From the NCBI RefSeq assembly GCF_018688335.1, contig NZ_CP061316.1, positions 1,426,001 through 1,490,000 of the forward strand: a DNA stretch of 64,000 bases, read 5' to 3'. The position numbers and the translations under genes were made by a program. The notes below the pieces were generated by a model that was given only the letters and a program-made list of their open reading frames with translations, ran no database searches and had not been told where the DNA came from. This document shows positions 1 through 64,000 of this stretch, one piece after another. This DNA comes from Polynucleobacter sp. AP-Jannik-300A-C4. Lineage in GTDB: Bacteria; Pseudomonadota; Gammaproteobacteria; Burkholderiales; Burkholderiaceae. How positions within the stretch are numbered: position 1 is the stretch's first letter; every line of letters begins with the position of its first letter.

Positions 1-425
1 ACTCCCGTCGCATTATTGTTTCCGCATGGAACGTGGCGGATATTCCTCGTATGGCTTTAGCGCCTTGCCATGCCTTCTTTCAGTTCTATGTTGCTGATGG
101 CAAGCTTTCTTGCCAGCTCTACCAGCGCAGTGCCGATATCTTCTTAGGCGTGCCTTTCAATATTGCTAGCTATGCCCTATTGACCCACATGATGGCGCAG
201 CAGTGCAATCTAGAAGTGGGTGATTTTGTCTGGACTGGTGGCGACTGCCATCTCTATAGCAACCATTTAGAGCAAGTAGATCTTCAACTATCGAGAGACT
301 TCTTTCCATTACCCAAGCTCAATATTTTGCGCAAGCCAGACTCTATTTTCGATTATGAATTCGAAGATTTTGAAATTGCTGGCTATGAGTCCCATCCCGC
401 CATTAAAGCCCCAGTAGCTGTTTAA
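1..425 (+). CDS. thyA: Thymidylate synthase, C-terminal part (5' end outside window)
   Basis: This reading frame is open from the first bases of the window, so the gene starts upstream. Thymidylate synthase methylates dUMP to dTMP with methylene-tetrahydrofolate and leaves dihydrofolate. The visible part begins with [11 protein letters not shown] and then has [12 protein letters not shown]; the Cys codon at 66-68 is the catalytic nucleophile of the family. The motif GDCHLYSNH, which binds dUMP, and a C-terminus ending in APVAV, the conserved closing segment, are also present. The stop lies 14 nt before folA, the enzyme that recycles the dihydrofolate made here, so the two probably share a transcript. 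The internal ATG at 51 should not be taken as the start. Confidence 0.97.
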
Positions 426-439
426 GAAATGAGAATCGC

Positions 440-937
440 ATGACTGTAGCTAAACACCCCGCTATCTCGATGATTGTTGCCCGCTCACGTAATCACGTGA
501 TTGGTCGTGACAACCAAATGCCTTGGAAGATTTCTGCTGATCTGCAGTTCTTTAAAAAAGTAACTATGGGTCATCCAGTCATCATGGGTCGCAAGACTTG
601 GGAATCTATTGGTCGTCCACTTCCTGGACGTCGCAATATTGTGGTGAGTCGCAACACTGACTTACAGCTCACAGGCGCAGAAGTTGTCCACTCACTCGAT
701 GCAGCCCTCGCTACTTTGAATGAATTCCCACGCGTATTTGTGATTGGCGGGGAACAACTCTTCACCCAAGCATTCCCTCAAGCTGATCGTCTTTACATCA
801 CAGAAATCGATATGGATGTTGACGGCGGAGATACCTTCTTTAAGGTACCCGATCCAGAGCAATGGAAAGAGATTGAGCGCACCCCTGCATCTGAGGGGGA
901 GATTACTTTTAATTTCATTACGCTTGAGCGTAAATAG
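440..937 (+). CDS. folA: Dihydrofolate reductase
   Basis: The product reduces dihydrofolate to tetrahydrofolate with NADPH in the cytosol and is the target of trimethoprim. The 165-residue length is normal for bacterial chromosomal DHFR. Visible hallmarks are the N-terminal IVARSRNHVIGRDNQMPW, the substrate-binding Asp34 in KISADLQFF, the NADPH-binding GRKTWESIGRPLPGR and the GGEQLF stretch. It follows thyA by 14 nt, a common pairing because thyA produces its substrate. The ATG at 440 is the natural start; the upstream Shine-Dalgarno is weak, which fits translation coupled to thyA. Confidence 0.97.
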   Translation: MTVAKHPAISMIVARSRNHVIGRDNQMPWKISADLQFFKKVTMGHPVIMGRKTWESIGRPLPGRRNIVVSRNTDLQLTGAEVVHSLDAALATLNEFPRVFVIGGEQLFTQAFPQADRLYITEIDMDVDGGDTFFKVPDPEQWKEIERTPASEGEITFNFITLERK

Positions 938-996
938 AAAAAACACCCCATTAAAAGCTGTTTTTATTGAATTACCTTCAAAATCAAGGCTAGCAA

Positions 997-2703
997 ATGC
1001 ACCTCTTAAGCCGCATTACTTTTGCATCAATCTGTTTACTTTCCGCCAGCCAAATAGCCAATGCTGCCGGGAATGCCGACACCATTTTCTATGGTGGCGA
1101 TATTGTCACAATGAATAGATCGCAGCCTGCAGCTGAGGCTGTAGCAGTTCAAAGTGGAAAAATTATGAAGGTCGGCTCCTTGTCTAGCCTCAAAGGCTTG
1201 CAAGGAAAAGATACCAAATTAATTAACTTAAATGGCCAAACATTAATGCCGGGCTTAGTTGAGCCCCATGTGCATATTATAGGAACGGCATTCTCAGAAG
1301 AGATTTTTCTAAACCTCTCTAATTTCACGATGCCGCATGACACTATAGATGGCTTAGTTGCAAAACTAACTGCGTATAGCAAAAACTTTAAAGATGGTGA
1401 GTGGGTCAATGCATTTGGAGTTGATCCATCCAGAACTGATCCTTTTATGTCTGAGCTAACGGCGGATATCTTAGATAGAGTTTCGACAACAAAACCTGTA
1501 TTTGTATTAAATCAAAGCTTACATATTGCCTATGCTAATCACAAAGCATTGGAAATGGCTGGACTCAATGATTCAAGCCCCAACCCCAAGGGCGGGACGC
1601 TTTTAAAAGATGGTAAGGGACGCCTAACGGGTGTGGTCTATGAAGTTCCAGCTTTCGAATTATTTCTAAGCAAGATGCCCTTGCCTACTCAAGAAGTTAT
1701 TGAGCAAGCTGTGGCTAAGGTTGGTCAAAGATTAGTTAGCAAGGGTGTTACCACTTCAGCAGAAATTACTGTTGGCGGTTATCTTGGAGTTGATAAAGAA
1801 TATGCTCTATTCAACACCATGACGCGCAATGGTAAGTTGCCTGTCAGGGTTAGGGGTTATATGTACTCAAGCGCATACCCAACCTCGAATAAGAGCTATA
1901 AGCCAGGGCAAGGTGATGACACCTTTAAATTAATCGGCGTCAAAATTGTTGCTGATGGCTCTAATCAAGGCTTGACTGGTGCGATGATCAAACCATACGA
2001 CTATCCAGCTGGCACTAGCAATACCGGTACCCTCAACTTTACAGAGCAAGAACTCTACGATCTTGCTAAACCAAGGTTTGATGAGGGCTGGCAAATCTCG
2101 GTGCACTCAAATGGCGACAAATCAATTGAACAGACTTTGAATGTTTTTTCCAAGTTAGTCAAAAAACCATCTGATGCTAAATCAAGATTAAGAATTGAGC
2201 ATTTCACAGTACCAACTGAAGCGCAGATTGATAAAGCAGCAAAGCTTGGGGTTGTTCCTGGTTTTACCATTGGTCATACCGACTATTGGGGCGAGGCGTT
2301 TCATAATCATCTAATAGGGGCAGAAAGAGCTGATCGAATTGATCCTAGCGCAACTATGATTAAAAAAGGTATGCATTTTGCGTACCATAGCGATTCCCCA
2401 GTCTCACCGATTCACCCCCTCAAGTACGCTTCCGAAGGCGCATCTCGACTATGGCAAGTTGCACCACAAAAGGTATTAAATCCAAGCCAAAAGGTGTCTA
2501 TTAATAATGCTTTAAAAGCCATCACAATTGATGCCGCATATCAACTAAAGATGGATGACAAGATTGGATCAGTTGAAGCGGGTAAATATGCTGACTTCGC
2601 TATTGTGAATCAGAATCCGATGAAAACGGACGCATACAAAATTAGAGATATTGAAGTCAATGAAACCTGGGTTAATGGAAAACAGGTATTTAAGAAGCAG
2701 TAA
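997..2703 (+). CDS. Exported amidohydrolase family 3 protein (YtcJ-like)
   Basis: This 568-residue protein belongs to the metal-dependent amidohydrolase superfamily, YtcJ-like branch. A Sec signal peptide is visible at residues 1-23 (hydrophobic core, then ANA|AGN), so it should act in the periplasm; many relatives are cytoplasmic. Metal ligands include the HVH pair at His91 and His93 (LVEPHVHI), HSNGD in the middle, RIEHF, and a late HSDSPV Asp motif, giving a complete catalytic set. The C-terminus has GSVEAGKYADFAIV, typical of amidohydrolases. The substrate cannot be told from sequence; relatives cleave N-substituted amides or cyclic amides. It stands alone, 59 nt after folA, and is closed by a terminator hairpin. 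Confidence 0.85.
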   Translation: MHLLSRITFASICLLSASQIANAAGNADTIFYGGDIVTMNRSQPAAEAVAVQSGKIMKVGSLSSLKGLQGKDTKLINLNGQTLMPGLVEPHVHIIGTAFSEEIFLNLSNFTMPHDTIDGLVAKLTAYSKNFKDGEWVNAFGVDPSRTDPFMSELTADILDRVSTTKPVFVLNQSLHIAYANHKALEMAGLNDSSPNPKGGTLLKDGKGRLTGVVYEVPAFELFLSKMPLPTQEVIEQAVAKVGQRLVSKGVTTSAEITVGGYLGVDKEYALFNTMTRNGKLPVRVRGYMYSSAYPTSNKSYKPGQGDDTFKLIGVKIVADGSNQGLTGAMIKPYDYPAGTSNTGTLNFTEQELYDLAKPRFDEGWQISVHSNGDKSIEQTLNVFSKLVKKPSDAKSRLRIEHFTVPTEAQIDKAAKLGVVPGFTIGHTDYWGEAFHNHLIGAERADRIDPSATMIKKGMHFAYHSDSPVSPIHPLKYASEGASRLWQVAPQKVLNPSQKVSINNALKAITIDAAYQLKMDDKIGSVEAGKYADFAIVNQNPMKTDAYKIRDIEVNETWVNGKQVFKKQ

Positions 2704-2726
2704 ACATTTTTATATCTACCCTCATC

Positions 2727-2754
2727 AGAAAAGCCACCCCAAGGTGGCTTTTCT
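2727..2754. terminator. Bidirectional hairpin terminator
   Basis: A perfect 12-bp stem (AGAAAAGCCACC pairing with GGTGGCTTTTCT) with a four-base loop lies between the amidohydrolase stop and the converging TRAP binding-protein gene. A-rich and T-rich flanks occur on the two sides, so it can end transcripts from both directions. Confidence 0.75.
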
Positions 2755-2792
2755 TTATCTGCAATTGATGTCCTACTCTTAGCATCGCAGCC

Positions 2793-3875
2793 TTAAAGTT
2801 TTTTTGCAAAACTGTATTGCGCAAATGCCTGTTCTGCGACATTAAACCACTGCGCTTCCATGTTTCTGAAGACGCGATAGTCTTCAAAGATCTTTTTGAA
2901 CTGAGGGTTCTTGACGGATTCCTCAGCGTAGGTTTCTTGGCTAGCCTTAAAGCAGGCATCCATAACTGAGGCATTGAACTTGCGCAATACTGCGCCACCT
3001 TGAACCAGTCGTTGTAACGCCGGTGGATTCAAGGCATCGTACTTGGCACACATATCAGTGTGAGCCTCAAAACAGGCTGCTTGCCATGCTGCTTGGTATG
3101 CTGGCGGCAATGAATCCCATTGCTTCTTATTTACCAAGAATGAGAGGCCCGCTGCGCCCTCCCAAAATGCGGGGTAGTAATAGTTTTTAGCAACCTTGGC
3201 TAGGCCTAACTTCTCATCATCATAAGGACCAACAAATTCTGCAGCATCAATAGTGCCTTTTTCTAGAGCTGAATAAATTTCGCCAGCAGGCAACTGTTGT
3301 GGCACTACACCCAACTTCGCAAGCACTTGACCCGCAAATCCAGCGATACGGAACTTAAGCCCCTTGAGATCTTCTGGCGATTTAATTTCTTTGCGAAACC
3401 AGCCACCCATCTGAGTACCAGTTTGCCCACCCATGAAGTTCACTACGTTGTAACTAGCATAGAGTTCGCGCATCAACTTCATACCATTGCCATGCAACAT
3501 CCAAGCGGATTGCTGACGCGCAGTCATACCAAAGGGCGCCGCAGTATCAAAAATAAAAGCGCTGTTCTTACCTAAGTAGTAATAGCTGGCAGTGTGACCA
3601 CACTCTACCGTACCATTTTGAACGGCATCCAATACTTGCAAAGCAGGAACCACCTCGCCCGCAGCAAATACTTTGACGTTGAACTTCCCATCAGTTGCTT
3701 TGCGCAAGGCGCTAGCAAATACTTCCGGTGTGCCAATTAAAGTATCTAATGATTTAGGAAAGCTCGAGACCAAACGCCAATTCAAGGTTGGCAAACTCTG
3801 CGCTATAGACGGAGTAGCTAATGCTGCTGCACCCGCACCAATAGTTGCCTTCTTTAAAAAGGAACGTCTTTGCAT
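2793..3875 (-). CDS. TRAP transporter solute-binding protein (DctP family), Tat-exported
   Basis: DctP-family proteins capture organic acids in the periplasm and deliver them to a DctQ/DctM membrane pair. The N-terminus MQRRSFLKKATIG is a twin-arginine signal with an Ala-rich core ending ATPSIAQ, so export is likely in folded form through Tat. The first ATG of the frame is at 3887, but the ATG at 3875 is preceded by GGAGAAGAAG, a good ribosome-binding site, so I use 3875 (360 aa). Motifs such as FRIAGFAGQVLAKLG and EKGTIDAAEFVGPYDD are typical of the family, with the substrate-carboxylate-binding Arg in FRIAG. No dctQ or dctM genes lie nearby, so its membrane partner must be elsewhere. The ligand is unknown. 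Confidence 0.88.
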   Translation of the reverse strand: MQRRSFLKKATIGAGAAALATPSIAQSLPTLNWRLVSSFPKSLDTLIGTPEVFASALRKATDGKFNVKVFAAGEVVPALQVLDAVQNGTVECGHTASYYYLGKNSAFIFDTAAPFGMTARQQSAWMLHGNGMKLMRELYASYNVVNFMGGQTGTQMGGWFRKEIKSPEDLKGLKFRIAGFAGQVLAKLGVVPQQLPAGEIYSALEKGTIDAAEFVGPYDDEKLGLAKVAKNYYYPAFWEGAAGLSFLVNKKQWDSLPPAYQAAWQAACFEAHTDMCAKYDALNPPALQRLVQGGAVLRKFNASVMDACFKASQETYAEESVKNPQFKKIFEDYRVFRNMEAQWFNVAEQAFAQYSFAKKL

Positions 3876-3956
3876 CTTCTTCTCCATCAAAAATATTTTT
3901 GCTTTGTGTTGTTGACTCTATTTTTTGTTGTCTGATGTTTTCAGATTGCGATTACT

Positions 3957-5303
3957 TTATTTACCGCCAATCGTCATTGATCCAATTAAGATGGAGCCGG
4001 TTTCTTTTGTTCCACGAATGAGTGAATCGCTACCAATCATCTGAATATCCATCAGCATATCGCGCAAGTTACTGGCAATCGTAATTCCCTCAACCGGGTA
4101 CTGGATCTCACCGTTCTCTACCCAATAACCAAAAGCACCGCGAGAGTAATCGCCAGTGACGTAGTTCACGCCTTGGCCCATGAGCTCAGTAACTAGGAGG
4201 CCCGTACCCATTGCTTTCAAGAGTGCAGGTAATCCACCCTGAGGAGTCTTGCGACTTTGTATTGTCAGGTGATGAGAGCCGCCAGCATTGCCCGTAGTCT
4301 TCATACCGAGTTTTCTGGCAGAGTAAGTGGATAAGAAATAGCCTTGCAAGACACCCTTGTCGACCACTGTTCTTGCCGTTGTCTTAACACCCTCTTCATC
4401 AAACGGTGCACTACCAGTCATCGACTTTAGGTGAGGATTCTCAAAGAGACTAACGTGTTTTGGTAATACTTGTTTACCCAGGCTATCCAATAGAAAACTT
4501 GAGCGACGATATAGAGCGCCACCAGAAACAGCCTGCACTAAACCACCTAAGAGTCCAGCCGCTAAAGGTGCCTCGAAAATCACAGGGCAACGGCGAGTGG
4601 TTAGTGATCTTGCCTTAAGGCGCGAGAGTGCACGCTCTGCTGCGTATTTACCAATCGAAGCTGGATCGGCCAATTCTTGTGGGATGCGCGAACTGGAATA
4701 CCAATCGTCTCTTTGCATCAGTGACTTCTTACCGCCCTCATTTGCAATCGGTGCGCAAGAAATGTAGTGACGAGAGAATGGGTAACCCCCCATAAACCCA
4801 TGACTAGTCCCCATCATGAAATGTGCATGATGGGCAGATACCGATGCCCCATCGCTATTTTGAATTTGCTTACTCACCGCAAAGGCAGCCCCTTCAGCGG
4901 TACGTGCAATATCGATTGCAGTTGCTGAATCTAAATCCCATGGATGAAACAAATCGAGATCAAGTGGATGTTTTTCGAGAAGTTCTTTTTCGGCAGGGCC
5001 GGCACATAAATCTTCCGCCGTATGTTGAGCGATATGGTACGCAGCCTCAACCGTAGCCTTTAAAGACTCCTTGGTGAAATCACTGGTACTTGCATTGCCG
5101 CGACGATGCCCCAAGAAGACCGTTACCCCAACCTGCTTATCCAAGCTTTGCTCTATGGTCTCAACCTCACCCTTACGGACGGTAACTGAAAGGCCCTGCC
5201 CTTCAGAAACCTCTGCCACCGCATCTGAGGCACCCCGCCTTTTGGCATCCGTGAGCATGAAATCAATGATTTCTTGAAACTGGTTTGATGAGTATGTAAA
5301 CAT
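3957..5303 (-). CDS. pmbA: Metalloprotease PmbA/TldE subunit
   Basis: PmbA (TldE) is the partner of TldD in a cytosolic heterodimeric metalloprotease that trims peptides such as microcin B17 precursors and CcdA. The 448-residue length matches the family. Recognisable segments are the N-terminal RKGEVETIEQSLDKQVGV, FEAPLAAGLLGGLVQAVSG in the middle and GNAGGSHHLTIQ near the C-terminus, followed by GDYSRGAFGYWVENGE. TldE lacks the zinc HExxxH of TldD, and none is seen here. tldD is not in the window. The start is 26 nt from the divergent mog gene, so the two promoters must overlap. Confidence 0.93.
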   Translation of the reverse strand: MFTYSSNQFQEIIDFMLTDAKRRGASDAVAEVSEGQGLSVTVRKGEVETIEQSLDKQVGVTVFLGHRRGNASTSDFTKESLKATVEAAYHIAQHTAEDLCAGPAEKELLEKHPLDLDLFHPWDLDSATAIDIARTAEGAAFAVSKQIQNSDGASVSAHHAHFMMGTSHGFMGGYPFSRHYISCAPIANEGGKKSLMQRDDWYSSSRIPQELADPASIGKYAAERALSRLKARSLTTRRCPVIFEAPLAAGLLGGLVQAVSGGALYRRSSFLLDSLGKQVLPKHVSLFENPHLKSMTGSAPFDEEGVKTTARTVVDKGVLQGYFLSTYSARKLGMKTTGNAGGSHHLTIQSRKTPQGGLPALLKAMGTGLLVTELMGQGVNYVTGDYSRGAFGYWVENGEIQYPVEGITIASNLRDMLMDIQMIGSDSLIRGTKETGSILIGSMTIGGK

Positions 5304-5329
5304 GTCCTAATAATAGCTAGAATAGAAAC

Positions 5330-5953
5330 ATGAAGCATACCGAAGCCTGGAAACGATCCTCCCCTGACGAAATCAAAATCGGCCTAATCTCGATCTCTGA
5401 CAGAGCGAGTAAAGGCATTTATACAGATGAAGGGGTTCCCGCCCTCCGAGGCTGGCTAGAAAGCGCCCTCAGCACACCCTATGTCTTTCATGAGCGTCTG
5501 ATTGCCGATGAGCGTGAGGTCATCACTGAAACTATTGTGGAGCTAACTGATGATCTTGGCTGTGATTTAGTCCTCACCACAGGCGGTACAGGCCCCTCTC
5601 GGAGAGATGTCACCCCTGAGGCCACCATGGATGCCGGAACCCGGGAAATGCCCGGATTTGGCGAGCAAATGCGCCAAATTAGTCTACGCTTTGTACCTAC
5701 AGCGATTTTGTCCCGACAAACCGCTGTTTTGCGAGAAATCGAAGGGCATACTGCCCTCGTCATCAACTTACCAGGACAACCCAAATCCATCAAGGAGACG
5801 CTCGAAGGGCTGAAAGACGCTGAAGGAAAGCCCGTTGTGCAGGGTATTTTTGCCTCAGTACCCTACTGCATTGAGCTGTTTGGCGGCCCCATTATCCAAA
5901 CTCATGAATCGGTCATTAAAGTCTATAGACCCAAAAGTGCCGTCAAGAAGTAA
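5330..5953 (+). CDS. mog: Molybdenum cofactor biosynthesis protein, Mog/MoaB family
   Basis: Proteins of this family adenylylate molybdopterin (Mog) before molybdenum insertion, or are the closely related MoaB. At 207 residues the length fits Mog better than the shorter MoaB. The MPT-binding signature is clear: LVLTTGGTGPSRRDVTPEA, with INLPGQPKSIKETLEG near the C-terminus. No other molybdenum cofactor genes lie in the window. The gene is divergent from pmbA with a 26-nt gap and ends before a strong bidirectional terminator. The alternative name moaB cannot be excluded. Confidence 0.88.
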   Translation: MKHTEAWKRSSPDEIKIGLISISDRASKGIYTDEGVPALRGWLESALSTPYVFHERLIADEREVITETIVELTDDLGCDLVLTTGGTGPSRRDVTPEATMDAGTREMPGFGEQMRQISLRFVPTAILSRQTAVLREIEGHTALVINLPGQPKSIKETLEGLKDAEGKPVVQGIFASVPYCIELFGGPIIQTHESVIKVYRPKSAVKK

Positions 5954-5972
5954 GGTGTCTTCATGGTTGAAT

Positions 5973-6001
5973 AAAAAAGGTCTAGTAATAGACCTTTTTT
6001 A
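5973..6001. terminator. Bidirectional terminator between mog and orn
   Basis: Stem GGTCTA/TAGACC with a GTAA loop, extended by six A residues on the left and seven T residues on the right. It can terminate mog (plus) and orn (minus), which converge here. Confidence 0.8.
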
Positions 6002-6025
6002 GATTGCCCATACTAGGAAGCAGAA

Positions 6026-6613
6026 TTACTCCGGTAAAGGCACAATAAATTTTTCTCGGTAGTACTTGAGCTCTTCAATAGACTCTTCGATATCCGCCAA
6101 GGCCGTGTGAGCTTGTTTCTTCGTGAAGCCCTTTACCAACTCAGGATGCCAGCGCTTACAAAGCTCCTTAAGGGTCGATACATCAATATTTCGATAATGA
6201 AAGAATGCCTCTAGTTTTGGCATGTACTTGGCCATAAAGCGTCGATCTTGGCCAATCGTATTGCCACACATTGGAGCAATTCCAGGCTTGAGGTATTTCT
6301 TTAGAAAAGCGATACATTCTGCTTCAGCAGTCGCTTCATCCATAGTTGATGCCTTGACCTTATCAATCAGTCCAGAACGTCCGTGGGTACCCTTATTCCA
6401 TGCATCCATTGCATCCAATAGGGCATCTTCCTGATGAATTACCCAAACAGGGGCGGTAGCAATGGTATTGAGATGCGCATCGGTGACGATCACGGCAATC
6501 TCCAAAATACGCTCTTTTTCAGGGTCTAGACCCGACATCTCCATATCCACCCAAATCAGGTGTTCACTGGCTGGCGCCGTCTTAACTGCTGGGATAACTA
6601 TTTTTTCACTCAT
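6026..6613 (-). CDS. orn: Oligoribonuclease
   Basis: Orn is the 3'-5' exonuclease that clears two- to five-residue RNA fragments, including pGpG from cyclic-di-GMP breakdown, and is often essential. The DEDDh exonuclease residues are visible: Asp and Glu in [11 protein letters not shown], the middle Asp in [13 protein letters not shown], and the final [10 protein letters not shown] with its His and Asp. About 195 residues from the ATG at 6613 (MSEKIV); an in-frame ATG at 6625 adds four residues and is the alternative. It faces the M48 protease gene head to head with only 15 nt between the chosen starts. Confidence 0.95.
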
Positions 6614-6628
6614 ATCTATAATCATCTC

Positions 6629-7879
6629 ATGACATTCACAATTGTTTTTCTAATCGCCTTCATCGCCAGCTTTGGTCTACGCCACTGGTTATCTCAACGC
6701 CAAATTCGTCACGTCGCCCACAATCGCGACGCAGTACCCCCTGAGTTTGCCTCCCAGATCTCCTTGGCCGAGCATCAAAAAGCAGCCGACTACACCATCG
6801 CCAAACTGCGCCTCGGTATTTTTGAGAATGGTGTCAGCGCGATTATCTTGATCAGCTTCACACTCTTGGGTGGTCTGCAAATTTTAAATCTGTCCCTTCT
6901 GCAACTATTGGGGGAAGGTATTGCGCAGCAAATGGCTTTACTTATATCCATTGTCATCATCTCCGGAATTATTGATCTACCCTTTTCCTGGTACAAACAG
7001 TTTTATCTGGAAGAACGCTTTGGCTTTAATCGTATGAATGCCAAATTATTTTTTAGTGATATGTTCAAAGGTCTCGGGGTTGGTGGTGCCATTGGTGTTC
7101 CCCTCCTTTGGGTCATTCTGAGTTTGATGGCTCAAGCAGGAGACCTTTGGTGGCTCTGGGCCTGGGGCGTTCTTACTGCCTTCAGTTTGTTAATGCAGTG
7201 GGTATTTCCGACCTTTATCGCACCAATCTTTAATAAGTTTGAAGCGCTAGAAGAAGGTGCACTCAAAACACAAATCGAAGCCTTACTCAAACGTTGTGAC
7301 TTTGCAAGCCAAGGTCTATTTGTGATGGATGGCAGTAAACGTAGCGCACACGGAAATGCATTTTTTGCCGGAATGGGCAAAGCGAAGCGTATTGTCTTTT
7401 TTGATACCTTGATTGAAAAACTCAATCCCGGCGAAGTAGAGGCAGTACTGGCTCATGAACTCGGTCACTACAAGTGCAACCATATTCGTAAACGCCTACT
7501 GGTTTCTTTTGCCTTGAGTTTTGTCACGCTGGCACTACTAGGCTGGGTCAGCACTCAGCCATGGTTCTACAGCGACCTTGGCGTGATGCCTAACCCGAAT
7601 GGGTATAACGGCGGCTTGGCTTTAGCGCTCTTTATGCTGGTATCACCAGTATTTAGCTTCTTCCTCACCCCGCTATCTAGCTTGGCATCACGTAAACATG
7701 AATACGAAGCCGATGGTTTTGCTGCAGATAAATCCTCCGCAAGTGATTTGATCTCGGCCCTGGTCAAGCTCTATCAAGACAACGCTTCGACTTTAACGCC
7801 AGATCCGATCTATACCGCTTTCTATAGCTCACACCCTCCCGCGCCATTGCGCATTGCCAACCTCAAACGTTTTAGCTAA
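6629..7879 (+). CDS. M48 family integral membrane metalloprotease (CAAX prenyl protease/Ste24-like)
   Basis: A 416-residue membrane zinc protease. The HExxH zinc motif is in [16 protein letters not shown] and the third ligand Glu lies in [11 protein letters not shown], both characteristic of M48A peptidases. Several hydrophobic stretches surround these, including the N-terminal [14 protein letters not shown] segment. Bacterial members are thought to help membrane-protein quality control; no CAAX substrate is implied. The ATG at 6629 (MTFTIVF) gives the usual family N-terminus, whereas the longer frame upstream would overlap orn and encode a non-hydrophobic extension. No clear Shine-Dalgarno is visible, which with the very short divergent gap makes the 5' end unusual. 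rsgA follows 23 nt downstream. Confidence 0.92.
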
Positions 7880-7902
7880 GTAATCTGGAATTGATTTAGT
7901 TA

Positions 7903-8916
7903 ATGGAACAATTTCATGCGCTATTAACCGCCTCCTATGGAAGACATTATTTAGCGCAGCGTTTAGTAAAAGATGATCGTGGCAATGAATCTCCTATCGG
8001 TGAATTAATTCAGGTAAGCACGCCAGCAAAGCAGCATATCGGCGCGGTAGGTGATCGCATGTTATTGGAAATGACTTCAGCTGATCAAGCGCGAATTATT
8101 CGCATCGAGCCAAGAGAAAATTTACTCTATCGATCCGATGCTTTTAAAAGCAAACTCATTGCCTCAAATGTTGATCAAATATTAGTCGTGCTAGCTACAC
8201 AACCCGCTTTCTCACCCGATCTTTTGGGAAGAGCGGTTGTCGCTGCTGAGACCAATCAAATTGGTTTACATATTCTGCTCAACAAGTGCGATCTCAAAGA
8301 TAACTTAGAACACGCCCGCAAAATCATTGCGCCCTATGCGCGTATGGGCTACCCCGTAACAGAGGTATCTGCCAAGTTTGATGAGTCCTCCATTGAAGCA
8401 TTGCGACCAGCTATCTCCGGCAAGGTATCGGTATTTGTAGGTCAATCCGGTATGGGTAAATCTAGCCTACTCAATGCCTGGGTCCCCAACGCTGCAGCAA
8501 TTACTCAAGAGTATTCAGTTCGCTTAGATACCGGCAAGCACACCACAACAGCTTGCCGCTACTTTGAGTTGCCTGAGACTTGGGGGCGTGATGCTAACGG
8601 CAAATTAGGTGCTTTAATTGATTCACCAGGCTTTCAGGAATTTGGCTTGGCCCATATGTCGGTGAGTGAGCTAGAGCATGCCTTTAGGGAGTTTCATGAT
8701 CTGCTGGGCAAGTGTCGCTTTCATAACTGTGCCCATCAATCAGAGCCCGATTGTGCGATACGAGAAGCAGTCGACAGAAATGAAATAGCGCCAGAAAGAC
8801 TGGCGCTATTTAGGCAATTACGTTCTGACTCAAAAACCGCTGATACGCAGATTCAGGGAATTAGCCAAGCCAAAGAGCGATGGTCAGCATTAGCAATAAA
8901 GCCATCCAAGCGATAA
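7903..8916 (+). CDS. rsgA: Ribosome small subunit-dependent GTPase A
   Basis: RsgA is a circularly permuted GTPase that helps late maturation of the 30S subunit. Domain order seen: N-terminal OB fold (to about residue 75), then G4 (LLNKCDLKDN), then G1 (VGQSGMGKSSLLN, about residue 180) and G3 (LIDSPGFQEF), which is the permuted order of the family. A C-terminal zinc finger is visible (CRFHNCAHQSEPDC). G1 has Met where Val is most common (GxSGVGKS). The last 56 nt overlap the 3' end of the convergent CobD/CbiB-family gene. Confidence 0.96.
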   Translation: MEQFHALLTASYGRHYLAQRLVKDDRGNESPIGELIQVSTPAKQHIGAVGDRMLLEMTSADQARIIRIEPRENLLYRSDAFKSKLIASNVDQILVVLATQPAFSPDLLGRAVVAAETNQIGLHILLNKCDLKDNLEHARKIIAPYARMGYPVTEVSAKFDESSIEALRPAISGKVSVFVGQSGMGKSSLLNAWVPNAAAITQEYSVRLDTGKHTTTACRYFELPETWGRDANGKLGALIDSPGFQEFGLAHMSVSELEHAFREFHDLLGKCRFHNCAHQSEPDCAIREAVDRNEIAPERLALFRQLRSDSKTADTQIQGISQAKERWSALAIKPSKR

Positions 8917-9820
8917 CCAAGCGCCACACCAAGCCAATGGCGGAGCGCATCGTACGCTCATTCGGCTCAAGCCCCACTTCGTACACAACAGGCTCACCAG
9001 CTTCAGCCATGCGCAACGCTTCATCGCTATCGGGCTCGCTCATTGGCTCACCCAAACGAACGCCTAATGCACCACTACCAGATGCCAAGATCACCGCCGA
9101 TAAAGAGTCGGACCATTTGCCAGTCAGGTGGCGCCATGCGTAGACAGCACCTTCAAAGTTACCGACGATCGCAAAGCCCATTGCCGTAATACGTGCAGGC
9201 ACCCAATCCAATACGTAGAAGAAATGACGCGCTGCTTCACTTAAATTGAAATCACCTTTTTCTGACCAGCGCTGGGCAGCTGTATCAGCCAAGCGATACA
9301 AGACCACACCTGCAGGTCCCATTGGCATTAAGAACCAGAACAACACACCAAACACATGGTGGTGCGCGCCAATAATGGCGCGTTCCAGCGCAAGTGAAAT
9401 AACTTCAGTCTCGGTGAGATTGGAAGTATCTAATTCGGGGCCGTACCAGTCACCTAAGGCTGTACGTGCTGCTGGCAAATCATGGTTTGCAATTGCCTCA
9501 TGAACCAGCGTAAAGGAGTGGCTAAATTGGCGGAAGCCAAAAAATAAATAGGCAATGATGACATTCCACACAAATCCCAAAATTGGGAAGGTCACCATAA
9601 ATACAACATAAATAATGAAGACTAGGAATGTTGGCAGTATGAATGCGACTAGGCAAGCCATACGCGCACCAACTGGACTGGCACCTTCCTCAGTCTTGCC
9701 GCCGAATTCGCCAGCAACCCAATCCAACCAGCGAGCACTCAAACGCGCGATCCAATGGGTCGAAGTTACTGGGCGATATTGCTCAGCAATGAGGGCGAAG
9801 AGAATAGAAAAGAAAGTCAT
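8861..9820 (-). CDS. CobD/CbiB family membrane protein
   Basis: The 319-residue protein resembles the CobD/CbiB family, whose founding members amidate adenosylcobyric acid with an aminopropanol linker during vitamin B12 synthesis. Visible traits are the start FFSILFALIAEQYRP, a hydrophobic block near residues 55-95, the motif ERAIIGAHHHVFGVLFWF and DWVPARITAMGFAIVGNF, the last being typical of CbiB. No other cobalamin genes lie in the window, and betaproteobacterial members of this family often stand outside B12 operons, so a true CbiB activity is uncertain. Its start overlaps the Nudix gene stop by 4 nt (coupled translation), and its 3' end overlaps rsgA on the other strand. Confidence 0.8.
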   Translation of the reverse strand: MTFFSILFALIAEQYRPVTSTHWIARLSARWLDWVAGEFGGKTEEGASPVGARMACLVAFILPTFLVFIIYVVFMVTFPILGFVWNVIIAYLFFGFRQFSHSFTLVHEAIANHDLPAARTALGDWYGPELDTSNLTETEVISLALERAIIGAHHHVFGVLFWFLMPMGPAGVVLYRLADTAAQRWSEKGDFNLSEAARHFFYVLDWVPARITAMGFAIVGNFEGAVYAWRHLTGKWSDSLSAVILASGSGALGVRLGEPMSEPDSDEALRMAEAGEPVVYEVGLEPNERTMRSAIGLVWRLVIAWMALLLMLTIALWLG

Positions 9821-10554
9821 ACTTTTAGTAAATGATAAAGGTTACGCAACATTCCAGCAGTAGCGCCCCAGATAAAACGATTTTCATAGGGCATTGAATA
9901 AAACCGACGGCTACCCTGATCACTCTCCCAGACCCGCACTTGATGATTTGCGGGATCCATTAAAAAATGTAAAGGCACTTCGAACACGTCTGCTACCTCG
10001 AAAGTATCTAAGACATATTCTGCCTGAGGTTTTACAAATCCAACAACTGGAGTCACACTATAGCCCGAAACCGTTAAATACTGGGGTAAATGGCCGATGA
10101 TCTCCACTGCAGCTCGATCAAGCCCAATTTCTTCTTCACTCTCCCTCAAAGCAGTTTCATGAGGGCTAGCATCATCAGGGTCCATGCGACCACCTGGAAA
10201 ACTAATTTGACCAGCATGATCATGTAAATGATCGGTTCTTTGGGTTAGTAAAACAGACAAGCCCTCACTCTTCAGCAACAAAGGAATTAAAACAGCTGCC
10301 CGAGTAATCTTCCCAGCCGCCTGACGTTTAGCAATAATGTCAGCAGCAATCACCTGGCGATTTTCATCGGTAATCTCTGGCTGCCAAATTGGGAGGCTCT
10401 GAAAGCGACTTCTCAAAGCTAAAGGATCCAGAATATGCTGAGCTACCTTAGCCTGATCGTGACACACCTCGTGAATCGGAATTGACTGCGCATCAAAACT
10501 CAATGGAGTCGCAGCACTCAATCGTTGATCTTGGGTTTTGGAATCTTGCGTCAT
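9817..10554 (-). CDS. Nudix hydrolase, probable CoA pyrophosphatase
   Basis: The Nudix box is intact: GGRMDPDDASPHETALRE followed by SEEEIGL, fitting Gx5Ex7REUxEExGU. The preceding LLTQRTDHLHDHAGQISFP segment matches the extra motif of CoA-specific Nudix enzymes (NudL/PCD1-like), which split coenzyme A into 4'-phosphopantetheine and ADP. It has 245 residues with an N-terminal extension of about 70 residues before the catalytic domain. It lies 66 nt after rplS, beyond the rplS terminator, and overlaps the CobD/CbiB gene by 4 nt, so those two form an operon. Confidence 0.88.
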   Translation of the reverse strand: MTQDSKTQDQRLSAATPLSFDAQSIPIHEVCHDQAKVAQHILDPLALRSRFQSLPIWQPEITDENRQVIAADIIAKRQAAGKITRAAVLIPLLLKSEGLSVLLTQRTDHLHDHAGQISFPGGRMDPDDASPHETALRESEEEIGLDRAAVEIIGHLPQYLTVSGYSVTPVVGFVKPQAEYVLDTFEVADVFEVPLHFLMDPANHQVRVWESDQGSRRFYSMPYENRFIWGATAGMLRNLYHLLKV

Positions 10555-10573
10555 TCGTTTATTTTAGGGGGAA

Positions 10574-10605
10574 TAAAAAAAGGCAGCCTAGGCCGCCTTC
10601 TTTTT
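10574..10605 (-). terminator. Terminator of the rpsP-rimM-trmD-rplS operon
   Basis: Read on the minus strand just after the rplS stop: GAAGGCGGCC, TA, GGCTGCCTT and then a run of T. The stem is GC-rich with one mismatch and the T-run is seven long, a good intrinsic terminator ahead of the Nudix gene. Confidence 0.8.
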
Positions 10606-10620
10606 GGATTAAAGCAAACC

Positions 10621-11019
10621 TTATTCCGCGGCTGTCTCAGCAACTGCTTTAACTTTGCGTGCAGGAAGTTTTTCTTTAATACGTGCAGACTTACCTGAAC
10701 GATCACGCAAGTAGTACAACTTCGCGCGACGTACATCACCGCGACGCTTCACTTCAATGCTAGCGATCAATGGTGAGTATGTTTGGAATGTACGCTCTAC
10801 ACCTTCGCCAGATGAAATCTTGCGAACGATAAAGCTGGAATTGAGTCCGCGATTGCGCTTAGCAATCACAACGCCTTCAAAGGCCTGGGTACGCTTACGT
10901 GTACCTTCAACTACGTTTACACCAACGACTACTGTATCGCCAGGAGCGAAAGTAGGAAGCACTTTGTTAGCACTTAAGCGAGCAATTTCTTCTTGCTCAA
11001 TTTTTTCGATCAAATTCAT
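10621..11019 (-). CDS. rplS: 50S ribosomal protein L19
   Basis: L19 sits at the 30S-50S interface of the ribosome. The 132-residue sequence has the family core [43 protein letters not shown] and [18 protein letters not shown]. It carries a short basic-then-Ala/Glu-rich C-terminal tail ([10 protein letters not shown]), which is longer than in E. coli. A clear AAGGA ribosome-binding site lies nine bases before the ATG. It is the last gene of the rpsP operon, 126 nt after trmD, followed by a terminator. Confidence 0.97.
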
Positions 11020-11145
11020 TATTAATCCTTAAACATCTTGTCAGCGTTTAATCCCGAGATTCTCATCAACGGACCAGACAGAGGATGCAGTTAAAACCAT
11101 TTCACTAAATCAAAACACAAACACTTCATTCAAAACCATAATCAC

Positions 11146-11892
11146 TTACAGCATTCGAAGAAATTGCTCATCTTCTTTACTTAGCAACCCATTTGCTCTT
11201 GCTGATTTAATTAAATCAGGTCTAAGCTTGAACGTCAGCTCTAAAGACTTCTGCCGACGCCAATCCGCTATTTTAGCGTGATGTCCGCCCAAAAGCACGT
11301 CTGGGACAGATAAATTTTCATATATTTCAGGGCGGGTGTAGTGCGGATGGTCCAAAAGGCCATTAATAAAGCTATCTTGGATGGCAGATTCCCCATCCCC
11401 TAAGGCCCCAGGAATAAGACGAATAACCGCATCCATCATCGTCATGGCGGGTAATTCACCACCAGAAACTACAAAATCACCCATTGAGAGCTGTAAATCA
11501 ACATTCCGATCAATAAAGCGCTGGTCAACAGCCTCATATCGACCACAAATAAAGGTTAAATTACCGTAATTGAGGATATCTGTCGCTATCTCCTGAGAAA
11601 AGACCTCCCCTTGCGGTGCCAAGAGGCAAATAGGGCCAGATTGAATGTTTTGCGCCTGATGAGCCGCTTTAACAGCAAATATCGTATCTTCCAAAGGTTT
11701 TGCCATCATCACCATGCCAGGACCACCACCATAGGCACGATCATCCACGGTCTTACGTGGATCAGAACAATAATTCCGAGGATTCCAGAGATTAACCTTA
11801 GCGAGACCTTGCTCACAGGCGCGACCAGTGATACCCCACTGCGTTAATGCAGAGAACATTTCAGGAAATAAGGTGACTACATCAAAGCGCAT
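11146..11892 (-). CDS. trmD: tRNA (guanine-37-N1)-methyltransferase
   Basis: TrmD methylates G37 next to the anticodon and prevents +1 frameshifting. It is a SPOUT-class trefoil-knot enzyme of 248 residues. Family signatures are the N-terminal MRFDVVTLFPEMFSAL, DDRAYGGGPGMVMMAKPLE, and the SAM-binding knot around ICGRYEAVDQRF and MGDFVVSGGELPAM. It is third in the rpsP-rimM-trmD-rplS operon, 42 nt after rimM. Confidence 0.97.
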   Translation of the reverse strand: MRFDVVTLFPEMFSALTQWGITGRACEQGLAKVNLWNPRNYCSDPRKTVDDRAYGGGPGMVMMAKPLEDTIFAVKAAHQAQNIQSGPICLLAPQGEVFSQEIATDILNYGNLTFICGRYEAVDQRFIDRNVDLQLSMGDFVVSGGELPAMTMMDAVIRLIPGALGDGESAIQDSFINGLLDHPHYTRPEIYENLSVPDVLLGGHHAKIADWRRQKSLELTFKLRPDLIKSARANGLLSKEDEQFLRML

Positions 11893-11934
11893 ATTGGAAA
11901 TAAAAGATCAGTTACTTTTTTAGCTTAGAACCCA

Positions 11935-12498
11935 CTACCAGTCAGGCTGCCAATCTAGAGTAATGAGTCTATTGGCTAAGTCCACGTTTTGCACTGCTTC
12001 TTTTACGAAAGGCACTAACTGTTTTACCGTCTTAGTTTCTGGATCGCCAAGAGCAATGATTCCGTGGGCGCCATTATCGTTCACGTCAATCACCTCACCC
12101 AGACTCTCACCTTCGAGATTAATTGCTTTACAACCAATCAGATCGACCCAGTAATAACTATCGCTGCCTGCTTTTGGAAATACTTCGCGTGCAACTAAGA
12201 TGCGAGCACCTTTTAAAGCCTCGGCCTGATCACGATCGGTGATGCCTTCTAAAGCGATCACTACGGTACCGCTATGCATCTTGGCCTGCTTCACCTTGTA
12301 AAGCTCTAATGAAGCCTGCTCATGAGACGCAGCAACACCCGCACTCCGACGAGGAATGAGAGATAACCAAAGTTCTTTGCTAGATAAGAGGGCTACGGGA
12401 TCGGTGGAATGAGGGCGAACCTTAATCTGACCCTGTAAGCCTTGAGCGTCTTGAACTGCGCCGAGCTCAATCAAATCATCTAGGGAAGGTGTATTCAT
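11935..12498 (-). CDS. rimM: Ribosome maturation factor RimM
   Basis: RimM binds S19 and helps assemble the 30S head. The 187-residue protein has the N-terminal RimM domain beginning LIELGAVQDAQGLQGQIKV and the C-terminal PRC-barrel domain with YYWVDLIGCKAINLEGESLG and LVPFVKEAVQNVDLANRLI. It contains an insertion of Ser/Ala-rich residues near 50-60. It sits in the usual operon, 93 nt after rpsP; that spacer holds a conspicuous pair of alternative hairpins. Confidence 0.96.
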   Translation of the reverse strand: MNTPSLDDLIELGAVQDAQGLQGQIKVRPHSTDPVALLSSKELWLSLIPRRSAGVAASHEQASLELYKVKQAKMHSGTVVIALEGITDRDQAEALKGARILVAREVFPKAGSDSYYWVDLIGCKAINLEGESLGEVIDVNDNGAHGIIALGDPETKTVKQLVPFVKEAVQNVDLANRLITLDWQPDW

Positions 12499-12547
12499 AT
12501 TGAAGCCACCTCAACTCCCCAAATAACACTACCAGTAAATTCTGCTA

Positions 12548-12593
12548 CCAAAGACTTCATCATTGAGAGAAAGTCTTTGGATTTGAAGTCTTT
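12548..12593 (-). promoter_or_regulatory. Competing stem-loops between rpsP and rimM
   Basis: On the minus strand the segment after the rpsP stop contains AAAGACTT twice (12586-12593, overlapping the stop codon, and 12571-12578) and its complement once at 12550-12557. The second copy forms a perfect 10-bp stem with the complement (12548-12557 with 12571-12580, 13-nt loop); the first copy can form a shorter alternative of about eight pairs. No T-run follows, so it looks like a processing site or a switch between two folds rather than a terminator. Regulation is inferred. Confidence 0.45.
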
Positions 12594-12837
12594 AGACTGC
12601 AGGATTGTTTTTGATTAAACGAACTACTGTTGGAGAGATCTGCGCGCCAACACCAGTCCAATAGGTCAAACGATCTTGAGCAATACGCATTGCTTGCTCA
12701 GTCGCTGCTGCCTGTGGATTGAAGTAACCAATACGCTCGATAAAGTTCGAGTCGCGACGATTGCGCTTGTCTGTAGCCACGATGCTATAAAAAGGGCGCT
12801 TCTTTGAACCGCCGCGTGCCAGTCGAATGACGACCAT
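12592..12837 (-). CDS. rpsP: 30S ribosomal protein S16
   Basis: S16 is a primary assembly protein of the 30S subunit. The 81-residue protein starts [20 protein letters not shown], the family hallmark, followed by [19 protein letters not shown] and the central [13 protein letters not shown]. It is the first gene of the rpsP-rimM-trmD-rplS operon, with a 253-nt upstream region shared with the divergent META lipoprotein gene where its promoter should lie. Confidence 0.97.
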
Positions 12838-13090
12838 ACTTATTCCTTAAAATCTAAAATGAAAACAGGTTGATTACAACCCAATGAAATTACTACAAAA
12901 TCTTGGGCTCCAACTAACTGAGCAAATTAATAAAACAAATGCACGGTATAGCGGAAAACCTCATATTCTAGACGAAAACCCCTACTTGATCCACCTATTT
13001 AAGCGGGCACCCTTTTAGCTTCAACAGTAGAATAGATTACAAGCAAAGCTAAAATAATTATTAAAATCAATTACTTACAGAATTATTACC

Positions 13091-13615
13091 ATGAAAACTG
13101 CCATTTTTAGACCCTCCAGAGGCCCTATAAAGCGCTTTTTTCTAATTCTTTCTTGCCTCGGCTTAAGTTTTTTGACTGCCTGTGCCAATGTGATTCCGCC
13201 CTGCAACGCCAAAACCAGCCCTCCCAGCACTGAATTCCGAAACACCAAATGGGAGCTAGTTCGCTGGAATCTCGCACCTAATGCCAGAGGCGAGGTTCGT
13301 GCCAGACAAATTCCTCAGGGTGACAATAGCAACCCAATCCAAATCATCTTTGATGTCAATGGTGAACATGTGAGTGGGTCTACAGGATGCAATCGCTTTA
13401 CTGCTCGCATTACTGAAGATGCCAGAGGCTTTACGCTGGATCAAATAGCCGCTACAAAGATGGCTTGCACACCACAACGCATGGAGCTAGAGAATGACTT
13501 TCTCTATGAATTAAATGATTACCGCTCGATTGTGCGCAATGGCGATCAGCTACTGATGATTGGCGTGGATCGTCAAGTCTTAAGCTTTATGCAAAAAAGT
13601 AGTATTCCAAAATAA
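13091..13615 (+). CDS. META domain lipoprotein (HslJ-like)
   Basis: A 174-residue putative lipoprotein. After a basic N-terminus and hydrophobic stretch there is a lipobox LTAC with Cys31, so lipidation and envelope anchoring are expected. The rest is one META domain: NTKWELVRW at its start, VSGSTGCNRFTARI (the conserved GCN motif) and the LDQIAATKMAC stretch. E. coli HslJ with this fold is linked to heat shock and novobiocin resistance, but the molecular role is not known. The 253-nt gap before it is shared with rpsP, which runs the other way. Confidence 0.8.
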   Translation: MKTAIFRPSRGPIKRFFLILSCLGLSFLTACANVIPPCNAKTSPPSTEFRNTKWELVRWNLAPNARGEVRARQIPQGDNSNPIQIIFDVNGEHVSGSTGCNRFTARITEDARGFTLDQIAATKMACTPQRMELENDFLYELNDYRSIVRNGDQLLMIGVDRQVLSFMQKSSIPK

Positions 13616-13657
13616 AATACCCTTTATCGCAATTGAAATTCATCACTGAAAGTCTGA

Positions 13658-14104
13658 ATGAAAAAGTACAAACTCCTATTCTGCTCACTCGGATTGTTTT
13701 TTCCGGGGACTGGCTTGAACTGTTTTTATTTGCAAGGACTTAAATCCTTCTGGGGTTGGGCTCAACTATTTTCATTTATTGGTGGAATTGCTGGTTGGCT
13801 GATTCTCAAAGACTCGCAATTTAATTCTGCGCCTGGTTGGGTTCTCATCACCTTTGGCTTTATCAGCTTCGAGGCGAGCTGGCTAACCACCATAGCTTAT
13901 GGTTTACGTGCTGATGAAAAGTGGGATGCAGAATTTAATCCAAACATAGATCCGAGCAAAGCAACTAAATCAGGCTGGCCGGTTGTATTAACTGTGATCT
14001 TTTCTTTAGTATTTGGCGCTGGCGTCATGATGACCTTCCTCGCCATTGCCTTTGAGCAATTCTTTATTTCACAGCTTCAGGAAGCAAGAAAGCTATCCCA
14101 GTAA
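13658..14104 (+). CDS. Small multi-pass membrane protein of unknown function
   Basis: A 148-residue protein that I do not recognise with certainty. It begins MKKYKLLFCSLGLFFPG and shows about four hydrophobic segments (roughly residues 5-22, 32-50, 60-82 and 107-132). The opening segment with GLNCFYLQGLKSFWGW faintly recalls TM2-domain proteins, whose first helix is followed by a short turn and a second helix. The loop between the third and fourth helices is polar (DEKWDAEFNPNIDPSK). It is 42 nt after the META lipoprotein, so may share its transcript, and ends in a terminator that overlaps its stop codon. Confidence 0.6.
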   Translation: MKKYKLLFCSLGLFFPGTGLNCFYLQGLKSFWGWAQLFSFIGGIAGWLILKDSQFNSAPGWVLITFGFISFEASWLTTIAYGLRADEKWDAEFNPNIDPSKATKSGWPVVLTVIFSLVFGAGVMMTFLAIAFEQFFISQLQEARKLSQ

Positions 14105-14119
14105 TGCAGATAGCTTTTT
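14089..14119 (+). terminator. Terminator overlapping the stop of the membrane-protein gene
   Basis: AAAGCTATC pairs with GATAGCTTT across an 11-nt loop that contains the TAA stop, followed by further T residues. It closes the META lipoprotein/membrane protein transcript before the convergent acyl-CoA dehydrogenase gene. Confidence 0.65.
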
Positions 14120-14145
14120 GAATGGTGGTGACAGTTTTTTAAATC

Positions 14146-15933
14146 CTAAAACTGTTCCGCTGTCAGCGCATTAGTGGAATGCCCGCTCTCTAGGATCGAG
14201 GTTGCTAGAGCTTGAGATTGTGGCAATAGATTTTCTGCAAAGAAGCGAGCAGTAGCAATCTTGGCATCATAGAAATTCGGGTCGCCTGCACGCAACTCTT
14301 GGGCAGCAAGTAAGGCACGTGCCATTTGCCAGGCACCCAATACCAAGCCACATAAACGTAAGTAAGCAAAGCTACCGGCGTACACAGCCTTAATATCTGT
14401 CTTAGCATTTGCCACAATAAACTCAACAGCAGATTCAAAAGCAATTCGTGCCGCGGTTAATTGCTTCTGCACTGCTTTTGCATCTGCGGTGCCACTGCTT
14501 GCGAGATCTTTTTCAGTTTGCTGAATTTTTTCAGAGAATAGTTTTGCAGTTGCGCCACCATCACGCACCGTTTTTCTACCAATCAGATCATTTGCCTGAA
14601 TAGCTGTAGTGCCCTCATAGATTGTCAGAATACGAGCATCACGATAATGTTGCGCTGCGCCTGTCTCTTCAATGAATCCCATGCCACCGTGCACTTGCAC
14701 ACCGAGGCTAGCCACCTCAATCGACATTTCAGTTGAGAACCCTTTCACAATCGGCACCAGAAATTCATAAACTGCTTGACTCTGCTTGCGAGCGGCTTCA
14801 TCAGGGGATGCATGTTGGGCATCATATGCAGCAGCCGCGTAATACGCCAAGGCTCTAGATGCCTCGATATAGCCGCGCATAGTCATCAGCATCCGCTTTA
14901 CATCTGGCTGATGAATAATTGCTACAGGACCTGGAGAGCCAGCTAGATCACGACTTTGCACTCGGTCTTTGGCATACTGCACCGCTTTTTGATAGGCACG
15001 CTCTGCAACCGCAATACCTTGCATACCCACTGCAAAGCGAGCTGCATTCATCATCACGAACATATACTCCAGCCCACGATTTTCTTCGCCTACTAAATAT
15101 CCAGTTGCACCACCATGATCGCCAAACTGTAAGACTGCAGTTGGGCTAGCCTTAATGCCAAGCTTGTGTTCAATCGAGACACAGTGAACATCATTACGCT
15201 CACCAAGTGAGTCATCTGCATTCACCAAGAACTTCGGCACCACAAATAAAGAAATACCTTTCACACCTTCTGGAGCATCTGGCGTTCTAGCTAATACGAG
15301 ATGGACAATATTCTTTGCCATGTCGTGCTCACCATAGGTGATGTAGATCTTGGTGCCAAAAATTTTGTATGCGCCATCAGTTTCAGGCACAGCACGAGCA
15401 CGCACCATTGATAGATCAGAGCCCGCTTGAGGCTCCGTGAGACACATGGAGCCAGTCCACTCCCCAGAAATCATCTTCGGCACATAGCGCTCTTGCAACT
15501 CAGGGCTTGCTGCAGTTAACAAAGCCTCAATTGCACCATCGGTCAGCATTGGGCATAAAGCAAACGATAGGCTAGCCGAATGAACCATCTCAAAACATGC
15601 AGTTGCAATGAGCTTTGGTAAGCCTTGACCACCAAACTCTGCAGGATGAACAACGCCCTGCCAACCTGCTGCAGCAAATTGCTCAAAAGCATCTTTAAAG
15701 CCAGGTGTAGTTGTAACGATGCCATCCTTTAAAGAGCTAGGATTTTGATCACCGGCCCAATTAAGGGGTGCTACAACGTCTTGATTGAATTTGGCAGACT
15801 CTTCCAAAATTGCTGGGGCTAAATCGACATCAGCTCCAGCCTCAGCATAGGAAGGATAAGAAACAACCTGAGACAGCCCCGCTAGCTCGTTCATCACAAA
15901 TAGCATGTCTTTTACTGGGGCTACATAAGGCAT
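14146..15933 (-). CDS. Acyl-CoA dehydrogenase (long form with extra C-terminal domain, DmdC-like)
   Basis: This flavoprotein oxidises an acyl-CoA thioester to the enoyl-CoA and passes electrons to ETF. At 595 residues it belongs to the long subgroup with an added C-terminal domain, which includes DmdC-like 3-methylmercaptopropionyl-CoA dehydrogenases. Visible motifs are MCLTEPQAGSDLSMVRARA (FAD/substrate site), EHKLGIKASPTAVLQFGD, VQVHGGMGFIEETGAAQHYR and ARILTIYEGTTAIQANDLIG with the catalytic Glu in YEGT. It is preceded by etfB and etfA on the same strand, 44 nt upstream, giving a complete electron route. Substrate chain length cannot be read from sequence; a DMSP-type role is only a possibility. 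Confidence 0.92.
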   Translation of the reverse strand: MPYVAPVKDMLFVMNELAGLSQVVSYPSYAEAGADVDLAPAILEESAKFNQDVVAPLNWAGDQNPSSLKDGIVTTTPGFKDAFEQFAAAGWQGVVHPAEFGGQGLPKLIATACFEMVHSASLSFALCPMLTDGAIEALLTAASPELQERYVPKMISGEWTGSMCLTEPQAGSDLSMVRARAVPETDGAYKIFGTKIYITYGEHDMAKNIVHLVLARTPDAPEGVKGISLFVVPKFLVNADDSLGERNDVHCVSIEHKLGIKASPTAVLQFGDHGGATGYLVGEENRGLEYMFVMMNAARFAVGMQGIAVAERAYQKAVQYAKDRVQSRDLAGSPGPVAIIHQPDVKRMLMTMRGYIEASRALAYYAAAAYDAQHASPDEAARKQSQAVYEFLVPIVKGFSTEMSIEVASLGVQVHGGMGFIEETGAAQHYRDARILTIYEGTTAIQANDLIGRKTVRDGGATAKLFSEKIQQTEKDLASSGTADAKAVQKQLTAARIAFESAVEFIVANAKTDIKAVYAGSFAYLRLCGLVLGAWQMARALLAAQELRAGDPNFYDAKIATARFFAENLLPQSQALATSILESGHSTNALTAEQF

Positions 15934-15977
15934 AAGTATTCCTATGAATTAGGTGTAAAGATAGTTAAGGGGATGTC

Positions 15978-16913
15978 TTAGACAAGCAAGTTAGTTAGTT
16001 CAGGTACAGCGGTATTTAAGTCAGCAACGAGACCATAATCAGCAACACTAAAGATTGGTGCTTCTGGATCTTTGTTAATCGCTACGATCACCTTAGAGTC
16101 CTTCATTCCAGCTAAATGCTGAATAGCGCCAGAGATACCTACTGCAATGTACAACTGTGGAGCAACAATCTTGCCAGTCTGGCCTACTTGATAGTCGTTT
16201 GGAACATAACCAGCATCCACTGCAGCGCGCGATGCGCCTAGGGCTGCACCTAGCTTGTCAGCCAATGGCACAACGATCTCTTGATACTTCTCGCCAGAAC
16301 CTAAACCACGACCACCCGAAACGATCACTTTGGCGGCAGTCAATTCAGGGCGATCTGACTTAGTCAACTCGCGACCCACAAAAGATGATTTGCCAGAAAC
16401 CTCAGCAGCCGTTTGCTTTTCTACTGCAGCAGATCCACCGCTTGCAGCAACTGGATCAAAACCGGTTGTACGAACAGTAATTACTTTGATAGGGTCAGCG
16501 GATTGCACAGTAGCAATCGCATTGCCGGCATAAATCGGGCGCTCAAAAGTATCAGTCGAGACAACCTTAGTGATATCCGATAACTGTGCAACATCTAACT
16601 TTGCAGCCACCCTTGGTAAAACATTCTTACCATTGGCAGTTGCTGGAGCCAAGATGTGGCTATATCCGTTAGCAATCGAAAGAATCTGCGCAGCTAAAGG
16701 CTCCGCCAGTTGATCGGCTAATGATGCAGAATCTACCTGAATCACTTTACGCACACCAGCAATTTGGGCAGCAGCCGAAGCGGCAGCATCAGCGCCACTA
16801 CCAGCTACTAATACATCTACCTCAGGGGAACACTGTAAAGCGGCTGCTACCGCATTGAGCGTGGCTGCCTTTAAGGATTGATTATCGTGTTCAGCAATAA
16901 CAAGTGCGGCCAT
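15978..16913 (-). CDS. etfA: Electron transfer flavoprotein alpha subunit
   Basis: EtfA holds the FAD that carries electrons from acyl-CoA dehydrogenases to ETF-ubiquinone oxidoreductase. It is 311 residues. The C-terminal FAD domain shows [52 protein letters not shown] and [20 protein letters not shown], all standard. It abuts etfB directly (no gap), so the two are made together, and precedes the acyl-CoA dehydrogenase. Confidence 0.97.
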
Positions 16914-17663
16914 TTAAATCACCTTCGCTTCATTTTTAAGTTTATCTACCAAAGCCGCTACATCAGCTACCATCACACCGGCAGAGCGCTTGGGTGGCTC
17001 TTCTACTTTGAGGGTTTTAAGACGTGGGGCAATGTCTACACCAAGATCTTCGGGTTTTACAATTTCCAAAGTCTTTTTCTTCGCCTTCATGATGTTTGGC
17101 AAAGTTACATAACGCGGCTCATTTAAACGCAAGTCAGTAGTAATAACCGCAGGTAAGGTAATCGCGATTGTTTCTAAGCCACCATCTACCTCGCGAGTCA
17201 CACTTGCTTTACCGTCTGCAACCACTACTTTGGAAGCAAAAGTGGCTTGCGGAATATCCATCAAGCTCGCCAGCATCTGTCCAGTCTGATTGCTATCGTC
17301 ATCAATTGCTTGCTTACCCAAAATTACAATCTGCGCTTGTTCTTTTTCAGAAAGGGCTTTCAGAATTTTCGCAACTGCTAAAGGCTGCAACTCGGCATCA
17401 GTTTCTACCAAGATAGCGCGATCAGCGCCAATTGCTAAAGCAGTACGCAATGTTTCCTGACATTGCGTTGGGCCGGCAGAAACTACTACTATCTCAGTCG
17501 CAACGCCTGACTCCTTGAGTCGAACCGCCTCTTCCACTGCAATCTCATCAAAAGGATTCATACTCATTTTGACATTCGCCAAATCGACACCGGAGTTATC
17601 TGATTTAACTCGAATTTTGACGTTGTAATCAACGACACGCTTTACTGCGACTAAGATTTTCAT
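16914..17663 (-). CDS. etfB: Electron transfer flavoprotein beta subunit
   Basis: EtfB is the AMP-binding partner of EtfA. At 249 residues its length is typical. Signatures are [57 protein letters not shown] and the recognition-loop region [20 protein letters not shown]. It is immediately followed by etfA, and 58 nt separate it from the acyl-CoA synthetase upstream (stop 17722), so the block is probably one fatty-acid oxidation operon. Confidence 0.97.
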
Positions 17664-17721
17664 GCTGAATTCTCTATTTTTGAGTAACTTTTCTATTTTA
17701 TCCGTCTAGCACCAATTAGAG

Positions 17722-19374
17722 TTAGACGTCGATTGCTGAAGCGGATCCTGCCTGCTTACGCAATTCAAACTTCTGAATCTTGCCGGTAGAGGTCTTTGGT
17801 AGCTCACAGAAAACAATGGCTCTTGGAACCTTAAAACCAGCCAGATGCTGCTTGCAATGAGCGATGATGTCAGCGGGCGTCACTTCCATACCCGGCTTGA
17901 TCTCCAAAAATGCGCAAGGTGTCTCGCCCCACTTATCGTCGGGCTTGGCAACCACTGCAGCTGCCATCACTGCTGGATGACGATAGAGAACATCCTCAAG
18001 CTCCACAGAGGAAATATTTTCACCACCAGAAATGATGATGTCCTTGCTACGATCTTTCATCTTGATATAGCCATCAGGGTTCATCACTGCTAAATCACCA
18101 GAATGAAACCAGCCTCCCTCAAAGGCCTCTTTAGTTGCCTTCTCATTCTTGAGGTAACCCTTCATGGCGATATTGCCCTTAAACATAATTTCGCCCATGG
18201 TCTCACCATCAGCAGGCACAGGCTTAAGAGTCTCAGGATCAAGAACGGCAATTGCTTGTTGCATGTGATAACGAACACCTTGACGGGCATTGAGGCGAGC
18301 CCGCTCACCAATATCTACCTCATTCCACTCATCCTGCTTTACACAAACTGCTGCAGGACCGTAGACCTCAGTTAATCCGTAGACGTGCGTCAAATCAAAA
18401 CCGAGCTTTTCCATGCCCTCAATAATCGAAGCTGGAGGTGCGGCGCCTGCGATTAAACCCTTCACTCCAGGAGGTACACCCTCCTTTAATTCATCGGGAG
18501 CATTGACTAATAGGTTATGCACAATGGGAGCCGCACAGTAATGCGTAACACCGTGCTCTTTAATGGCAGCAAAAATATGTTGCGCATCAACGCGACGTAG
18601 ACAGACATTAATACCTGCACGAGCAGCTATCGTCCAGGGGAAGCACCAACCATTGCAATGGAACATGGGGAGTGTCCAGAGATAAATAGGGTGCTTATTA
18701 ATATCCCAATCCAAAATATTCGAGACAGCATTAATCGCTGCGCCACGATGGTGATACACCACACCTTTTGGATTGCCGGTAGTTCCTGATGTGTAATTGA
18801 GGCAAATGGCTTGCCACTCATCCGCAGGGACTTGCCATGCAAACTGGGGGTCGCCCTCAGATAAGAGCTTCTCATAAGTCAGTGTGCCTAACTTCTCACC
18901 AGGAACATCAAACTCTTTTTCCTCGACATCAATTACTAAAAACTCACGGCCACTTTCTTTCTTGGCGATCTCAAGGGCTTTTTTCATCACCCCTGAAAAT
19001 TCGGGATCCACCATCACCACTTTTGCCTCACCATGATTCAACATAAAGGCAACTGACTCTGGATCAAGGCGGGTGTTTAAGGCATTCAATACCGCTCCAG
19101 CCATCGGGATTCCGAAGTGCGCCTCAACCATTGGGGGTGTATTAGGCAACATCACGGCAACGGTATCACCCAAGCCAATTCCATGCTTTTGCAGAGCGCT
19201 TGCTAGGCGACGACAACGATCATAAGTCTGACTCCAAGTCTGGCGCAGCTTGCCATGAACGATTGCCAAGCGATCTGGATACACCTGGGCCGATCGCTCA
19301 AGAAATAATAGTGGGGTAATCGGAGTGAAGTTGGCTGAGTTTCGCTCTAAACCTTGCTCAAAAATATTAGCCAT
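17722..19374 (-). CDS. Acyl-CoA synthetase (AMP-forming)
   Basis: This enzyme activates a carboxylic acid to its CoA thioester through an acyl-adenylate. Motifs visible are the P-loop YTSGTTGNPKGVVYHHRG, the adenylate site VYGLTEVYGPA, GWFHSGDLAVMNPDGYIKMKDR, and the C-terminal Lys in LPKTSTGKIQKFEL. Length is 550 residues from the ATG at 19374 (MANIFEQGL), preceded by TTTAAGGCGCAT; the frame is open 16 codons further but without homology-like content, so 19374 is preferred. It closely resembles medium-chain AlkK/FadD3-type ligases of Burkholderiaceae. Placement beside etfBA and an acyl-CoA dehydrogenase supports a fatty-acid role. Confidence 0.92.
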   Translation of the reverse strand: MANIFEQGLERNSANFTPITPLLFLERSAQVYPDRLAIVHGKLRQTWSQTYDRCRRLASALQKHGIGLGDTVAVMLPNTPPMVEAHFGIPMAGAVLNALNTRLDPESVAFMLNHGEAKVVMVDPEFSGVMKKALEIAKKESGREFLVIDVEEKEFDVPGEKLGTLTYEKLLSEGDPQFAWQVPADEWQAICLNYTSGTTGNPKGVVYHHRGAAINAVSNILDWDINKHPIYLWTLPMFHCNGWCFPWTIAARAGINVCLRRVDAQHIFAAIKEHGVTHYCAAPIVHNLLVNAPDELKEGVPPGVKGLIAGAAPPASIIEGMEKLGFDLTHVYGLTEVYGPAAVCVKQDEWNEVDIGERARLNARQGVRYHMQQAIAVLDPETLKPVPADGETMGEIMFKGNIAMKGYLKNEKATKEAFEGGWFHSGDLAVMNPDGYIKMKDRSKDIIISGGENISSVELEDVLYRHPAVMAAAVVAKPDDKWGETPCAFLEIKPGMEVTPADIIAHCKQHLAGFKVPRAIVFCELPKTSTGKIQKFELRKQAGSASAIDV

Positions 19375-19422
19375 ATGCGCCTTAAATATTGGTCTTTTTT
19401 TAATCTGAACTTCTAATTTCAA

Positions 19423-20343
19423 TTAGATATCTGCGAGTGCTTTCACATGCGCAACCACGCTGCGGCCTAAAGCAGAAAGGTTATAGCCACCCTCTAGGCA
19501 ACTGACAATGCGACCTTGAGCATATTGGTTTGCAACCTCTTTAAGCTGCTTAGTCATCCAAGCATAGTCATCCTCTACCAAGCCCATCTGCCCCAAATCA
19601 TCCTCACGGTGAGCATCAAAGCCTGCAGAGATGATGATGAGCTCTGGCTCAAAGTCTCGTAAACGAGGCAACCACTGCTCTTCCACTATCGAGCGAACAA
19701 CATCACCACGTGTAGATGCAGGAAGCGGAACATTTACCATATTGTTTGCCCCATCTAAGCCGCTGTAGGGATAAAACGGGTGCTGAAAGAAACTACACAT
19801 CAGCACATTAGGGTCATTAAAGAACGCTGCTTCAGTACCATTACCATGATGAACATCGAAGTCAATAATGGCGACACGCTCAATGCCATACTCTTCCATC
19901 GCATATCGTGCTGCTACGGCAACATTATCAAAAACACAAAATCCCATAGAGCGGGTTGGCTCCGCATGGTGACCTGGCGGGCGCACCGCACAAAACACAT
20001 TTTCAACTTCACCCTTCATAACCGCATCTACACCGGCAATGGCCGCACCCGCAGCACGCAAAGCGGCACTCCAAGTATGAGGGTTCATAATAGTGTCACC
20101 ATCGAGCATGAAGTAACCGCTAGCAGGCGAACGCTCTTTAACAAAGGCGATATGATCTGGGCTGTGAACTAACTCCAATTGGTCTTCAGTTGCTAATGGC
20201 GCATCTAAATGATGCAGAAAGCGATCTACACCACTGCGAATCAGTTGATCATTAATTGCCTGAATGCGCTCTGGGCACTCGGGATGATGACTACCCATCT
20301 CATGCTTTAGAAAGTCTGGATGAGTTATGTATCCTGTTGTCAT
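19423..20343 (-). CDS. Histone deacetylase family protein (acetylpolyamine/acetoin-utilisation type)
   Basis: A zinc amidohydrolase of the arginase/deacetylase fold, 306 residues. The active-site set is complete: VRPPGHHAEPTRSMGFCVFD with the His-His pair, IDFDVHHGNGTEAAF (about residue 163) with zinc Asp and His, ISAGFDAHREDDLG and the Tyr-bearing CLEGGYNLSALG. Bacterial relatives deacetylate polyamines, or acetyl-CoA synthetase (AcuC). The acyl-CoA synthetase starts just 48 nt downstream, which makes control of that enzyme by deacylation an attractive but unproven idea. It is the first gene of the acyl-CoA block. Confidence 0.92.
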   Translation of the reverse strand: MTTGYITHPDFLKHEMGSHHPECPERIQAINDQLIRSGVDRFLHHLDAPLATEDQLELVHSPDHIAFVKERSPASGYFMLDGDTIMNPHTWSAALRAAGAAIAGVDAVMKGEVENVFCAVRPPGHHAEPTRSMGFCVFDNVAVAARYAMEEYGIERVAIIDFDVHHGNGTEAAFFNDPNVLMCSFFQHPFYPYSGLDGANNMVNVPLPASTRGDVVRSIVEEQWLPRLRDFEPELIIISAGFDAHREDDLGQMGLVEDDYAWMTKQLKEVANQYAQGRIVSCLEGGYNLSALGRSVVAHVKALADI

Positions 20344-20426
20344 TACTAGAAATCCTCAATAGCAAAACTATTATTTTTATAATTTAATTAAACCTAGCAG
20401 AACATCAAAAACCCACTTTCTTATCC

Positions 20427-21695
20427 ATGAATTTTCGCATCTCCAATCTCACATCAATACTATTCACAACCCTACTGCTAGGGGCATGCTCCAGCATCCC
20501 CACTCAGCAAGTTAGCCCTACAGAGACTATCGTAAACCAGTCTGAAGATGTCGCAACAGAAGCCCGTTTTAGCCAAAATCTCAATGAATTAATCGCTCAA
20601 ATTGCCCAAACCCAAGGAATCCCTCAGACCAGCCTTGAATTAGGCTTCTCTGATGCTAAAACGATCCCCTCCATACGCAAATTGGTATTACCCCCATCGG
20701 GCAGCTTTAAAAAGAATTGGGTCGCCTATCGCAAGCGTTTTATTGAGCCAGTTCGCCTGAAAGCTGGCAAGGTCTTTTGGGAGCAAAACCAGGCATTCTT
20801 AAGCAAGGTTGAGCAAGAATCAGGCGTCCCAGCCGAAATCATCGTCTCCATTATTGGTATTGAAACCATTTATGGCCGTCAAACTGGTAATTACCGGGTC
20901 AAGGATGCACTTTCTACATTAGCTTTTAGCTACCCAGATACACCCAACAAAGCCAGTCGAGAGCAGCTCTTTAAAGACCAACTGCAAGAACTCATCTTGA
21001 TGTGCTGGACTGAAGGGGGTGGCAGCTTGCCCGCCAATAATAGTCAGCAAGGATTGAATCAAACTCGCTTTAATGCCTGCCTGAATCAGAACAGCTCCTA
21101 TGCTGGTGCGATTGGCCTGCCACAGTTCATGCCAAGTAGTATTCGCAGCTTCGCAGTAGATGGCGATGGTGATGGGCGCATTGACCTTAAACAAAGTCCT
21201 AAGGATGCTATTGCTAGCGTGGCTAACTTTATGAGAAAGCATGGCTGGCAACCTGGCATGCCGATTTACTTCCCTGTGCAGGAAGGGGCAGTCAGTGAGG
21301 CGAGAGCGCTAGCAGATGGAGAGCCACAACTCAAATACTCGGTTCAAGAGCTCATCGCAAAAGGCATCCTCACTAAAGAGCAAGGCGATCTTCAGGCTGG
21401 GGGTGTTGAACCACAAAGCAAGGCCCTCATTGTTGATCTACCTTACCCCGACAAAGATGGTGGTGATCAGGTTCGTTACGTAGTTGGACTTAATAATTTT
21501 CTGACGATTGTGCAATACAACCGCAGTTACTTTTACGCACAAAGTGTTGCTGAGTTTGCAGAAGTGCTAGGCTATAAAAATCAAAGCGTAGTTCCCACTA
21601 CCGCAAGCAAAGCGAAGTCAGAAACAAAGTCAGGAGAACCGGTCAAACCTAAACCGAAGAAGCCTGCTAATAAGAAAAAACAGAAACAGGCTTAA
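20427..21695 (+). CDS. mltB: Membrane-bound lytic murein transglycosylase B
   Basis: MltB cleaves peptidoglycan with formation of 1,6-anhydro-muropeptides. The lipobox LLGAC with Cys21 marks it as an outer-membrane lipoprotein. The catalytic Glu is in IIGIETIYGRQTGNYRV, and GAIGLPQFMPSSIRSFAVD and NRSYFYAQSVAEFAEVL are the other family blocks. At 422 residues it is longer than E. coli MltB because of an unusual C-terminal tail of about 30 residues rich in Lys, Pro and Ala. It is flanked by convergent cysM. Confidence 0.94.
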   Translation: MNFRISNLTSILFTTLLLGACSSIPTQQVSPTETIVNQSEDVATEARFSQNLNELIAQIAQTQGIPQTSLELGFSDAKTIPSIRKLVLPPSGSFKKNWVAYRKRFIEPVRLKAGKVFWEQNQAFLSKVEQESGVPAEIIVSIIGIETIYGRQTGNYRVKDALSTLAFSYPDTPNKASREQLFKDQLQELILMCWTEGGGSLPANNSQQGLNQTRFNACLNQNSSYAGAIGLPQFMPSSIRSFAVDGDGDGRIDLKQSPKDAIASVANFMRKHGWQPGMPIYFPVQEGAVSEARALADGEPQLKYSVQELIAKGILTKEQGDLQAGGVEPQSKALIVDLPYPDKDGGDQVRYVVGLNNFLTIVQYNRSYFYAQSVAEFAEVLGYKNQSVVPTTASKAKSETKSGEPVKPKPKKPANKKKQKQA

Positions 21696-21713
21696 TAGCT
21701 TAGATTGGATGTA

Positions 21714-22625
21714 TTACGCTGGGAAAACTCCAGTAGAAAGATAACGGTCGCCACGGTCGCAGACAATAAAGACAATCGTGGCATTTTCTACTTGGCGAGC
21801 AATTCGTAAGGCAACAACCAAAGCCCCGCCAGCTGAAATACCGCAGAAGATACCCTCTTCAGCAGCAAGGCGACGGGCCATTTCTTCAGCATCTGCCTGG
21901 CTTACATACTCAATACGATCAACCTTGTCGCCCTGATAAATCTTTGGCAGATACTCTGGAGCCCATTTACGAATACCAGGAATCTGCGAACCCTCTTCAG
22001 GTTGCGCACCAATAATCTGAATAGCGGGATTCATGGACTTGAGATAAGTAGAGACCCCGGTAATAGTTCCAGTAGTACCCATCGCGGAAATGAAATGAGT
22101 TACTTGACCATCTGTATCGCGCCAGATTTCCGGGCCAGTAGTCTCGATGTGAGCACGTGGGTTATCCGGATTTGCAAATTGATCTAACAATCTACCGCGG
22201 CCCTCTTTTTGCAATTGCAGTGCATAGTCACGGGCAAACTCCATACCCCCAGAGGCTGCCGTCAGAATTAATTCAGCTCCATAGGCAGCCATACTTTGTC
22301 GACGCTCAATACTTTGATTCTCGGGCATCACCAAAACCATCTTGTAGCCCAACATCGCAGCAGTCATGGCTAAAGCAATACCAGTATTACCGCTAGTTGC
22401 TTCAATGAGAGTGTCGCCAGGCTTGATTTCACCTCGCTCTTGAGCACGAAGGATCATCGACAGCGCAGGCCGGTCCTTAACCGACCCCGCTGGATTATTA
22501 CCCTCCAACTTTCCTAGAATCAGATTACCTTTTAAATCGTTATCAGCGCCAGGAATACGTTGCAAACGAACCAGGGGCGTATTACCCACGGTCTGCGAAA
22601 TAGTTAAGTAAGAAGGTGTGCTCAT
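21714..22625 (-). CDS. cysM: Cysteine synthase B (O-acetylserine sulfhydrylase)
   Basis: CysM makes cysteine from O-acetylserine and sulfide or thiosulfate. PLP is held by Lys50 in NPAGSVKDRPAL; TSGNTGIALAM binds the substrate carboxylate and GISAGGALVVALRIA is the PLP phosphate region. The 303-residue length and MGTTGTITGVSTYLKS with SQIPGIRKW fit CysM rather than CysK. It lies 41 nt after the ComEA-like gene on the same strand. Confidence 0.95.
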   Translation of the reverse strand: MSTPSYLTISQTVGNTPLVRLQRIPGADNDLKGNLILGKLEGNNPAGSVKDRPALSMILRAQERGEIKPGDTLIEATSGNTGIALAMTAAMLGYKMVLVMPENQSIERRQSMAAYGAELILTAASGGMEFARDYALQLQKEGRGRLLDQFANPDNPRAHIETTGPEIWRDTDGQVTHFISAMGTTGTITGVSTYLKSMNPAIQIIGAQPEEGSQIPGIRKWAPEYLPKIYQGDKVDRIEYVSQADAEEMARRLAAEEGIFCGISAGGALVVALRIARQVENATIVFIVCDRGDRYLSTGVFPA

Positions 22626-22666
22626 GAAACCATTTTAGCCATAAGCCAGGCTAGACGTAAAAGGGT

Positions 22667-23062
22667 TTAATTTCGGCGATTTCCTTCCGCACGATCCGCA
22701 CTATGGCGAGAGCTAGTTTGACCACGAGGGCTGCGTCTACCAGCCTTGACTCCCTCTTTATTCGTCCTACCATGCGGTTCACGAAAGGAGCTGGGCGCCT
22801 CAATAGTTAAGCCGTTATCCACCATCTTTTCAACTGATTTCATACCAATGCCACGTACGCGTTTTTGTAAATCATTAGCATCCTGAAAATGCCCGCCATC
22901 TAAACGCTCCGCAATAATGGTTTTCGCTTTCGAAGGTCCGATACCTTTGATACTCTCCAGCTCAGACTGGGTGGCCGTATTGACGTTAATTGGTGAGGCT
23001 GAAGATAAAGCTGAGACAGCCACCAATACCGAAAATACTAAGGACTTTAATAATTGATTCAT
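22667..23062 (-). CDS. ComEA-like secreted helix-hairpin-helix DNA-binding protein
   Basis: A 131-residue exported protein with a signal peptide (MNQLLKSLVFSVLVAVSALSS, cleavage near SSA|SP) and a helix-hairpin-helix domain: INVNTATQSELESIKGIGPS, AKTIIAERLDGG, then RGIGMKSVEKMVDNGL. ComEA proteins bind incoming DNA in the periplasm during natural transformation. A C-terminal tail of about 45 residues is rich in Arg, Gly and Ser and may also bind nucleic acid. The ATG at 23062 is preceded by GGAG at a good distance, so I prefer it to an upstream in-frame start at 23092. A strong hairpin lies immediately upstream. Confidence 0.85.
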   Translation of the reverse strand: MNQLLKSLVFSVLVAVSALSSASPINVNTATQSELESIKGIGPSKAKTIIAERLDGGHFQDANDLQKRVRGIGMKSVEKMVDNGLTIEAPSSFREPHGRTNKEGVKAGRRSPRGQTSSRHSADRAEGNRRN

Positions 23063-23080
23063 GTAATCTCCATCGGTTAA

Positions 23081-23113
23081 TAAAAAATCCACTCACACGA
23101 AGTGCAAGTGGAT
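23081..23113 (-). terminator. Strong hairpin after the CHAT operon and directly before comEA
   Basis: On the minus strand ATCCACTTGCAC pairs with GTGTGAGTGGAT around a TTC loop, giving a stem of about 12 pairs (two G-U), followed by TTTTTTA. It is a textbook intrinsic terminator for the four-gene operon ending at 23214. It ends only 12 nt before the comEA ribosome-binding site, leaving no room for a promoter in between, so comEA must be reached by read-through or the hairpin acts as an attenuator. Confidence 0.8.
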
Positions 23114-23213
23114 CAGTTACAACGAATGGATCTAAAAAAGGTTTACTATTTTCTGTGAATGACGTGAGAATCGGAAATCAATTACGGATCACTAAGAAGA
23201 TGCTTATTCAGGC

Positions 23214-23957
23214 TTAGTGGCTCAGGATAAATTGGGCTGCACGCTTGATAAGCTCATCCTCAGTTTGATTAAAGCCATGATAAGCAAAAGATTCACAGAC
23301 GTTACCTTCACTCACACCACCTTCCATAATCTCAAGGCGAGAAACTAAACCTGCTCGCCTACCCTCAATTAAATTTCTAGATGCTGAAATTGGCGTACCA
23401 CGACAAGCATCATCTTGATGGTGTATTGCGAGTACCGGCAGATTAACTTCCTCATTTATTGTTGCAGTTCTAACCGTACCCGCAACAATAATCCCGGATA
23501 GGAGGTTTGCAATCTGAGGGGATTTGTTTACAAAATTACTAGCCGTTGATGTTCCCATGCTGTGGCCAAAAATCCAAATGGGCAACCTAGTTCTAGACCG
23601 ATAAAAAGCAATAGTCTCTGCCACCCGCTGAAGGTGATCTTCTCGATCCCTCTTATCCCCACGTTTCAGATCTCCTAAATCATAAGGAGTGTCTACTAAA
23701 ACGGCATCAATTTGATATTGGGCCCACTGGTCTACAGATCTAACAAAAGTATGCCTGCTCCGGATTTGACCATCCTCCCGGATATGCAATTGGCCACCAC
23801 CCCCAGGATAAAGCAGCACCAATGCTTTAGGTTGATGAGCCTGAATGAAGAGCGTACGCGTAGGCTTTTCATCAGAATGGGGTATATCTAGAACTTGAGA
23901 AAATACCCCATTAGAAATCAGGCATAAGAAAAGCCAAGCAGATAGTCTAATTACCAA
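23214..23957 (-). CDS. Exported alpha/beta hydrolase, last gene of the CHAT operon
   Basis: The protein has the alpha/beta hydrolase triad: Ser in IFGHSMGTSTAS, Asp in AIHHQDDACRG and His in AYHGFNQTE, with an oxyanion-type GGGG stretch after VLLYPGG. I propose the TTG at 23957, preceded by AAGGGA, because the product then begins MVIRLSAWLFLCLISNGVFSQ, a good signal peptide; the frame is open to an ATG-like start at 24023, which would lie deep inside the upstream gene. From 23957 it has 247 residues and overlaps the previous gene by 11 nt, implying coupled translation. Substrate unknown; esterase or peptidase-like activity is possible. Confidence 0.75.
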   Translation of the reverse strand: MVIRLSAWLFLCLISNGVFSQVLDIPHSDEKPTRTLFIQAHQPKALVLLYPGGGGQLHIREDGQIRSRHTFVRSVDQWAQYQIDAVLVDTPYDLGDLKRGDKRDREDHLQRVAETIAFYRSRTRLPIWIFGHSMGTSTASNFVNKSPQIANLLSGIIVAGTVRTATINEEVNLPVLAIHHQDDACRGTPISASRNLIEGRRAGLVSRLEIMEGGVSEGNVCESFAYHGFNQTEDELIKRAAQFILSH

Positions 23958-24738
23958 TGATTCCCTTAAGACCAGTGTAAATCGAAACTGCAGTAGTGCC
24001 GAGTGCAACAATAGTTCCACCATACTCCTGCAATTTCTTCATCATTCCATGTAGGCTAGTCGGAGAAATTCGACCTTCACCCAAACCACTGACAACTGCC
24101 TTCAGGAAAGGATTAATCAATGCAGTCCTGAGATGACGCTGCTTGCTGGCATAGGCAACACCACCAAGCAACATGCCTGTCAAAAAGCTAAAGGCAATAC
24201 TAGCGGCATACTCCAAGACCTCACGCCACTCAAAAGCATTCTGTGGCCATATTGGCGAATGATCGACCAGGCCGGTCATCCAACTCATTCCAATTACAGA
24301 AGCTATTGCCAAAAATACGACCCCCATAAACCATTGGAATAAGCTTCTTGGCGCACTCTTAAATAGGAAGTAACCAAAGGGTAATGGCAACACCATAGAA
24401 ATCAAGCGCAGATACAACGGCTTCGTATCATAAATAATCGTAATTAATCCATGCGCAGCCAATAAAAGCAGAAGAGGAATACCGATATATAAAATCACAT
24501 CCAAAAACGATAGCAATAAACCTCTCGGCTCAGCTTGTTTTTGAGCCTGCTCATCAAGCAATAATTGAAGCTCAGCAATTCGATGTTCGTATGCTTCTTG
24601 ATTGGGGATTTCTTCAAGGCGTCTTTCAAGCTCGGCCACTTTTGCCATCATTGGCTTAAATAGATATAAATCGCGAGTGCAAACCTTACAGACTGCAGCC
24701 TCCTCAGCAACCTCAGAAAGACAGTAAGGACAATTCAT
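23947..24738 (-). CDS. Zinc-ribbon, coiled-coil membrane protein of the CHAT operon
   Basis: A 263-residue protein with no family name I can assign. Residues 1-20 form a zinc ribbon with Cys3-x2-Cys6 and Cys17-x2-Cys20. Residues about 30-70 look like a coiled coil (heptad Leu pattern in AELERRLEEIPNQ and AELQLLLDEQAQ). Then come at least four hydrophobic helices (about 78-105, 112-130, 138-160 and 178-205) and a last hydrophobic segment near the C-terminus. It starts at the stop of the Ig-like gene (1-nt overlap) and its end overlaps the hydrolase start. A membrane anchor that senses or tethers something in the cytosol is a guess. Confidence 0.7.
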   Translation of the reverse strand: MNCPYCLSEVAEEAAVCKVCTRDLYLFKPMMAKVAELERRLEEIPNQEAYEHRIAELQLLLDEQAQKQAEPRGLLLSFLDVILYIGIPLLLLLAAHGLITIIYDTKPLYLRLISMVLPLPFGYFLFKSAPRSLFQWFMGVVFLAIASVIGMSWMTGLVDHSPIWPQNAFEWREVLEYAASIAFSFLTGMLLGGVAYASKQRHLRTALINPFLKAVVSGLGEGRISPTSLHGMMKKLQEYGGTIVALGTTAVSIYTGLKGIIGN

Positions 24739-25178
24739 TACTTACTTACCACTAAGGTAAACACTGAATTTGTCTCACGACCGTCGACATCTTTGACGCT
24801 TACGCGAATAGTGTGACTACCTGGCGGCACATCCGCTTTTGCGAAGTCAATACCAGATGCGCTAATGGCATTTTTTAATCTTGGTGTTAAATCCACGAAA
24901 GGTGACTTCATATAAACCACTTTTATAGAAGCAGGGTCAATCTTTCCCTCGCCACGCGCCTCAAAGTTCACCTTAAAATCAATTGGCGAGTTCACTGGAG
25001 TATCCGCTTCCGGAGAAACCAACTTCACAGAGGGGCCACGAGAAATACCTCTTGTAGCTAAAGTGCCGGACGCCGCAGGTAAGGCGGCCTCCTTGGCGCT
25101 GATGAGCGGAGCCGCACTTGCCAATCCGGCAAAAAATATAAAAGCCGAAGTGCATAAGATTTGAATAAGTTTCATCAT
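24738..25178 (-). CDS. Secreted Ig-like domain protein of the CHAT operon
   Basis: A 146-residue protein with a signal peptide (LIQILCTSAFIFFAGLASA, cleavage near ASA|AP, about residue 22). The mature part looks like one immunoglobulin-like beta-sandwich: VKLVSPEADTPVNSPIDFKV, GKIDPASIKVVYMKSP, and the closing PPGSHTIRVSVKDVDGRETN, typical of bacterial Ig-like or cadherin-like folds. It has no obvious catalytic residues. It is 41 nt downstream of the CHAT gene and overlaps the zinc-ribbon gene by one base. A binding or scaffold role outside the membrane is inferred. Confidence 0.7.
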   Translation of the reverse strand: MMKLIQILCTSAFIFFAGLASAAPLISAKEAALPAASGTLATRGISRGPSVKLVSPEADTPVNSPIDFKVNFEARGEGKIDPASIKVVYMKSPFVDLTPRLKNAISASGIDFAKADVPPGSHTIRVSVKDVDGRETNSVFTLVVSK

Positions 25179-25219
25179 GATTCCAAAAAAAGAAAAATCT
25201 GTAGTAGTGAGATCTTAAA

Positions 25220-28200
25220 TCAATCGCCCACAACTACAAATGGTGCCCAAAAAAGAGGGTGCGCATAGGAGTACTTCATAGTACCGCCCTCCTTCATACC
25301 CCCTTGATCCACTTGATTGAGCATTGACTGTCGTAAAGCCTCCGACTTGGTAATACCCTGGGTTTGTTGCTGACGCTTAAAAAGATCCGTCATTAGCTGC
25401 CGAGATGCAACAGAATCTACTGGCCAATTAGACACGAGTAGAGCTTTTGCACCCGCAAAGAAAAAGGCTCTACCCAAGCCTGAAACTGCCTCAGATCCTG
25501 ACCCCTCTCCTGCAGCTGTATTACAGGCAGAGAGAACCACCCAGTCGGCATCCAACTTTAAGGCAATTACCTTATCCATTGTCAGCAAGCCATCATCTTT
25601 ATCTCCCGTAACATCCGGGGATGACAAAGCAAGCGCAGGTTGCGTCAAGCCATTGAGCTCGCCTGGGACCAAACCGTGGGTCGAAAACATGACAACCTTA
25701 CGATCCGATAAATCCATTGACGTGACCTGTTTTACGCTAGCCTGTTTATGCAAGAAAATATCACCAGGTTCAGCGCCCACTACCTTGCCTATCTCCTCGA
25801 TCTCTAAACTGGTATCTGGCAAACGCGGTAACAACGCTAACTCAGCTGAGCTAACTCCAGCCGTTTTAGGTGCGCTTCGAAGCTTCAGTGGAATACCCCG
25901 AGTAGCCAGTTGAGTTGACTTCATTTGCTTTTGGGCACTCTTCTCTTGTTCGCTACTAAAGTAAGGGTCTCCAAAACCAACAAAGCTCTTACGATTCGGA
26001 TTTCCATCAGGCAGACTACGAAGCGCAGTCAATGCAGTTACAGAAGGAATTTGAGCGATCGCAATCTCTTTTGTAAGCCAAGGTATTGACTTGTAACCAG
26101 AAAAAGCAATTGCACCCCCCTTTGAAGGCTGAACAGATGCTTGAGTAACTAACAATGAGAGTGGTAGCTGTCCAAGCTCTGCATGAGGAACTACCAACAT
26201 TACCTTTTTACCCTTAAAGCTAGCTTCCACCGGCGCTAATAGCTCTTGATATAGCTTGTGTGCGAGCATGACATCAAATGGCGGGATTTCATCAATAGTT
26301 GACACTCCGGGATCAAGTGCCTTACGTAATTGTGCGACCTGCTTTGCCATTTGCTGACGGCCAATAGCCAACTGAGAAAATTGAGGTGGGCCTTGCTTAC
26401 TGATGGCCCAAACATATCCCACATTCTCAGCAAAATACCAAGAAACCAGAACTTCATCCGGCCTCAGCAAACGTTGCGTCCGCTCAACTGAAGCTGGCTT
26501 AGGCTCAACAAGCTCAGCATATTCCGGAAATTTTTTTTCAATCTCCTTCTTCAAAGCCTCACGCTGAGATTTGAATGAGATGATATCGGCGCGAACCCTT
26601 TCCTGAACAGAGGGTAGCTGTTGATCTGGCGATGCAGAGCGTAAGCCTGTGAGCAATTCAGATAAGGTATTAATTCTTCTTTGCAAATCCTGCTCTTGTC
26701 TCGCAAGGTTTGCCAATTGTGGATCTTTAATGCTTGCTCGAGCCGCACTTGCTGTTAGGGCTCTTTGAACGCCGCTTCCTCTTGCAATGTCGGCAATCTG
26801 AAAAGCTTGTGCTGCAGCTGAAACTGCCTGAGCTGGATCTGTCTTCGCAGTATGTGCCAAGGCTGCTAGATAATTCTCCAAAAGGAAAGTCATGCGCTGT
26901 TGTTGCTTTACGCTAGTTGTATCATTTTCTGCATCATTACGTGCTTGATCTATCAAAATAGGTATAGAGGCTTTATAAGCAATGTCAGCCTCTGACCACT
27001 TACCCTCAGACTGAAGGCTTACGGCCTCAAATGCGCGCACCATTGCAATGCGTGGCGAGTTTTTATCGGAGGAAGATTCAAGTCGCTTAAGCATTCCATC
27101 AACCATCTCAAAGGCTTGTTGAGACTTACCAGTTTTGAGCATTGCCAAAACCCAATCCAGGTCACCAAATTGATAGCTTTTTGCCATTTCAGGATCAGTC
27201 TTAATTGCGGAGGCCATCTCTTCAAACACTTGATTAGCCTCAGCATATTTACCATCCGCTACAAGTGCCGTACCAAGCGATCTTTGTGCTGAGGCGAGGG
27301 TAGTATTTGCGCCCGTTGCACCCGCGGCCTTGACGGTACTCAATGCAGCTCTCGACAAAAGCACTGCCTCAGCATACCTTCCCTGCTCATTCACTATGAC
27401 AGCAAGACTTCTGAGACCCCGTGCAACCTCAATTGAGTTAGAGCCAAAACTTGAGAGAGAAAGCGTGATTGATTTTCGAGCGTAGAACTCAGCATCAATT
27501 AATTTTCGCTGCCTGAGTAAAACGTTAGCTAAGTTTAATTCTCGATTGGAAATTTGGGTGACATAAACTCGGGGGTTATTGGAAGCATCCGTAGCTGTCC
27601 TAACGTCACTCCCAACAACATCAACTTTTGATGAACTATTTTTAACTTTTTCGTACTGTATCTCCAGTAAATGCAGTGTTTTTCTAAGAGAGCGTTCGCT
27701 CTCTAGCCATTGACCCTGACCGGAAAAATAAATTCCGCGAGCACTTTCATATGCACCCTCCCAGTTAGATCCGAACTCCATATAAGCCCGTGATCTCTTC
27801 AGGGTGCTTAATGTTCCATCCATCGCATCTAATGTTTTTTTTGCTGCTTCAAAGTTACCTGAATTGACATAGTAGGTGAGCAACAGTCTGCCCATGGTCA
27901 TTTGAAAACCGGTCAAATTGGGTAAAGCTGATGCTTGATAGGCTTGAGCCTTTTGAATAATAGCAATTGCTTTTGACTGCTTACCAACTGAATTTTCGAG
28001 TACGCTCAGAGTAATTAAGTCATTCAAATGCAAGCGAGGAGTAGTTGAAGGGTATTGATTTACTGCAATTTCTAAATTTTTCAATGCCTCACCAGTGTTT
28101 CCGAGGTCTTCGTATGCGGCCGAACGTCTAGTGTAAAAATGGTTTAGAACTTCATTATCCTGCGATGTCGGCAACTGCTCTGCAACCACTTTTTTAGCAC

Positions 28201-28393
28201 GCTCTACGATGGCGAGATCAGGTTTAGTTTGCTCAACTAATCTTAGAATATCTTTTATATCCCTCGGAGGCGCTTTAATTGTCTGCACATCAACATCCAC
28301 CTCATCCTTGCCTGGCACTGCAAATGCAATGGTTGAGACCAATTGAATACCGCAAAACAGAATGAGTGCCAAGAATAAAGGGGGCTTACGCAT
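25220..28393 (-). CDS. Exported TPR-repeat CHAT domain protein (caspase-like peptidase fold)
   Basis: A 1057-residue protein. Residues 1-26 are a signal peptide (hydrophobic core, then STIAFAV), so the protein is likely periplasmic. Residues about 85-500 hold TPR-like helical repeats, for example AVLLSRAALSTVKAAG and AEANQVFEEMA. A coiled region (about 560-640) leads into a C-terminal CHAT domain (about 690-1055). The catalytic dyad of CHAT peptidases is intact: His906 in MFSTHGLVPGE and Cys957 in VVLSACNTAAGEG, followed by GLGRAFFFAGAKALLVSNW. CHAT proteins include separase-like proteases and defence effectors; an exported one with three tightly linked partner genes is unusual. Its function is unknown. 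Confidence 0.85.
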   Translation of the reverse strand: MRKPPLFLALILFCGIQLVSTIAFAVPGKDEVDVDVQTIKAPPRDIKDILRLVEQTKPDLAIVERAKKVVAEQLPTSQDNEVLNHFYTRRSAAYEDLGNTGEALKNLEIAVNQYPSTTPRLHLNDLITLSVLENSVGKQSKAIAIIQKAQAYQASALPNLTGFQMTMGRLLLTYYVNSGNFEAAKKTLDAMDGTLSTLKRSRAYMEFGSNWEGAYESARGIYFSGQGQWLESERSLRKTLHLLEIQYEKVKNSSSKVDVVGSDVRTATDASNNPRVYVTQISNRELNLANVLLRQRKLIDAEFYARKSITLSLSSFGSNSIEVARGLRSLAVIVNEQGRYAEAVLLSRAALSTVKAAGATGANTTLASAQRSLGTALVADGKYAEANQVFEEMASAIKTDPEMAKSYQFGDLDWVLAMLKTGKSQQAFEMVDGMLKRLESSSDKNSPRIAMVRAFEAVSLQSEGKWSEADIAYKASIPILIDQARNDAENDTTSVKQQQRMTFLLENYLAALAHTAKTDPAQAVSAAAQAFQIADIARGSGVQRALTASAARASIKDPQLANLARQEQDLQRRINTLSELLTGLRSASPDQQLPSVQERVRADIISFKSQREALKKEIEKKFPEYAELVEPKPASVERTQRLLRPDEVLVSWYFAENVGYVWAISKQGPPQFSQLAIGRQQMAKQVAQLRKALDPGVSTIDEIPPFDVMLAHKLYQELLAPVEASFKGKKVMLVVPHAELGQLPLSLLVTQASVQPSKGGAIAFSGYKSIPWLTKEIAIAQIPSVTALTALRSLPDGNPNRKSFVGFGDPYFSSEQEKSAQKQMKSTQLATRGIPLKLRSAPKTAGVSSAELALLPRLPDTSLEIEEIGKVVGAEPGDIFLHKQASVKQVTSMDLSDRKVVMFSTHGLVPGELNGLTQPALALSSPDVTGDKDDGLLTMDKVIALKLDADWVVLSACNTAAGEGSGSEAVSGLGRAFFFAGAKALLVSNWPVDSVASRQLMTDLFKRQQQTQGITKSEALRQSMLNQVDQGGMKEGGTMKYSYAHPLFWAPFVVVGD

Positions 28394-28411
28394 CGAAAAA
28401 TGTCCTAATAT

Positions 28412-28441
28412 TTATAAGGAATATGGTAGCTTAGATGGCAA
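28412..28441 (-). promoter_or_regulatory. Possible sigma-70 promoter of the CHAT operon
   Basis: On the minus strand a TTGCCA box (28436-28441) is followed after 18 nt by TTATAA (28412-28417), placing the start point about a dozen bases before the CHAT ATG. An AGGA ribosome-binding site lies nine bases before the ATG. This is pattern matching only. Confidence 0.4.
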
Positions 28442-28508
28442 GGCCATGCGCAAAGCCCAACTTAGTGGTTTGCCTAGGACAACCAGGAAATACACTATTA
28501 ACGGTGTT

Positions 28509-29537
28509 TTATTTGCTTTCTAGAGGGCTAGCCAAGAAATCAGCATTGGCTTCTAACCATTCTATATAGCGGCCAACGCCCTGCTCTACATTCAGGAAGG
28601 GCTCTGAGTATCCAGCAGCTCTTAGCTTAGTCAAATCAGCTTGTGTGAAACACTGGTATTTACCTTTAAGCGCGTCCGGAAATGGGATGTATTCAATCGC
28701 CTTTTCCTTAACCAACTCTTCCAGGCTTGCAGGATTCGCTTTATCAATTTTGCGCATCGCGTTTGCTACCGCATGAGCAACGTCATTGAATGGCTGCGCG
28801 CGACCACTACCGAGATTGAAGATGCCGCTGATTTCTGGATGATCCAAGAAAAAGAGGTTCACCTTCACTACATCTTCTACCGAGACAAAGTCACGACTTT
28901 GTTCGCCAGCGCCATAACCACCATATTCACCAAACAGCTTTACTTTGCCATTGGCCTTGTATTGATGATATTGATGAAAGGCTACGGAGGCCATGCGACC
29001 TTTGTGGGATTCACGTGGGCCATAGACATTGAAGTACCTAAATCCAACCACTTGAGCGGCATTGGATTTTTCAGCAAAACGCTTACGCATTACTTGGTCA
29101 AATAAAAACTTAGAATAGCCATAAATATTCAATGGTTTCTCATGCTCACGGCTTTCAACAAAAACATCCGATCCACCATAAGTAGCTGCAGAAGAAGCGT
29201 AGAGTAGTTGCACTTTTTGTTCTGTACAGATATCGAGCAAGTCCATGGTGTAGCGGAAATTATTCGCCATCATAAAGATGCCATCAGTTTCCATCGTATC
29301 GGAGCAAGCCCCTTCATGAAACACCGCCCTGACCTTACCAAAACGACCGCTTCTAAATGCTTCTAGAAACTCATCCTTATCAAGATAATCAATGATGTCT
29401 AGATCGGCCAAATTACGATACTTATCCGCAGGACGTAAATCATCTACGGCAATAATATTTTTCTCGCCTCGCGCATTGAGCGCTTGAACAATATTGGCAC
29501 CGATAAATCCAGCAGCGCCAGTTACGATAATCGTCAT
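28509..29537 (-). CDS. hldD: ADP-L-glycero-D-manno-heptose 6-epimerase
   Basis: HldD (RfaD) epimerises ADP-D-glycero-D-manno-heptose to the L-glycero form used in the LPS inner core. It is an extended short-chain dehydrogenase of 342 residues with the NADP-binding [12 protein letters not shown], the [12 protein letters not shown]er region and the [11 protein letters not shown]yr-x3-Lys motif. [18 protein letters not shown] and the [19 protein letters not shown] stretch are typical of HldD. It overlaps the rfaE1 stop by 4 nt and is the last gene of the long minus-strand block. Confidence 0.96.
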
Positions 29538-30463
29538 TGCAATTCCTCAGAAGTAACGGTGGCTGTTCCCAACTTGCCAACCACAATACCACCAGCTCGA
29601 TTAGCTAAAGCCATAGCTCTTTCCAGGGGCCAGCCAGCTGCTAGCGCCACTGCCAGCGTACCAATGACAGTGTCACCTGCACCAGACACATCAAATACTT
29701 CGCGTGCCTGTGCTTTTACGTGACTCACACCAGCCTCAGTAAATAAACTCATACCCTCTTCAGAGCGAGTCAAGAGAAGCGCTTCCAGATTTAATGATTT
29801 TCTAAGATCTTGAGCTCTCTTTGTGAGATCTTCTTCGCTGGTCCACTGACCAACTACCTGACGTAATTCACTGCGGTTAGGTGTGAGCACGGTAGCACCG
29901 CGATATTTAGCGTAGTCATCACCCTTAGGGTCGACTAGGATCATTTTCTTTTGCGCTTTTGCCTGCTCAATCATCATGGCAACTTGTCCCAATGCGCCTT
30001 TGCCGTAATCAGACAAAATCACCACATCGGCATCGCCCACCAGCTTCTCATAACGCTCAAGTTTGTGCGCAAGCGCAGCCTCACTAGGCGCCTCTTCAAA
30101 GTCTAAACGTATCAATTGCTGCTGTCTTGCGATGACTCGTAACTTCACAGTAGTCGGAACTTTGCTGTCGATTTCCAGCTGACTATCGACACTGCTTGAT
30201 TTCAACAGGTCTGTGACGCGGCGTCCGGGCTCATCGTCTCCAATTACACCTAAGATCGTTGTCTTTGCACCAAGGGCTGCAACGTTACGAGCCACGTTAG
30301 CAGCGCCGCCCAAACGCTCATCAATCTTACCCACTTGAACTACTGGTACAGGAGCCTCAGGAGAAATCCGATTTGTATCACCAAACCAATAGCGATCGAG
30401 CATGACATCACCCACCACTAATAGGCGGGCTTTAGAAAATTGTTCTCGGTTGGCTTTTTCCAC
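29534..30463 (-). CDS. rfaE1: D-glycero-beta-D-manno-heptose-7-phosphate kinase
   Basis: This PfkB-family kinase makes heptose 1,7-bisphosphate for LPS core heptose. At 309 residues it corresponds to the kinase half of E. coli HldE; the adenylyltransferase half is not fused, so a separate rfaE2 gene is expected elsewhere. Signatures are [30 protein letters not shown] and the catalytic [16 protein letters not shown] near the C-terminus. It precedes hldD with a 4-nt overlap, so two consecutive pathway steps are co-translated. Confidence 0.94.
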
Positions 30464-30513
30464 GATGTAACTAATCTCTCTAATCTATCTAATCGGTTCT
30501 TTTGTAGCGCTAA

Positions 30514-31878
30514 TTAATTATGACGACCAATACCTTGATACTCAATGCCTAATTCTTGCATAGCTTGCGGCTCATACAGATTACGGCCATCAAAGATGAT
30601 CGGGTTCTTGAGCTTGGCTTTGAGAAGATCAAAATCAGGACTACGGAAGGCTTTCCATTCAGTCACGATGACTAGAGCATCAGCACCCTGAGTGGCTGCC
30701 ATAGGGTCATCCACTAAAGTGACTTGTTTGAGGCCTTCAGGGTTGCCTTTAAAGTCCATATCGAGGCAATGCTTAGTTTCTGGCATGGCTACTGGGTCAT
30801 GAGCCACAATCTGGGCACCACGCTTAACTAGCTCTTGAATAATCACACGACTTGGGGCTTCACGCATATCGTCTGTATTCGGTTTAAATGCTAAGCCCCA
30901 CATGGCGAACTTTTTACCCTTCAGATCTGCACCAAAGCGTTTTTCAATCTTCTCTACGAGGATGTACTTTTGAGCTTCGTTCACCGCCTCGACAGCATCC
31001 AAAATCTTCAGATCACGACCATACTCAATTGCAGTCTTGGATAAAGCGGAAACATCTTTTGGAAAGCAAGAGCCACCATAGCCGGTGCCGGAGTACAAAA
31101 AGCCATAACCAATGCGTGAGTCTGAACCAATACCTTGGCGTACCGCTTCAATATCAGCACCTACTAAATCAGCCAGATTGGCTAACTCATTCATAAAAGA
31201 GATGCGAGTAGCTAACATGGCATTAGCTGCGTATTTAGTCAGCTCGGCACTTTTGACATCCATGTAATAGGTACGCTCATGGTGGCGATTAAATGGGGCA
31301 TAGAGTTTGCGCATCTGCTCTTTAGCGCGCAGTCCCGCTGGGGTGCTTTGCGTTCCAATCACAATGCGGTCTGGGCGCATAAAGTCTTCTACTGCCGCGC
31401 CCTCTTTGAGAAACTCCGGGTTAGAAACTACGGAGCACAGTTCTGGTGAGAGGCCACGCTTTTCTAATTCCTCAGTAATTGCAGCAGAAACCTTATCGGC
31501 TGTACCCACTGGAACAGTAGATTTATCAACAATCACTTTAGGAGTCGTCATATGGCGACCAATATTGCGGGCTGCTGCTACGACGTACTGTAGATCAGCC
31601 GAGCCATCTTCATCAGGAGGAGTGCCAACCGCAATGAACTGAATATCGCCATGCGCTACAGAGGCGGCAATATCAGTAGAGAACTGCAAACGACCCGCCG
31701 CGCGATTGCGCTCAATCATCTCTTTGAGACCTGGCTCATAAATGGGTACGCCACCAGAGTTGAGAATCTCAATCTTCTTGGGGTCTACGTCTACACAAAA
31801 GATGTTATTACCCTGCTCTGCTAAGCAAGCTCCAGTAACAAGACCAACGTAACCGCTTCCAATGATGGTGACTTTCAA
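30514..31878 (-). CDS. ugd: UDP-glucose 6-dehydrogenase
   Basis: Ugd oxidises UDP-glucose twice to UDP-glucuronate, a precursor of capsule, exopolysaccharide and modified LPS. It has 454 residues: N-terminal NAD domain starting [20 protein letters not shown], central [16 protein letters not shown] with the catalytic Cys, and C-terminal UDP-binding domain ([20 protein letters not shown]). It sits between lapB and rfaE1 with gaps of 45-50 nt, within the envelope end of the superoperon. Confidence 0.96.
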
Positions 31879-31923
31879 GATAGCTCCTGATAATTCGTAT
31901 TAGATTAGTAATAGCAACTCAGA

Positions 31924-33135
31924 TTACATTGAAGGGCCGCTAGGAACGGCTCCTTCACTACGTCTTGGGGAGTATGCCTCCCAATTGTTACAACCCGGGC
32001 ACTGCCAGTAAAAACGTCGTGCACGGAAACCGCAATTGCCGCAGGTATAGCGGGCCAAACTGGTCGTGCGCTGCTTCAATAAACTGAGTGTTGCCTGTAA
32101 ATCCGATACTCGCTCTGGTGTACCGTTACTTTCCGCTAAGGCCAAACGAGTCTCAGCCAACTTAGAAAGCGCACTTAAGCTTGGTGAATGCTGCATCACC
32201 TCAACCAGCATCACTTCAGCAGCTTGTGCCCCACGAATTTGAGTCATATGCTTTTGCACAATATCAAGCAACTCACCAGAAGCTTGGGTCTTTAACAATT
32301 CACAAAGGGCACTTAAGCCTTCATCTGCTTTATTTAGCGCAGCATGTGCTGCCATCCACCGATCTGCAAGTAAATGCATGTAAGCAGGATGTGTTTTCGC
32401 AATCACGGCCCACACTTCAATTGCCTGGGCTGGACGATCCATGGCAATCAGATAATCGCCTTGTAAAATTAGCGCACGGGCATGATGCGGAACTGCTTGC
32501 AAGGCCAATAGAACAGATTGCTCAACTTCTGGCAAATCCTTACGGCGCAGTGCTTCTTGACCTAACTCACAATGAAATTGCGCAATCTCCGTGTGATGCG
32601 ATTTTCCTTGTAAGCCTGCGAGTTCACTAGCAGCAATAATGGCCTTCTTCCAATCTCGCTCGATCTGATACATCTCGAGCAGACTCTCTTTTGCAGGTGC
32701 CGCAAATTTACCTTCACCCACCCGATTTAAAGATGCTTCGGCTCGATCTAATAAACCAGCACGTAGGAAATCGCGGCCTAATTCATAAGCAGCATGGTCC
32801 CTATCACGTGGCTTCAAGTCATCTCGATTCGCCAAGTGTTGGTGTACTCGAATGGCGCGCTCAGTCTCACCACGGCGACGGAACAAATTACCCAAAGCAA
32901 AATGAAGTTCAATGGTTTCAGGATCGAGCTGAGCAATCTTGACTAGAGTTTCAATCGCCTGATCTGGCTGCTCGTTTAATAAGAGACTTAAACCTTTAAA
33001 AGTTGAGCGTTGCTGACGCATACGCTCGCGCTCATCCATACGATTCTCAAGACGTAGATCCCAGCGCGAAGCCAGCCAGCCAATACCAAACATGACTGGT
33101 AATAACAGGAGCCAAGCGGTTGCAATCTGAATCAT
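31924..33135 (-). CDS. lapB: Lipopolysaccharide assembly protein LapB
   Basis: LapB (YciM) recruits FtsH to LpxC and so tunes LPS synthesis. The 403-residue protein has an N-terminal membrane helix (residues about 5-22), multiple TPR repeats, and a C-terminal rubredoxin-like metal site with Cys365, Cys368, Cys379 and Cys382 (TCGNCGF and QCPGCNNWE), which is diagnostic. It follows ihfB by 60 nt. The small membrane partner gene lapA, which usually sits between ihfB and lapB, is missing here. Confidence 0.95.
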   Translation of the reverse strand: MIQIATAWLLLLPVMFGIGWLASRWDLRLENRMDERERMRQQRSTFKGLSLLLNEQPDQAIETLVKIAQLDPETIELHFALGNLFRRRGETERAIRVHQHLANRDDLKPRDRDHAAYELGRDFLRAGLLDRAEASLNRVGEGKFAAPAKESLLEMYQIERDWKKAIIAASELAGLQGKSHHTEIAQFHCELGQEALRRKDLPEVEQSVLLALQAVPHHARALILQGDYLIAMDRPAQAIEVWAVIAKTHPAYMHLLADRWMAAHAALNKADEGLSALCELLKTQASGELLDIVQKHMTQIRGAQAAEVMLVEVMQHSPSLSALSKLAETRLALAESNGTPERVSDLQATLSLLKQRTTSLARYTCGNCGFRARRFYWQCPGCNNWEAYSPRRSEGAVPSGPSM

Positions 33136-33195
33136 GCTGTGCAGAACTTAAATAAAAAAATGGTCCGAATGGACCACTGGATATGCGCTATGTGA

Positions 33196-33540
33196 CTAGG
33201 CACCAGAACCCTCTTTAGGGCTCACTTGCTTTAGAGGCTTGTAGTCAACGCGCTCACGTAATTCTTTGCCGGGCTTGAAATGGGGCACCCGTTTTTCTGG
33301 GATCAATACCTTCTCACCAGATTTTGGATTGCGGCCAGTACGCGCAGGACGGTGATGCAAAACAAAACTGCCAACACCGCGCAACTCAATTCGCTTGCCT
33401 TCGGCTAAAGCGTGAGTCATGGTGTCTAGCAATGTTTTTACTGCCAACTCCACATCTCTAGGCAGTAGCTGGGGGAATTGTTCCGCCAAGCTCTCCACGA
33501 GTTCGGAGCGAGTAATTGCTTGTTGCTCTTGATCTGACAT
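33196..33540 (-). CDS. ihfB: Integration host factor beta subunit
   Basis: IHF-beta forms a heterodimer with IHF-alpha that bends DNA sharply. The core [43 protein letters not shown] and [10 protein letters not shown], with the DNA-intercalating Pro in RNPKSG, matches the family. At 114 residues it is about 20 longer than E. coli IhfB because of a C-terminal tail ([14 protein letters not shown]) and a short N-terminal extension. It follows rpsA after a terminator hairpin, as in most proteobacteria. Confidence 0.95.
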
Positions 33541-33554
33541 GATCTATCAATAAA

Positions 33555-33583
33555 AACCGCCGCTCTCCTAGTGGAAAGCGGCG
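33555..33583 (-). terminator. Terminator between rpsA and ihfB
   Basis: Minus strand: CGCCGCTTTCC, ACTA, GGAGAGCGGCG, then GTTTTTA. The stem has seven GC-rich pairs at its base plus a short inner pair and is followed by five T residues. It lies eight nt after the rpsA stop. Confidence 0.75.
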
Positions 33584-33591
33584 ATATTGAT

Positions 33592-35265
33592 TTAGCCTTG
33601 ATTGTCCAACTTCGCTTTTAACAAAGCACCCAAGTTGGTTGTGCCGGACTGCGCATCACCTTGGAGCTTGCTCATAGCGTCTTGTTGGTCAGAGCTGTCT
33701 TTAGCTTTGATTGAAAGATTGATTGCACGTGACTTACGATCAATATTAATGATCATAGCAGTCACAGTGTCGCCCTCTTTCAATACATTGCGTGCATCTT
33801 CAACGCGATCAGTTGAGATCTCAGAAGCACGTAAGTAAGCTTCAACTTCATCAGCCAAGTGAATAGTTGCACCCTTAGCATCAACAGCCTTCACAGTACC
33901 AGTTACAAGGCTACCCTTGTCGCTGACGGATGTGTAGTTATTGAATGGGTCGCCAGACAATTGCTTGATACCGAGAGAGATACGCTCTTTCTCAACATCA
34001 ATGGCCAATACGGTAGCTTCAACTTCATCGCCTTTTTTGTATTTCTTAACAGCTTCTTCTCCTGGCTCATTCCATGAAAGGTCTGAGAGGTGAACTAAAC
34101 CGTCGATACCGCCAGGCAAACCAATGAACACACCAAAGTCAGTAATAGACTTGATTGCGCCAGTCAGCTTGTCGCCTTTTTGCTGGCCACGTGAGAACTC
34201 TTCCCATGGATTTGCTTTGCACTGCTTGATGCCCAAGCTAATACGACGCTTGTCTTCATCAATATCCAGAACCATGACTTCAACTTCGGTTCCTAATGCA
34301 GTAGCTTTGCTTGGAGCAACGTTCTTGTTAGTCCAGTCCATTTCAGAAACGTGTACCAAACCTTCGATACCAGATTCGATTTCAACGAATGCGCCGTAGT
34401 CAGTCAGGTTAGTTACCTTACCGAATAAACGGGTGTTTGGTGGGTAACGACGAGCGATACCAACCCATGGATCATCGCCAAGTTGTTTCACGCCAAGTGA
34501 AACACGGTTCTTCTCTTGATCAAACTTCAAAATCTTAGCGGTAACTTCTTGACCAACAGTCAACATCTCGCTTGGGTGACGCACACGACGCCATGCCAAA
34601 TCGGTAATGTGCAAGAGGCCATCAATACCACCGAGGTCCACGAATGCGCCGTAGTCAGTGATGTTCTTAACGATACCTTGAACAACGCTGCCTTCTTTGA
34701 GGTTAGACATCAACTTCGCGCGCTCTTCACCTTGGCTAGCTTCAACAACCGCACGACGTGACAACACGACGTTGTTACGCTTACGGTCAAGCTTGATAAC
34801 CTTGAACTCCATCGTCTTACCTTCGTAAGGGCTGGTGTCCTTGATTGGGCGTGTATCAACGAGTGATCCAGGCAAGAATGCGCGGATACCGTTAACCATG
34901 ACTGTCAAGCCGCCTTTAACCTTACCAGTAACAGTACCGGTAACGATCTCAGCTTGCTCGAGAGCTTTTTCCAAGTTCATCCATGATGCCAAGCGCTTAG
35001 CTTTGTCACGGGAAAGGATTGTGTCGCCATAGCCGTTCTCAAGAGCGTCAATAGCAACAGAAACGAAATCGCCAGGAGCCACTTCAATCTCGCCAGCGTC
35101 GTTATGGAATTCTTCAACAGGAATAAACGCTTCGGATTTCAATCCAGCGTTAACAACGACGAAGTTATGGTCGATGCGAAGGACTTCAGCCGAAATAACT
35201 TGGCCGGTCTTCATATTCGATCGGGTTAATGATTCTTCAAATAGTTCTGCAAATGATTCAGACAT
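33592..35265 (-). CDS. rpsA: 30S ribosomal protein S1
   Basis: S1 unfolds mRNA and helps translation initiation. The 557-residue protein has six S1/OB repeats, seen through the recurring pattern of [60 protein letters not shown] and less conserved first, second and last copies. The ATG is preceded only by AAGTGAATATATAA, with no strong Shine-Dalgarno, as is usual for autoregulated rpsA. The 143-nt leader after cmk probably holds the promoter and the autoregulatory structure. Confidence 0.97.
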
Positions 35266-35408
35266 TTATATATTCACTTTGTGCCGCCAGAAGGCCTGAC
35301 GGGTTAGGTTAAAAAAGCCCCAAGAAACACGCTAAATTAGAAAATCGCGTTGTAGAGTTCCTTAAGACGCCAAAACAACTTCTACTACTGTTTACTGCCC
35401 ACCAAAAA

Positions 35409-36071
35409 CTAAGCTATTTTCGATTGATACCAATCTAAAACCGTCTTAACCGCTTGATCTATCGATAATTCCGATGTTTCTAGCACCTTGGCTCCGTCTG
35501 CAACTAACAAAGGTGCAGCACCTCGACTACTGTCTCTGGCATCGCGCGCTTGTAAATCCTGCAGCAAGTCCTCTAGTTTAGCAGAAATTCCCTTAGCTAT
35601 CAATTGCTTATACCGACGTTCAGCTCTGGCTTCAGCGGTTGCAGTGAGAAAAACCTTCAAAGCTGCATCGGGAAATATGACGCTTGCCATGTCACGGCCA
35701 TCGGCCACTAGACCTGGAGAAGTCCTAAAACCATGCTGAACCCCAACCAAGGCCTGCCTAACCTCTGGATGCACTGCAATTGCAGATGCACGCAATCCAA
35801 TCTCCTCAGTACGAATAGCATCAGTGACATCTTCAGAATTGAGCAGAATTTGGCCATTTTTGAAGGAAATCACCAGTTTTTTAGCCAAAATACCCAGTTC
35901 TGAGCCATTTTTGGTATCAATCGATGCTTTTTGACTTCCCAGGGCAACCAGTCGATACAAGGCCCCGCTATCCAAATAATGAAAGCCCAACTTTTCTGCC
36001 ACCAAGGAGGCAACCGTTCCCTTGCCAGAGGCGGTAGGTCCATCAATCGCGATAACTGGAGGCAAGTTCAT
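35409..36071 (-). CDS. cmk: Cytidylate kinase
   Basis: Cmk phosphorylates CMP and dCMP. The P-loop is in [14 protein letters not shown], and [24 protein letters not shown] and [13 protein letters not shown] are typical NMP-kinase elements. I take the ATG at 36071 (220 aa); a TTG three codons upstream is possible. It starts 12 nt after aroA and precedes rpsA, the widespread aroA-cmk-rpsA order. Confidence 0.96.
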
Positions 36072-36083
36072 TAAAAGCAAGCT

Positions 36084-37415
36084 TTAGGAAACGACCTTTG
36101 CAAACTCAGCAAAGTAGGTGGGGAATGTTTTAGCAACACAATTAGGATCATTAATCTGTAGCGCATTAGGGCCAAAAGCGGCCAGTGAGAAACACATCGC
36201 CATGCGGTGATCATCATAAGTATCAATGCCCTCCGCAGGAGACTTCCAGTCAGTGGGTGACTGAGGGGCTTGCACCACGATGTAGTCAGTACCCTCCTCA
36301 ACGATAGCACCCACTTTTTTCAACTCTTTCGCCATCGCTGCAATGCGATCGGTTTCTTTCACGCGCCAACTGGCAATATTGTTTAAGCGTGTTGGGCCTT
36401 CAGAAAACAGTGCAGCAACAGCAAGTGTCATCGCCGCATCTGGAATTTCCGTGCAATCAATGGTGATCCCGTTGAGCTTGCCATTCGCATTTTTGACGCC
36501 AGCAACTTCAATCCAATCTTCACCAGAAGAAATCTTGGCGCCCATTAATGCGAGTGCATCAGCAAAAGCAACATCGCCTTGAATACTCTCGCTGCCCACA
36601 CCTAAAACGCGTACCGGTCCACCACCAATGGCGCCAAGCGCCAAGAAGTAAGAAGCAGATGATGCATCACCCTCAACCGATAAGGTGCCAGGACTTTGAT
36701 AGACCGCGTCAGAAGTCTTAGCAGGGATTACAAATGACTGCGCATCCGGACAATCTACTTTGACGCCAAAGCGCGCCATGAGCTTGAGTGTGATGTCGAT
36801 ATAAGGGCGAGATATCAATTCACCAATCACTTCAATCCTAACGGGCTCTTTTGCTACCAAAGGCAAAGCCATCAACAAGGCTGTCAAGAATTGACTAGAG
36901 ACATCACCGCGCACCTTGACAACATCCTTGATCTCAATATCCGCAGCAAGAATCTTGATCGGTGGATAGCCTTCTTGTAATTCGTAATCAATCTTTGCGC
37001 CGACTTGTCGTAATCCATCCACTAGATCCCGAATAGGACGCTCATGCATCCTTGGAACGCCAGATAAACGATAGTTGCCACCTTGCATTGCAAGTGCTGC
37101 TGTGAGCGGACGAATTGCCGTTCCCGCATTACCCATAAAAAGATCTGCGTTTTGTATGGGGAACTTACCACCGCAACCTTCAACCACACAAACTTTGTCG
37201 GCATGATCGATTACCGATAGGCCTAACTGGCGAAGCGCATTACGCATCACTTGCGTATCGTCAGCATCTAGTAAATTTTTAAGAATTGTCGTGCCTTTAG
37301 AAAGCGCTGCCAATAACAAGGCGCGATTCGAAATACTCTTAGAGCCTGGCAACACAATCGAGCCTTGAGCTCGCTTAAATGGACCAATCTGGATATCAGG
37401 CAAACCACTCATCAA
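36084..37415 (-). CDS. aroA: 3-phosphoshikimate 1-carboxyvinyltransferase (EPSP synthase)
   Basis: AroA transfers enolpyruvate from PEP to shikimate 3-phosphate. The 443-residue protein shows [39 protein letters not shown] (PEP site; the Gly-Ala-Thr arrangement is glyphosate-sensitive class I-like), [18 protein letters not shown] and [17 protein letters not shown]. Its start overlaps the tyrA stop by 4 nt, so they are co-translated. Confidence 0.96.
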
Positions 37416-38293
37416 AGTACATCCAAATCTTGACGCGCCTTACTGGCTTTATTAAATAACTTCTCTAAACCAGCACCATCATTTTCAGAAATCAACTTAC
37501 GCATGTGATTGACGATGAGTAGATATTGATCGAGCTCTTTCAGAACGGCTGTGCGATTACCCAAACAAATGTCGCGCCACATTTCCGGACTTGAAGCGGC
37601 GATGCGTGTGAAATCTTTAAAGCCTGCTCCAACATGACTTAGCTTTTGATCAGCATCTTCTGAATTAACCACACTGGCCATTAATGCATAAGACAGAATA
37701 TGTGGCAGATGAGAAACCGCTGCATAGATCGCATCATGCTGTACACAAGAAATCTTTTTGACAACAGAACCAACTGATTGCCAAAAGCCTTCTATTAAAT
37801 CCGTATCTTGAGGAGAATTTTCTTGTAGCGGGCAAAGAATTGTTTGTTTACCCACAAATAAATCAGCTTTAGCAGCGCTCGCTCCATGTTGCGCGCCACC
37901 CGCAATGGGATGTGCAGGAACAAATTGGCAAGCCTTTTTACCTAAAACTTCCTTGGCAGCCAAGATCACATCGCCTTTAGTGCTGCCTGCATCTGTCAGC
38001 ATAGTCCGAGATTCTAAGTGTGGCTCGATGACTTCAAAAGCAGCACGCATTTGCGCAACGGGTACACACAAGACAATCACATCGGATTGTTTTGTGGCTT
38101 CAACCAAATCAACTATTGCATCAATCGCGCCCATCTTGAGGGCTTGATCTAGATTCTGCGCACTGCGTCCAACACCCAAAACCTGATTAACGACGCCCGC
38201 CTTTTTAAGAGCCAAACCAAGGGATGCTCCAATCAAGCCAACACCAACAATGGTGACAGTACCGTAATTACTAGATGGATTAATGATGGCCAT
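37412..38293 (-). CDS. tyrA: Prephenate/arogenate dehydrogenase
   Basis: This enzyme oxidatively decarboxylates prephenate or arogenate for tyrosine synthesis. The N-terminal NAD(P) motif [18 protein letters not shown] is clear; [33 protein letters not shown] and [15 protein letters not shown] carry the conserved His residues of the family. At 293 residues it is the monofunctional form without chorismate mutase, which is fused to pheA here. It follows hisC by 35 nt and overlaps aroA. Confidence 0.95.
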
Positions 38294-38328
38294 TGGCTAA
38301 TTCAGCTTATGTATTTTTTATTGAATAA

Positions 38329-39456
38329 CTACTTCGCCAAAATATCTTTGAGTGCAGTGATAAAGGCGGCATTTTCTTCGGGCAAGCCGATAGAAATACG
38401 CAACCATTGCGGCAAGCCGTAATTTCCGACTGGGCGAACAATGATGCCGCGCTTCAGCAACTCCAGATTAATGCGAGTGCCAGCGCCATCATCCTCACCC
38501 ACTTTGACCAACACAAAATTGCCAGCCGATGGGAGATAAGTCAGGCCAAGCGCATCAAATGCCTGGGTTAACTGAGCAAAGCCAGCACAATTGAGTTCAA
38601 AGCCTTGCTGCAAGAATGCAGAATCCTGAAATGCAGCTATTGCTGCAGCTTGCGCAAGGCTATTCACATTAAATGGCTGACGAATGCGATTCAGTAAATC
38701 GGTCAAGGCTGGCTGGGCAACGCCATAACCAATACGTAAGCCTGCTAAACCATATGCCTTAGAAAAGCTACGAGACAAAATCATATTGGGGAAACGTTTC
38801 ACCCAAGCAATTGCGTCATAGCGTTGCTCTAGAGTGAGGTACTCGTTATAAGCCTCATCCAAAACTACCACCACATGCGGCGGCAATGCGATCAAGAAAT
38901 CCTCAATCTCATTAGCACTTAAATAACTGCCAGTAGGATTATTAGGGTTGGCGACAAATACCAGCTTAGCCTTATCACCCGAAGTTTTAACCGCTCCAAG
39001 CATTGCCGGCAAATCATGGCCATACATTGCAGTAGCAGGTACTTCAATCGCCTTAGCACCAACAGCTTGTGTTGCTAGTGGATAAACCGCAAAAGCGTGT
39101 TTAGAGAAAATGACTTCATCGCCAGCCTGAGCAACTGCACGTGCAGCCAGCTCCAAAATGTCATTACTACCGTTACCTAAAGTAATCCAATATGTTGGCA
39201 CACCTAAGCGTGCAGCCAAAACATTCTTGAGCTCAAACCCATTAGAGTCTGGGTAACGACCCAAGTCTGCTGCCGCCTTAAGCATCGCATCTTGCGCGGA
39301 CTTCGGCATACCCAATGGATTCTCATTGGAGGCGAGTTTCACAATCTTGTTTTCATCAAGACCGTATTCGCGTGCAACCTCACTGATAGGGCGTCCGCCG
39401 ACATAAGGCGCTATCGCATGAATATGCTTTAAACCAATATTAGATTTTGATGTCAT
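38329..39456 (-). CDS. hisC: Histidinol-phosphate/aromatic aminotransferase
   Basis: A class II PLP aminotransferase of 375 residues. PLP Lys is in LSRSFSKAYGLAGLRIGYG; FVANPNNPTGSYL and LDEAYNEYL are further signatures. HisC converts imidazole-acetol phosphate to histidinol phosphate, but this copy is between pheA and tyrA, with a 4-nt overlap to pheA, which suggests that it transaminates phenylpyruvate or 4-hydroxyphenylpyruvate (or prephenate). No other his genes are in the window. Substrate use is inferred from position. Confidence 0.93.
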   Translation of the reverse strand: MTSKSNIGLKHIHAIAPYVGGRPISEVAREYGLDENKIVKLASNENPLGMPKSAQDAMLKAAADLGRYPDSNGFELKNVLAARLGVPTYWITLGNGSNDILELAARAVAQAGDEVIFSKHAFAVYPLATQAVGAKAIEVPATAMYGHDLPAMLGAVKTSGDKAKLVFVANPNNPTGSYLSANEIEDFLIALPPHVVVVLDEAYNEYLTLEQRYDAIAWVKRFPNMILSRSFSKAYGLAGLRIGYGVAQPALTDLLNRIRQPFNVNSLAQAAAIAAFQDSAFLQQGFELNCAGFAQLTQAFDALGLTYLPSAGNFVLVKVGEDDGAGTRINLELLKRGIIVRPVGNYGLPQWLRISIGLPEENAAFITALKDILAK

Positions 39457-40547
39457 GCTGAATGAGGATAGGAGCCAAGATTTTTATAAAAAGCAGCTGT
39501 TGTTTTTAACTCTTCCAATGCTTTGGCTACTTTTGCGTCTTGTGCATGGCCAGCAACATCGATATAAAAGTGATACTCCCAAGTACCCTTGCGAGCAGGG
39601 CGTGACTCAAAGCGGTTCATGGAAACGCCATGCTTTGCCAGTGGCTCTAGTAAACGATGTACTGCACCAGGCTGGTTATCTACCGATAGCACTAATGAAG
39701 TTTGATCTTTACCAGTAGGCTGGCACTCATAGGTGCCGACCACAACAAAACGTGTGCGGTTATGTGGATCATCCTGAATCTGTGCAGCTACTGCCTGCAA
39801 TCCATAAGCTTCTTGTGCGGGATCGCCAGCAATAGCCGCAAGCGTTGGGTCAATCGAGGCCATACGAGCTGCCTCAGCATTGCTGCTGACTGCTTGGCGT
39901 TTTAATTGTGGGGCATGCACGCTCAGCCATTGCTGACATTGTGCTAATGCTTGTGCATGAGCGCAAACAGTAGTTACGCCATCCAAATTTCCACTCTTAG
40001 TTAAGAGGTGATGACGAATAGGTAGGACCACTTCGCCACTAATGCGCATTGGAGAATCCAAGAGCAAATCTAAGGTACGAGAGATGGCACCCTCGCTAGA
40101 GTTTTCTACGGGCACAACACCAAACTGCGCCGCACCTTTTTCTACCGCCTTAAATACTTCATCAAGGCTATTGCAAGGTAAGCCAGCAATCGAGTGGCCA
40201 AAATACGTTTGTGCCGCTTGCTCTGAAAATGTTCCCACTGGTCCAAGATAAGCAATCGTCTGACGGGCCTCTAAGGCGCGACAAGCTGACATCACCTCGC
40301 GCCAAATTGCAGCGATGCCATCGGGCAATAATGGGCCACTACTAAGCTCTTGTAAGCGTGCGACAACCTGTCGCTCTCGCTCTGGCCTAAACACTGGCGA
40401 TGAAAATCCGCCTTTAATGTGGCCAACTTCTTGGGCGGCTTTCGCACGCTGTGACAACAAATCTAAAATCTGTGCGTCTAGCGCATCAATCTTCTCGCGA
40501 ATTGGCGCAAGGCGCTGCTCTTCAGTACTCTGGTCTTTGGAGCTCAT
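39453..40547 (-). CDS. pheA: Bifunctional chorismate mutase/prephenate dehydratase (P-protein)
   Basis: Residues about 10-95 form an AroQ chorismate mutase (PIREKIDALDAQILDLLSQR and the downstream FRPERERQVVARL); from about residue 97 comes the dehydratase domain (AYLGPVGTFSEQAAQTYFG, GVVPVENSSEGAISRTLDLL, NRTRFVVVG), and after it an ACT domain (SLVLSVDNQPGAVHRLLEPL with ESRPARKGTWEYHFYID), which normally gives phenylalanine feedback control. It overlaps serC and hisC by 4 nt on each side. Confidence 0.96.
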   Translation of the reverse strand: MSSKDQSTEEQRLAPIREKIDALDAQILDLLSQRAKAAQEVGHIKGGFSSPVFRPERERQVVARLQELSSGPLLPDGIAAIWREVMSACRALEARQTIAYLGPVGTFSEQAAQTYFGHSIAGLPCNSLDEVFKAVEKGAAQFGVVPVENSSEGAISRTLDLLLDSPMRISGEVVLPIRHHLLTKSGNLDGVTTVCAHAQALAQCQQWLSVHAPQLKRQAVSSNAEAARMASIDPTLAAIAGDPAQEAYGLQAVAAQIQDDPHNRTRFVVVGTYECQPTGKDQTSLVLSVDNQPGAVHRLLEPLAKHGVSMNRFESRPARKGTWEYHFYIDVAGHAQDAKVAKALEELKTTAAFYKNLGSYPHSA

Positions 40548-41644
40548 GGGGCACGCCTTTCAAAGTCACGCATAAATTCTACTAAGGCTTTGACGCCTTC
40601 GATTGGCATTGCGTTGTAAATGCTGGCGCGCATACCACCAGCCGCCTTATGACCACGCAAGGCAACTAAGCCTGCTGCATTAGATTGCTCCAAGAACTGA
40701 GCGTTTAAATTTTCATCCTTCAAAAAGAAGGTGACGTTCATTCTGGAGCGATATTCTTTAGGAATGCGATTCTCGTAAAGACTGCTTTGATCTAAAAAGT
40801 TATAGAGCAACTCTGCTTTTTCTTGATTGCGTTTCTCAATTACCTTTACACCACCCTGCTTGAGCAACCATTTAAAGCCTAGTCCCGCCATATAAATTGA
40901 AAAAGTTGGTGGCGTGTTGAGCATTGAGTCAGTTGCAGCCTGCTTAGACCAATCCCAAATCGACGGGGTGATCTTCATGCTGTGCCCCATCAAGTCCTTA
41001 CGCACGATCACAATCGTCACGCCAGATGGGCCAATATTTTTTTGCGCCCCACCAAACCAAACGCCACATTTTGTGACGTCCATTTCTTTGGAGAGAATAT
41101 TGCTAGATATATCTGCGACTAATAACTTGCCATTGACATCAGGCACATCCGAAAACTCTACGCCGCCAATAGTTTCATTCGCACAGTAGTGAACGTAAGC
41201 AGCATCATCCGATAGTTGCCAAGAAGATCTTGCGGGAATCGTATTAAATTTTTCAGATGCAGAAGATGCAGCTAAGTGAGCAACACCATACTTCTCCGCT
41301 TCTTTAAATGATTTTTCAGACCAAACACCAGTCACCAAAAAGTCTGCCTTAGGACCATTCTTAGCCAATGGCATGAGGTTCATCGGAATAGCAGCATTCT
41401 GACCCAAACCACCGCCTTGAAGCATCAAGATTTCATAGGAATCCGGGATATTCATGAGGGTGCGCAAGTCTTGAAGCACCTCTTCATAAAGCGCCATGAA
41501 CTCTTTACCACGATGACTGACTTCCATGACGCTTGCGCCTAAGCCCTGCCAATTCAACATCTCTGCAGCAGCCTGCTTTAATACCTCTTCAGGTAAGGTG
41601 GCAGGTCCCGCAGCGAAATTGAAAATGCGGCGGTCAAACGTCAT
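40544..41644 (-). CDS. serC: Phosphoserine aminotransferase
   Basis: SerC transaminates 3-phosphohydroxypyruvate in serine synthesis and also serves pyridoxine synthesis. The 366-residue class V aminotransferase starts with IFNFAAGPATLPEEVLKQA; ASVMEVSHRGKEF, MLQGGGLGQNAAIPMNL and the PLP Lys in VWFGGAQKNIGPSG are visible. It is 31 nt after gyrA and overlaps pheA by 4 nt, a standard gyrA-serC-pheA order of betaproteobacteria. Confidence 0.97.
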   Translation of the reverse strand: MTFDRRIFNFAAGPATLPEEVLKQAAAEMLNWQGLGASVMEVSHRGKEFMALYEEVLQDLRTLMNIPDSYEILMLQGGGLGQNAAIPMNLMPLAKNGPKADFLVTGVWSEKSFKEAEKYGVAHLAASSASEKFNTIPARSSWQLSDDAAYVHYCANETIGGVEFSDVPDVNGKLLVADISSNILSKEMDVTKCGVWFGGAQKNIGPSGVTIVIVRKDLMGHSMKITPSIWDWSKQAATDSMLNTPPTFSIYMAGLGFKWLLKQGGVKVIEKRNQEKAELLYNFLDQSSLYENRIPKEYRSRMNVTFFLKDENLNAQFLEQSNAAGLVALRGHKAAGGMRASIYNAMPIEGVKALVEFMRDFERRAP

Positions 41645-41675
41645 AATGAATTAATTAACCTTGTATGAATGCCAA

Positions 41676-44393
41676 TTAGGCATCACCAGCTTCATCAGAA
41701 TTGGAGTCAACTGCTGGATCAGCGGCTACATCCTCGCCCTCTTCACCATCATCCAAGTCATTCTCATCATCAGAATCACTTTCAGCAATACGCTGCAGGC
41801 CAGACAAACGAGTGCCTTCATCAACGTTGATCAAAGTGACGCCTTGTGTGGCACGCCCCATTTCACGAATCTCTGAAACACGTGTGCGCACTAAGATGCC
41901 GCCAGTAGTAATCAACATGATTTGATCTTCAGGAGAAACCAGAGCAGCAGCAACTACTTTACCGTTACGTTCAGTTGTTTGGATTGCGATCATGCCCTTA
42001 GTGCCACGGCCATGACGAGTGTATTCACCAATTGGGGTGCGCTTACCAAAACCATTCTCAGTGGCAGTCAGCACGCTGCTTGGAATAGCGAGACCATTCT
42101 CATCAACAACAGTAGCCTCAACACCTTCGGCAGCTTCAGCCGGAGCAACTAACATGGCGATGACTTGATGACCTTCACCCAAGTTCATGCCACGTACGCC
42201 GCGCGCTGTACGACCCATTGGACGCACATCATTCTCGTCAAAGCGCACTGCTTTACCAGCGTCAGAGAACAACATCACATCATGCTGACCGTCAGTAATA
42301 GCTGCACCAACTAAGAAATCGTTTTCATTTAAATCGACGGCAATAATTCCAGCCTTACGTGGATTGGAGAAGTCAGACAAACGTGTCTTCTTCACGGTAC
42401 CCAGGCTTGTTGCCATAAAGACGTAATGATCATCTTGGTATCCCTTGATTGGGAGAATTACCGTGATCTTTTCGCCTTCAATCAATGGGAACATATTGAC
42501 GATTGGCTTACCGCGTGAGTTGCGGCTGCCTTGTGGAACTTCCCACACTTTGAGCCAGTACATACGTCCACGATCAGAGAAGCACAGAATGATGTCATGT
42601 GTATTCGCAACGAAGAGTGTTTCAATCCAGTCTTCATTCTTAGTGGCTGCAGCTTGTTTGCCACGACCACCGCGTTTTTGCGCACGGTATTCACTCAGAG
42701 GCTGGCTCTTCATATAACCAGTGTTCGAAAGCGTGACCACCATATCTTGCGGAGTGATCAAGTCTTCTGTGAACAACTCGGTGGCATTCATTTCGATAAA
42801 TGAACGACGACCAGAATCACCACCAGCAATACCAAACTCAGCTTGCACTTCTTTCAATTCAGATTCGATGACTTGAGTAACACGCTCTGGCTTAGCAAGT
42901 AAGTCGAGCAAATCAGAAATCTCTGCCATCACATCTTTGTACTCATTCACAATCTTGTCTTGCTCAAGACCAGTCAAGCGTTGCAAACGCATCTGCAGAA
43001 TTTCCTGCGCTTGGCTATCGGACAAGCGATAGAGACCAGTAGTTTGCATGCCGTACTCAGGCAATAAACCTTCGGGCCGGTAAGCATTGCGACCGCCCGG
43101 AGTATCTGTCTCTGCACGCGCTAACATCTCGCGCACCATAGAAGAGTCCCATGCCTTGCTCATCAGCTCTTGCTTAGCAACTACAGGGTTTGCAGCAGCT
43201 TTAATGATGGCAATAAATTCATCGATGTTTGCCAATGCAACTGCCAAACCCTCTAAAACATGACCACGCTCACGCGCTTTGCGCAATTCGAAAATCGTGC
43301 GACGTGTCACCACTTCGCGACGATGTTGTAAGAAGTACTCCAGCATTTGCTTTAAGTTGAGCAGGCGTGGCTGGTTATCTACCAGAGCCACCATATTCAT
43401 ACCGAAGTTATCTTGCAGCTGAGTGCTCTTGTATAAATTATTGAGAACGACTTCAGGCACCTCACCACGCTTGAGTTCAATCACGACACGCATGCCTGAC
43501 TTATCAGATTCATCGCGTAGATCAGAAATGCCTTCTACTTTTTTCTCATTCACCAGCTCGGCAATACGCTCGAGCAGGTTCTTTTTATTCACTTGGTATG
43601 GCAACTCATCAACGATGATGGCCTGACGAGCACCCTTATCGAGGTCTTCAAAGTGGGTTTTAGCGCGCATTACAACGCGACCACGACCAGTGCGATAGCC
43701 TTCTCGAACCCCCTGAACACCATAAATAATGCCGGCGGTCGGGAAATCTGGAGCGGGAATGATCTCAATTAACTCATCAATCGTGCATTCTGGATTGTGC
43801 AAGACGTGCAAACAAGCTGTAACCACCTCATCCAGGTTATGGGGAGGGATGTTGGTTGCCATGCCCACCGCAATACCTGAACTACCGTTAATCAGCAAAT
43901 TAGGCACTTTTGCAGGAAGAATGAGGGGTTCTTTCTCGCTACCATCGTAATTTGGCCCAAAATCCACGGTTTCCTTGTCCAAATCAGCCAATAACTCATG
44001 GGCGATCTTACGAAGGCGGATCTCGGTATACCGCATTGCAGCAGCGTTATCACCGTCTACAGAGCCAAAGTTACCCTGACCGTCAACCAGCATATAGCGC
44101 AGAGAGAAGTCCTGAGCCATACGAACAATCGTGTCATACACCGCAGAATCGCCATGTGGATGGTATTTACCGATCACATCGCCAACTATACGGGCAGATT
44201 TTTTGTAAGCACGGTTCCAATCGTTGTTTAATTCATACATCGCGAATAAAACACGTCTGTGGACCGGTTTGAGACCGTCACGCACGTCTGGCAGGGCTCT
44301 GCCGACAATGACGCTCATTGCGTAGTCCAAATAGGACCGCCGCATTTCGTCTTCGAGGGATATTGGTAGTGTTTCTTTAGCGGCTTGTTCCAT
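41676..44393 (-). CDS. gyrA: DNA gyrase subunit A
   Basis: GyrA breaks and rejoins DNA during negative supercoiling. The 905-residue protein has the catalytic Tyr122 ([13 protein letters not shown]) and a quinolone-determining region identical in key positions to sensitive E. coli: Ser83 and Asp87 in [11 protein letters not shown]. The GyrA box QKRGGRGK that wraps DNA is present in the C-terminal beta-pinwheel. It ends in an acidic tail of about 35 residues rich in Asp and Glu. It heads the minus-strand superoperon; the 159-nt gap to ompA carries divergent promoters. Confidence 0.98.
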
Positions 44394-44410
44394 TTAGAAA
44401 TAATATCATT

Positions 44411-44439
44411 TTGATGACTGATAGCCCCTATGCTAAGAT
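44411..44439 (+). promoter_or_regulatory. Predicted sigma-70 promoter of the ompA-like gene
   Basis: TTGATG (44411-44416) and TAAGAT (44434-44439) are separated by the ideal 17 nt. Start near 44446 would give a leader of roughly 105 nt before the ATG, with GAGGA as ribosome-binding site. Long leaders are common for outer-membrane protein mRNAs controlled by small RNAs. Confidence 0.5.
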
Positions 44440-44552
44440 TCTGTCAGTTTGTACGAAATTGAGATGTGTCGCTTTGCGGTTTTTGCTTCAAAGTAGGGCG
44501 AATTACATTTAAGTTTGACTTTAATTAAAAAAGAGATTTTTGAGGACTAAAA

Positions 44553-45128
44553 ATGAACAAAACCCTAAAAGTGTTGTTAGCTTCTGTTGTTACTGTTTCT
44601 GCTTCTGCAGCAATGGCTTCTGATAACTGGGAAAACAGCGCTGGTTTGAGCTGGAAAAACGGCGACGGCACACTGTGCTGGCGTGATAGCAACTGGACAC
44701 CTGCTACTGCAGCTCCTGGTTGCGATGGCTACTTGACAAAGAAAGCTGCTCCTAAGTCAGGCGTTAGCCAAAGCAAAATCACTTTGCAAGCTGACACACT
44801 CTATGACTTCAACAAGTCTGACTTGAAGCCAGAAGGTAAAGCAACTTTAGACAAAATCGCTAAAGACTTAAGCAAGATCAAATTAGAAGTAATTATTGCT
44901 GTTGGTAACACTGATAGCGTTGGTACTGATGCTTACAACATGGCTCTCGGCCAGCGTCGTGCTCAGTCAGTTAAAGCTTACTTAGTAAGCAAAGGTGTTG
45001 ACGGTAGCCGTATTTACACAGAATCAAAAGGCAAGAGCAATCCAGTTGCATCAAATGCAACTGCTGAAGGCCGCGCTAAGAACCGCCGTACTGACATCGA
45101 AGTTGTTGGTACAGCTAAAGTTAAGTAA
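44553..45128 (+). CDS. OmpA family outer membrane protein
   Basis: The 191-residue protein has a signal peptide (about residues 1-22, ending AAMA) and a short N-terminal domain with two Cys (TLCWRDSN and APGCDGYL) instead of an OmpA beta-barrel. The C-terminal OmpA-like peptidoglycan-binding domain is clear: ADTLYDFNKSDLKPEGKATL, GNTDSVGTDAYNMALGQRR, and the closing AEGRAKNRRTDIEV with Asp and Arg that bind diaminopimelate. Its codon choice looks like that of a highly expressed gene. A strong terminator follows 15 nt after the stop. Confidence 0.92.
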   Translation: MNKTLKVLLASVVTVSASAAMASDNWENSAGLSWKNGDGTLCWRDSNWTPATAAPGCDGYLTKKAAPKSGVSQSKITLQADTLYDFNKSDLKPEGKATLDKIAKDLSKIKLEVIIAVGNTDSVGTDAYNMALGQRRAQSVKAYLVSKGVDGSRIYTESKGKSNPVASNATAEGRAKNRRTDIEVVGTAKVK

Positions 45129-45142
45129 TTCTTTTTACTTGT

Positions 45143-45172
45143 AAAAAAGCCCGGTTCTGCCGGGCTTTTTTA
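45143..45172 (+). terminator. Intrinsic terminator of the ompA-like gene
   Basis: AGCCCGG pairs with CCGGGCT around a five-base loop, with six A before and seven T after. A strong rho-independent terminator. Confidence 0.9.
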
Positions 45173-45226
45173 TTTCCGCTATATTCGTAATTCCTTTATC
45201 TCCGGCACACTTTGTGCCATCACCCT

Positions 45227-45916
45227 ATGAACGTCGATCAATCCGAAATTGCTAAATTCAGCGCTCTAGCCCATCGCTGGTGGGACCCTGAAAGTGAATT
45301 CAAGCCCCTGCATGCAATTAACCCATTGCGTCTGAACTGGATCAAGACCTTTGTTGACCTTAAGGGCAAGAAGGTGCTGGATGTGGGCTGTGGCGGCGGC
45401 ATTCTTGCTGAGTCAATTGCACAGTCTGGGGCTGATACTTGCGGGATTGATTTGTCTGAAAAAGCCCTGAAAGTCGCTGAATTGCATGCGCTCGAGGTAG
45501 GCGCCACCCTCCAATACCGCTCTATTTCTGCGGAAGCACTAGCTGAAGAAGAGTCAGAGCAATATGACGTTGTGACCTGCATGGAGATGCTAGAGCATGT
45601 TCCAGATCCTGCTTCAGTGGTTCGAGCTTGTGCAAAGCTCTGCAAACCGGGCGGCACCCTCTTTTTTAGCACCTTGAATCGCAGCCCTAAGTCCTACTTA
45701 TTTGCCATTATTGGCGCCGAATACATCCTCCGACTTCTACCAAAGGGTACCCACGAATACGCTAAATTCATCAAGCCTTCTGAATTAGTCGCTTTTACTC
45801 GCCAAGCTGGGCTCGAGATGATCGGTATGAAGGGGATGAGCTATAACCCTCTCACTCAGGTCTACAGCCTCGGCGATGACGTTGATGTGAACTACATGAT
45901 TGCGGTGCGTAAATGA
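45227..45916 (+). CDS. ubiG: Ubiquinone biosynthesis O-methyltransferase UbiG
   Basis: UbiG carries out two O-methylations of ubiquinone synthesis. The SAM-binding motif is [35 protein letters not shown] at the N-terminus is diagnostic for UbiG, as is INPLRLNWI and later [14 protein letters not shown] choose the ATG at 45227 (229 aa) because it begins the conserved [12 protein letters not shown]; the TTG at 45212 adds five residues. It overlaps gph by 4 nt, the usual ubiG-gph order. Confidence 0.95.
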
Positions 45917-46590
45917 GTAGCGGGTTAGCAAGTCCTTACAAAGGTGTCTTTTTTGATCTGGATGGCACCCTTGCGGATACAGCACCAGACCTCGTTGCGG
46001 CAGCCAACCAGCTTCTCATCGCCCGAAACCTTCCACCTAAGCCATACGAGGTTTTACGCCCCTGCGCCTCTGCTGGAGCCCGCGGCTTAATTGGGGGCGC
46101 ATTTGGAATTAACCCTGAGCATCCAGACTTTGTTCCACTACGAGATGAATTTTTCAGCAATTATGAAAAGGCGCTCTTGGTCAACAGCGTCATTTTTGAC
46201 GGTGTTGACCACCTCTTAAATCAATTAGATGAAGCAAAGCTCCCTTGGGGCATTGTGACCAACAAAAGTGAACGCTTTACTCACCCCCTGACAGACCTCA
46301 TGGGGCTTCGTCAACGAGCAGTCTCTACGGTTTGTGGTGATACTACCCCACACTCAAAACCCCACCCAGAACCCATTCTTCATGCGGCCAGAATCGCCAA
46401 TATCGACCCCAGCAAGTCAGTCTATGTTGGCGATGACATCCGGGACATCATTGCGGGTAAAGCTGCAGGCATGATGACCATCGCAGCAGCCTACGGCTAC
46501 TGCGGCTGTGAAGAACCTCCAGAAGCTTGGGGCGCAGATTATCTTGTTCGCCACCCAAAAGAATTACTCCAAATCATCTTCCCGCAGTAG
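45913..46590 (+). CDS. gph: Phosphoglycolate phosphatase (HAD family)
   Basis: Gph dephosphorylates 2-phosphoglycolate formed during DNA repair. HAD motif I is [11 protein letters not shown] (nucleophile Asp15, acid/base Asp17), motif II IVTNKS, and motif [18 protein letters not shown]. It has 225 residues with an alpha-helical cap. The start overlaps the ubiG stop (ATGA), so translation is coupled. Confidence 0.93.
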
Positions 46591-46669
46591 GGCTAAATTA
46601 ACAATCTGCAAGATATCCAACAATTTAAGACTAAGAGCCTTAAAATAGGGATACCAATGCATGAACTCC

Positions 46670-47027
46670 GGGGTCGACATGGTTTCGACGTGGATTACAA
46701 AGCATCAAGGGCATACCGAGGACCCGTTATCTCGTAAATCAATGGGAATGTAATAACTGCAAACGACGAACGTTTCGCACTAGCCGCTTAATTGCGGTTG
46801 CCCCTGAACTGATTCTCTCTTGGGTCAGCTAGCGCAAGCTAGGTCAGGGTCATTTACAAGAGATAAGATCATTTCATGTCACGGGGAATGGTTCGAAAAC
46901 TTAGTGAATCGCCAGCGTGGAACATGTCAGTCTGTGACTAGCTAGCTAAATTAAATGATATGACTAAGTATGTAGAACTTGTTGTAGAGGATTTGCGGAC
47001 GCGGGTTCGATTCCCGCCGACTCCACC
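46670..47027 (+). ncRNA. ssrA: Transfer-messenger RNA (tmRNA)
   Basis: tmRNA rescues stalled ribosomes and tags the unfinished protein for degradation. The 5' end GGGGTCGACATGGTTTCGACG pairs with the 3' end CGACTCCACCA (seven pairs, including the G3-U70 identity pair for alanine charging), and the T-arm GGGTTCGATTCCC is present. The tag frame starts at resume codon GCA at 46759-46761 and reads ANDERFALAA before the TAA at 46789-46791, the classic betaproteobacterial tag. A TAAAAT box at 46641-46646 could be the -10 of its promoter, but no good -35 is seen. A terminator follows. Confidence 0.98.
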
Positions 47028-47058
47028 AATTAGCAGTAAATTGATTTACTCAACAGTC

Positions 47059-47087
47059 AAACGCCACCTTCACAGGTGGCGTTTTTC
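47059..47087 (+). terminator. Terminator of tmRNA
   Basis: AAACGCCACC pairs perfectly with GGTGGCGTTT around a six-base loop (TTCACA), followed by TT and more pyrimidines. It also lies next to the end of the convergent dehydratase gene. Confidence 0.85.
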
Positions 47088-47089
47088 TT

Positions 47090-48841
47090 TTAAAGCTTTG
47101 GTGTTTTACCCACCATCTTTGCGGCTCTCAAGAAATCAAAGTCCACACCTTTGTCTGCTTGTGTGACTGTATCTAAGAATAGTTTTAGATAGCCACGCTC
47201 TGCAGTGGGCTCGACTACTGGATTGTCTTTTGCGCGCTGAGCTAATTCCTCTTCTGAGACTAACAAACTAATCTCACGATTTTTCACACTCAAACGAATG
47301 CGATCACCATTTTTTACATATGCAAGTGGCCCACCAACTGCGGCTTCTGGAGTCACATGCAAGACGATCGTTCCAAATGCTGTACCACTCATGCGGCCAT
47401 CAGAAATACGCACAATGTCTTTTACACCAGCACGCGCAAGCTTCATCGGAATCGGGATGTATCCCGCTTCAGGCATACCTGGTGCACCTTTAGGGCCAAT
47501 ATTCTTGAGCACCAAAATATCATCTGCAGTGACATCTAAATCAGGGCTATCAATTCGGTTGGCAAGATCCTCGGAATTCTCAAATACAACTGCTCTACCT
47601 TCATGCTCCATCAATTTTTCGTGAGCAGCTGACTGTTTGATGATGGCGCCACCAGGCGCTAAATTGCCGTGTAATACAGCAATACTGCCGCGTGGATAAA
47701 TTGGATTACTAAAAGGGCGCACTACATCTTGCTTAAAACTCGGTGGGGCGGCATCAATTTCTTCGCCCAATGTTCGACCCGTTACCGTCATAGCATTCAG
47801 CTTCAGTAAAGGCTTTAGCTCGCGCAGCAAAGTAGCCATACCACCAGCATCATGGAAGTTTTCCATGTAGTGATCACCTGATGGTTTTAGATCTACCAGC
47901 ACTGGCGTCTCATCACCCATCTTATCGAGCGCATCTAGATCAATCTCTAGTCCCATACGGCCAGCGATAGCTGCTAAGTGAACGATGCCGTTTGTTGATC
48001 CACCAATTGCTAACAACACACGCATCGCGTTTTCAAATGCATCGGCGGTTAATACCTTGTCAATCGTTAAGCCATCTTTCGCCATCTGAACAGCACGTGT
48101 ACCGGTCTCTTCTGCAATCCGAATACGATCAGCGGTGACGGCTGGGGGTGAAGCACCACCTGGCACAGTCATCCCCAAAGCCTCGGATATACATGCCATG
48201 GTGCTAGCGGTACCCATTACAGAGCAAGTCCCCACACTTGCCACCAATTGATCATTCACCTCATCTTTTTCAACTTCATCAATTTCACCGGCACGGAATT
48301 TTCCCCAATAGCGGCGGCAGTCTGTACAGGCACCCACACGCTCACTACGATGAGAACCCGTTAACATTGAACCGGTGATTAACTGAATTGCTGGCAAGCC
48401 TGCAGAGGCTGCACCCATCATTTGAGCGGGCACAGTCTTATCGCAACCACCAATCATGACCACGGCATCCATCGGTTGAGCCCGGAGCATCTCTTCCGTA
48501 TCCATCGACATGAGATTGCGCAAATACATACTGGTTGGCGCGGCAAAACTTTCATGAATGGAGATGGTTGGGAAATCCATTGGCAATCCACCAGCGAGCA
48601 TAACGCCCCGCTTCACAGCCTCAATCAATTGCGGCATGTTTCCATGACAAGGGTTGTATGCACTTCCAGTATTGATAATGCCGATGACGGGCCGATCTAA
48701 AGCGCTATTGGTATACCCTGCACCTTTAATAAATGCCTTACGCAGGAATAAAGAGAAGCCTTTATCACCATAACTTGTTAAACCCTTACGCAAGCCACTT
48801 TCGGGAGCTTGATTTTTATCTTTATTGTTATTGTTTGTCAT
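47090..48841 (-). CDS. IlvD/Edd family dehydratase, sugar-acid type
   Basis: The protein (583 aa from the ATG at 48841, MTNNNNKDK) belongs to the Fe-S dehydratase family of IlvD and Edd. Cluster ligands are visible: NPCHGNMPQL, GGCDKTVPAQMMGAA and GACTDCRRYWGKFRAGEID, then GTCSVMGTASTMAC. The CTDCRRYW motif differs from the CGGMYTANTM region of true IlvD and matches the subgroup of L-arabinonate/pentonate dehydratases, so a sugar-acid role is more likely than branched-chain amino acid synthesis. Upstream, an in-frame TTG at 48883 exists but the ATG is better. It ends at the tmRNA terminator and stands divergent to a VOC gene. Confidence 0.85.
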   Translation of the reverse strand: MTNNNNKDKNQAPESGLRKGLTSYGDKGFSLFLRKAFIKGAGYTNSALDRPVIGIINTGSAYNPCHGNMPQLIEAVKRGVMLAGGLPMDFPTISIHESFAAPTSMYLRNLMSMDTEEMLRAQPMDAVVMIGGCDKTVPAQMMGAASAGLPAIQLITGSMLTGSHRSERVGACTDCRRYWGKFRAGEIDEVEKDEVNDQLVASVGTCSVMGTASTMACISEALGMTVPGGASPPAVTADRIRIAEETGTRAVQMAKDGLTIDKVLTADAFENAMRVLLAIGGSTNGIVHLAAIAGRMGLEIDLDALDKMGDETPVLVDLKPSGDHYMENFHDAGGMATLLRELKPLLKLNAMTVTGRTLGEEIDAAPPSFKQDVVRPFSNPIYPRGSIAVLHGNLAPGGAIIKQSAAHEKLMEHEGRAVVFENSEDLANRIDSPDLDVTADDILVLKNIGPKGAPGMPEAGYIPIPMKLARAGVKDIVRISDGRMSGTAFGTIVLHVTPEAAVGGPLAYVKNGDRIRLSVKNREISLLVSEEELAQRAKDNPVVEPTAERGYLKLFLDTVTQADKGVDFDFLRAAKMVGKTPKL

Positions 48842-48955
48842 GGGTAAATGTCTCTTATTCGGCACAATATTTTTATATCGCAAATATACTAAACTTTGTC
48901 TTAATTAATCTTTTAAGCTTGAAAAACTATAGTCAAAGCAAATATAAGGGTATCC

Positions 48956-49378
48956 ATGTCAACCATCCAGCCATTCCATCTTGCCTTTCCAGTTAATGAC
49001 TTAGCGGCAGCTCGCAGTTTTTACGGCAATACCTTAGGCTGTTCAGAAGGGCGCAGTTCAGACGAATGGATTGATTTTGATTTCTTTGGACATCAACTCG
49101 TTGCTCATCTTGCCCCTGAAGAATGCGGTCATGCAAGCTCAAATGAGGTTGACGGACATCAAGTTCCAGTAAAACATTTTGGGGTTGTTCTCACGATGCC
49201 GGATTGGCATGCATTAGCTGAAAAATTAACGCATAACGGCATCAAGTTCATCATTGAACCGCAGATTCGCTTTAAGGGAATGGTGGGCGAACAGGCCACC
49301 ATGTTCTTTTTAGATCCTGCTGGCAATGCTCTTGAATTCAAAGCATTTGAAGATCCTAGTCAGCTCTTTGCAAAATAA
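48956..49378 (+). CDS. VOC superfamily (glyoxalase/dioxygenase fold) protein
   Basis: A 140-residue protein with two beta-alpha-beta-beta-beta modules. The first starts [21 protein letters not shown], with a metal His near the N-terminus (FHLAF) and the end glutamate in [14 protein letters not shown]. These elements match glyoxalase/dioxygenase proteins. Its substrate is unknown. It is divergent from the sugar-acid dehydratase (114 nt between starts), so the two may share regulation. It ends in a short hairpin. Confidence 0.82.
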
Positions 49379-49391
49379 GCAAAGTTCGATC

Positions 49392-49418
49392 TATAGCCAC
49401 TCTAGGTGGCTAGTTTTA
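49392..49418. terminator. Short hairpin terminator, VOC/methyltransferase convergence
   Basis: TAGCCAC (49394-49400) pairs with GTGGCTA (49406-49412) around TCTAG, then GTTTTATT. A modest terminator between two convergent genes, overlapping the 3' end of the methyltransferase gene by a few bases. Confidence 0.5.
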
Positions 49419-50606
49419 TTGGATTGCTAGGCGCCACAGAGAAGTGGTTTCAGCAGATCTTGCAAAGTACAGCAGATCAGATTGCTCAAAAGGCTTATGG
49501 TGCTTTGGCTTAGTATCAATCCGACTAATTACCTTAAGCCCTCCTGCCTCAATCCACTCCAGCAATTCTGTTCTTGCCCTTAACCCGAGATGTTCGGCTA
49601 AGTCAGACAAAATTAACCAGCCCTCTCCATCAGGTAGCAAATGGTTTTTTAAATCAACTAAAAACCCTTTCAGCATTTGGCTCTCAGGGTCATAAACAGC
49701 ATGTTCCAAGGTAGAGCTGGGTCTTGCAGGTATCCACGGAGGATTGCAAACTATCAAAGATGCTTTCTCTTGCGGAAATAAATTAGCCTTGATGATTTGG
49801 ATGCTGGAATCCAAACTCAATCGCTTAATGTTTTCTTTAGCACAAGCAAGCGCTCGCGCATCTTGATCGGTGGCAATAATCTTTTGTACACCTCGCATCG
49901 CTAAGATGACTGACAACACGCCAGTCCCTACGCCGACATCAAAAGCGATAGACTCTTTATCGAGTAATTTAGGCAACGGAGCGCTACAAACTAACTCGAG
50001 ATACTCCCCGCGTATCGGCGAAAAAACCCCATAATGGGGATATATAAAAATAGGTTCACCTTCCTCATCAGCGAGAACAGGTACACCATTTTTACGCCAC
50101 TCATGTGCACTGATTACCCCCAAGAGTTCACGTAAGGAAATCACATAGGATTCAGTAGTGGGGCCATATGCCTCTTGGCAAGCCACCGAAACATCAGGCG
50201 CTCTTCGCAATGGAATGGTGTGATCAGAGTTACATTGAATTAGCAACATGCCGAGGATTCGAGCTCTTTGTGACTGAATCAAACGATGCTTGTTAAATAG
50301 ATCAATCGAGGTTGGTGATTGAAGATCACCGGAAGATTGATCTGCTCTCTTTCCAGCGCGCTTGGATTTCTTGGAAGGCTTATCAATGCGTCTTACCAAG
50401 GCTTGTAACAACTGACGGGCATTTTGGAAATCACCTCGCCAAAGGATAGCAGTGCCCTCACAAGCTAGACGATAGGCATCATCTGCCGTGAGGGTGTCAT
50501 CGGCAATGACTACTCGTTTATGCGCAGAGATACCATTCTCAGAATGCCAGGCTGCTGAACATGTCTGACCATTCTCTTCCCATTGAATAGAATTGCTCTG
50601 GCTCAT
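49416..50606 (-). CDS. Class I SAM-dependent methyltransferase (NPPW type)
   Basis: The 396-residue protein has a C-terminal Rossmann methyltransferase domain: motif I IAFDVGVGTGVLSVILAM, motif II IATDQDARALACA, and the catalytic NPPW in LIVCNPPWIPARP, as in PrmC- and RlmG-like N- or rRNA-methyltransferases. The first ~200 residues are not recognised; they include a Lys/Arg-rich stretch (SKKSKRAGKRADQ) at about 77-90 that could bind RNA. Which substrate is methylated is unknown. It follows the CMD gene by 3 nt in an operon. Confidence 0.75.
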   Translation of the reverse strand: MSQSNSIQWEENGQTCSAAWHSENGISAHKRVVIADDTLTADDAYRLACEGTAILWRGDFQNARQLLQALVRRIDKPSKKSKRAGKRADQSSGDLQSPTSIDLFNKHRLIQSQRARILGMLLIQCNSDHTIPLRRAPDVSVACQEAYGPTTESYVISLRELLGVISAHEWRKNGVPVLADEEGEPIFIYPHYGVFSPIRGEYLELVCSAPLPKLLDKESIAFDVGVGTGVLSVILAMRGVQKIIATDQDARALACAKENIKRLSLDSSIQIIKANLFPQEKASLIVCNPPWIPARPSSTLEHAVYDPESQMLKGFLVDLKNHLLPDGEGWLILSDLAEHLGLRARTELLEWIEAGGLKVISRIDTKPKHHKPFEQSDLLYFARSAETTSLWRLAIQ

Positions 50607-50609
50607 GAA

Positions 50610-51161
50610 TTACTCAGGAGGATGCTCCTCAGGATTGACATCCAAGGCAATTAAAAATCGAGACACCATGTTGTAGGCCGCCACTACAGTCACAAGCTCA
50701 ACAGTATCGGTATTACCAAGAGTAGCTTGCAAACGCTTCATCAGATCGCTATCAACCTGAATATTGCGAGTCATCTGAAACGTCAGCTCTACCGCATCGT
50801 TTTCAAGGTCAGAGAACAAGACTGTTGGGAAGTTGGGTTGACCAATTAAACGCAGCGCCTTTACTTGCTCCTCAGTACCACCTGCTTTGATAAATGGAGG
50901 GGCATGATGAAAGAACTCGTACTCAGCACCATTGAGAACAGCTACCCCACACATTGCAAGCTCACGTAGCTTTGGATCCAAGGAGAGGTTATTGCGTATC
51001 TCGCCAACAAAATGATTCCAACCCTCAGCAATAGGAGTGCTGTGTAACAGCATGCGGTCTAAATTAATGAACTGGCCACCTCGACGCTGGCGAATCGCGG
51101 CGACTAGCTCGGCTGGCTCTGCCAAATCCATAGGCTGGTAAGGAATTAAACGTTCAGACAT
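50610..51161 (-). CDS. Carboxymuconolactone decarboxylase family protein
   Basis: A 183-residue all-helical protein of the CMD/AhpD family. The region LRELAMCGVAVLNGAEYEFFHHAPPF, split as REL...GVAVL...YEFFHH, is the family core around the active site, although the AhpD Cys pair is not complete (one Cys, Cys in AMCG). This points to a non-redox subgroup of unknown activity. It lies directly upstream (3 nt) of the methyltransferase gene and is divergent to trhO. Confidence 0.8.
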   Translation of the reverse strand: MSERLIPYQPMDLAEPAELVAAIRQRRGGQFINLDRMLLHSTPIAEGWNHFVGEIRNNLSLDPKLRELAMCGVAVLNGAEYEFFHHAPPFIKAGGTEEQVKALRLIGQPNFPTVLFSDLENDAVELTFQMTRNIQVDSDLMKRLQATLGNTDTVELVTVVAAYNMVSRFLIALDVNPEEHPPE

Positions 51162-51263
51162 GGGTGCTTTTCAGGTTTTTATAGGATTGGGTATGTAGGA
51201 TCGTAGATTATCACTCGAATACCATCTTCCTCGATAATGTCGATATCAACACAAATTATTGCC

Positions 51264-52031
51264 ATGAAACCGATTCTGAACATAGCCGCCTACTTATTTG
51301 TCAGTCTAGACAATCTGATTGAATTGCGCGCCAACATTCTTGAGGAGTGCAACGCCCGGCAACTGAAAGGAACCATCCTCTTAACAGGGGAAGGCATCAA
51401 TATGTTCTTGGCTGGTAGCGAACCAGAGTTACGGGGCTTTTTGGATTGGCTTCGATTGGATCCACGTTTCAAATTACTAGAATCAAAAGATAGCTGGTCA
51501 GAAACACAGCCATTCAAAAAAATGTTGGTCAAAATCAAGAATGAAATCATTCGAATGAATCACCCAGCGATTCGTCCAGAAGAGGGTCGTGCAAATTTCA
51601 TTACACCGAAAAAATTACAAGAATGGCTTGATCGCGGAACGGACGACTTAGGTCGCCCTGTAGTCATGGTGGACACGCGCAATGCATTCGAAGTTGAGTA
51701 TGGGACTTTTGAGAACGCACTGCATTTCAATATCGAGAAATTTACAGAATTTCCTGCGGCAATTACCGCACATAAAGATGCGCTAGCCGATAAAACATTG
51801 GTGAGCTTTTGTACGGGCGGAATTCGCTGCGAAAAATCCGGCCTCTACATGCGCGAGATTGGTATGGAGCATAGCTATCAGCTAGAGGGCGGCATCCTGA
51901 AGTATTTCGAGGAAGTTGGCTCAGCCCACTACACCGGGAGCTGCTTTGTATTTGATGAGAGAGAGGCTCTAGAGCCCAACCTGGACTCTATCCCACTAGA
52001 GCGCTCTATTCGGAAAAAACAAATAAGCTAA
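51264..52031 (+). CDS. trhO: tRNA uridine-34 hydroxylase TrhO (rhodanese family)
   Basis: TrhO (YceA) hydroxylates U34 of tRNAs in an oxygen-dependent way. The protein of 255 residues has an N-terminal acylphosphatase-like domain (AAYLFVSLDNLIELRANI) and a C-terminal rhodanese domain: VVMVDTRNAFEVEYGTFENA with the active-site Cys in SFCTGGIRCEKSGLYM. The end of the domain is followed by an Arg-Lys-rich tail. The ATG at 51264 starts MKPILNIAAY; an ATG at 51237 adds nine residues and has no better ribosome-binding site. Confidence 0.9.
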   Translation: MKPILNIAAYLFVSLDNLIELRANILEECNARQLKGTILLTGEGINMFLAGSEPELRGFLDWLRLDPRFKLLESKDSWSETQPFKKMLVKIKNEIIRMNHPAIRPEEGRANFITPKKLQEWLDRGTDDLGRPVVMVDTRNAFEVEYGTFENALHFNIEKFTEFPAAITAHKDALADKTLVSFCTGGIRCEKSGLYMREIGMEHSYQLEGGILKYFEEVGSAHYTGSCFVFDEREALEPNLDSIPLERSIRKKQIS

Positions 52032-52043
52032 ATACAAGAGACC

Positions 52044-52346
52044 TTAGACAGATTTGCCCACTAAGGTCATATGCTCCACAAAGGGTGGTTTTGCAAAGAA
52101 AGGGCCAACAATGGCTCGCCAATCAGCAAATGCCTCTGACCCACGAAAATCTACCGTATGATTTTCTAGGGTATCCCAGTAAATCAACAATAAGTAACGC
52201 GCTGGATTCTCAATAGTGCGATTTACCTTAAATCCTTGAAAACCCTTAGCCTTAGCAATCACAGTGTTCACACCGCGCAAAATGGCCTCCTCAAACTCGG
52301 TAGACTTGCTAGGATCAATTTCTATATCGCAGTGTTCCAAAATCAT
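52044..52346 (-). CDS. Antibiotic biosynthesis monooxygenase domain protein
   Basis: A 100-residue ferredoxin-like ABM-fold protein: EHCDIEIDPSKSTEFEEAIL at the start, GFQGFKVNRTIENPARYLLL and the closing FFAKPPFVEHM are typical. The ATG at 52346 follows AAGGA with good spacing; the longer frame to 52391 is unlikely. Members may be heme-degrading or quinol monooxygenases but this small type is mostly uncharacterised. Convergent with trhO (12 nt between stops) and divergent to the hydroxyacid dehydrogenase. Confidence 0.75.
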   Translation of the reverse strand: MILEHCDIEIDPSKSTEFEEAILRGVNTVIAKAKGFQGFKVNRTIENPARYLLLIYWDTLENHTVDFRGSEAFADWRAIVGPFFAKPPFVEHMTLVGKSV

Positions 52347-52420
52347 GGGTATTCCTTTATCAAAATCAATAAAGATAGATAGTAAACTCAAACAGCATAA
52401 TTAATAACGATTCTAGAGAC

Positions 52421-53395
52421 ATGGCCAATTTACCTAACGTTGTCATTCTTGGTGACTATGAGCGCGCCCTTCGTCGCTTCTCCAATTGGAGCAAAGTAGA
52501 CAAGCACTGCCATATCGCCATTCACCATGAACCACTACATGATGAAGCCCTATATGAAGCAGTTAAAGATGCGGATGTGATTGTGCTGGTGAGGGATCGC
52601 ATCCCTTTTAACGAAGCATTAATTGCGCGCCTTCCAAAGCTGAAGTTATTCCTCTTTACGGGCAAGCGTAACGGCACTCTAGATACGTCTGCCTTGATAT
52701 CACGCAATATTCCGATTGCCTGCACACCAGGAGGGCCATCTAAAGAGACTACCACCGAGCTAACTTGGGCTCTAATTCTGGGCGCTTCAAAACACTTAGT
52801 CCGCCAAAATAGCTTATTGCACTCTGGTGGCTGGCGCGATGAACTCTCTGTTCTCCCAATGCTGTCTGGTGAGCGTCTTGGAATGATCGGTTTAGGCTCA
52901 ATCGGTAGTGCTGTCGCCAAAGTAGGTCAAGCCTTTGGGATGGAGATTGTCGCTTGGAGTCCCAATATGACAACTGAACGCGCAGCAGCCCAAAATGCCA
53001 AGTCCGTCAGCCTAGAAGAGCTTCTGAAAACATCCAAGGTTGTTAGCCTGCATCTCGTAGCTGGACCAAAAACGAAGGGCTTACTTGGCGCCGAAGAATT
53101 GGCGATGATGCGGTCTGACGCACTGCTCGCGAACACCTCACGCTCAGCCCTCATTGATACAAAGGCCCTGCAAGATGCACTAGCTGCTGGTCGGCCCGGT
53201 CAAGCTGCGATTGATGTGTTTGATATGGAGCCACTGCCCGCAAATGATGCCCTGAGGAATACACCCAATTTACTCACTACGCCCCACCTAGGATTTGTGG
53301 CTGAGCCTGTTTTTGCAATGTTCTCCAAGGGGATTATCGATACCTTGGAGGCATGGCTCGAGCAAAGGCCACTACCGCATCCATTTGAACCTTGA
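52421..53395 (+). CDS. D-2-hydroxyacid dehydrogenase family protein
   Basis: A 324-residue NAD(P)-dependent 2-hydroxyacid dehydrogenase. Residues around 153 have MIGLGSIGSAVAKVGQ (NAD motif); SRSALIDTKALQDAL holds the catalytic Arg-type position, DVFDMEPLPA the acid, and TTPHLGFV the catalytic His. FTGKRNGTLDTSAL is typical of an orphan subgroup of this family. It begins a tight operon with the two CHR genes (gap 7 nt) and the Bug gene. Substrate unknown; the context suggests a small 2-hydroxy acid. Confidence 0.88.
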   Translation: MANLPNVVILGDYERALRRFSNWSKVDKHCHIAIHHEPLHDEALYEAVKDADVIVLVRDRIPFNEALIARLPKLKLFLFTGKRNGTLDTSALISRNIPIACTPGGPSKETTTELTWALILGASKHLVRQNSLLHSGGWRDELSVLPMLSGERLGMIGLGSIGSAVAKVGQAFGMEIVAWSPNMTTERAAAQNAKSVSLEELLKTSKVVSLHLVAGPKTKGLLGAEELAMMRSDALLANTSRSALIDTKALQDALAAGRPGQAAIDVFDMEPLPANDALRNTPNLLTTPHLGFVAEPVFAMFSKGIIDTLEAWLEQRPLPHPFEP

Positions 53396-53402
53396 TCATT
53401 CT

Positions 53403-53942
53403 TTGAAGACACTGACTCCGACAGAATTATTTATCAGCTTCAGCAAAATCGGCATGTCTGGTTTTGGTGGTGTCCTGCCATGGGCGCGACGCACACTAGT
53501 TGAGCAAGACAAAATTCTGACGTCTGAAGAGTTCAGCTCCATCCTAGGTATCTGCCAAATTGTTCCCGGCCCCAATATTGTTAACCTAGCAGTGTGCATT
53601 GGCTCACGCTTTGGTGGTGCCAAGGGCGCTTTTGCAGCAGTTGCAGGCCTGACATTGGGGCCAATTTGTATCGTTATGTTGCTGGCACTCTTGTATACAC
53701 ACTATAGCTATTTGGAATCAGCTCAAGGTGCTCTCCGAGGAATATCTGCCGTTGGGGTTGGGTTAATCGCTTCTACTGGCATCAAGATGTTACGTGATGA
53801 GCTACGCTTTCCGGCAATGCTCTTGGTAGTGCTTGTGACTGTCATTGCTGCCAGCTATTACCAAATGGGTCTTGGCTGGGTAGTGCTGATTGCATCTCCA
53901 CTTGCCTGGATTTTGGCGCAAAAGAAAGCTCGCAAGCTATGA
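53403..53942 (+). CDS. CHR (chromate) transporter family protein, first half
   Basis: The 179-residue product matches the short CHR domain: SFSKIGMSGFGGVLPWARRT, the PGPNIVNLAVCIGSRFGG signature and several hydrophobic helices. I use the TTG at 53403 (MKTLTPTELFI) because the frame further upstream overlaps the dehydrogenase in another phase. No strong Shine-Dalgarno is seen. It is one of a pair of half-size CHR proteins that probably form one antiporter. CHR proteins take up or efflux oxyanions, chromate by analogy with sulfate; chromate need not be the real substrate here. Confidence 0.82.
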   Translation: MKTLTPTELFISFSKIGMSGFGGVLPWARRTLVEQDKILTSEEFSSILGICQIVPGPNIVNLAVCIGSRFGGAKGAFAAVAGLTLGPICIVMLLALLYTHYSYLESAQGALRGISAVGVGLIASTGIKMLRDELRFPAMLLVVLVTVIAASYYQMGLGWVVLIASPLAWILAQKKARKL

Positions 53943-54460
53943 GTATTTTGCTAAGCCTGTTTCTCAAACTGTCTGCTTTTTCGCTAATAGCCTTTGGTGG
54001 AGTAAATGCGCTGCTACCTAGCTTACTCAAGTTATCGGTTTACCAAGAGCATTGGATTGACCTTCAAACTTTTGCTGATTATTTCGCAATTGCTCAAGCC
54101 GCTCCGGGGCCGAACTTCATGACAGTTACACTGATTGGGTGGCATGTCTATGGCGTTTTAGGTGCCTTGATCGCAACTATTGCCATTTCGTGGCCATCCT
54201 CCATCTTGGTGTATCACTTGCAGCGTCTTATCTTAGGCATGAAGGATGTGCACAAAAAGAAATCTATTCAATATGCTGCGGCAGCGCTTGCTATTGGTTT
54301 AGTTCTTTCTTCGGCATGGCAAATTGCGCTACAAATTAATCACAGCTATGCGGCATATGCACTTACACTCATCACTATTGGAGTTACTGTTTTTACTCGC
54401 TGGCACCCTTTATATTTAATTGGGTTGGGCGCAATTTTAGGGGCATGGGGATTAATATGA
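53939..54460 (+). CDS. CHR (chromate) transporter family protein, second half
   Basis: This 173-residue protein is the second half of the split CHR pair, with AFGGVNALLPSLLKLS and FAIAQAAPGPNFMTVTLI, the duplicated FGG and PGPN motifs, plus about five hydrophobic helices. It overlaps the first half by 4 nt (ATGA) and the following Bug gene likewise, so the four genes should be made together. Confidence 0.83.
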   Translation: MSILLSLFLKLSAFSLIAFGGVNALLPSLLKLSVYQEHWIDLQTFADYFAIAQAAPGPNFMTVTLIGWHVYGVLGALIATIAISWPSSILVYHLQRLILGMKDVHKKKSIQYAAAALAIGLVLSSAWQIALQINHSYAAYALTLITIGVTVFTRWHPLYLIGLGAILGAWGLI

Positions 54461-55428
54461 CGATCACTCGAATTTCTCAAATCTTAGTTTTATTTCTGGC
54501 AGCCCTGAATCTTGCTCATGCGCAAGCTAACTACCCTAGTAAACCGATTACGGTGGTAGTTCCTTATGGTGCAGGCGGAAGTGCAGATTCACGTAGCAGA
54601 CAATTAGCCCAGAGAATGAGCTTAATGCTGAAGCAGCCCTTTGTCATTGAGAACAAAGCTGGTGCCGGCGGAAATATTGGCACTGAATTTGTTGCGAGGG
54701 CTGCACCCGATGGATATACGATTGGCATGGGTAATTTTGCACCCCTAGCAGTAAATAAGACCCTCTTTGGCAATTTACGCTATGACCCAGAAACTGATCT
54801 CAGTCCTATTATTCTGCTTGAAAAGGGCCCACTCATTTTGGTAGTCAACCCCAATTCCCAATACAAATCTATTCAAGACATTGTTGCGGCAGCCAAAGCC
54901 AAACCAGGAACCTTGACATTCTCATCTGGTGGAATAGGCGGCAGTCATCAACTCTCAGCAGAACTGTTTATGCAAAATGCCGGCATTCAAATGATTCATG
55001 TGCCATACAAGAGTGGCTCTGCAGGCCTCACAGATTTGATGGCGGGCAACGTAGATATGATGTTTGACCAGATGTACTCGGCAGTACCGAGCATACGCGC
55101 AGATAAGCTGAGACCGATTGCCATCACAAGCAAAAAACGGTCTCCCCTCTTTCCGAATCTACCCAGCTTTGCAGAGTTGGGCTACCCAAAAGTAGAGGTG
55201 CTTAATTGGCAGGGGTTTATCGCGCCCGCAGGAACACCCAAACCTATTATTGACATATTAAATAAAGCGGCCAATGAGGCTCTCAAAGATCCGCAGCTAA
55301 GAGAGTTAATGCTTTCCCAGGGTAATGAAATTGGTGGAGGCACTCCCTCAGAATTTGCAGCCTTGATTAAGTCAGAAGCTGCAAAATGGAGTGCGGTAGT
55401 CAAGGCGGGAAACATCAAACCTGAGTAA
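54457..55428 (+). CDS. Bug family tripartite tricarboxylate receptor (periplasmic binding protein)
   Basis: A 323-residue extracytoplasmic receptor of the Bug/TctC type. Signal peptide MTITRISQILVLFLAALNLA and then HAQANYPSKPITVVVPYGAG, the family N-terminus; VIENKAGAGGNIGTEFVAR and the APDGYTIGM stretch follow. ATG at 54457 (overlapping the CHR stop) is preceded by GGGGATTAAT. No TctA or TctB membrane genes are near, typical of the many orphan Bug proteins of Burkholderiales. The ligand could be any organic acid. Confidence 0.9.
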   Translation: MTITRISQILVLFLAALNLAHAQANYPSKPITVVVPYGAGGSADSRSRQLAQRMSLMLKQPFVIENKAGAGGNIGTEFVARAAPDGYTIGMGNFAPLAVNKTLFGNLRYDPETDLSPIILLEKGPLILVVNPNSQYKSIQDIVAAAKAKPGTLTFSSGGIGGSHQLSAELFMQNAGIQMIHVPYKSGSAGLTDLMAGNVDMMFDQMYSAVPSIRADKLRPIAITSKKRSPLFPNLPSFAELGYPKVEVLNWQGFIAPAGTPKPIIDILNKAANEALKDPQLRELMLSQGNEIGGGTPSEFAALIKSEAAKWSAVVKAGNIKPE

Positions 55429-55443
55429 GCCTGATAGAAGAAC

Positions 55444-55821
55444 TTACTTCAGTGCTTGGTAGGTCAAAATACCCAAGAAGGTTAAGGCGAGTGAGCCAAA
55501 TAAATTTAAAAGCACAGTACCCAGCGCCCATGTCATTTCACCGCGCTGCATAAAGCCAACAACTTCAGTAGAAAAACTGGAAAAGGTTGTGAGGCCACCC
55601 AAGAAGCCAGTAATGATGAACAACTTCCATTCAGGAGAAAGACTGGGGTTGTTGCCAAAAAAAGCTACTGCAATACCAATCAAGTAGCCGCCAACCATAT
55701 TTGAGATAAAAGTTCCCAAAGGAAGTGTCGCTGCAAGACTCACTGTTGCAAGGTTAAATCCCGCTCTTAGCAAAGCTCCAAGACCCGCACCACAGAAGAT
55801 TGCAAGAATAGATGGCCACAT
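55444..55821 (-). CDS. crcB: Fluoride channel/exporter CrcB (Fluc)
   Basis: CrcB (Fluc) dimers export fluoride. The 125-residue four-helix protein carries FCGAGLGALLRAGFNLA, PLGTFISNMVGGYLIGIAVA (conserved Asn), and FLGGLTTFSSFSTEV, the central phenylalanine/threonine motif of the family. A fluoride riboswitch is not visible: the gene lies 9 nt after the dioxygenase gene and seems to be co-transcribed with it. Confidence 0.92.
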   Translation of the reverse strand: MWPSILAIFCGAGLGALLRAGFNLATVSLAATLPLGTFISNMVGGYLIGIAVAFFGNNPSLSPEWKLFIITGFLGGLTTFSSFSTEVVGFMQRGEMTWALGTVLLNLFGSLALTFLGILTYQALK

Positions 55822-55830
55822 ATTAGATAT

Positions 55831-56610
55831 TTATTGAATTGAAAAAGTCAGCATGCCAATGGAACCCATTTCAACGCCATCCACCAATACTTTGGGCGTC
55901 TCATCGTGTTCTTGCAAGGCAAGGATGTACAAGGCGGGCCAGTAATGTTCCGGAGTCGGAATAGACAAATGAGCAGAGTCGCCAAATTGCTCCCAATCAA
56001 TCAAAGTCGCATGGTGACTAGCTCTCATCTCTGAAACGAAGAAATCATTGAACTCTCTAGCCCATGGATAAGGTGTTACACCCTCCCCCCAATCAATGGT
56101 GCGTAAGTTATGCACAATATTGCCACTCGCCAAAATCAGAATATTCTCATCACGCAAAGGGCGTAACTTCTTAGCGAGTTCGTAGTGCTGACTCGTAGAC
56201 ATTGAACCATCTAGACTGAGCTGAACTACAGGAACATCAGCATCGGGATAAAGGTATTTGAGAACAGACCAGGCACCATGATCAATTCCCCATTCATTCT
56301 CTTCAAGAACAACAGGAACATCTAGCAATTCTTTAACGCGATCAGCCAATGCGGGACTGCCTGGTGCTGGATATTGAATATCAAACAAGGCTTGAGGAAA
56401 TCCATCAAAGTCGTGAATCGTTTTAGGCTTAGGCATTGCAGTAACCCACACTCCCCGGGTTAGCCAATGGGCCGAGATGACTAAGATGGCATCTGGGCGT
56501 TTAAGCGATTTACCAAGACTAGCCCAAACTGCTGTATAGCGATTGGGCTCAATAGCGTACATCGGACTGCCATGGCCAGCAAATACTGCAGGTTGGCGAT
56601 GGCTAGTCAT
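55831..56610 (-). CDS. DODA-type extradiol aromatic ring-opening dioxygenase (YgiD-like)
   Basis: A 259-residue protein of the LigB/DODA fold. The metal site is built from VFAGHGSPMYAIEP (His), ISAHWLTRGVWV (His), and later ASGNIVHNLRTIDW (Asn-x-His) and ILALQEHDETPK. In E. coli YgiD this zinc-containing class oxidises L-DOPA to the 4,5-extradiol product; physiological substrate unknown. It lies between a small membrane protein gene (9 nt) and crcB (9 nt). Confidence 0.87.
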   Translation of the reverse strand: MTSHRQPAVFAGHGSPMYAIEPNRYTAVWASLGKSLKRPDAILVISAHWLTRGVWVTAMPKPKTIHDFDGFPQALFDIQYPAPGSPALADRVKELLDVPVVLEENEWGIDHGAWSVLKYLYPDADVPVVQLSLDGSMSTSQHYELAKKLRPLRDENILILASGNIVHNLRTIDWGEGVTPYPWAREFNDFFVSEMRASHHATLIDWEQFGDSAHLSIPTPEHYWPALYILALQEHDETPKVLVDGVEMGSIGMLTFSIQ

Positions 56611-56619
56611 TAATGCAGA

Positions 56620-56757
56620 TTAGCCGAATACGTAACCAGTATGAGCTGCAACTAAAGCAAACAAAATAGCCAAGCTAGTAGCGGCTGCCAACATCACGAT
56701 CAGAGTGATGATTTTTTTATTGACTTCTTCTTTCGACTCTTTATGCCATTCGTTCAT
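56620..56757 (-). CDS. Small single-helix membrane protein (45 aa)
   Basis: I found this small gene by reading the minus strand. It encodes 45 residues: a charged N-terminus with MNEWHKESKEEVNKK and one hydrophobic helix of about 25 residues ending in AAHTGYVFG. GGGGA lies seven bases upstream of the ATG at 56757, a good ribosome-binding site. It ends nine nt before the dioxygenase gene, so it belongs to that operon. The N-terminus would face the cytosol if the helix inserts by the positive-inside rule, although the charges are mixed. Function unknown. Confidence 0.6.
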   Translation of the reverse strand: MNEWHKESKEEVNKKIITLIVMLAAATSLAILFALVAAHTGYVFG

Positions 56758-56801
56758 GCTAAATCCCCATTAAACACATTAATTAGTGCTGCAATTATCC
56801 A

Positions 56802-56969
56802 CTATCGGCCGCGACCAGCCTTACGCATCATGCCTTTTCCGCCGCCAAAGCCTGCTTGAGGCCTTCCGCCAGGACCAGATGGGCCTTTTGGAGCAGGTGG
56901 ACGGGCTACCGGCTTTGCTGCCACAGGCTTAGCTGGGGTCTTTGATTCAGGTTTTTTATCTTCAGTCAC
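56802..56969 (-). CDS. Small Pro/Gly/Lys-rich disordered protein, GTG start (55 aa)
   Basis: This minus-strand frame starts with GTG at 56969 and is preceded by AGGAG six bases upstream, a strong ribosome-binding site. The 55-residue product is rich in Lys, Pro, Ala, Gly and Arg: MTEDKKPESKTPAKPVAAK, ARPPAPKGPSGPGGRP, and the tail GGGKGMMRKAGRGR. It has no hydrophobic segment and should be disordered and basic, which suggests binding to RNA, DNA or acidic surfaces. It lies 44 nt upstream of the small membrane protein gene and 28 nt from the divergent M50 gene. Confidence 0.6.
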   Translation of the reverse strand: MTEDKKPESKTPAKPVAAKPVARPPAPKGPSGPGGRPQAGFGGGKGMMRKAGRGR

Positions 56970-56997
56970 TTTTCACTCCTATCGATATCATATTGCC

Positions 56998-57660
56998 ATG
57001 ATTACTGACTATTCTATCCAAGCTATCGCCATTAATGCGATTCCTTTGATTTTTGCTATCACCATCCATGAGGCGGCACATGGCTATGCTGCCCGCTATT
57101 TTGGTGACAATACCGCATATTTGCTGGGCAGAGTCAGCCTTAACCCACTGAAGCATATAGACCCCGTGGGAACCATCCTTATCCCTTTAATGCTGATTTT
57201 GGCTAGCTCGCCATTCTTGATTGGGTATGCCAAGCCAGTGCGAGTCAACTTTGGGCGCTTACGCAACCCCCGAATTGACTCCATATGGGTGGCTTTGGCA
57301 GGGCCGGGCTCAAACTTCGCTCAAGCCCTGATTTGGGCTATTTTATGGATCTCTCTCATCGGATTCGGGGTTGATGAACGGTTCTTGCTGGGAATGTCAC
57401 AAGCCGGTATTACCTGGAATCTCGTTCTCCTAGTATTCAACTTATTCCCCCTGCCACCCTTGGATGGGGGCCGCATCCTCTCTAGCCTTTTGCCGGCACG
57501 CCAATCTATTGCCTTTGGAAAGCTGGAGCCCTGGGGATTCTTCATCGTTCTCGGGCTTGTGTTTACCGGAATTATTGGTAATTTGTGGATGGAACCATTA
57601 ACAGCGTTTTTTAAATACCTCATTTACCTCATCACATTACCTATTCAAATGCTTATATGA
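56998..57660 (+). CDS. Site-2 protease family (M50) membrane protein
   Basis: A 220-residue intramembrane metalloprotease-like protein. The zinc motif HExxH is in AITIHEAAHGYAARYFGD near the N-terminus (about residues 20-30), and the distal NLFPLPPLDGGRI carries the third ligand Asp; both are inside hydrophobic segments. This short class lacks the PDZ domains of RseP. The substrate is unknown. It starts 28 nt from the divergent small GTG gene. Confidence 0.88.
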   Translation: MITDYSIQAIAINAIPLIFAITIHEAAHGYAARYFGDNTAYLLGRVSLNPLKHIDPVGTILIPLMLILASSPFLIGYAKPVRVNFGRLRNPRIDSIWVALAGPGSNFAQALIWAILWISLIGFGVDERFLLGMSQAGITWNLVLLVFNLFPLPPLDGGRILSSLLPARQSIAFGKLEPWGFFIVLGLVFTGIIGNLWMEPLTAFFKYLIYLITLPIQMLI

Positions 57661-57683
57661 CAAAACGTGTAGGAAAAAATATC

Positions 57684-57704
57684 AATTCAGTAGTATGCTG
57701 AATT
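57684..57704. promoter_or_regulatory. Inverted repeat upstream of cytochrome c'
   Basis: AATTCAG and CTGAATT flank a 7-nt spacer, a perfect 21-bp dyad about 40 nt before the cytochrome c' start. It has the size of a dimeric-regulator operator; a third AATTCAG half-site follows at 57701-57707. It may instead be a weak hairpin after the M50 stop. Confidence 0.35.
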
Positions 57705-57745
57705 CAGTCATTTTTATTATTTCTTTCTAATATCGGAACACACCT

Positions 57746-58195
57746 ATGAAACTCAAACATTTTGCTTTAGCTACCCTTGTACCAACACTATTGGTTAGCG
57801 GAATTGCCTATGCACAATTTAAAAAACCAGAAGATGCCATTAAATATCGCCAGAGCGCGTTTACCGTGATGGCCAATTCTTTTGGGAAAATTGGCGCAGT
57901 AGTTAAAGGTGAGGCCCCATTTAACAAAGATGAGGTAGCCAAGAATGCAGCAGTTGTTGCAACTCTCTCCACTTTGCCATGGCAAGCATTTGGTCCAGGC
58001 ACTGAGGGTGGCAACGCGCTTCCAGGGGTTTGGTCAGACAATGCTAAATTTAAAGCTGCTGGAGAAAAAATGCAGCTTGCCGTGGCCAACCTCAATACTG
58101 CAGCACAGTCAGGCGATCAAGAAGCCATCAAGAAGGCCTTTGGTGCAGCTGTTGCTACCTGCAAAGGTTGCCATGATGACTTTAAGAAAAAGTAA
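57746..58195 (+). CDS. Cytochrome c' (class II, periplasmic)
   Basis: A 149-residue periplasmic heme protein. Signal peptide is MKLKHFALATLVPTLLVSGI with cleavage near AYA|QF (residue 23). The heme-binding CxxCH is at the C-terminus, Cys139, Cys142 and His143 (TCKGCHDDFKKK), which defines class II cytochromes c'. They bind NO or serve in redox buffering. It is convergent and directly adjacent to a cytochrome b561 gene on the other strand. Confidence 0.93.
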   Translation: MKLKHFALATLVPTLLVSGIAYAQFKKPEDAIKYRQSAFTVMANSFGKIGAVVKGEAPFNKDEVAKNAAVVATLSTLPWQAFGPGTEGGNALPGVWSDNAKFKAAGEKMQLAVANLNTAAQSGDQEAIKKAFGAAVATCKGCHDDFKKK

Positions 58196-58876
58196 TCAGC
58201 GCTTAATGAAGTAAACCAGAATTACCGCAATCAGGCTCAGCAGCAATAAAGCCGAGCCGCGTTGCAGACCTCCATCCTTGGAGGCCTGACCCAAGTCAGA
58301 TGGCAGATAGTTTGCCTGATCGCTTGGGTCAATTTCTTTATCGCCCACCAACATGGGTTTGATTAAATTCTCGCCCTTGAATTTTTGGTAATACACAATC
58401 GCACAAAGATGGAGTGCGATCAATATGATGAGAATGTTTTCATTGAAGTAATGAATCGAGGTGAGCAACTGAACCGTTTCATTCGAAACATATTTTGCAA
58501 ACGGTCCCTCAAAAGCAATATCGTCATTTGCAAATAGACCCGTCACAGCCTGAAGACCAACTGAAAAAAGTAATCCCAGAACTGATAGGGCGCCTAGAGG
58601 ATTATGGCCAAGACCAGCCTTGGTTTTACCTAATAGGTAATTAATTAGTTCTTTAGGGCTTGGAACAAAATGAATGAAGCGGGCATGGTATGAACCAATC
58701 AAGCCCCAGCAGATTCGAAAAATAATTAAGCTTAGAACGCAATAGCCGACTAAGGCATGGAAGTCCATGGCATTACCGCCAATCTTCACGGTAATAAAGC
58801 TCAGAACAATACAAATGACTAAAAGCCAGTGAAACAGGCGAATCGGCAAATCCCAAACGCGGATGATTTTTTTCAT
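58196..58876 (-). CDS. Cytochrome b561 family protein
   Basis: A 226-residue membrane cytochrome with the start MKKIIRVWDLPIRLFHWLLV, characteristic of bacterial cytochrome b561/Ni-hydrogenase-like b-type subunits. His residues in RLFHW, MDFHALVGY and ALHLCAIVYY are the likely heme ligands, with at least four hydrophobic helices. The ATG at 58876 is chosen; upstream in-frame codons at 58894 give a TTG start with no better signal. Its neighbour on the other strand encodes cytochrome c', a possible electron partner. Confidence 0.88.
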   Translation of the reverse strand: MKKIIRVWDLPIRLFHWLLVICIVLSFITVKIGGNAMDFHALVGYCVLSLIIFRICWGLIGSYHARFIHFVPSPKELINYLLGKTKAGLGHNPLGALSVLGLLFSVGLQAVTGLFANDDIAFEGPFAKYVSNETVQLLTSIHYFNENILIILIALHLCAIVYYQKFKGENLIKPMLVGDKEIDPSDQANYLPSDLGQASKDGGLQRGSALLLLSLIAVILVYFIKR

Positions 58877-58915
58877 CCCTGCAGAATAAATCAATGCAAG
58901 AGCTTGTCCCTGAAT

Positions 58916-59857
58916 TTATTTAATCTCGGGTAAATCCTTTTGGATGATCTTTAATCCTTCCCGCAAAGCTTCTTGGTAACGCTCTCGCTCTGCTTTCATA
59001 GTTTCTGCGGTCCAAGAATAAAAACCTTCACCGGTTTTCATGCCTAACTTGCCACTGGCGATGCGATCGCTTAAGCATTTTGCAATTTCAGGAGAGTTGT
59101 TCAGAGTCGGGTATATCGTTGCGCCGCCGGCACCATGCACATCCAAACCAGCATGATCTCGCTGCATTGCAGGTCCTGCCGCGATATAACGAAAGCCAAA
59201 GCCAAAGCGGACGGCCTTATCGATATCTTCCAAGCTAGCAATGCCGGCATCGACCATGGCAAAAGCTTCACGCGATAAAGCATGTTGCAGGCGGTTAGCC
59301 AGAAAACCTGGCAAATCTTTTTTCACGGTAACGGGAACCATGCCACAAGCTGTCATCAAACGAGAAAGGCTTTCGCCAACCATGGGCGAAGTCTTTTGAC
59401 CGTACACCACTTCTACGCAAGGCACTAAATGTGCAGGCATGAAGAAATGCAAACCAATCATCCTTGCAGCTGTCTTCAATCCTTTTGAGATATCACTGAT
59501 TGGAAAGCTAGTACTGTTACTTGCCAAGACTGCTTCCGGTTTTGCGTACTGCTCCAGTTTGGCAAATAACTCTTGCTTAATATCCAAGCGCTCGGGGACG
59601 CACTCAATCACCAAATCAATCTCGGACCAATCTATTTCCTCCAAGGAGCCAGCAGTTGTTAGCAAATGGAGACGATGCTCATAACCCAGATCTATCATGG
59701 TGTTAGCAAAGTAGTCTGGCAAAAGTGCTCGACGCTCCGTAGTAGGCTCCAGCACCTGAACAGCACAACCCCCGCGTGCGCATACGGCCGCTACATCAGC
59801 GCCCATAGTGCCGCCACCAACGATGACGACCTTTGTTTCAGACGGGGTAAACAGCAT
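58916..59857 (-). CDS. 3-hydroxyacyl-CoA dehydrogenase family protein
   Basis: A 313-residue NAD-dependent dehydrogenase. NAD motif VVIVGGGTMGADVAAVCARG, the catalytic His in ARMIGLHFFMPAHLVPCVEVV and the C-terminal domain with GFLANRLQHALSREAFAM are visible. The small size and RFGFGFRYIAAGPAMQRD point to the lambda-crystallin/L-gulonate or L-carnitine dehydrogenase subgroup rather than classical beta-oxidation. The ATG at 59857 follows AAGGAG; the longer frame would cross the divergent gene. Divergent to the operon at 59943-64000. Confidence 0.85.
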   Translation of the reverse strand: MLFTPSETKVVIVGGGTMGADVAAVCARGGCAVQVLEPTTERRALLPDYFANTMIDLGYEHRLHLLTTAGSLEEIDWSEIDLVIECVPERLDIKQELFAKLEQYAKPEAVLASNSTSFPISDISKGLKTAARMIGLHFFMPAHLVPCVEVVYGQKTSPMVGESLSRLMTACGMVPVTVKKDLPGFLANRLQHALSREAFAMVDAGIASLEDIDKAVRFGFGFRYIAAGPAMQRDHAGLDVHGAGGATIYPTLNNSPEIAKCLSDRIASGKLGMKTGEGFYSWTAETMKAERERYQEALREGLKIIQKDLPEIK

Positions 59858-59942
59858 CTCAATTTCTCCTTCGGGGGGCAAGATAAGGATTACAAATCCT
59901 CTTACAATACCTTCATTATTCCAATAAAAAAGTAAGTGAGAC

Positions 59943-60872
59943 ATGATCCCAGTCAATTCAGTACTGCAGGTCGGACAATTTCCTGAGGTAATGCAAAAGG
60001 CAATTGACCAACGCATTACCCCGGTTCGCTACCCTGACCTCAACGCCAAGCTCCCCCCAGGCTCTTACGAGAGCATTTTGATTCGCTCAAACACTCAACT
60101 ACCCGTCGCATTACTCGAGAAACTCCCCCTATTAAAGATGGTTGCCACTTGTGGGGTAGGCTACGATAACCTTCCCCTAGGCTACCTCAAGGCCAAGGGA
60201 ATCAAAGCTAGCAATACCCCAGGCGTTTTAAATGACGCTGTTTGTGAGCTGGCGGTTGGCATGATGTTTGGACTACTGCGTCGCATACCCCAAGCGCATG
60301 AATTTGTTAAAAGTGCAGCTTGGTCAAAAGGTTTATTTACAGTTACCACTACTCTTGCCGGTAAGTGCGTCGGCATTGCGGGAATGGGTCGCATCGGACA
60401 AGACCTGGCTAAACGCCTAGAGGCATTCAAAGTCAAGATTGCCTACACTGGCCCAAGCCGTAAAGAGGTTCCTTATGAGTACTTTCCCGATATCCATTCT
60501 TTAGCAAAGGCATCCGATGTTCTTTTCTTGGCCTGCCCTGCTACCCCAGAAACAGAGAAAATGGTTAACGCTGAAGTCCTATCGGCCTTAGGCACTAAGG
60601 GCTTCCTCATCAATATTGCACGTGGAAGCGTGGTGGATGAGACCGCACTTTTAGTTGCACTGCAGCAAAATATCATTGCTGGTGCAGCACTCGATGTATT
60701 TGAAAATGAACCAAATCCAAACATCGGGTTTCTAAATCTTGATAATGTCTTATTAACACCGCATATTGGAAGTGCTACTTCTGAAACGCGACAATTGATG
60801 ACAAATTTAGCAATAGATAATTTAGAAGCTTTCTATAATAAAAAAACACTTCTGACGGAAGTAAAAAATTAA
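59943..60872 (+). CDS. D-2-hydroxyacid dehydrogenase (glyoxylate/hydroxypyruvate reductase-like)
   Basis: A 309-residue dehydrogenase with NAD motif CVGIAGMGRIGQDLAKRLE, catalytic Arg in INIARGSVVDE, Glu in ALDVFENEPNPN, and His in LLTPHIGSATSETRQ. It is the first gene of a plus-strand set with a DapA-family aldolase 12 nt further, then a TAXI receptor. The substrate is likely a sugar-derived or 2-keto acid, inferred from context. Confidence 0.9.
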   Translation: MIPVNSVLQVGQFPEVMQKAIDQRITPVRYPDLNAKLPPGSYESILIRSNTQLPVALLEKLPLLKMVATCGVGYDNLPLGYLKAKGIKASNTPGVLNDAVCELAVGMMFGLLRRIPQAHEFVKSAAWSKGLFTVTTTLAGKCVGIAGMGRIGQDLAKRLEAFKVKIAYTGPSRKEVPYEYFPDIHSLAKASDVLFLACPATPETEKMVNAEVLSALGTKGFLINIARGSVVDETALLVALQQNIIAGAALDVFENEPNPNIGFLNLDNVLLTPHIGSATSETRQLMTNLAIDNLEAFYNKKTLLTEVKN

Positions 60873-60884
60873 AACGGAGTAAGT

Positions 60885-61811
60885 ATGACAATTTCCCTAC
60901 ACCCTTCCACACTACCTGCAGTGCTCTCACCTGTATTGACTCCATTTAAAGAGGACGGTAGTCCCGATGCGCAAAAATTACTGAAGCAATGCCAATGGCT
61001 TGAGGCTAATGGTGTTGGTCAAGCGATCTTCGGCACGAACTCTGAAGCCAACTCTATGTCTGCCCGCCAAAAGATGGCGACCTTAACCTCACTAGTAGAG
61101 GGCGGCTTAAACCCAGCACACATGATGCCTGGTACGGGTGCCACATCTATTGATGCCGCGGTCAATATGACTCGTCATGCGCTTGAACATAAGTGCGCCG
61201 GCGTATTGATGCTGCCACCGTTCTACTACAAAGATATTACTGATGATGGTCTCTTTGCTTACTTCTCAGAAGTGATTCAAAAGGTTGGCAACGCAGCATT
61301 GCAAATTTACATTTACAACATCCCTCCTGTTACCAAGATCAACCTTAGCCTTTCTTTGCTGGAGCGCTTAGCGAAGGAATACCCCAAAACTGTTGTCGGC
61401 ATGAAAGACAGTTCTGGTGATTGGGCCTACACAGAATCTGTTATCAAGCTGTTAGCACCATCAGGATTCCGTGTTTACGCAGGCAGTGAAACCTTCCTCA
61501 TGCGCGCCCTTCGTGCTGGCGGAGTTGGCTGTATCTCTGCAACTGCTAACGTAAACCCTAGGGCTATTGCTGAATTAGCAGCCCATTGGAGAGAATCTGA
61601 CGCAGATCAACGTCAAGCCGCCTTAGATCAAGTACGCTCTGTATTTGCTCAGTATCAAATGATTGCCGGTATGAAAACTGCAGTTGCCCATTTCAGTAAA
61701 GATCCAGAGTGGTTACGCGTACGCCCACCACTCATGCAACTCAGCGCAGACCAGCAAGCAAAGTTACTCAGCGAGCTACAAAAAATCAATTTCAGCATGC
61801 CAGGCCTTTAA
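60885..61811 (+). CDS. Dihydrodipicolinate synthase/N-acetylneuraminate lyase family aldolase
   Basis: A 308-residue class I aldolase. TNSE (51-54) gives the phosphate/carboxylate loop in GTNSEANSMSARQK; the Tyr is in IYNIPPV, and the Schiff-base Lys in VVGMKDSSGDW. The first residues contain SPVLTPFKEDGSPD, typical. It is unlikely to be the housekeeping DapA (length and context); a lyase or dehydratase of 2-keto-3-deoxy acids is more probable. 12 nt after the hydroxyacid dehydrogenase, 29 nt before the TAXI receptor. Confidence 0.87.
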   Translation: MTISLHPSTLPAVLSPVLTPFKEDGSPDAQKLLKQCQWLEANGVGQAIFGTNSEANSMSARQKMATLTSLVEGGLNPAHMMPGTGATSIDAAVNMTRHALEHKCAGVLMLPPFYYKDITDDGLFAYFSEVIQKVGNAALQIYIYNIPPVTKINLSLSLLERLAKEYPKTVVGMKDSSGDWAYTESVIKLLAPSGFRVYAGSETFLMRALRAGGVGCISATANVNPRAIAELAAHWRESDADQRQAALDQVRSVFAQYQMIAGMKTAVAHFSKDPEWLRVRPPLMQLSADQQAKLLSELQKINFSMPGL

Positions 61812-61840
61812 TGACATAGAAGTAAAACAGGAGACAAAAA

Positions 61841-62791
61841 ATGAAGCTTATTAAAGTAATAGCAGTATCACTCACCATGTTGTTCGGTTCAGCACAAGCA
61901 CAGAACCTCTCAATCGCAACCGGCGGTACTGGTGGCGTTTACTACCCTATGGGTGGTGGCTTAGCCTCAGTACTTTCTAGCAAAGTACCAGGCATGTCTG
62001 CGACTGCTGAAGTTACTGGCGGATCAGTTGACAACTTGAACCTAGTTGGCTCTGGGAAACCTTATGTTGGCTTCTCAATGGCCGATGCCGCTAAAGATGC
62101 TGAAGCCGGCCAGGGGAAATTCAAGGGTAGGCCAATCGATTTGAGCACGCTACTCGTTCTCTACCCAAATCTCATGCACGTTGTCACAGTGGAATCAACT
62201 GGCATCAAATCCATGAAAGACCTCAAAGGTAAGCGCGTTAGTACTGGCTCACCAGGTAGCGCTACTGAAGTAATGGCATTTCGCCTACTCGAAGCCGCTG
62301 GACTAGACAAAGACAAAGATGTTCAACGTGAGCGTTTAGGTGCAGCAGAGTCTGTTAATGCGATGAAAGACCGTAAGATTGATGCCTTTTTCTGGGTGGG
62401 TGGCTTACCAACCTCTGCTGTGACAGACTTGGCTAATAGCCCCGGCATGAATCTTGTCATGGTTGACAATGCTGATGAAGTAGCCGCTATGAACAAAAAA
62501 TATGGCAATCTCTACTTCAAAGCAGTAATTCCTAAAACTACCTACAAAGGTATGGCTAAGGACAATCAGGCTGCCGGTGTTGCCAACATTTTGGTTGTTA
62601 ACGCAAAAATGCCAGATGACGAAGCTTACAAAATTGTTAAAGCGATATTTGATAACAAAATTGATCTAGTTCGTACTCACAAGGAATACATTAACGTAAC
62701 CCTTGAAAATCAGAAGCAGAGCTCCTCTCCAGTGCAGTATCACCCTGGCGCTTTAAAGTACTTCAAAGAAAAAAATATTAACGTAAATTAA
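61841..62791 (+). CDS. TAXI family TRAP transporter solute-binding protein
   Basis: TAXI proteins feed substrate to a fused TRAP permease. The 316-residue protein has a signal peptide (about residues 1-20, SAQA|QN), then LSIATGGTGGVYYPMGGGLA, the family hallmark, and RVSTGSPGSATEVMAFRLL. A GGAG site lies before the ATG. The permease follows after a terminator-like hairpin, so a receptor excess over permease is likely. Confidence 0.92.
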   Translation: MKLIKVIAVSLTMLFGSAQAQNLSIATGGTGGVYYPMGGGLASVLSSKVPGMSATAEVTGGSVDNLNLVGSGKPYVGFSMADAAKDAEAGQGKFKGRPIDLSTLLVLYPNLMHVVTVESTGIKSMKDLKGKRVSTGSPGSATEVMAFRLLEAAGLDKDKDVQRERLGAAESVNAMKDRKIDAFFWVGGLPTSAVTDLANSPGMNLVMVDNADEVAAMNKKYGNLYFKAVIPKTTYKGMAKDNQAAGVANILVVNAKMPDDEAYKIVKAIFDNKIDLVRTHKEYINVTLENQKQSSSPVQYHPGALKYFKEKNINVN

Positions 62792-62800
62792 TGCAGTTAA

Positions 62801-62828
62801 AAAGAGCGAGGCATGCCTCGCTCTTTTT
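62801..62828 (+). terminator. Terminator or attenuator between TAXI receptor and permease
   Basis: AAAGAGCGAGGC pairs perfectly with GCCTCGCTCTTT, loop AT, followed by several T. It sits between receptor and permease and should lower permease transcription. Confidence 0.85.
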
Positions 62829-62860
62829 TTTGCAACCCCAAAAAAAATATAAGTAGAGAC

Positions 62861-64000
62861 ATGACTCAAAACGCAATAGACAACGAAACTCAAGCCAAGC
62901 TAGATGCCTTCATTAAAGAAGAAGAAGGTGACTCCAATGACTACAAAGGATTGCTAGCAAAATTTATTACTCTGGTGGCGGTGGGAATGTCACTCTTTCA
63001 TCTCTATGCAGCATACTCAATTGTTCCAACCCAAGAATTACGCGTTATTCACGTTGCTCTTGTACTCTTTTTGATTTTCTTAAGTTTCCCTATTGCATCT
63101 CGCTTTAAGAACCGACTCATGTGGTGGGATGTCATATTTGCAGTTGGCTCGCTGTTAATTGCGTATTACATGCTGAGTAATGCAGATGACTTGTTTGACA
63201 GAAATACGTTTCCAACCCAATTTGATGTTTTTGTGGGGATTTGCCTAATCCTCATGATTCTCGAAGCAGTCCGAAGAACCAATGGCTTAATTCTAGTCAC
63301 GGTAACCGTTCTCTTCCTCTTGTACGCTTTATACGGCAACTACCTTCCAGCTCCATGGACCCACAAAGGCTACGATCTCGATCGTTTGGTAGGTTACATG
63401 TACATGACACTTGAAGGCATTTATGGCACCGCAGTAGACGTGTCAGCAACCCTAATTATTCTCTTCACAATTTTTGGCGCCTTCTTGCAGTTCACTGGTG
63501 CAGGTAAATTCTTTATTGATTTTTCGTTTGCAGCTATGGGCGGCAAATCCTCTGGTGTTGGCAGAACTATTGTGATGTCATCATTCCTATTGGGCGGACC
63601 ATCTGGTTCTGGTGTAGCTACTACCGTCACCGTAGGTTCCGTTGCTGCGCCTATGCTAGAAAAGGTTGGCTACGAAAAAAATGCTGCCGGGGGATTATTA
63701 GCTGCAGGTGGTTTAGGCGCTATCATTTCTCCGCCAGTTTTAGGGGCGGCAGCATTCTTGATCGCTGACTTCCTCAAAATATCGTATTTAGATGTCATCC
63801 TGATGGCTACCATACCAACCATCTTGTTTTACCTTGGCTTATTTGTCATGGTAGAGATTGATGTTCGTAAATATGGAATGAAGAACCTGCAATTCAAGGC
63901 AGCTGAAACTGCCTGGCAATTAACCAAGAAATATTGGTTCCACTTTTTCTCGCTAATCTCAATTGTTGTATTCATGATGATGGGATTCTCGCCAATCATG
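62861..64000 (+). CDS. TRAP transporter permease (TAXI type, fused 4TM-12TM), 3' part outside window
   Basis: The frame opens with ATG at 62861 (MTQNAIDNETQAKLDAF) and stays open to the window edge, 380 codons. After a soluble start there are many hydrophobic helices: a DctQ-like N-terminal part (about residues 30-150) then the DctM-like core with SSFLLGGPSGSGVATTVTVG and AAGGLGAIISPPVLGAAAF, the transporter signature. The full protein would be about 650-700 residues. It is the membrane partner of the TAXI receptor directly upstream. Confidence 0.93.
   Translation, partial: MTQNAIDNETQAKLDAFIKEEEGDSNDYKGLLAKFITLVAVGMSLFHLYAAYSIVPTQELRVIHVALVLFLIFLSFPIASRFKNRLMWWDVIFAVGSLLIAYYMLSNADDLFDRNTFPTQFDVFVGICLILMILEAVRRTNGLILVTVTVLFLLYALYGNYLPAPWTHKGYDLDRLVGYMYMTLEGIYGTAVDVSATLIILFTIFGAFLQFTGAGKFFIDFSFAAMGGKSSGVGRTIVMSSFLLGGPSGSGVATTVTVGSVAAPMLEKVGYEKNAAGGLLAAGGLGAIISPPVLGAAAFLIADFLKISYLDVILMATIPTILFYLGLFVMVEIDVRKYGMKNLQFKAAETAWQLTKKYWFHFFSLISIVVFMMMGFSPIM

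Follow-up and report, generated by a model that had tools for sequence, protein, structure and literature searches.

A Polynucleobacter gene cassette encoding a predicted exported TPR-CHAT protease and its putative Ig-like substrate

Organization of the locus

The window analyzed here, that is, the whole stretch of 64,000 nucleotides from the freshwater bacterium Polynucleobacter sp. AP-Jannik-300A-C4 (contig NZ_CP061316.1, positions 1,426,001 to 1,490,000), belongs to a genome that is assembled in one piece, 1,998,164 bases long, and contains a single CHAT match. Four co-oriented open reading frames occupy the minus strand at 23214-28393 of the window; in the order of transcription they are predicted to encode an exported TPR-CHAT protease, an exported Ig-like protein (IGL), a membrane protein with a zinc ribbon (ZNR), and an exported α/β-hydrolase. 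The arrangement had been put forward in a first-pass annotation, and the coordinates confirm it, as they do the 41-nt gap and the 1-nt overlap between genes. The 11-nt overlap reported there depends on the TTG at 23957 being the start of the hydrolase; with the ATG at 24023 given in the open reading frame list it would amount to 77 nt.

The hairpin downstream of the genes is present as well (23086..23114, minus strand; 13 pairs followed by a T-run, in the interval between the hydrolase gene and comEA), but the region as a whole has no excess of terminator-like sites (5 vs 5.9 expected by chance). The promoter once suggested ahead of the genes could not be upheld by consensus, because promoter-like sites in the region are fewer than chance (4 vs 9.5 in a consensus scan); instead, an AT-rich block with a ribosome-binding site lies immediately 5′ of CHAT (28394..28430, minus strand), and since this block at the start codon is similar in most of 25 aligned loci, a promoter directly upstream of CHAT appears plausible. 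The genes upstream we take to be rfaD, rfaE, ugd, and lapB, and those downstream comEA, cysM, mltB, and an HDAC-like gene; the HHH domain of comEA was tested with Pfam, and the other names come from reading the sequences. The parts are predicted to reside in three compartments, periplasm, membrane, and cytosol, and would form one bounded unit, in agreement with the earlier proposal.

The encoded proteins

The TPR-CHAT protein (1057 aa; 25220..28393, minus strand) starts with a predicted signal peptide (residues ~1-26, assigned by eye and from a helix at 6-17 of the structural model), which is followed by a TPR solenoid (~47-540) and a separase-like CHAT protease domain (710-1057; 25223..26266, minus strand). 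Pfam model PF12770 (CHAT) matches residues 710-1057 with 166.3 bits against a cut-off of 24 (1.4e-48), and three TPR models exceed their cut-offs N-terminal to it. In the structural model (mean pLDDT 79.7, pTM 0.76), the solenoid helices at 47-540 precede a caspase-like domain; pLDDT falls below 50 in a loop at 823-852 and in the segments 910-917, 958-967, and 1035-1044. A fold search with this model returned Csx29, separase, and DdvA, besides many TPR proteins, and by structure match the TPR-CHAT fold of Csx29 is present. This match came from structure and not from sequence: searching the PDB by sequence, even with a profile, returned TPR and other helical proteins and no CHAT protease. The putative catalytic residues, His906 (in THG; 25676..25678, minus strand) and Cys957 (in SACNT; 25523..25525, minus strand), are invariant across the 38 rows of alignment A5; the His-Cys dyad is complete and the protein would be proteolytically active. 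An exported CHAT protein with TPR repeats, as first annotated, is thereby borne out, its export being predicted and its fold being of the separase/Craspase kind.

IGL (146 aa; 24738..25178, minus strand) is modeled as a signal-peptide helix (2-19), a coil (20-49, pLDDT ~69-77), and an Ig-like domain (50-145, ~88-95). Its tail, up to residue ~49, is conserved; L25, E30, A31, P34, and an RGP sequence are invariant in the 28 rows of alignment A6. The Pfam matches for the Ig-like, zinc-ribbon, and α/β-hydrolase proteins all lie under the cut-off; for IGL the assignment is backed by the model and by a fold search, which returned CopC, PKD, and other Ig-like domains with modest scores (best E 4e-4).

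ZNR (263 aa; 23947..24738, minus strand) consists of an N-terminal zinc ribbon (CPYC..CKVC; weak DZR_2 match), a coiled region, and approximately four hydrophobic segments, the topology being assigned by eye. The zinc-ribbon cysteines C3, C6, C17, and C20 (24679..24732, minus strand) are invariant in the 11 rows of alignment A1. Our guess is that ZNR might be a membrane relay and the target of IGL. The hydrolase (23214..23957, minus strand, counted from the TTG) carries a GHSMG nucleophile motif. It was considered as a substrate of CHAT for the TR-T past its signal peptide, and rejected, because the same TR-T is found in a hydrolase that occurs without the cassette and is not specific.

Distribution within Polynucleobacter

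With E values of 1e-10 or below, 54 of 186 Polynucleobacter genomes encode a CHAT relative, in some cases a fragment or a CHAT of another kind. Forty regions, a part of all CHAT places, were fetched, and two were left out (L076, which is another slice of the locus already covered by L040, and L077, a hydrolase alone). Of the 39 genus loci that result (38 regions and the window), 30 have the order CHAT-IGL-ZNR, including L040 with its two CHATs and a split ZNR; three (L053-L055) have the order IGL-ZNR-other genes-CHAT, three are decayed (L071-L073), two run into the end of their contig (L074, L075), and in one CHAT is alone (L070). In each of the decayed cassettes CHAT is fragmented; L073 in addition lacks an IGL match, and its cysM is fragmented and its comEA match partial.

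The hydrolase is found in 16 of the 30 intact loci and is missing from 14, and its orthologues occur alone, in genomes G074 (L077, 8451-9191) and G105 (L084, 682-1398). The four-gene system proposed in the first-pass annotation is not supported for these two reasons. What stands is the trio of CHAT, IGL, and ZNR, which is mostly kept together while the hydrolase comes and goes; the exceptions are the single CHAT of L070 and, beyond the genus, IGL-ZNR pairs with no adjacent CHAT (L149, L150, L159). At L104, L128/L152, and L127/L153 the members of the trio adjoin but differ in strand.

Twenty-six of the intact loci are situated between rfaD and comEA (elsewhere are L052, L056, L068, and L069). 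At this site 23 genus genomes were checked, of which 16 have no CHAT match and 7 carry the cassette at another place. In 22 of them rfaD and comEA are next to each other, judged by blast hits, with no cassette gene between them; in the remaining one, G105, the otherwise empty site holds the lone hydrolase, perhaps the remnant of a lost cassette. The trio is a cassette that some Polynucleobacter genomes have and others lack, with its usual location between rfaD and comEA.

Several loci show further peculiarities. A different exported α/β-hydrolase (271-272 aa) lies in the ZNR/CHAT interval of L053 (5590-7094), L054 (10819-11634), and L055 (6912-8416), identified by hmmscan in L054 and by likeness in the other two; in two of the three a 214-aa, exported-looking protein with no Pfam match lies there too. 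Tandem CHATs precede a single IGL-ZNR pair in L040 (7206-13551) and, outside the genus, in L155 (1511-7955); those of L040 differ in the type of their N-terminal half. The cassette of L069 (11254-16483) lies near genes judged by eye to be AAA-type ATPase-like and tyrosine recombinase-like. Another CHAT kind of the genus, not linked to IGL, is followed by three genes of ~244, 650, and 580 aa in all three loci seen (L141-L143).

Occurrence beyond the genus

The trio recurs in other beta- and alphaproteobacteria. IGL profile matches were obtained in 15 of 399 genomes of the order and in 3 of 369 genomes of the class, own genome counted in both; by the latter number, and within this sampling, the family is seldom found outside the order. 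Scanning named genomes yielded 19 loci. The order CHAT-IGL-ZNR is found in Azospira (L148, L160), Candidatus Nitricoxidireducens (L147), and betaproteobacterial MAGs (L154-L156, L158); in Bradyrhizobium (L163-L165) CHAT-IGL is accompanied by two zinc-ribbon genes, the extra one, of 65-74 aa, lying in the IGL/ZNR interval (L163 8421-8618, L164 1245-1442, L165 8359-8583). In L129/L157 CHAT and IGL are in the vicinity of each other. Plasmid records contained ZNR in one case and IGL in two: a plasmid of Variovorax paradoxus carries IGL and ZNR with a CHAT that belongs to a distant lineage and lies divergently, and one of Bradyrhizobium japonicum carries IGL, again with a divergent CHAT. Phage records contained no ZNR match.

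L151 begins at a contig end, and the genomes of L151 and L159 carry CHATs of the IGL-linked clade (see below) on separate contigs; one of these, L217, breaks off within the CHAT domain and may therefore truly adjoin L151 across an assembly gap. The genomes of L149 and L150 both have IGL-ZNR, and no clade CHAT was found in them (a distant CHAT only in L149, no CHAT in L150). With these two exceptions, the IGL-ZNR pair was met together with an exported clan-CD protease in the window and in the loci of relatives.

A short sequence shared by CHAT and IGL

The sequence LATRG occurs at residues 829-833 of CHAT (25895..25909, minus strand), within the loop 823-852, and at residues 40-44 of IGL (25047..25061, minus strand), in the N-terminal tail before the Ig domain. 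Cleavage may take place after Arg832 and after Arg43, respectively; Arg47, in the RGP of IGL, is an alternative position. The low pLDDT of the CHAT loop is consistent with, but not proof of, a flexible cleavage loop. Within the genus, LATRG is found in 34 of 35 CHATs (FATRG in the other) and in 34 of 35 IGLs (LSTRG in the other). Genome-wide, [LF]ATRG occurs at 13 places (vs 8 for the reversed control pattern) and, in frames of more than 100 codons, in CHAT, IGL, a methyltransferase-like protein, and a 158-codon frame that looks non-coding by eye. By shuffling, the chance of a shared 6-mer in one CHAT/IGL-like pair is just ~0.01, which is why the case for the site is built on conservation comparisons.

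In a tree built from 59 CHATs, a single clade (100/99) unites 19 of the 20 CHATs that adjoin IGL with three from the genomes of L151 and L159 and with L189. Near copies and fragments were omitted from the tree (28 of the 35 CHATs of the genus; L127, L129, L147, L152, L153, L156, L157, L160, L164, and L142 are among the rows omitted), as was L186 (the G409 gene, without TRG and a near copy of L128). TRG is present in 20 of the 23 CHATs of this IGL-linked clade and in 0 of 36 others (35 controls and Variovorax), a contrast whose weight is limited by the clade CHATs not being independent of one another. The looser xRG is found in 14 of 36 control loops, L189 counted among them; L189 is itself a clade member with VRG, from a genome without an IGL match. 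Further exceptions are the CHATs of G592 and G409, which have no xRG in the loop (LTKREA) despite the presence of IGL, and L155, with ASRG in one of its two CHATs. In Bradyrhizobium, IGL has DRRG/ERRG where CHAT has TRG, and the Variovorax lineage, counted as an independent line, has KRG in CHAT and KRAG in IGL. The idea that the residues ahead of the putative cut covary exactly was considered and not upheld (Bradyrhizobium, G592). Altogether, the evidence that the two proteins share a site is good; that it is cut, on what cue, and with what output, is what we infer from it.

The site is met again at loci where the IGL-ZNR pair lies beside exported C14 proteases (L130-L135). These caspases (some with DUF4384), IGL homologues, and OmpA-family proteins with TRG or TRS past the signal peptide characterize L130-L135 and L138; within L130-L135 the OmpA-family gene is present except in L132, where the contig ends early. 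In L130 and L131 the linker after DACHS, the OmpA tail, and the IGL tail all read TRG; in L133 and L134 the linker has SRG plus TRG or TRA and both tails have TRG, and in L135 the three read TRS, TRS, and TRA. The linker of a second C14 protease at these loci (C14a) contains no TR-G/S/A. L135-L138 and L145 encode a divergent IGL kind without RGP. The C14-OmpA-IGL loci are probably a sister system.

Exchange of the TPR half

When identity to the CHAT of the window is followed along the protein, the more distant alleles have 20-50% in the TPR half (residues 47-540; 26774..28255, minus strand) vs 67-99% in the last third. In four pairs whose neighbours are similar (L039/L062, L038/L057, L041/L060, L047/L061), dN of CHAT residues 28-270 is 0.66-0.68 vs 0.00-0.06 for rfaD, IGL, ZNR, and cysM, with dS saturated. 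Five N-half types exist among 35 CHATs (linkage at >55% identity); between the two big types the N-half identity is 0.43 on average, and that of the C-half reaches 0.98. L049 and L050 are mosaics that switch partner near residue 600. N-half identity hardly tracks ZNR (r 0.21) while ZNR tracks IGL (r 0.77), the pairs being non-independent. By these comparisons the TPR half has been swapped between relatives while the protease half stayed conserved, and the crossovers lie close to residue 600. Such exchange would suit a recognition part, whatever is recognized, and is what one would expect if the system served recognition or defence.

Proposed function and alternatives

The occurrence of the same short sequence in CHAT and IGL suggests that CHAT switches itself and IGL on by cutting there. 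We consider it moderately probable that the cassette encodes a periplasmic proteolytic relay. The TPR solenoid would sense something periplasmic, upon which the CHAT domain would be activated as an arginine-specific cysteine protease of the separase/Craspase kind; it would cut its own loop after Arg832, between R and G of LATRG, and the same sequence in the tail of IGL after Arg43. The latter cut would shed a conserved pro-segment (~20 residues past the signal peptide) and free the Ig-like domain, which would act on ZNR, and ZNR would pass the signal on through the inner membrane, to the zinc ribbon on its cytosolic side, with the optional hydrolase as an accessory envelope enzyme. Arginine specificity cannot be transferred from the family, because Csx29 cleaves after Leu407 of Csx30 (PMC9729208); a candidate P1-Arg-binding residue by analogy to separase (WPVD, by eye) was rejected, as controls show similar motifs. 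Since relatives swap the sensor half and the cassette comes and goes, the cue is probably a variable one, for example a phage or the toxin of a rival. A role in envelope surveillance or defence, as the first reading of the locus had it, may be proposed for better reasons than before. More tentatively, and rather as a possibility than as something we expect, such periplasmic relays might be widespread, two unrelated protease families, CHAT and C14, acting on a common exported Ig-like (and on an OmpA-like) substrate via a single arginine site at which the protease would also activate itself, and the exchangeable TPR half serving as an envelope immune receptor.

Two main alternatives have to be weighed. 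The cassette might be an envelope quality control or stress relay that monitors LPS or outer-membrane assembly and has no link to phage or rivals; its usual position beside rfaD-rfaE-ugd-lapB, its exported parts, and the OmpA partners of IGL systems agree with this, yet the cassette lies elsewhere in other genomes of the genus (L052-L056, L068, L069), rfaD and comEA adjoin without it in 22 of the 23 genomes checked, and allele exchange of a sensor half is unusual for housekeeping, which makes such a role rather unlikely. Slightly less credit we give to IGL as an inhibitor, its LATRG tail lying as a pseudosubstrate in the CHAT active site in competition with CHAT's own loop until the cue removes IGL. 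The model is securin, which holds separase (PMC9729208); a motif common to loop and tail would fit, and the conservation of the tail past the motif suits binding, but a small residue after Arg (Gly/Ser) in an unstructured tail has the look of a cleavable site, and the OmpA tail of the caspase loci carries the site as well, so that IGL is not the sole such protein.

That the cassette is a defence against phage or toxins with the hydrolase as a killing effector, released or activated by CHAT, we regard as improbable: the enzyme accompanies 16 of the 30 intact loci, and a different exported α/β-hydrolase adjoins the same trio in L053-L055, but the former is absent from the other 14, occurs alone, and has its TR-T also where there is no cassette. 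A coincidental LATRG in genes merely co-inherited is very improbable, since for all the per-pair chance of ~0.01 and the motif exceptions (G592, G409, L155, Bradyrhizobium, Variovorax, L189), the site is conserved across genera, TRG is found in 0 of 36 other CHATs, and it is back again in the caspase loci.

Relation to known systems

The first-pass annotation named no known system of this composition, and none was found in PADLOC 2023, where the four proteins gave just two weak matches (BovA, E 0.0011 over 60 residues; LmuB, E 0.0028 over 69) and no core match; a PHROGs search returned nothing usable for filing the cassette as a defence system, and among the matches listed in a search of titles and abstracts no description of a CHAT-IGL-ZNR gene set was found. 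The proteolytic relay is best read as a variant of the TPR-CHAT protease-substrate pair, with an unusual compartment and an unusual sensor exchange. Among its closest counterparts, Csx29 of the type III-E Craspase is RNA-guided and complexed with gRAMP, whereas the CHAT protein of the window has a predicted signal peptide; Csx29 cuts after Leu, the window protein is predicted to cut after Arg. The four window proteins gave no Cas match in PADLOC; for gRAMP/Cas7-11, Csx30, and Csx31 the further neighbours were judged by eye. Separase and securin are eukaryotic, are not exported, and have other substrates and regulators.

DdvA-type proteins combine an anti-sigma domain, a transmembrane helix, and TPR-CHAT in a single chain, and the His-Cys dyad of DdvA is incomplete. 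The window instead encodes the secreted protease, the Ig-like protein, and the zinc-ribbon membrane protein as three chains, and the dyad is complete; the CHAT protein has a signal-peptide-like helix, TPR, CHAT, and no other domain, and no sigma factor was recognized by eye among the neighbours. Orthocaspases (C14), although of another protease family than CHAT, cut after positively charged residues (PMC6426788 and PMC8283722), and IGL homologues and ZNR adjoin exported C14 proteases in L130-L135; no association of orthocaspases with IGL was found in the literature, among the matches listed and in the portions of the sources available. In the gasdermin-type defence, a CHAT protease adjoins its substrate (PMC9729208). 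The likeness lies in a CHAT gene beside that of a (putative) substrate; the parts encoded in the window are predicted to be exported, and none of the four proteins has a gasdermin-like match in Pfam or PADLOC. To our knowledge, the bacterial caspase-like systems described to date are mostly cytosolic. If the proposal is true, protease and putative substrate would meet in the periplasm, Craspase would have a counterpart in the envelope, and exported C14 caspases could be understood through the logic of their partner genes; the candidate cleavage site has been named and is testable, and the natural sensor swaps could help to find the cue.
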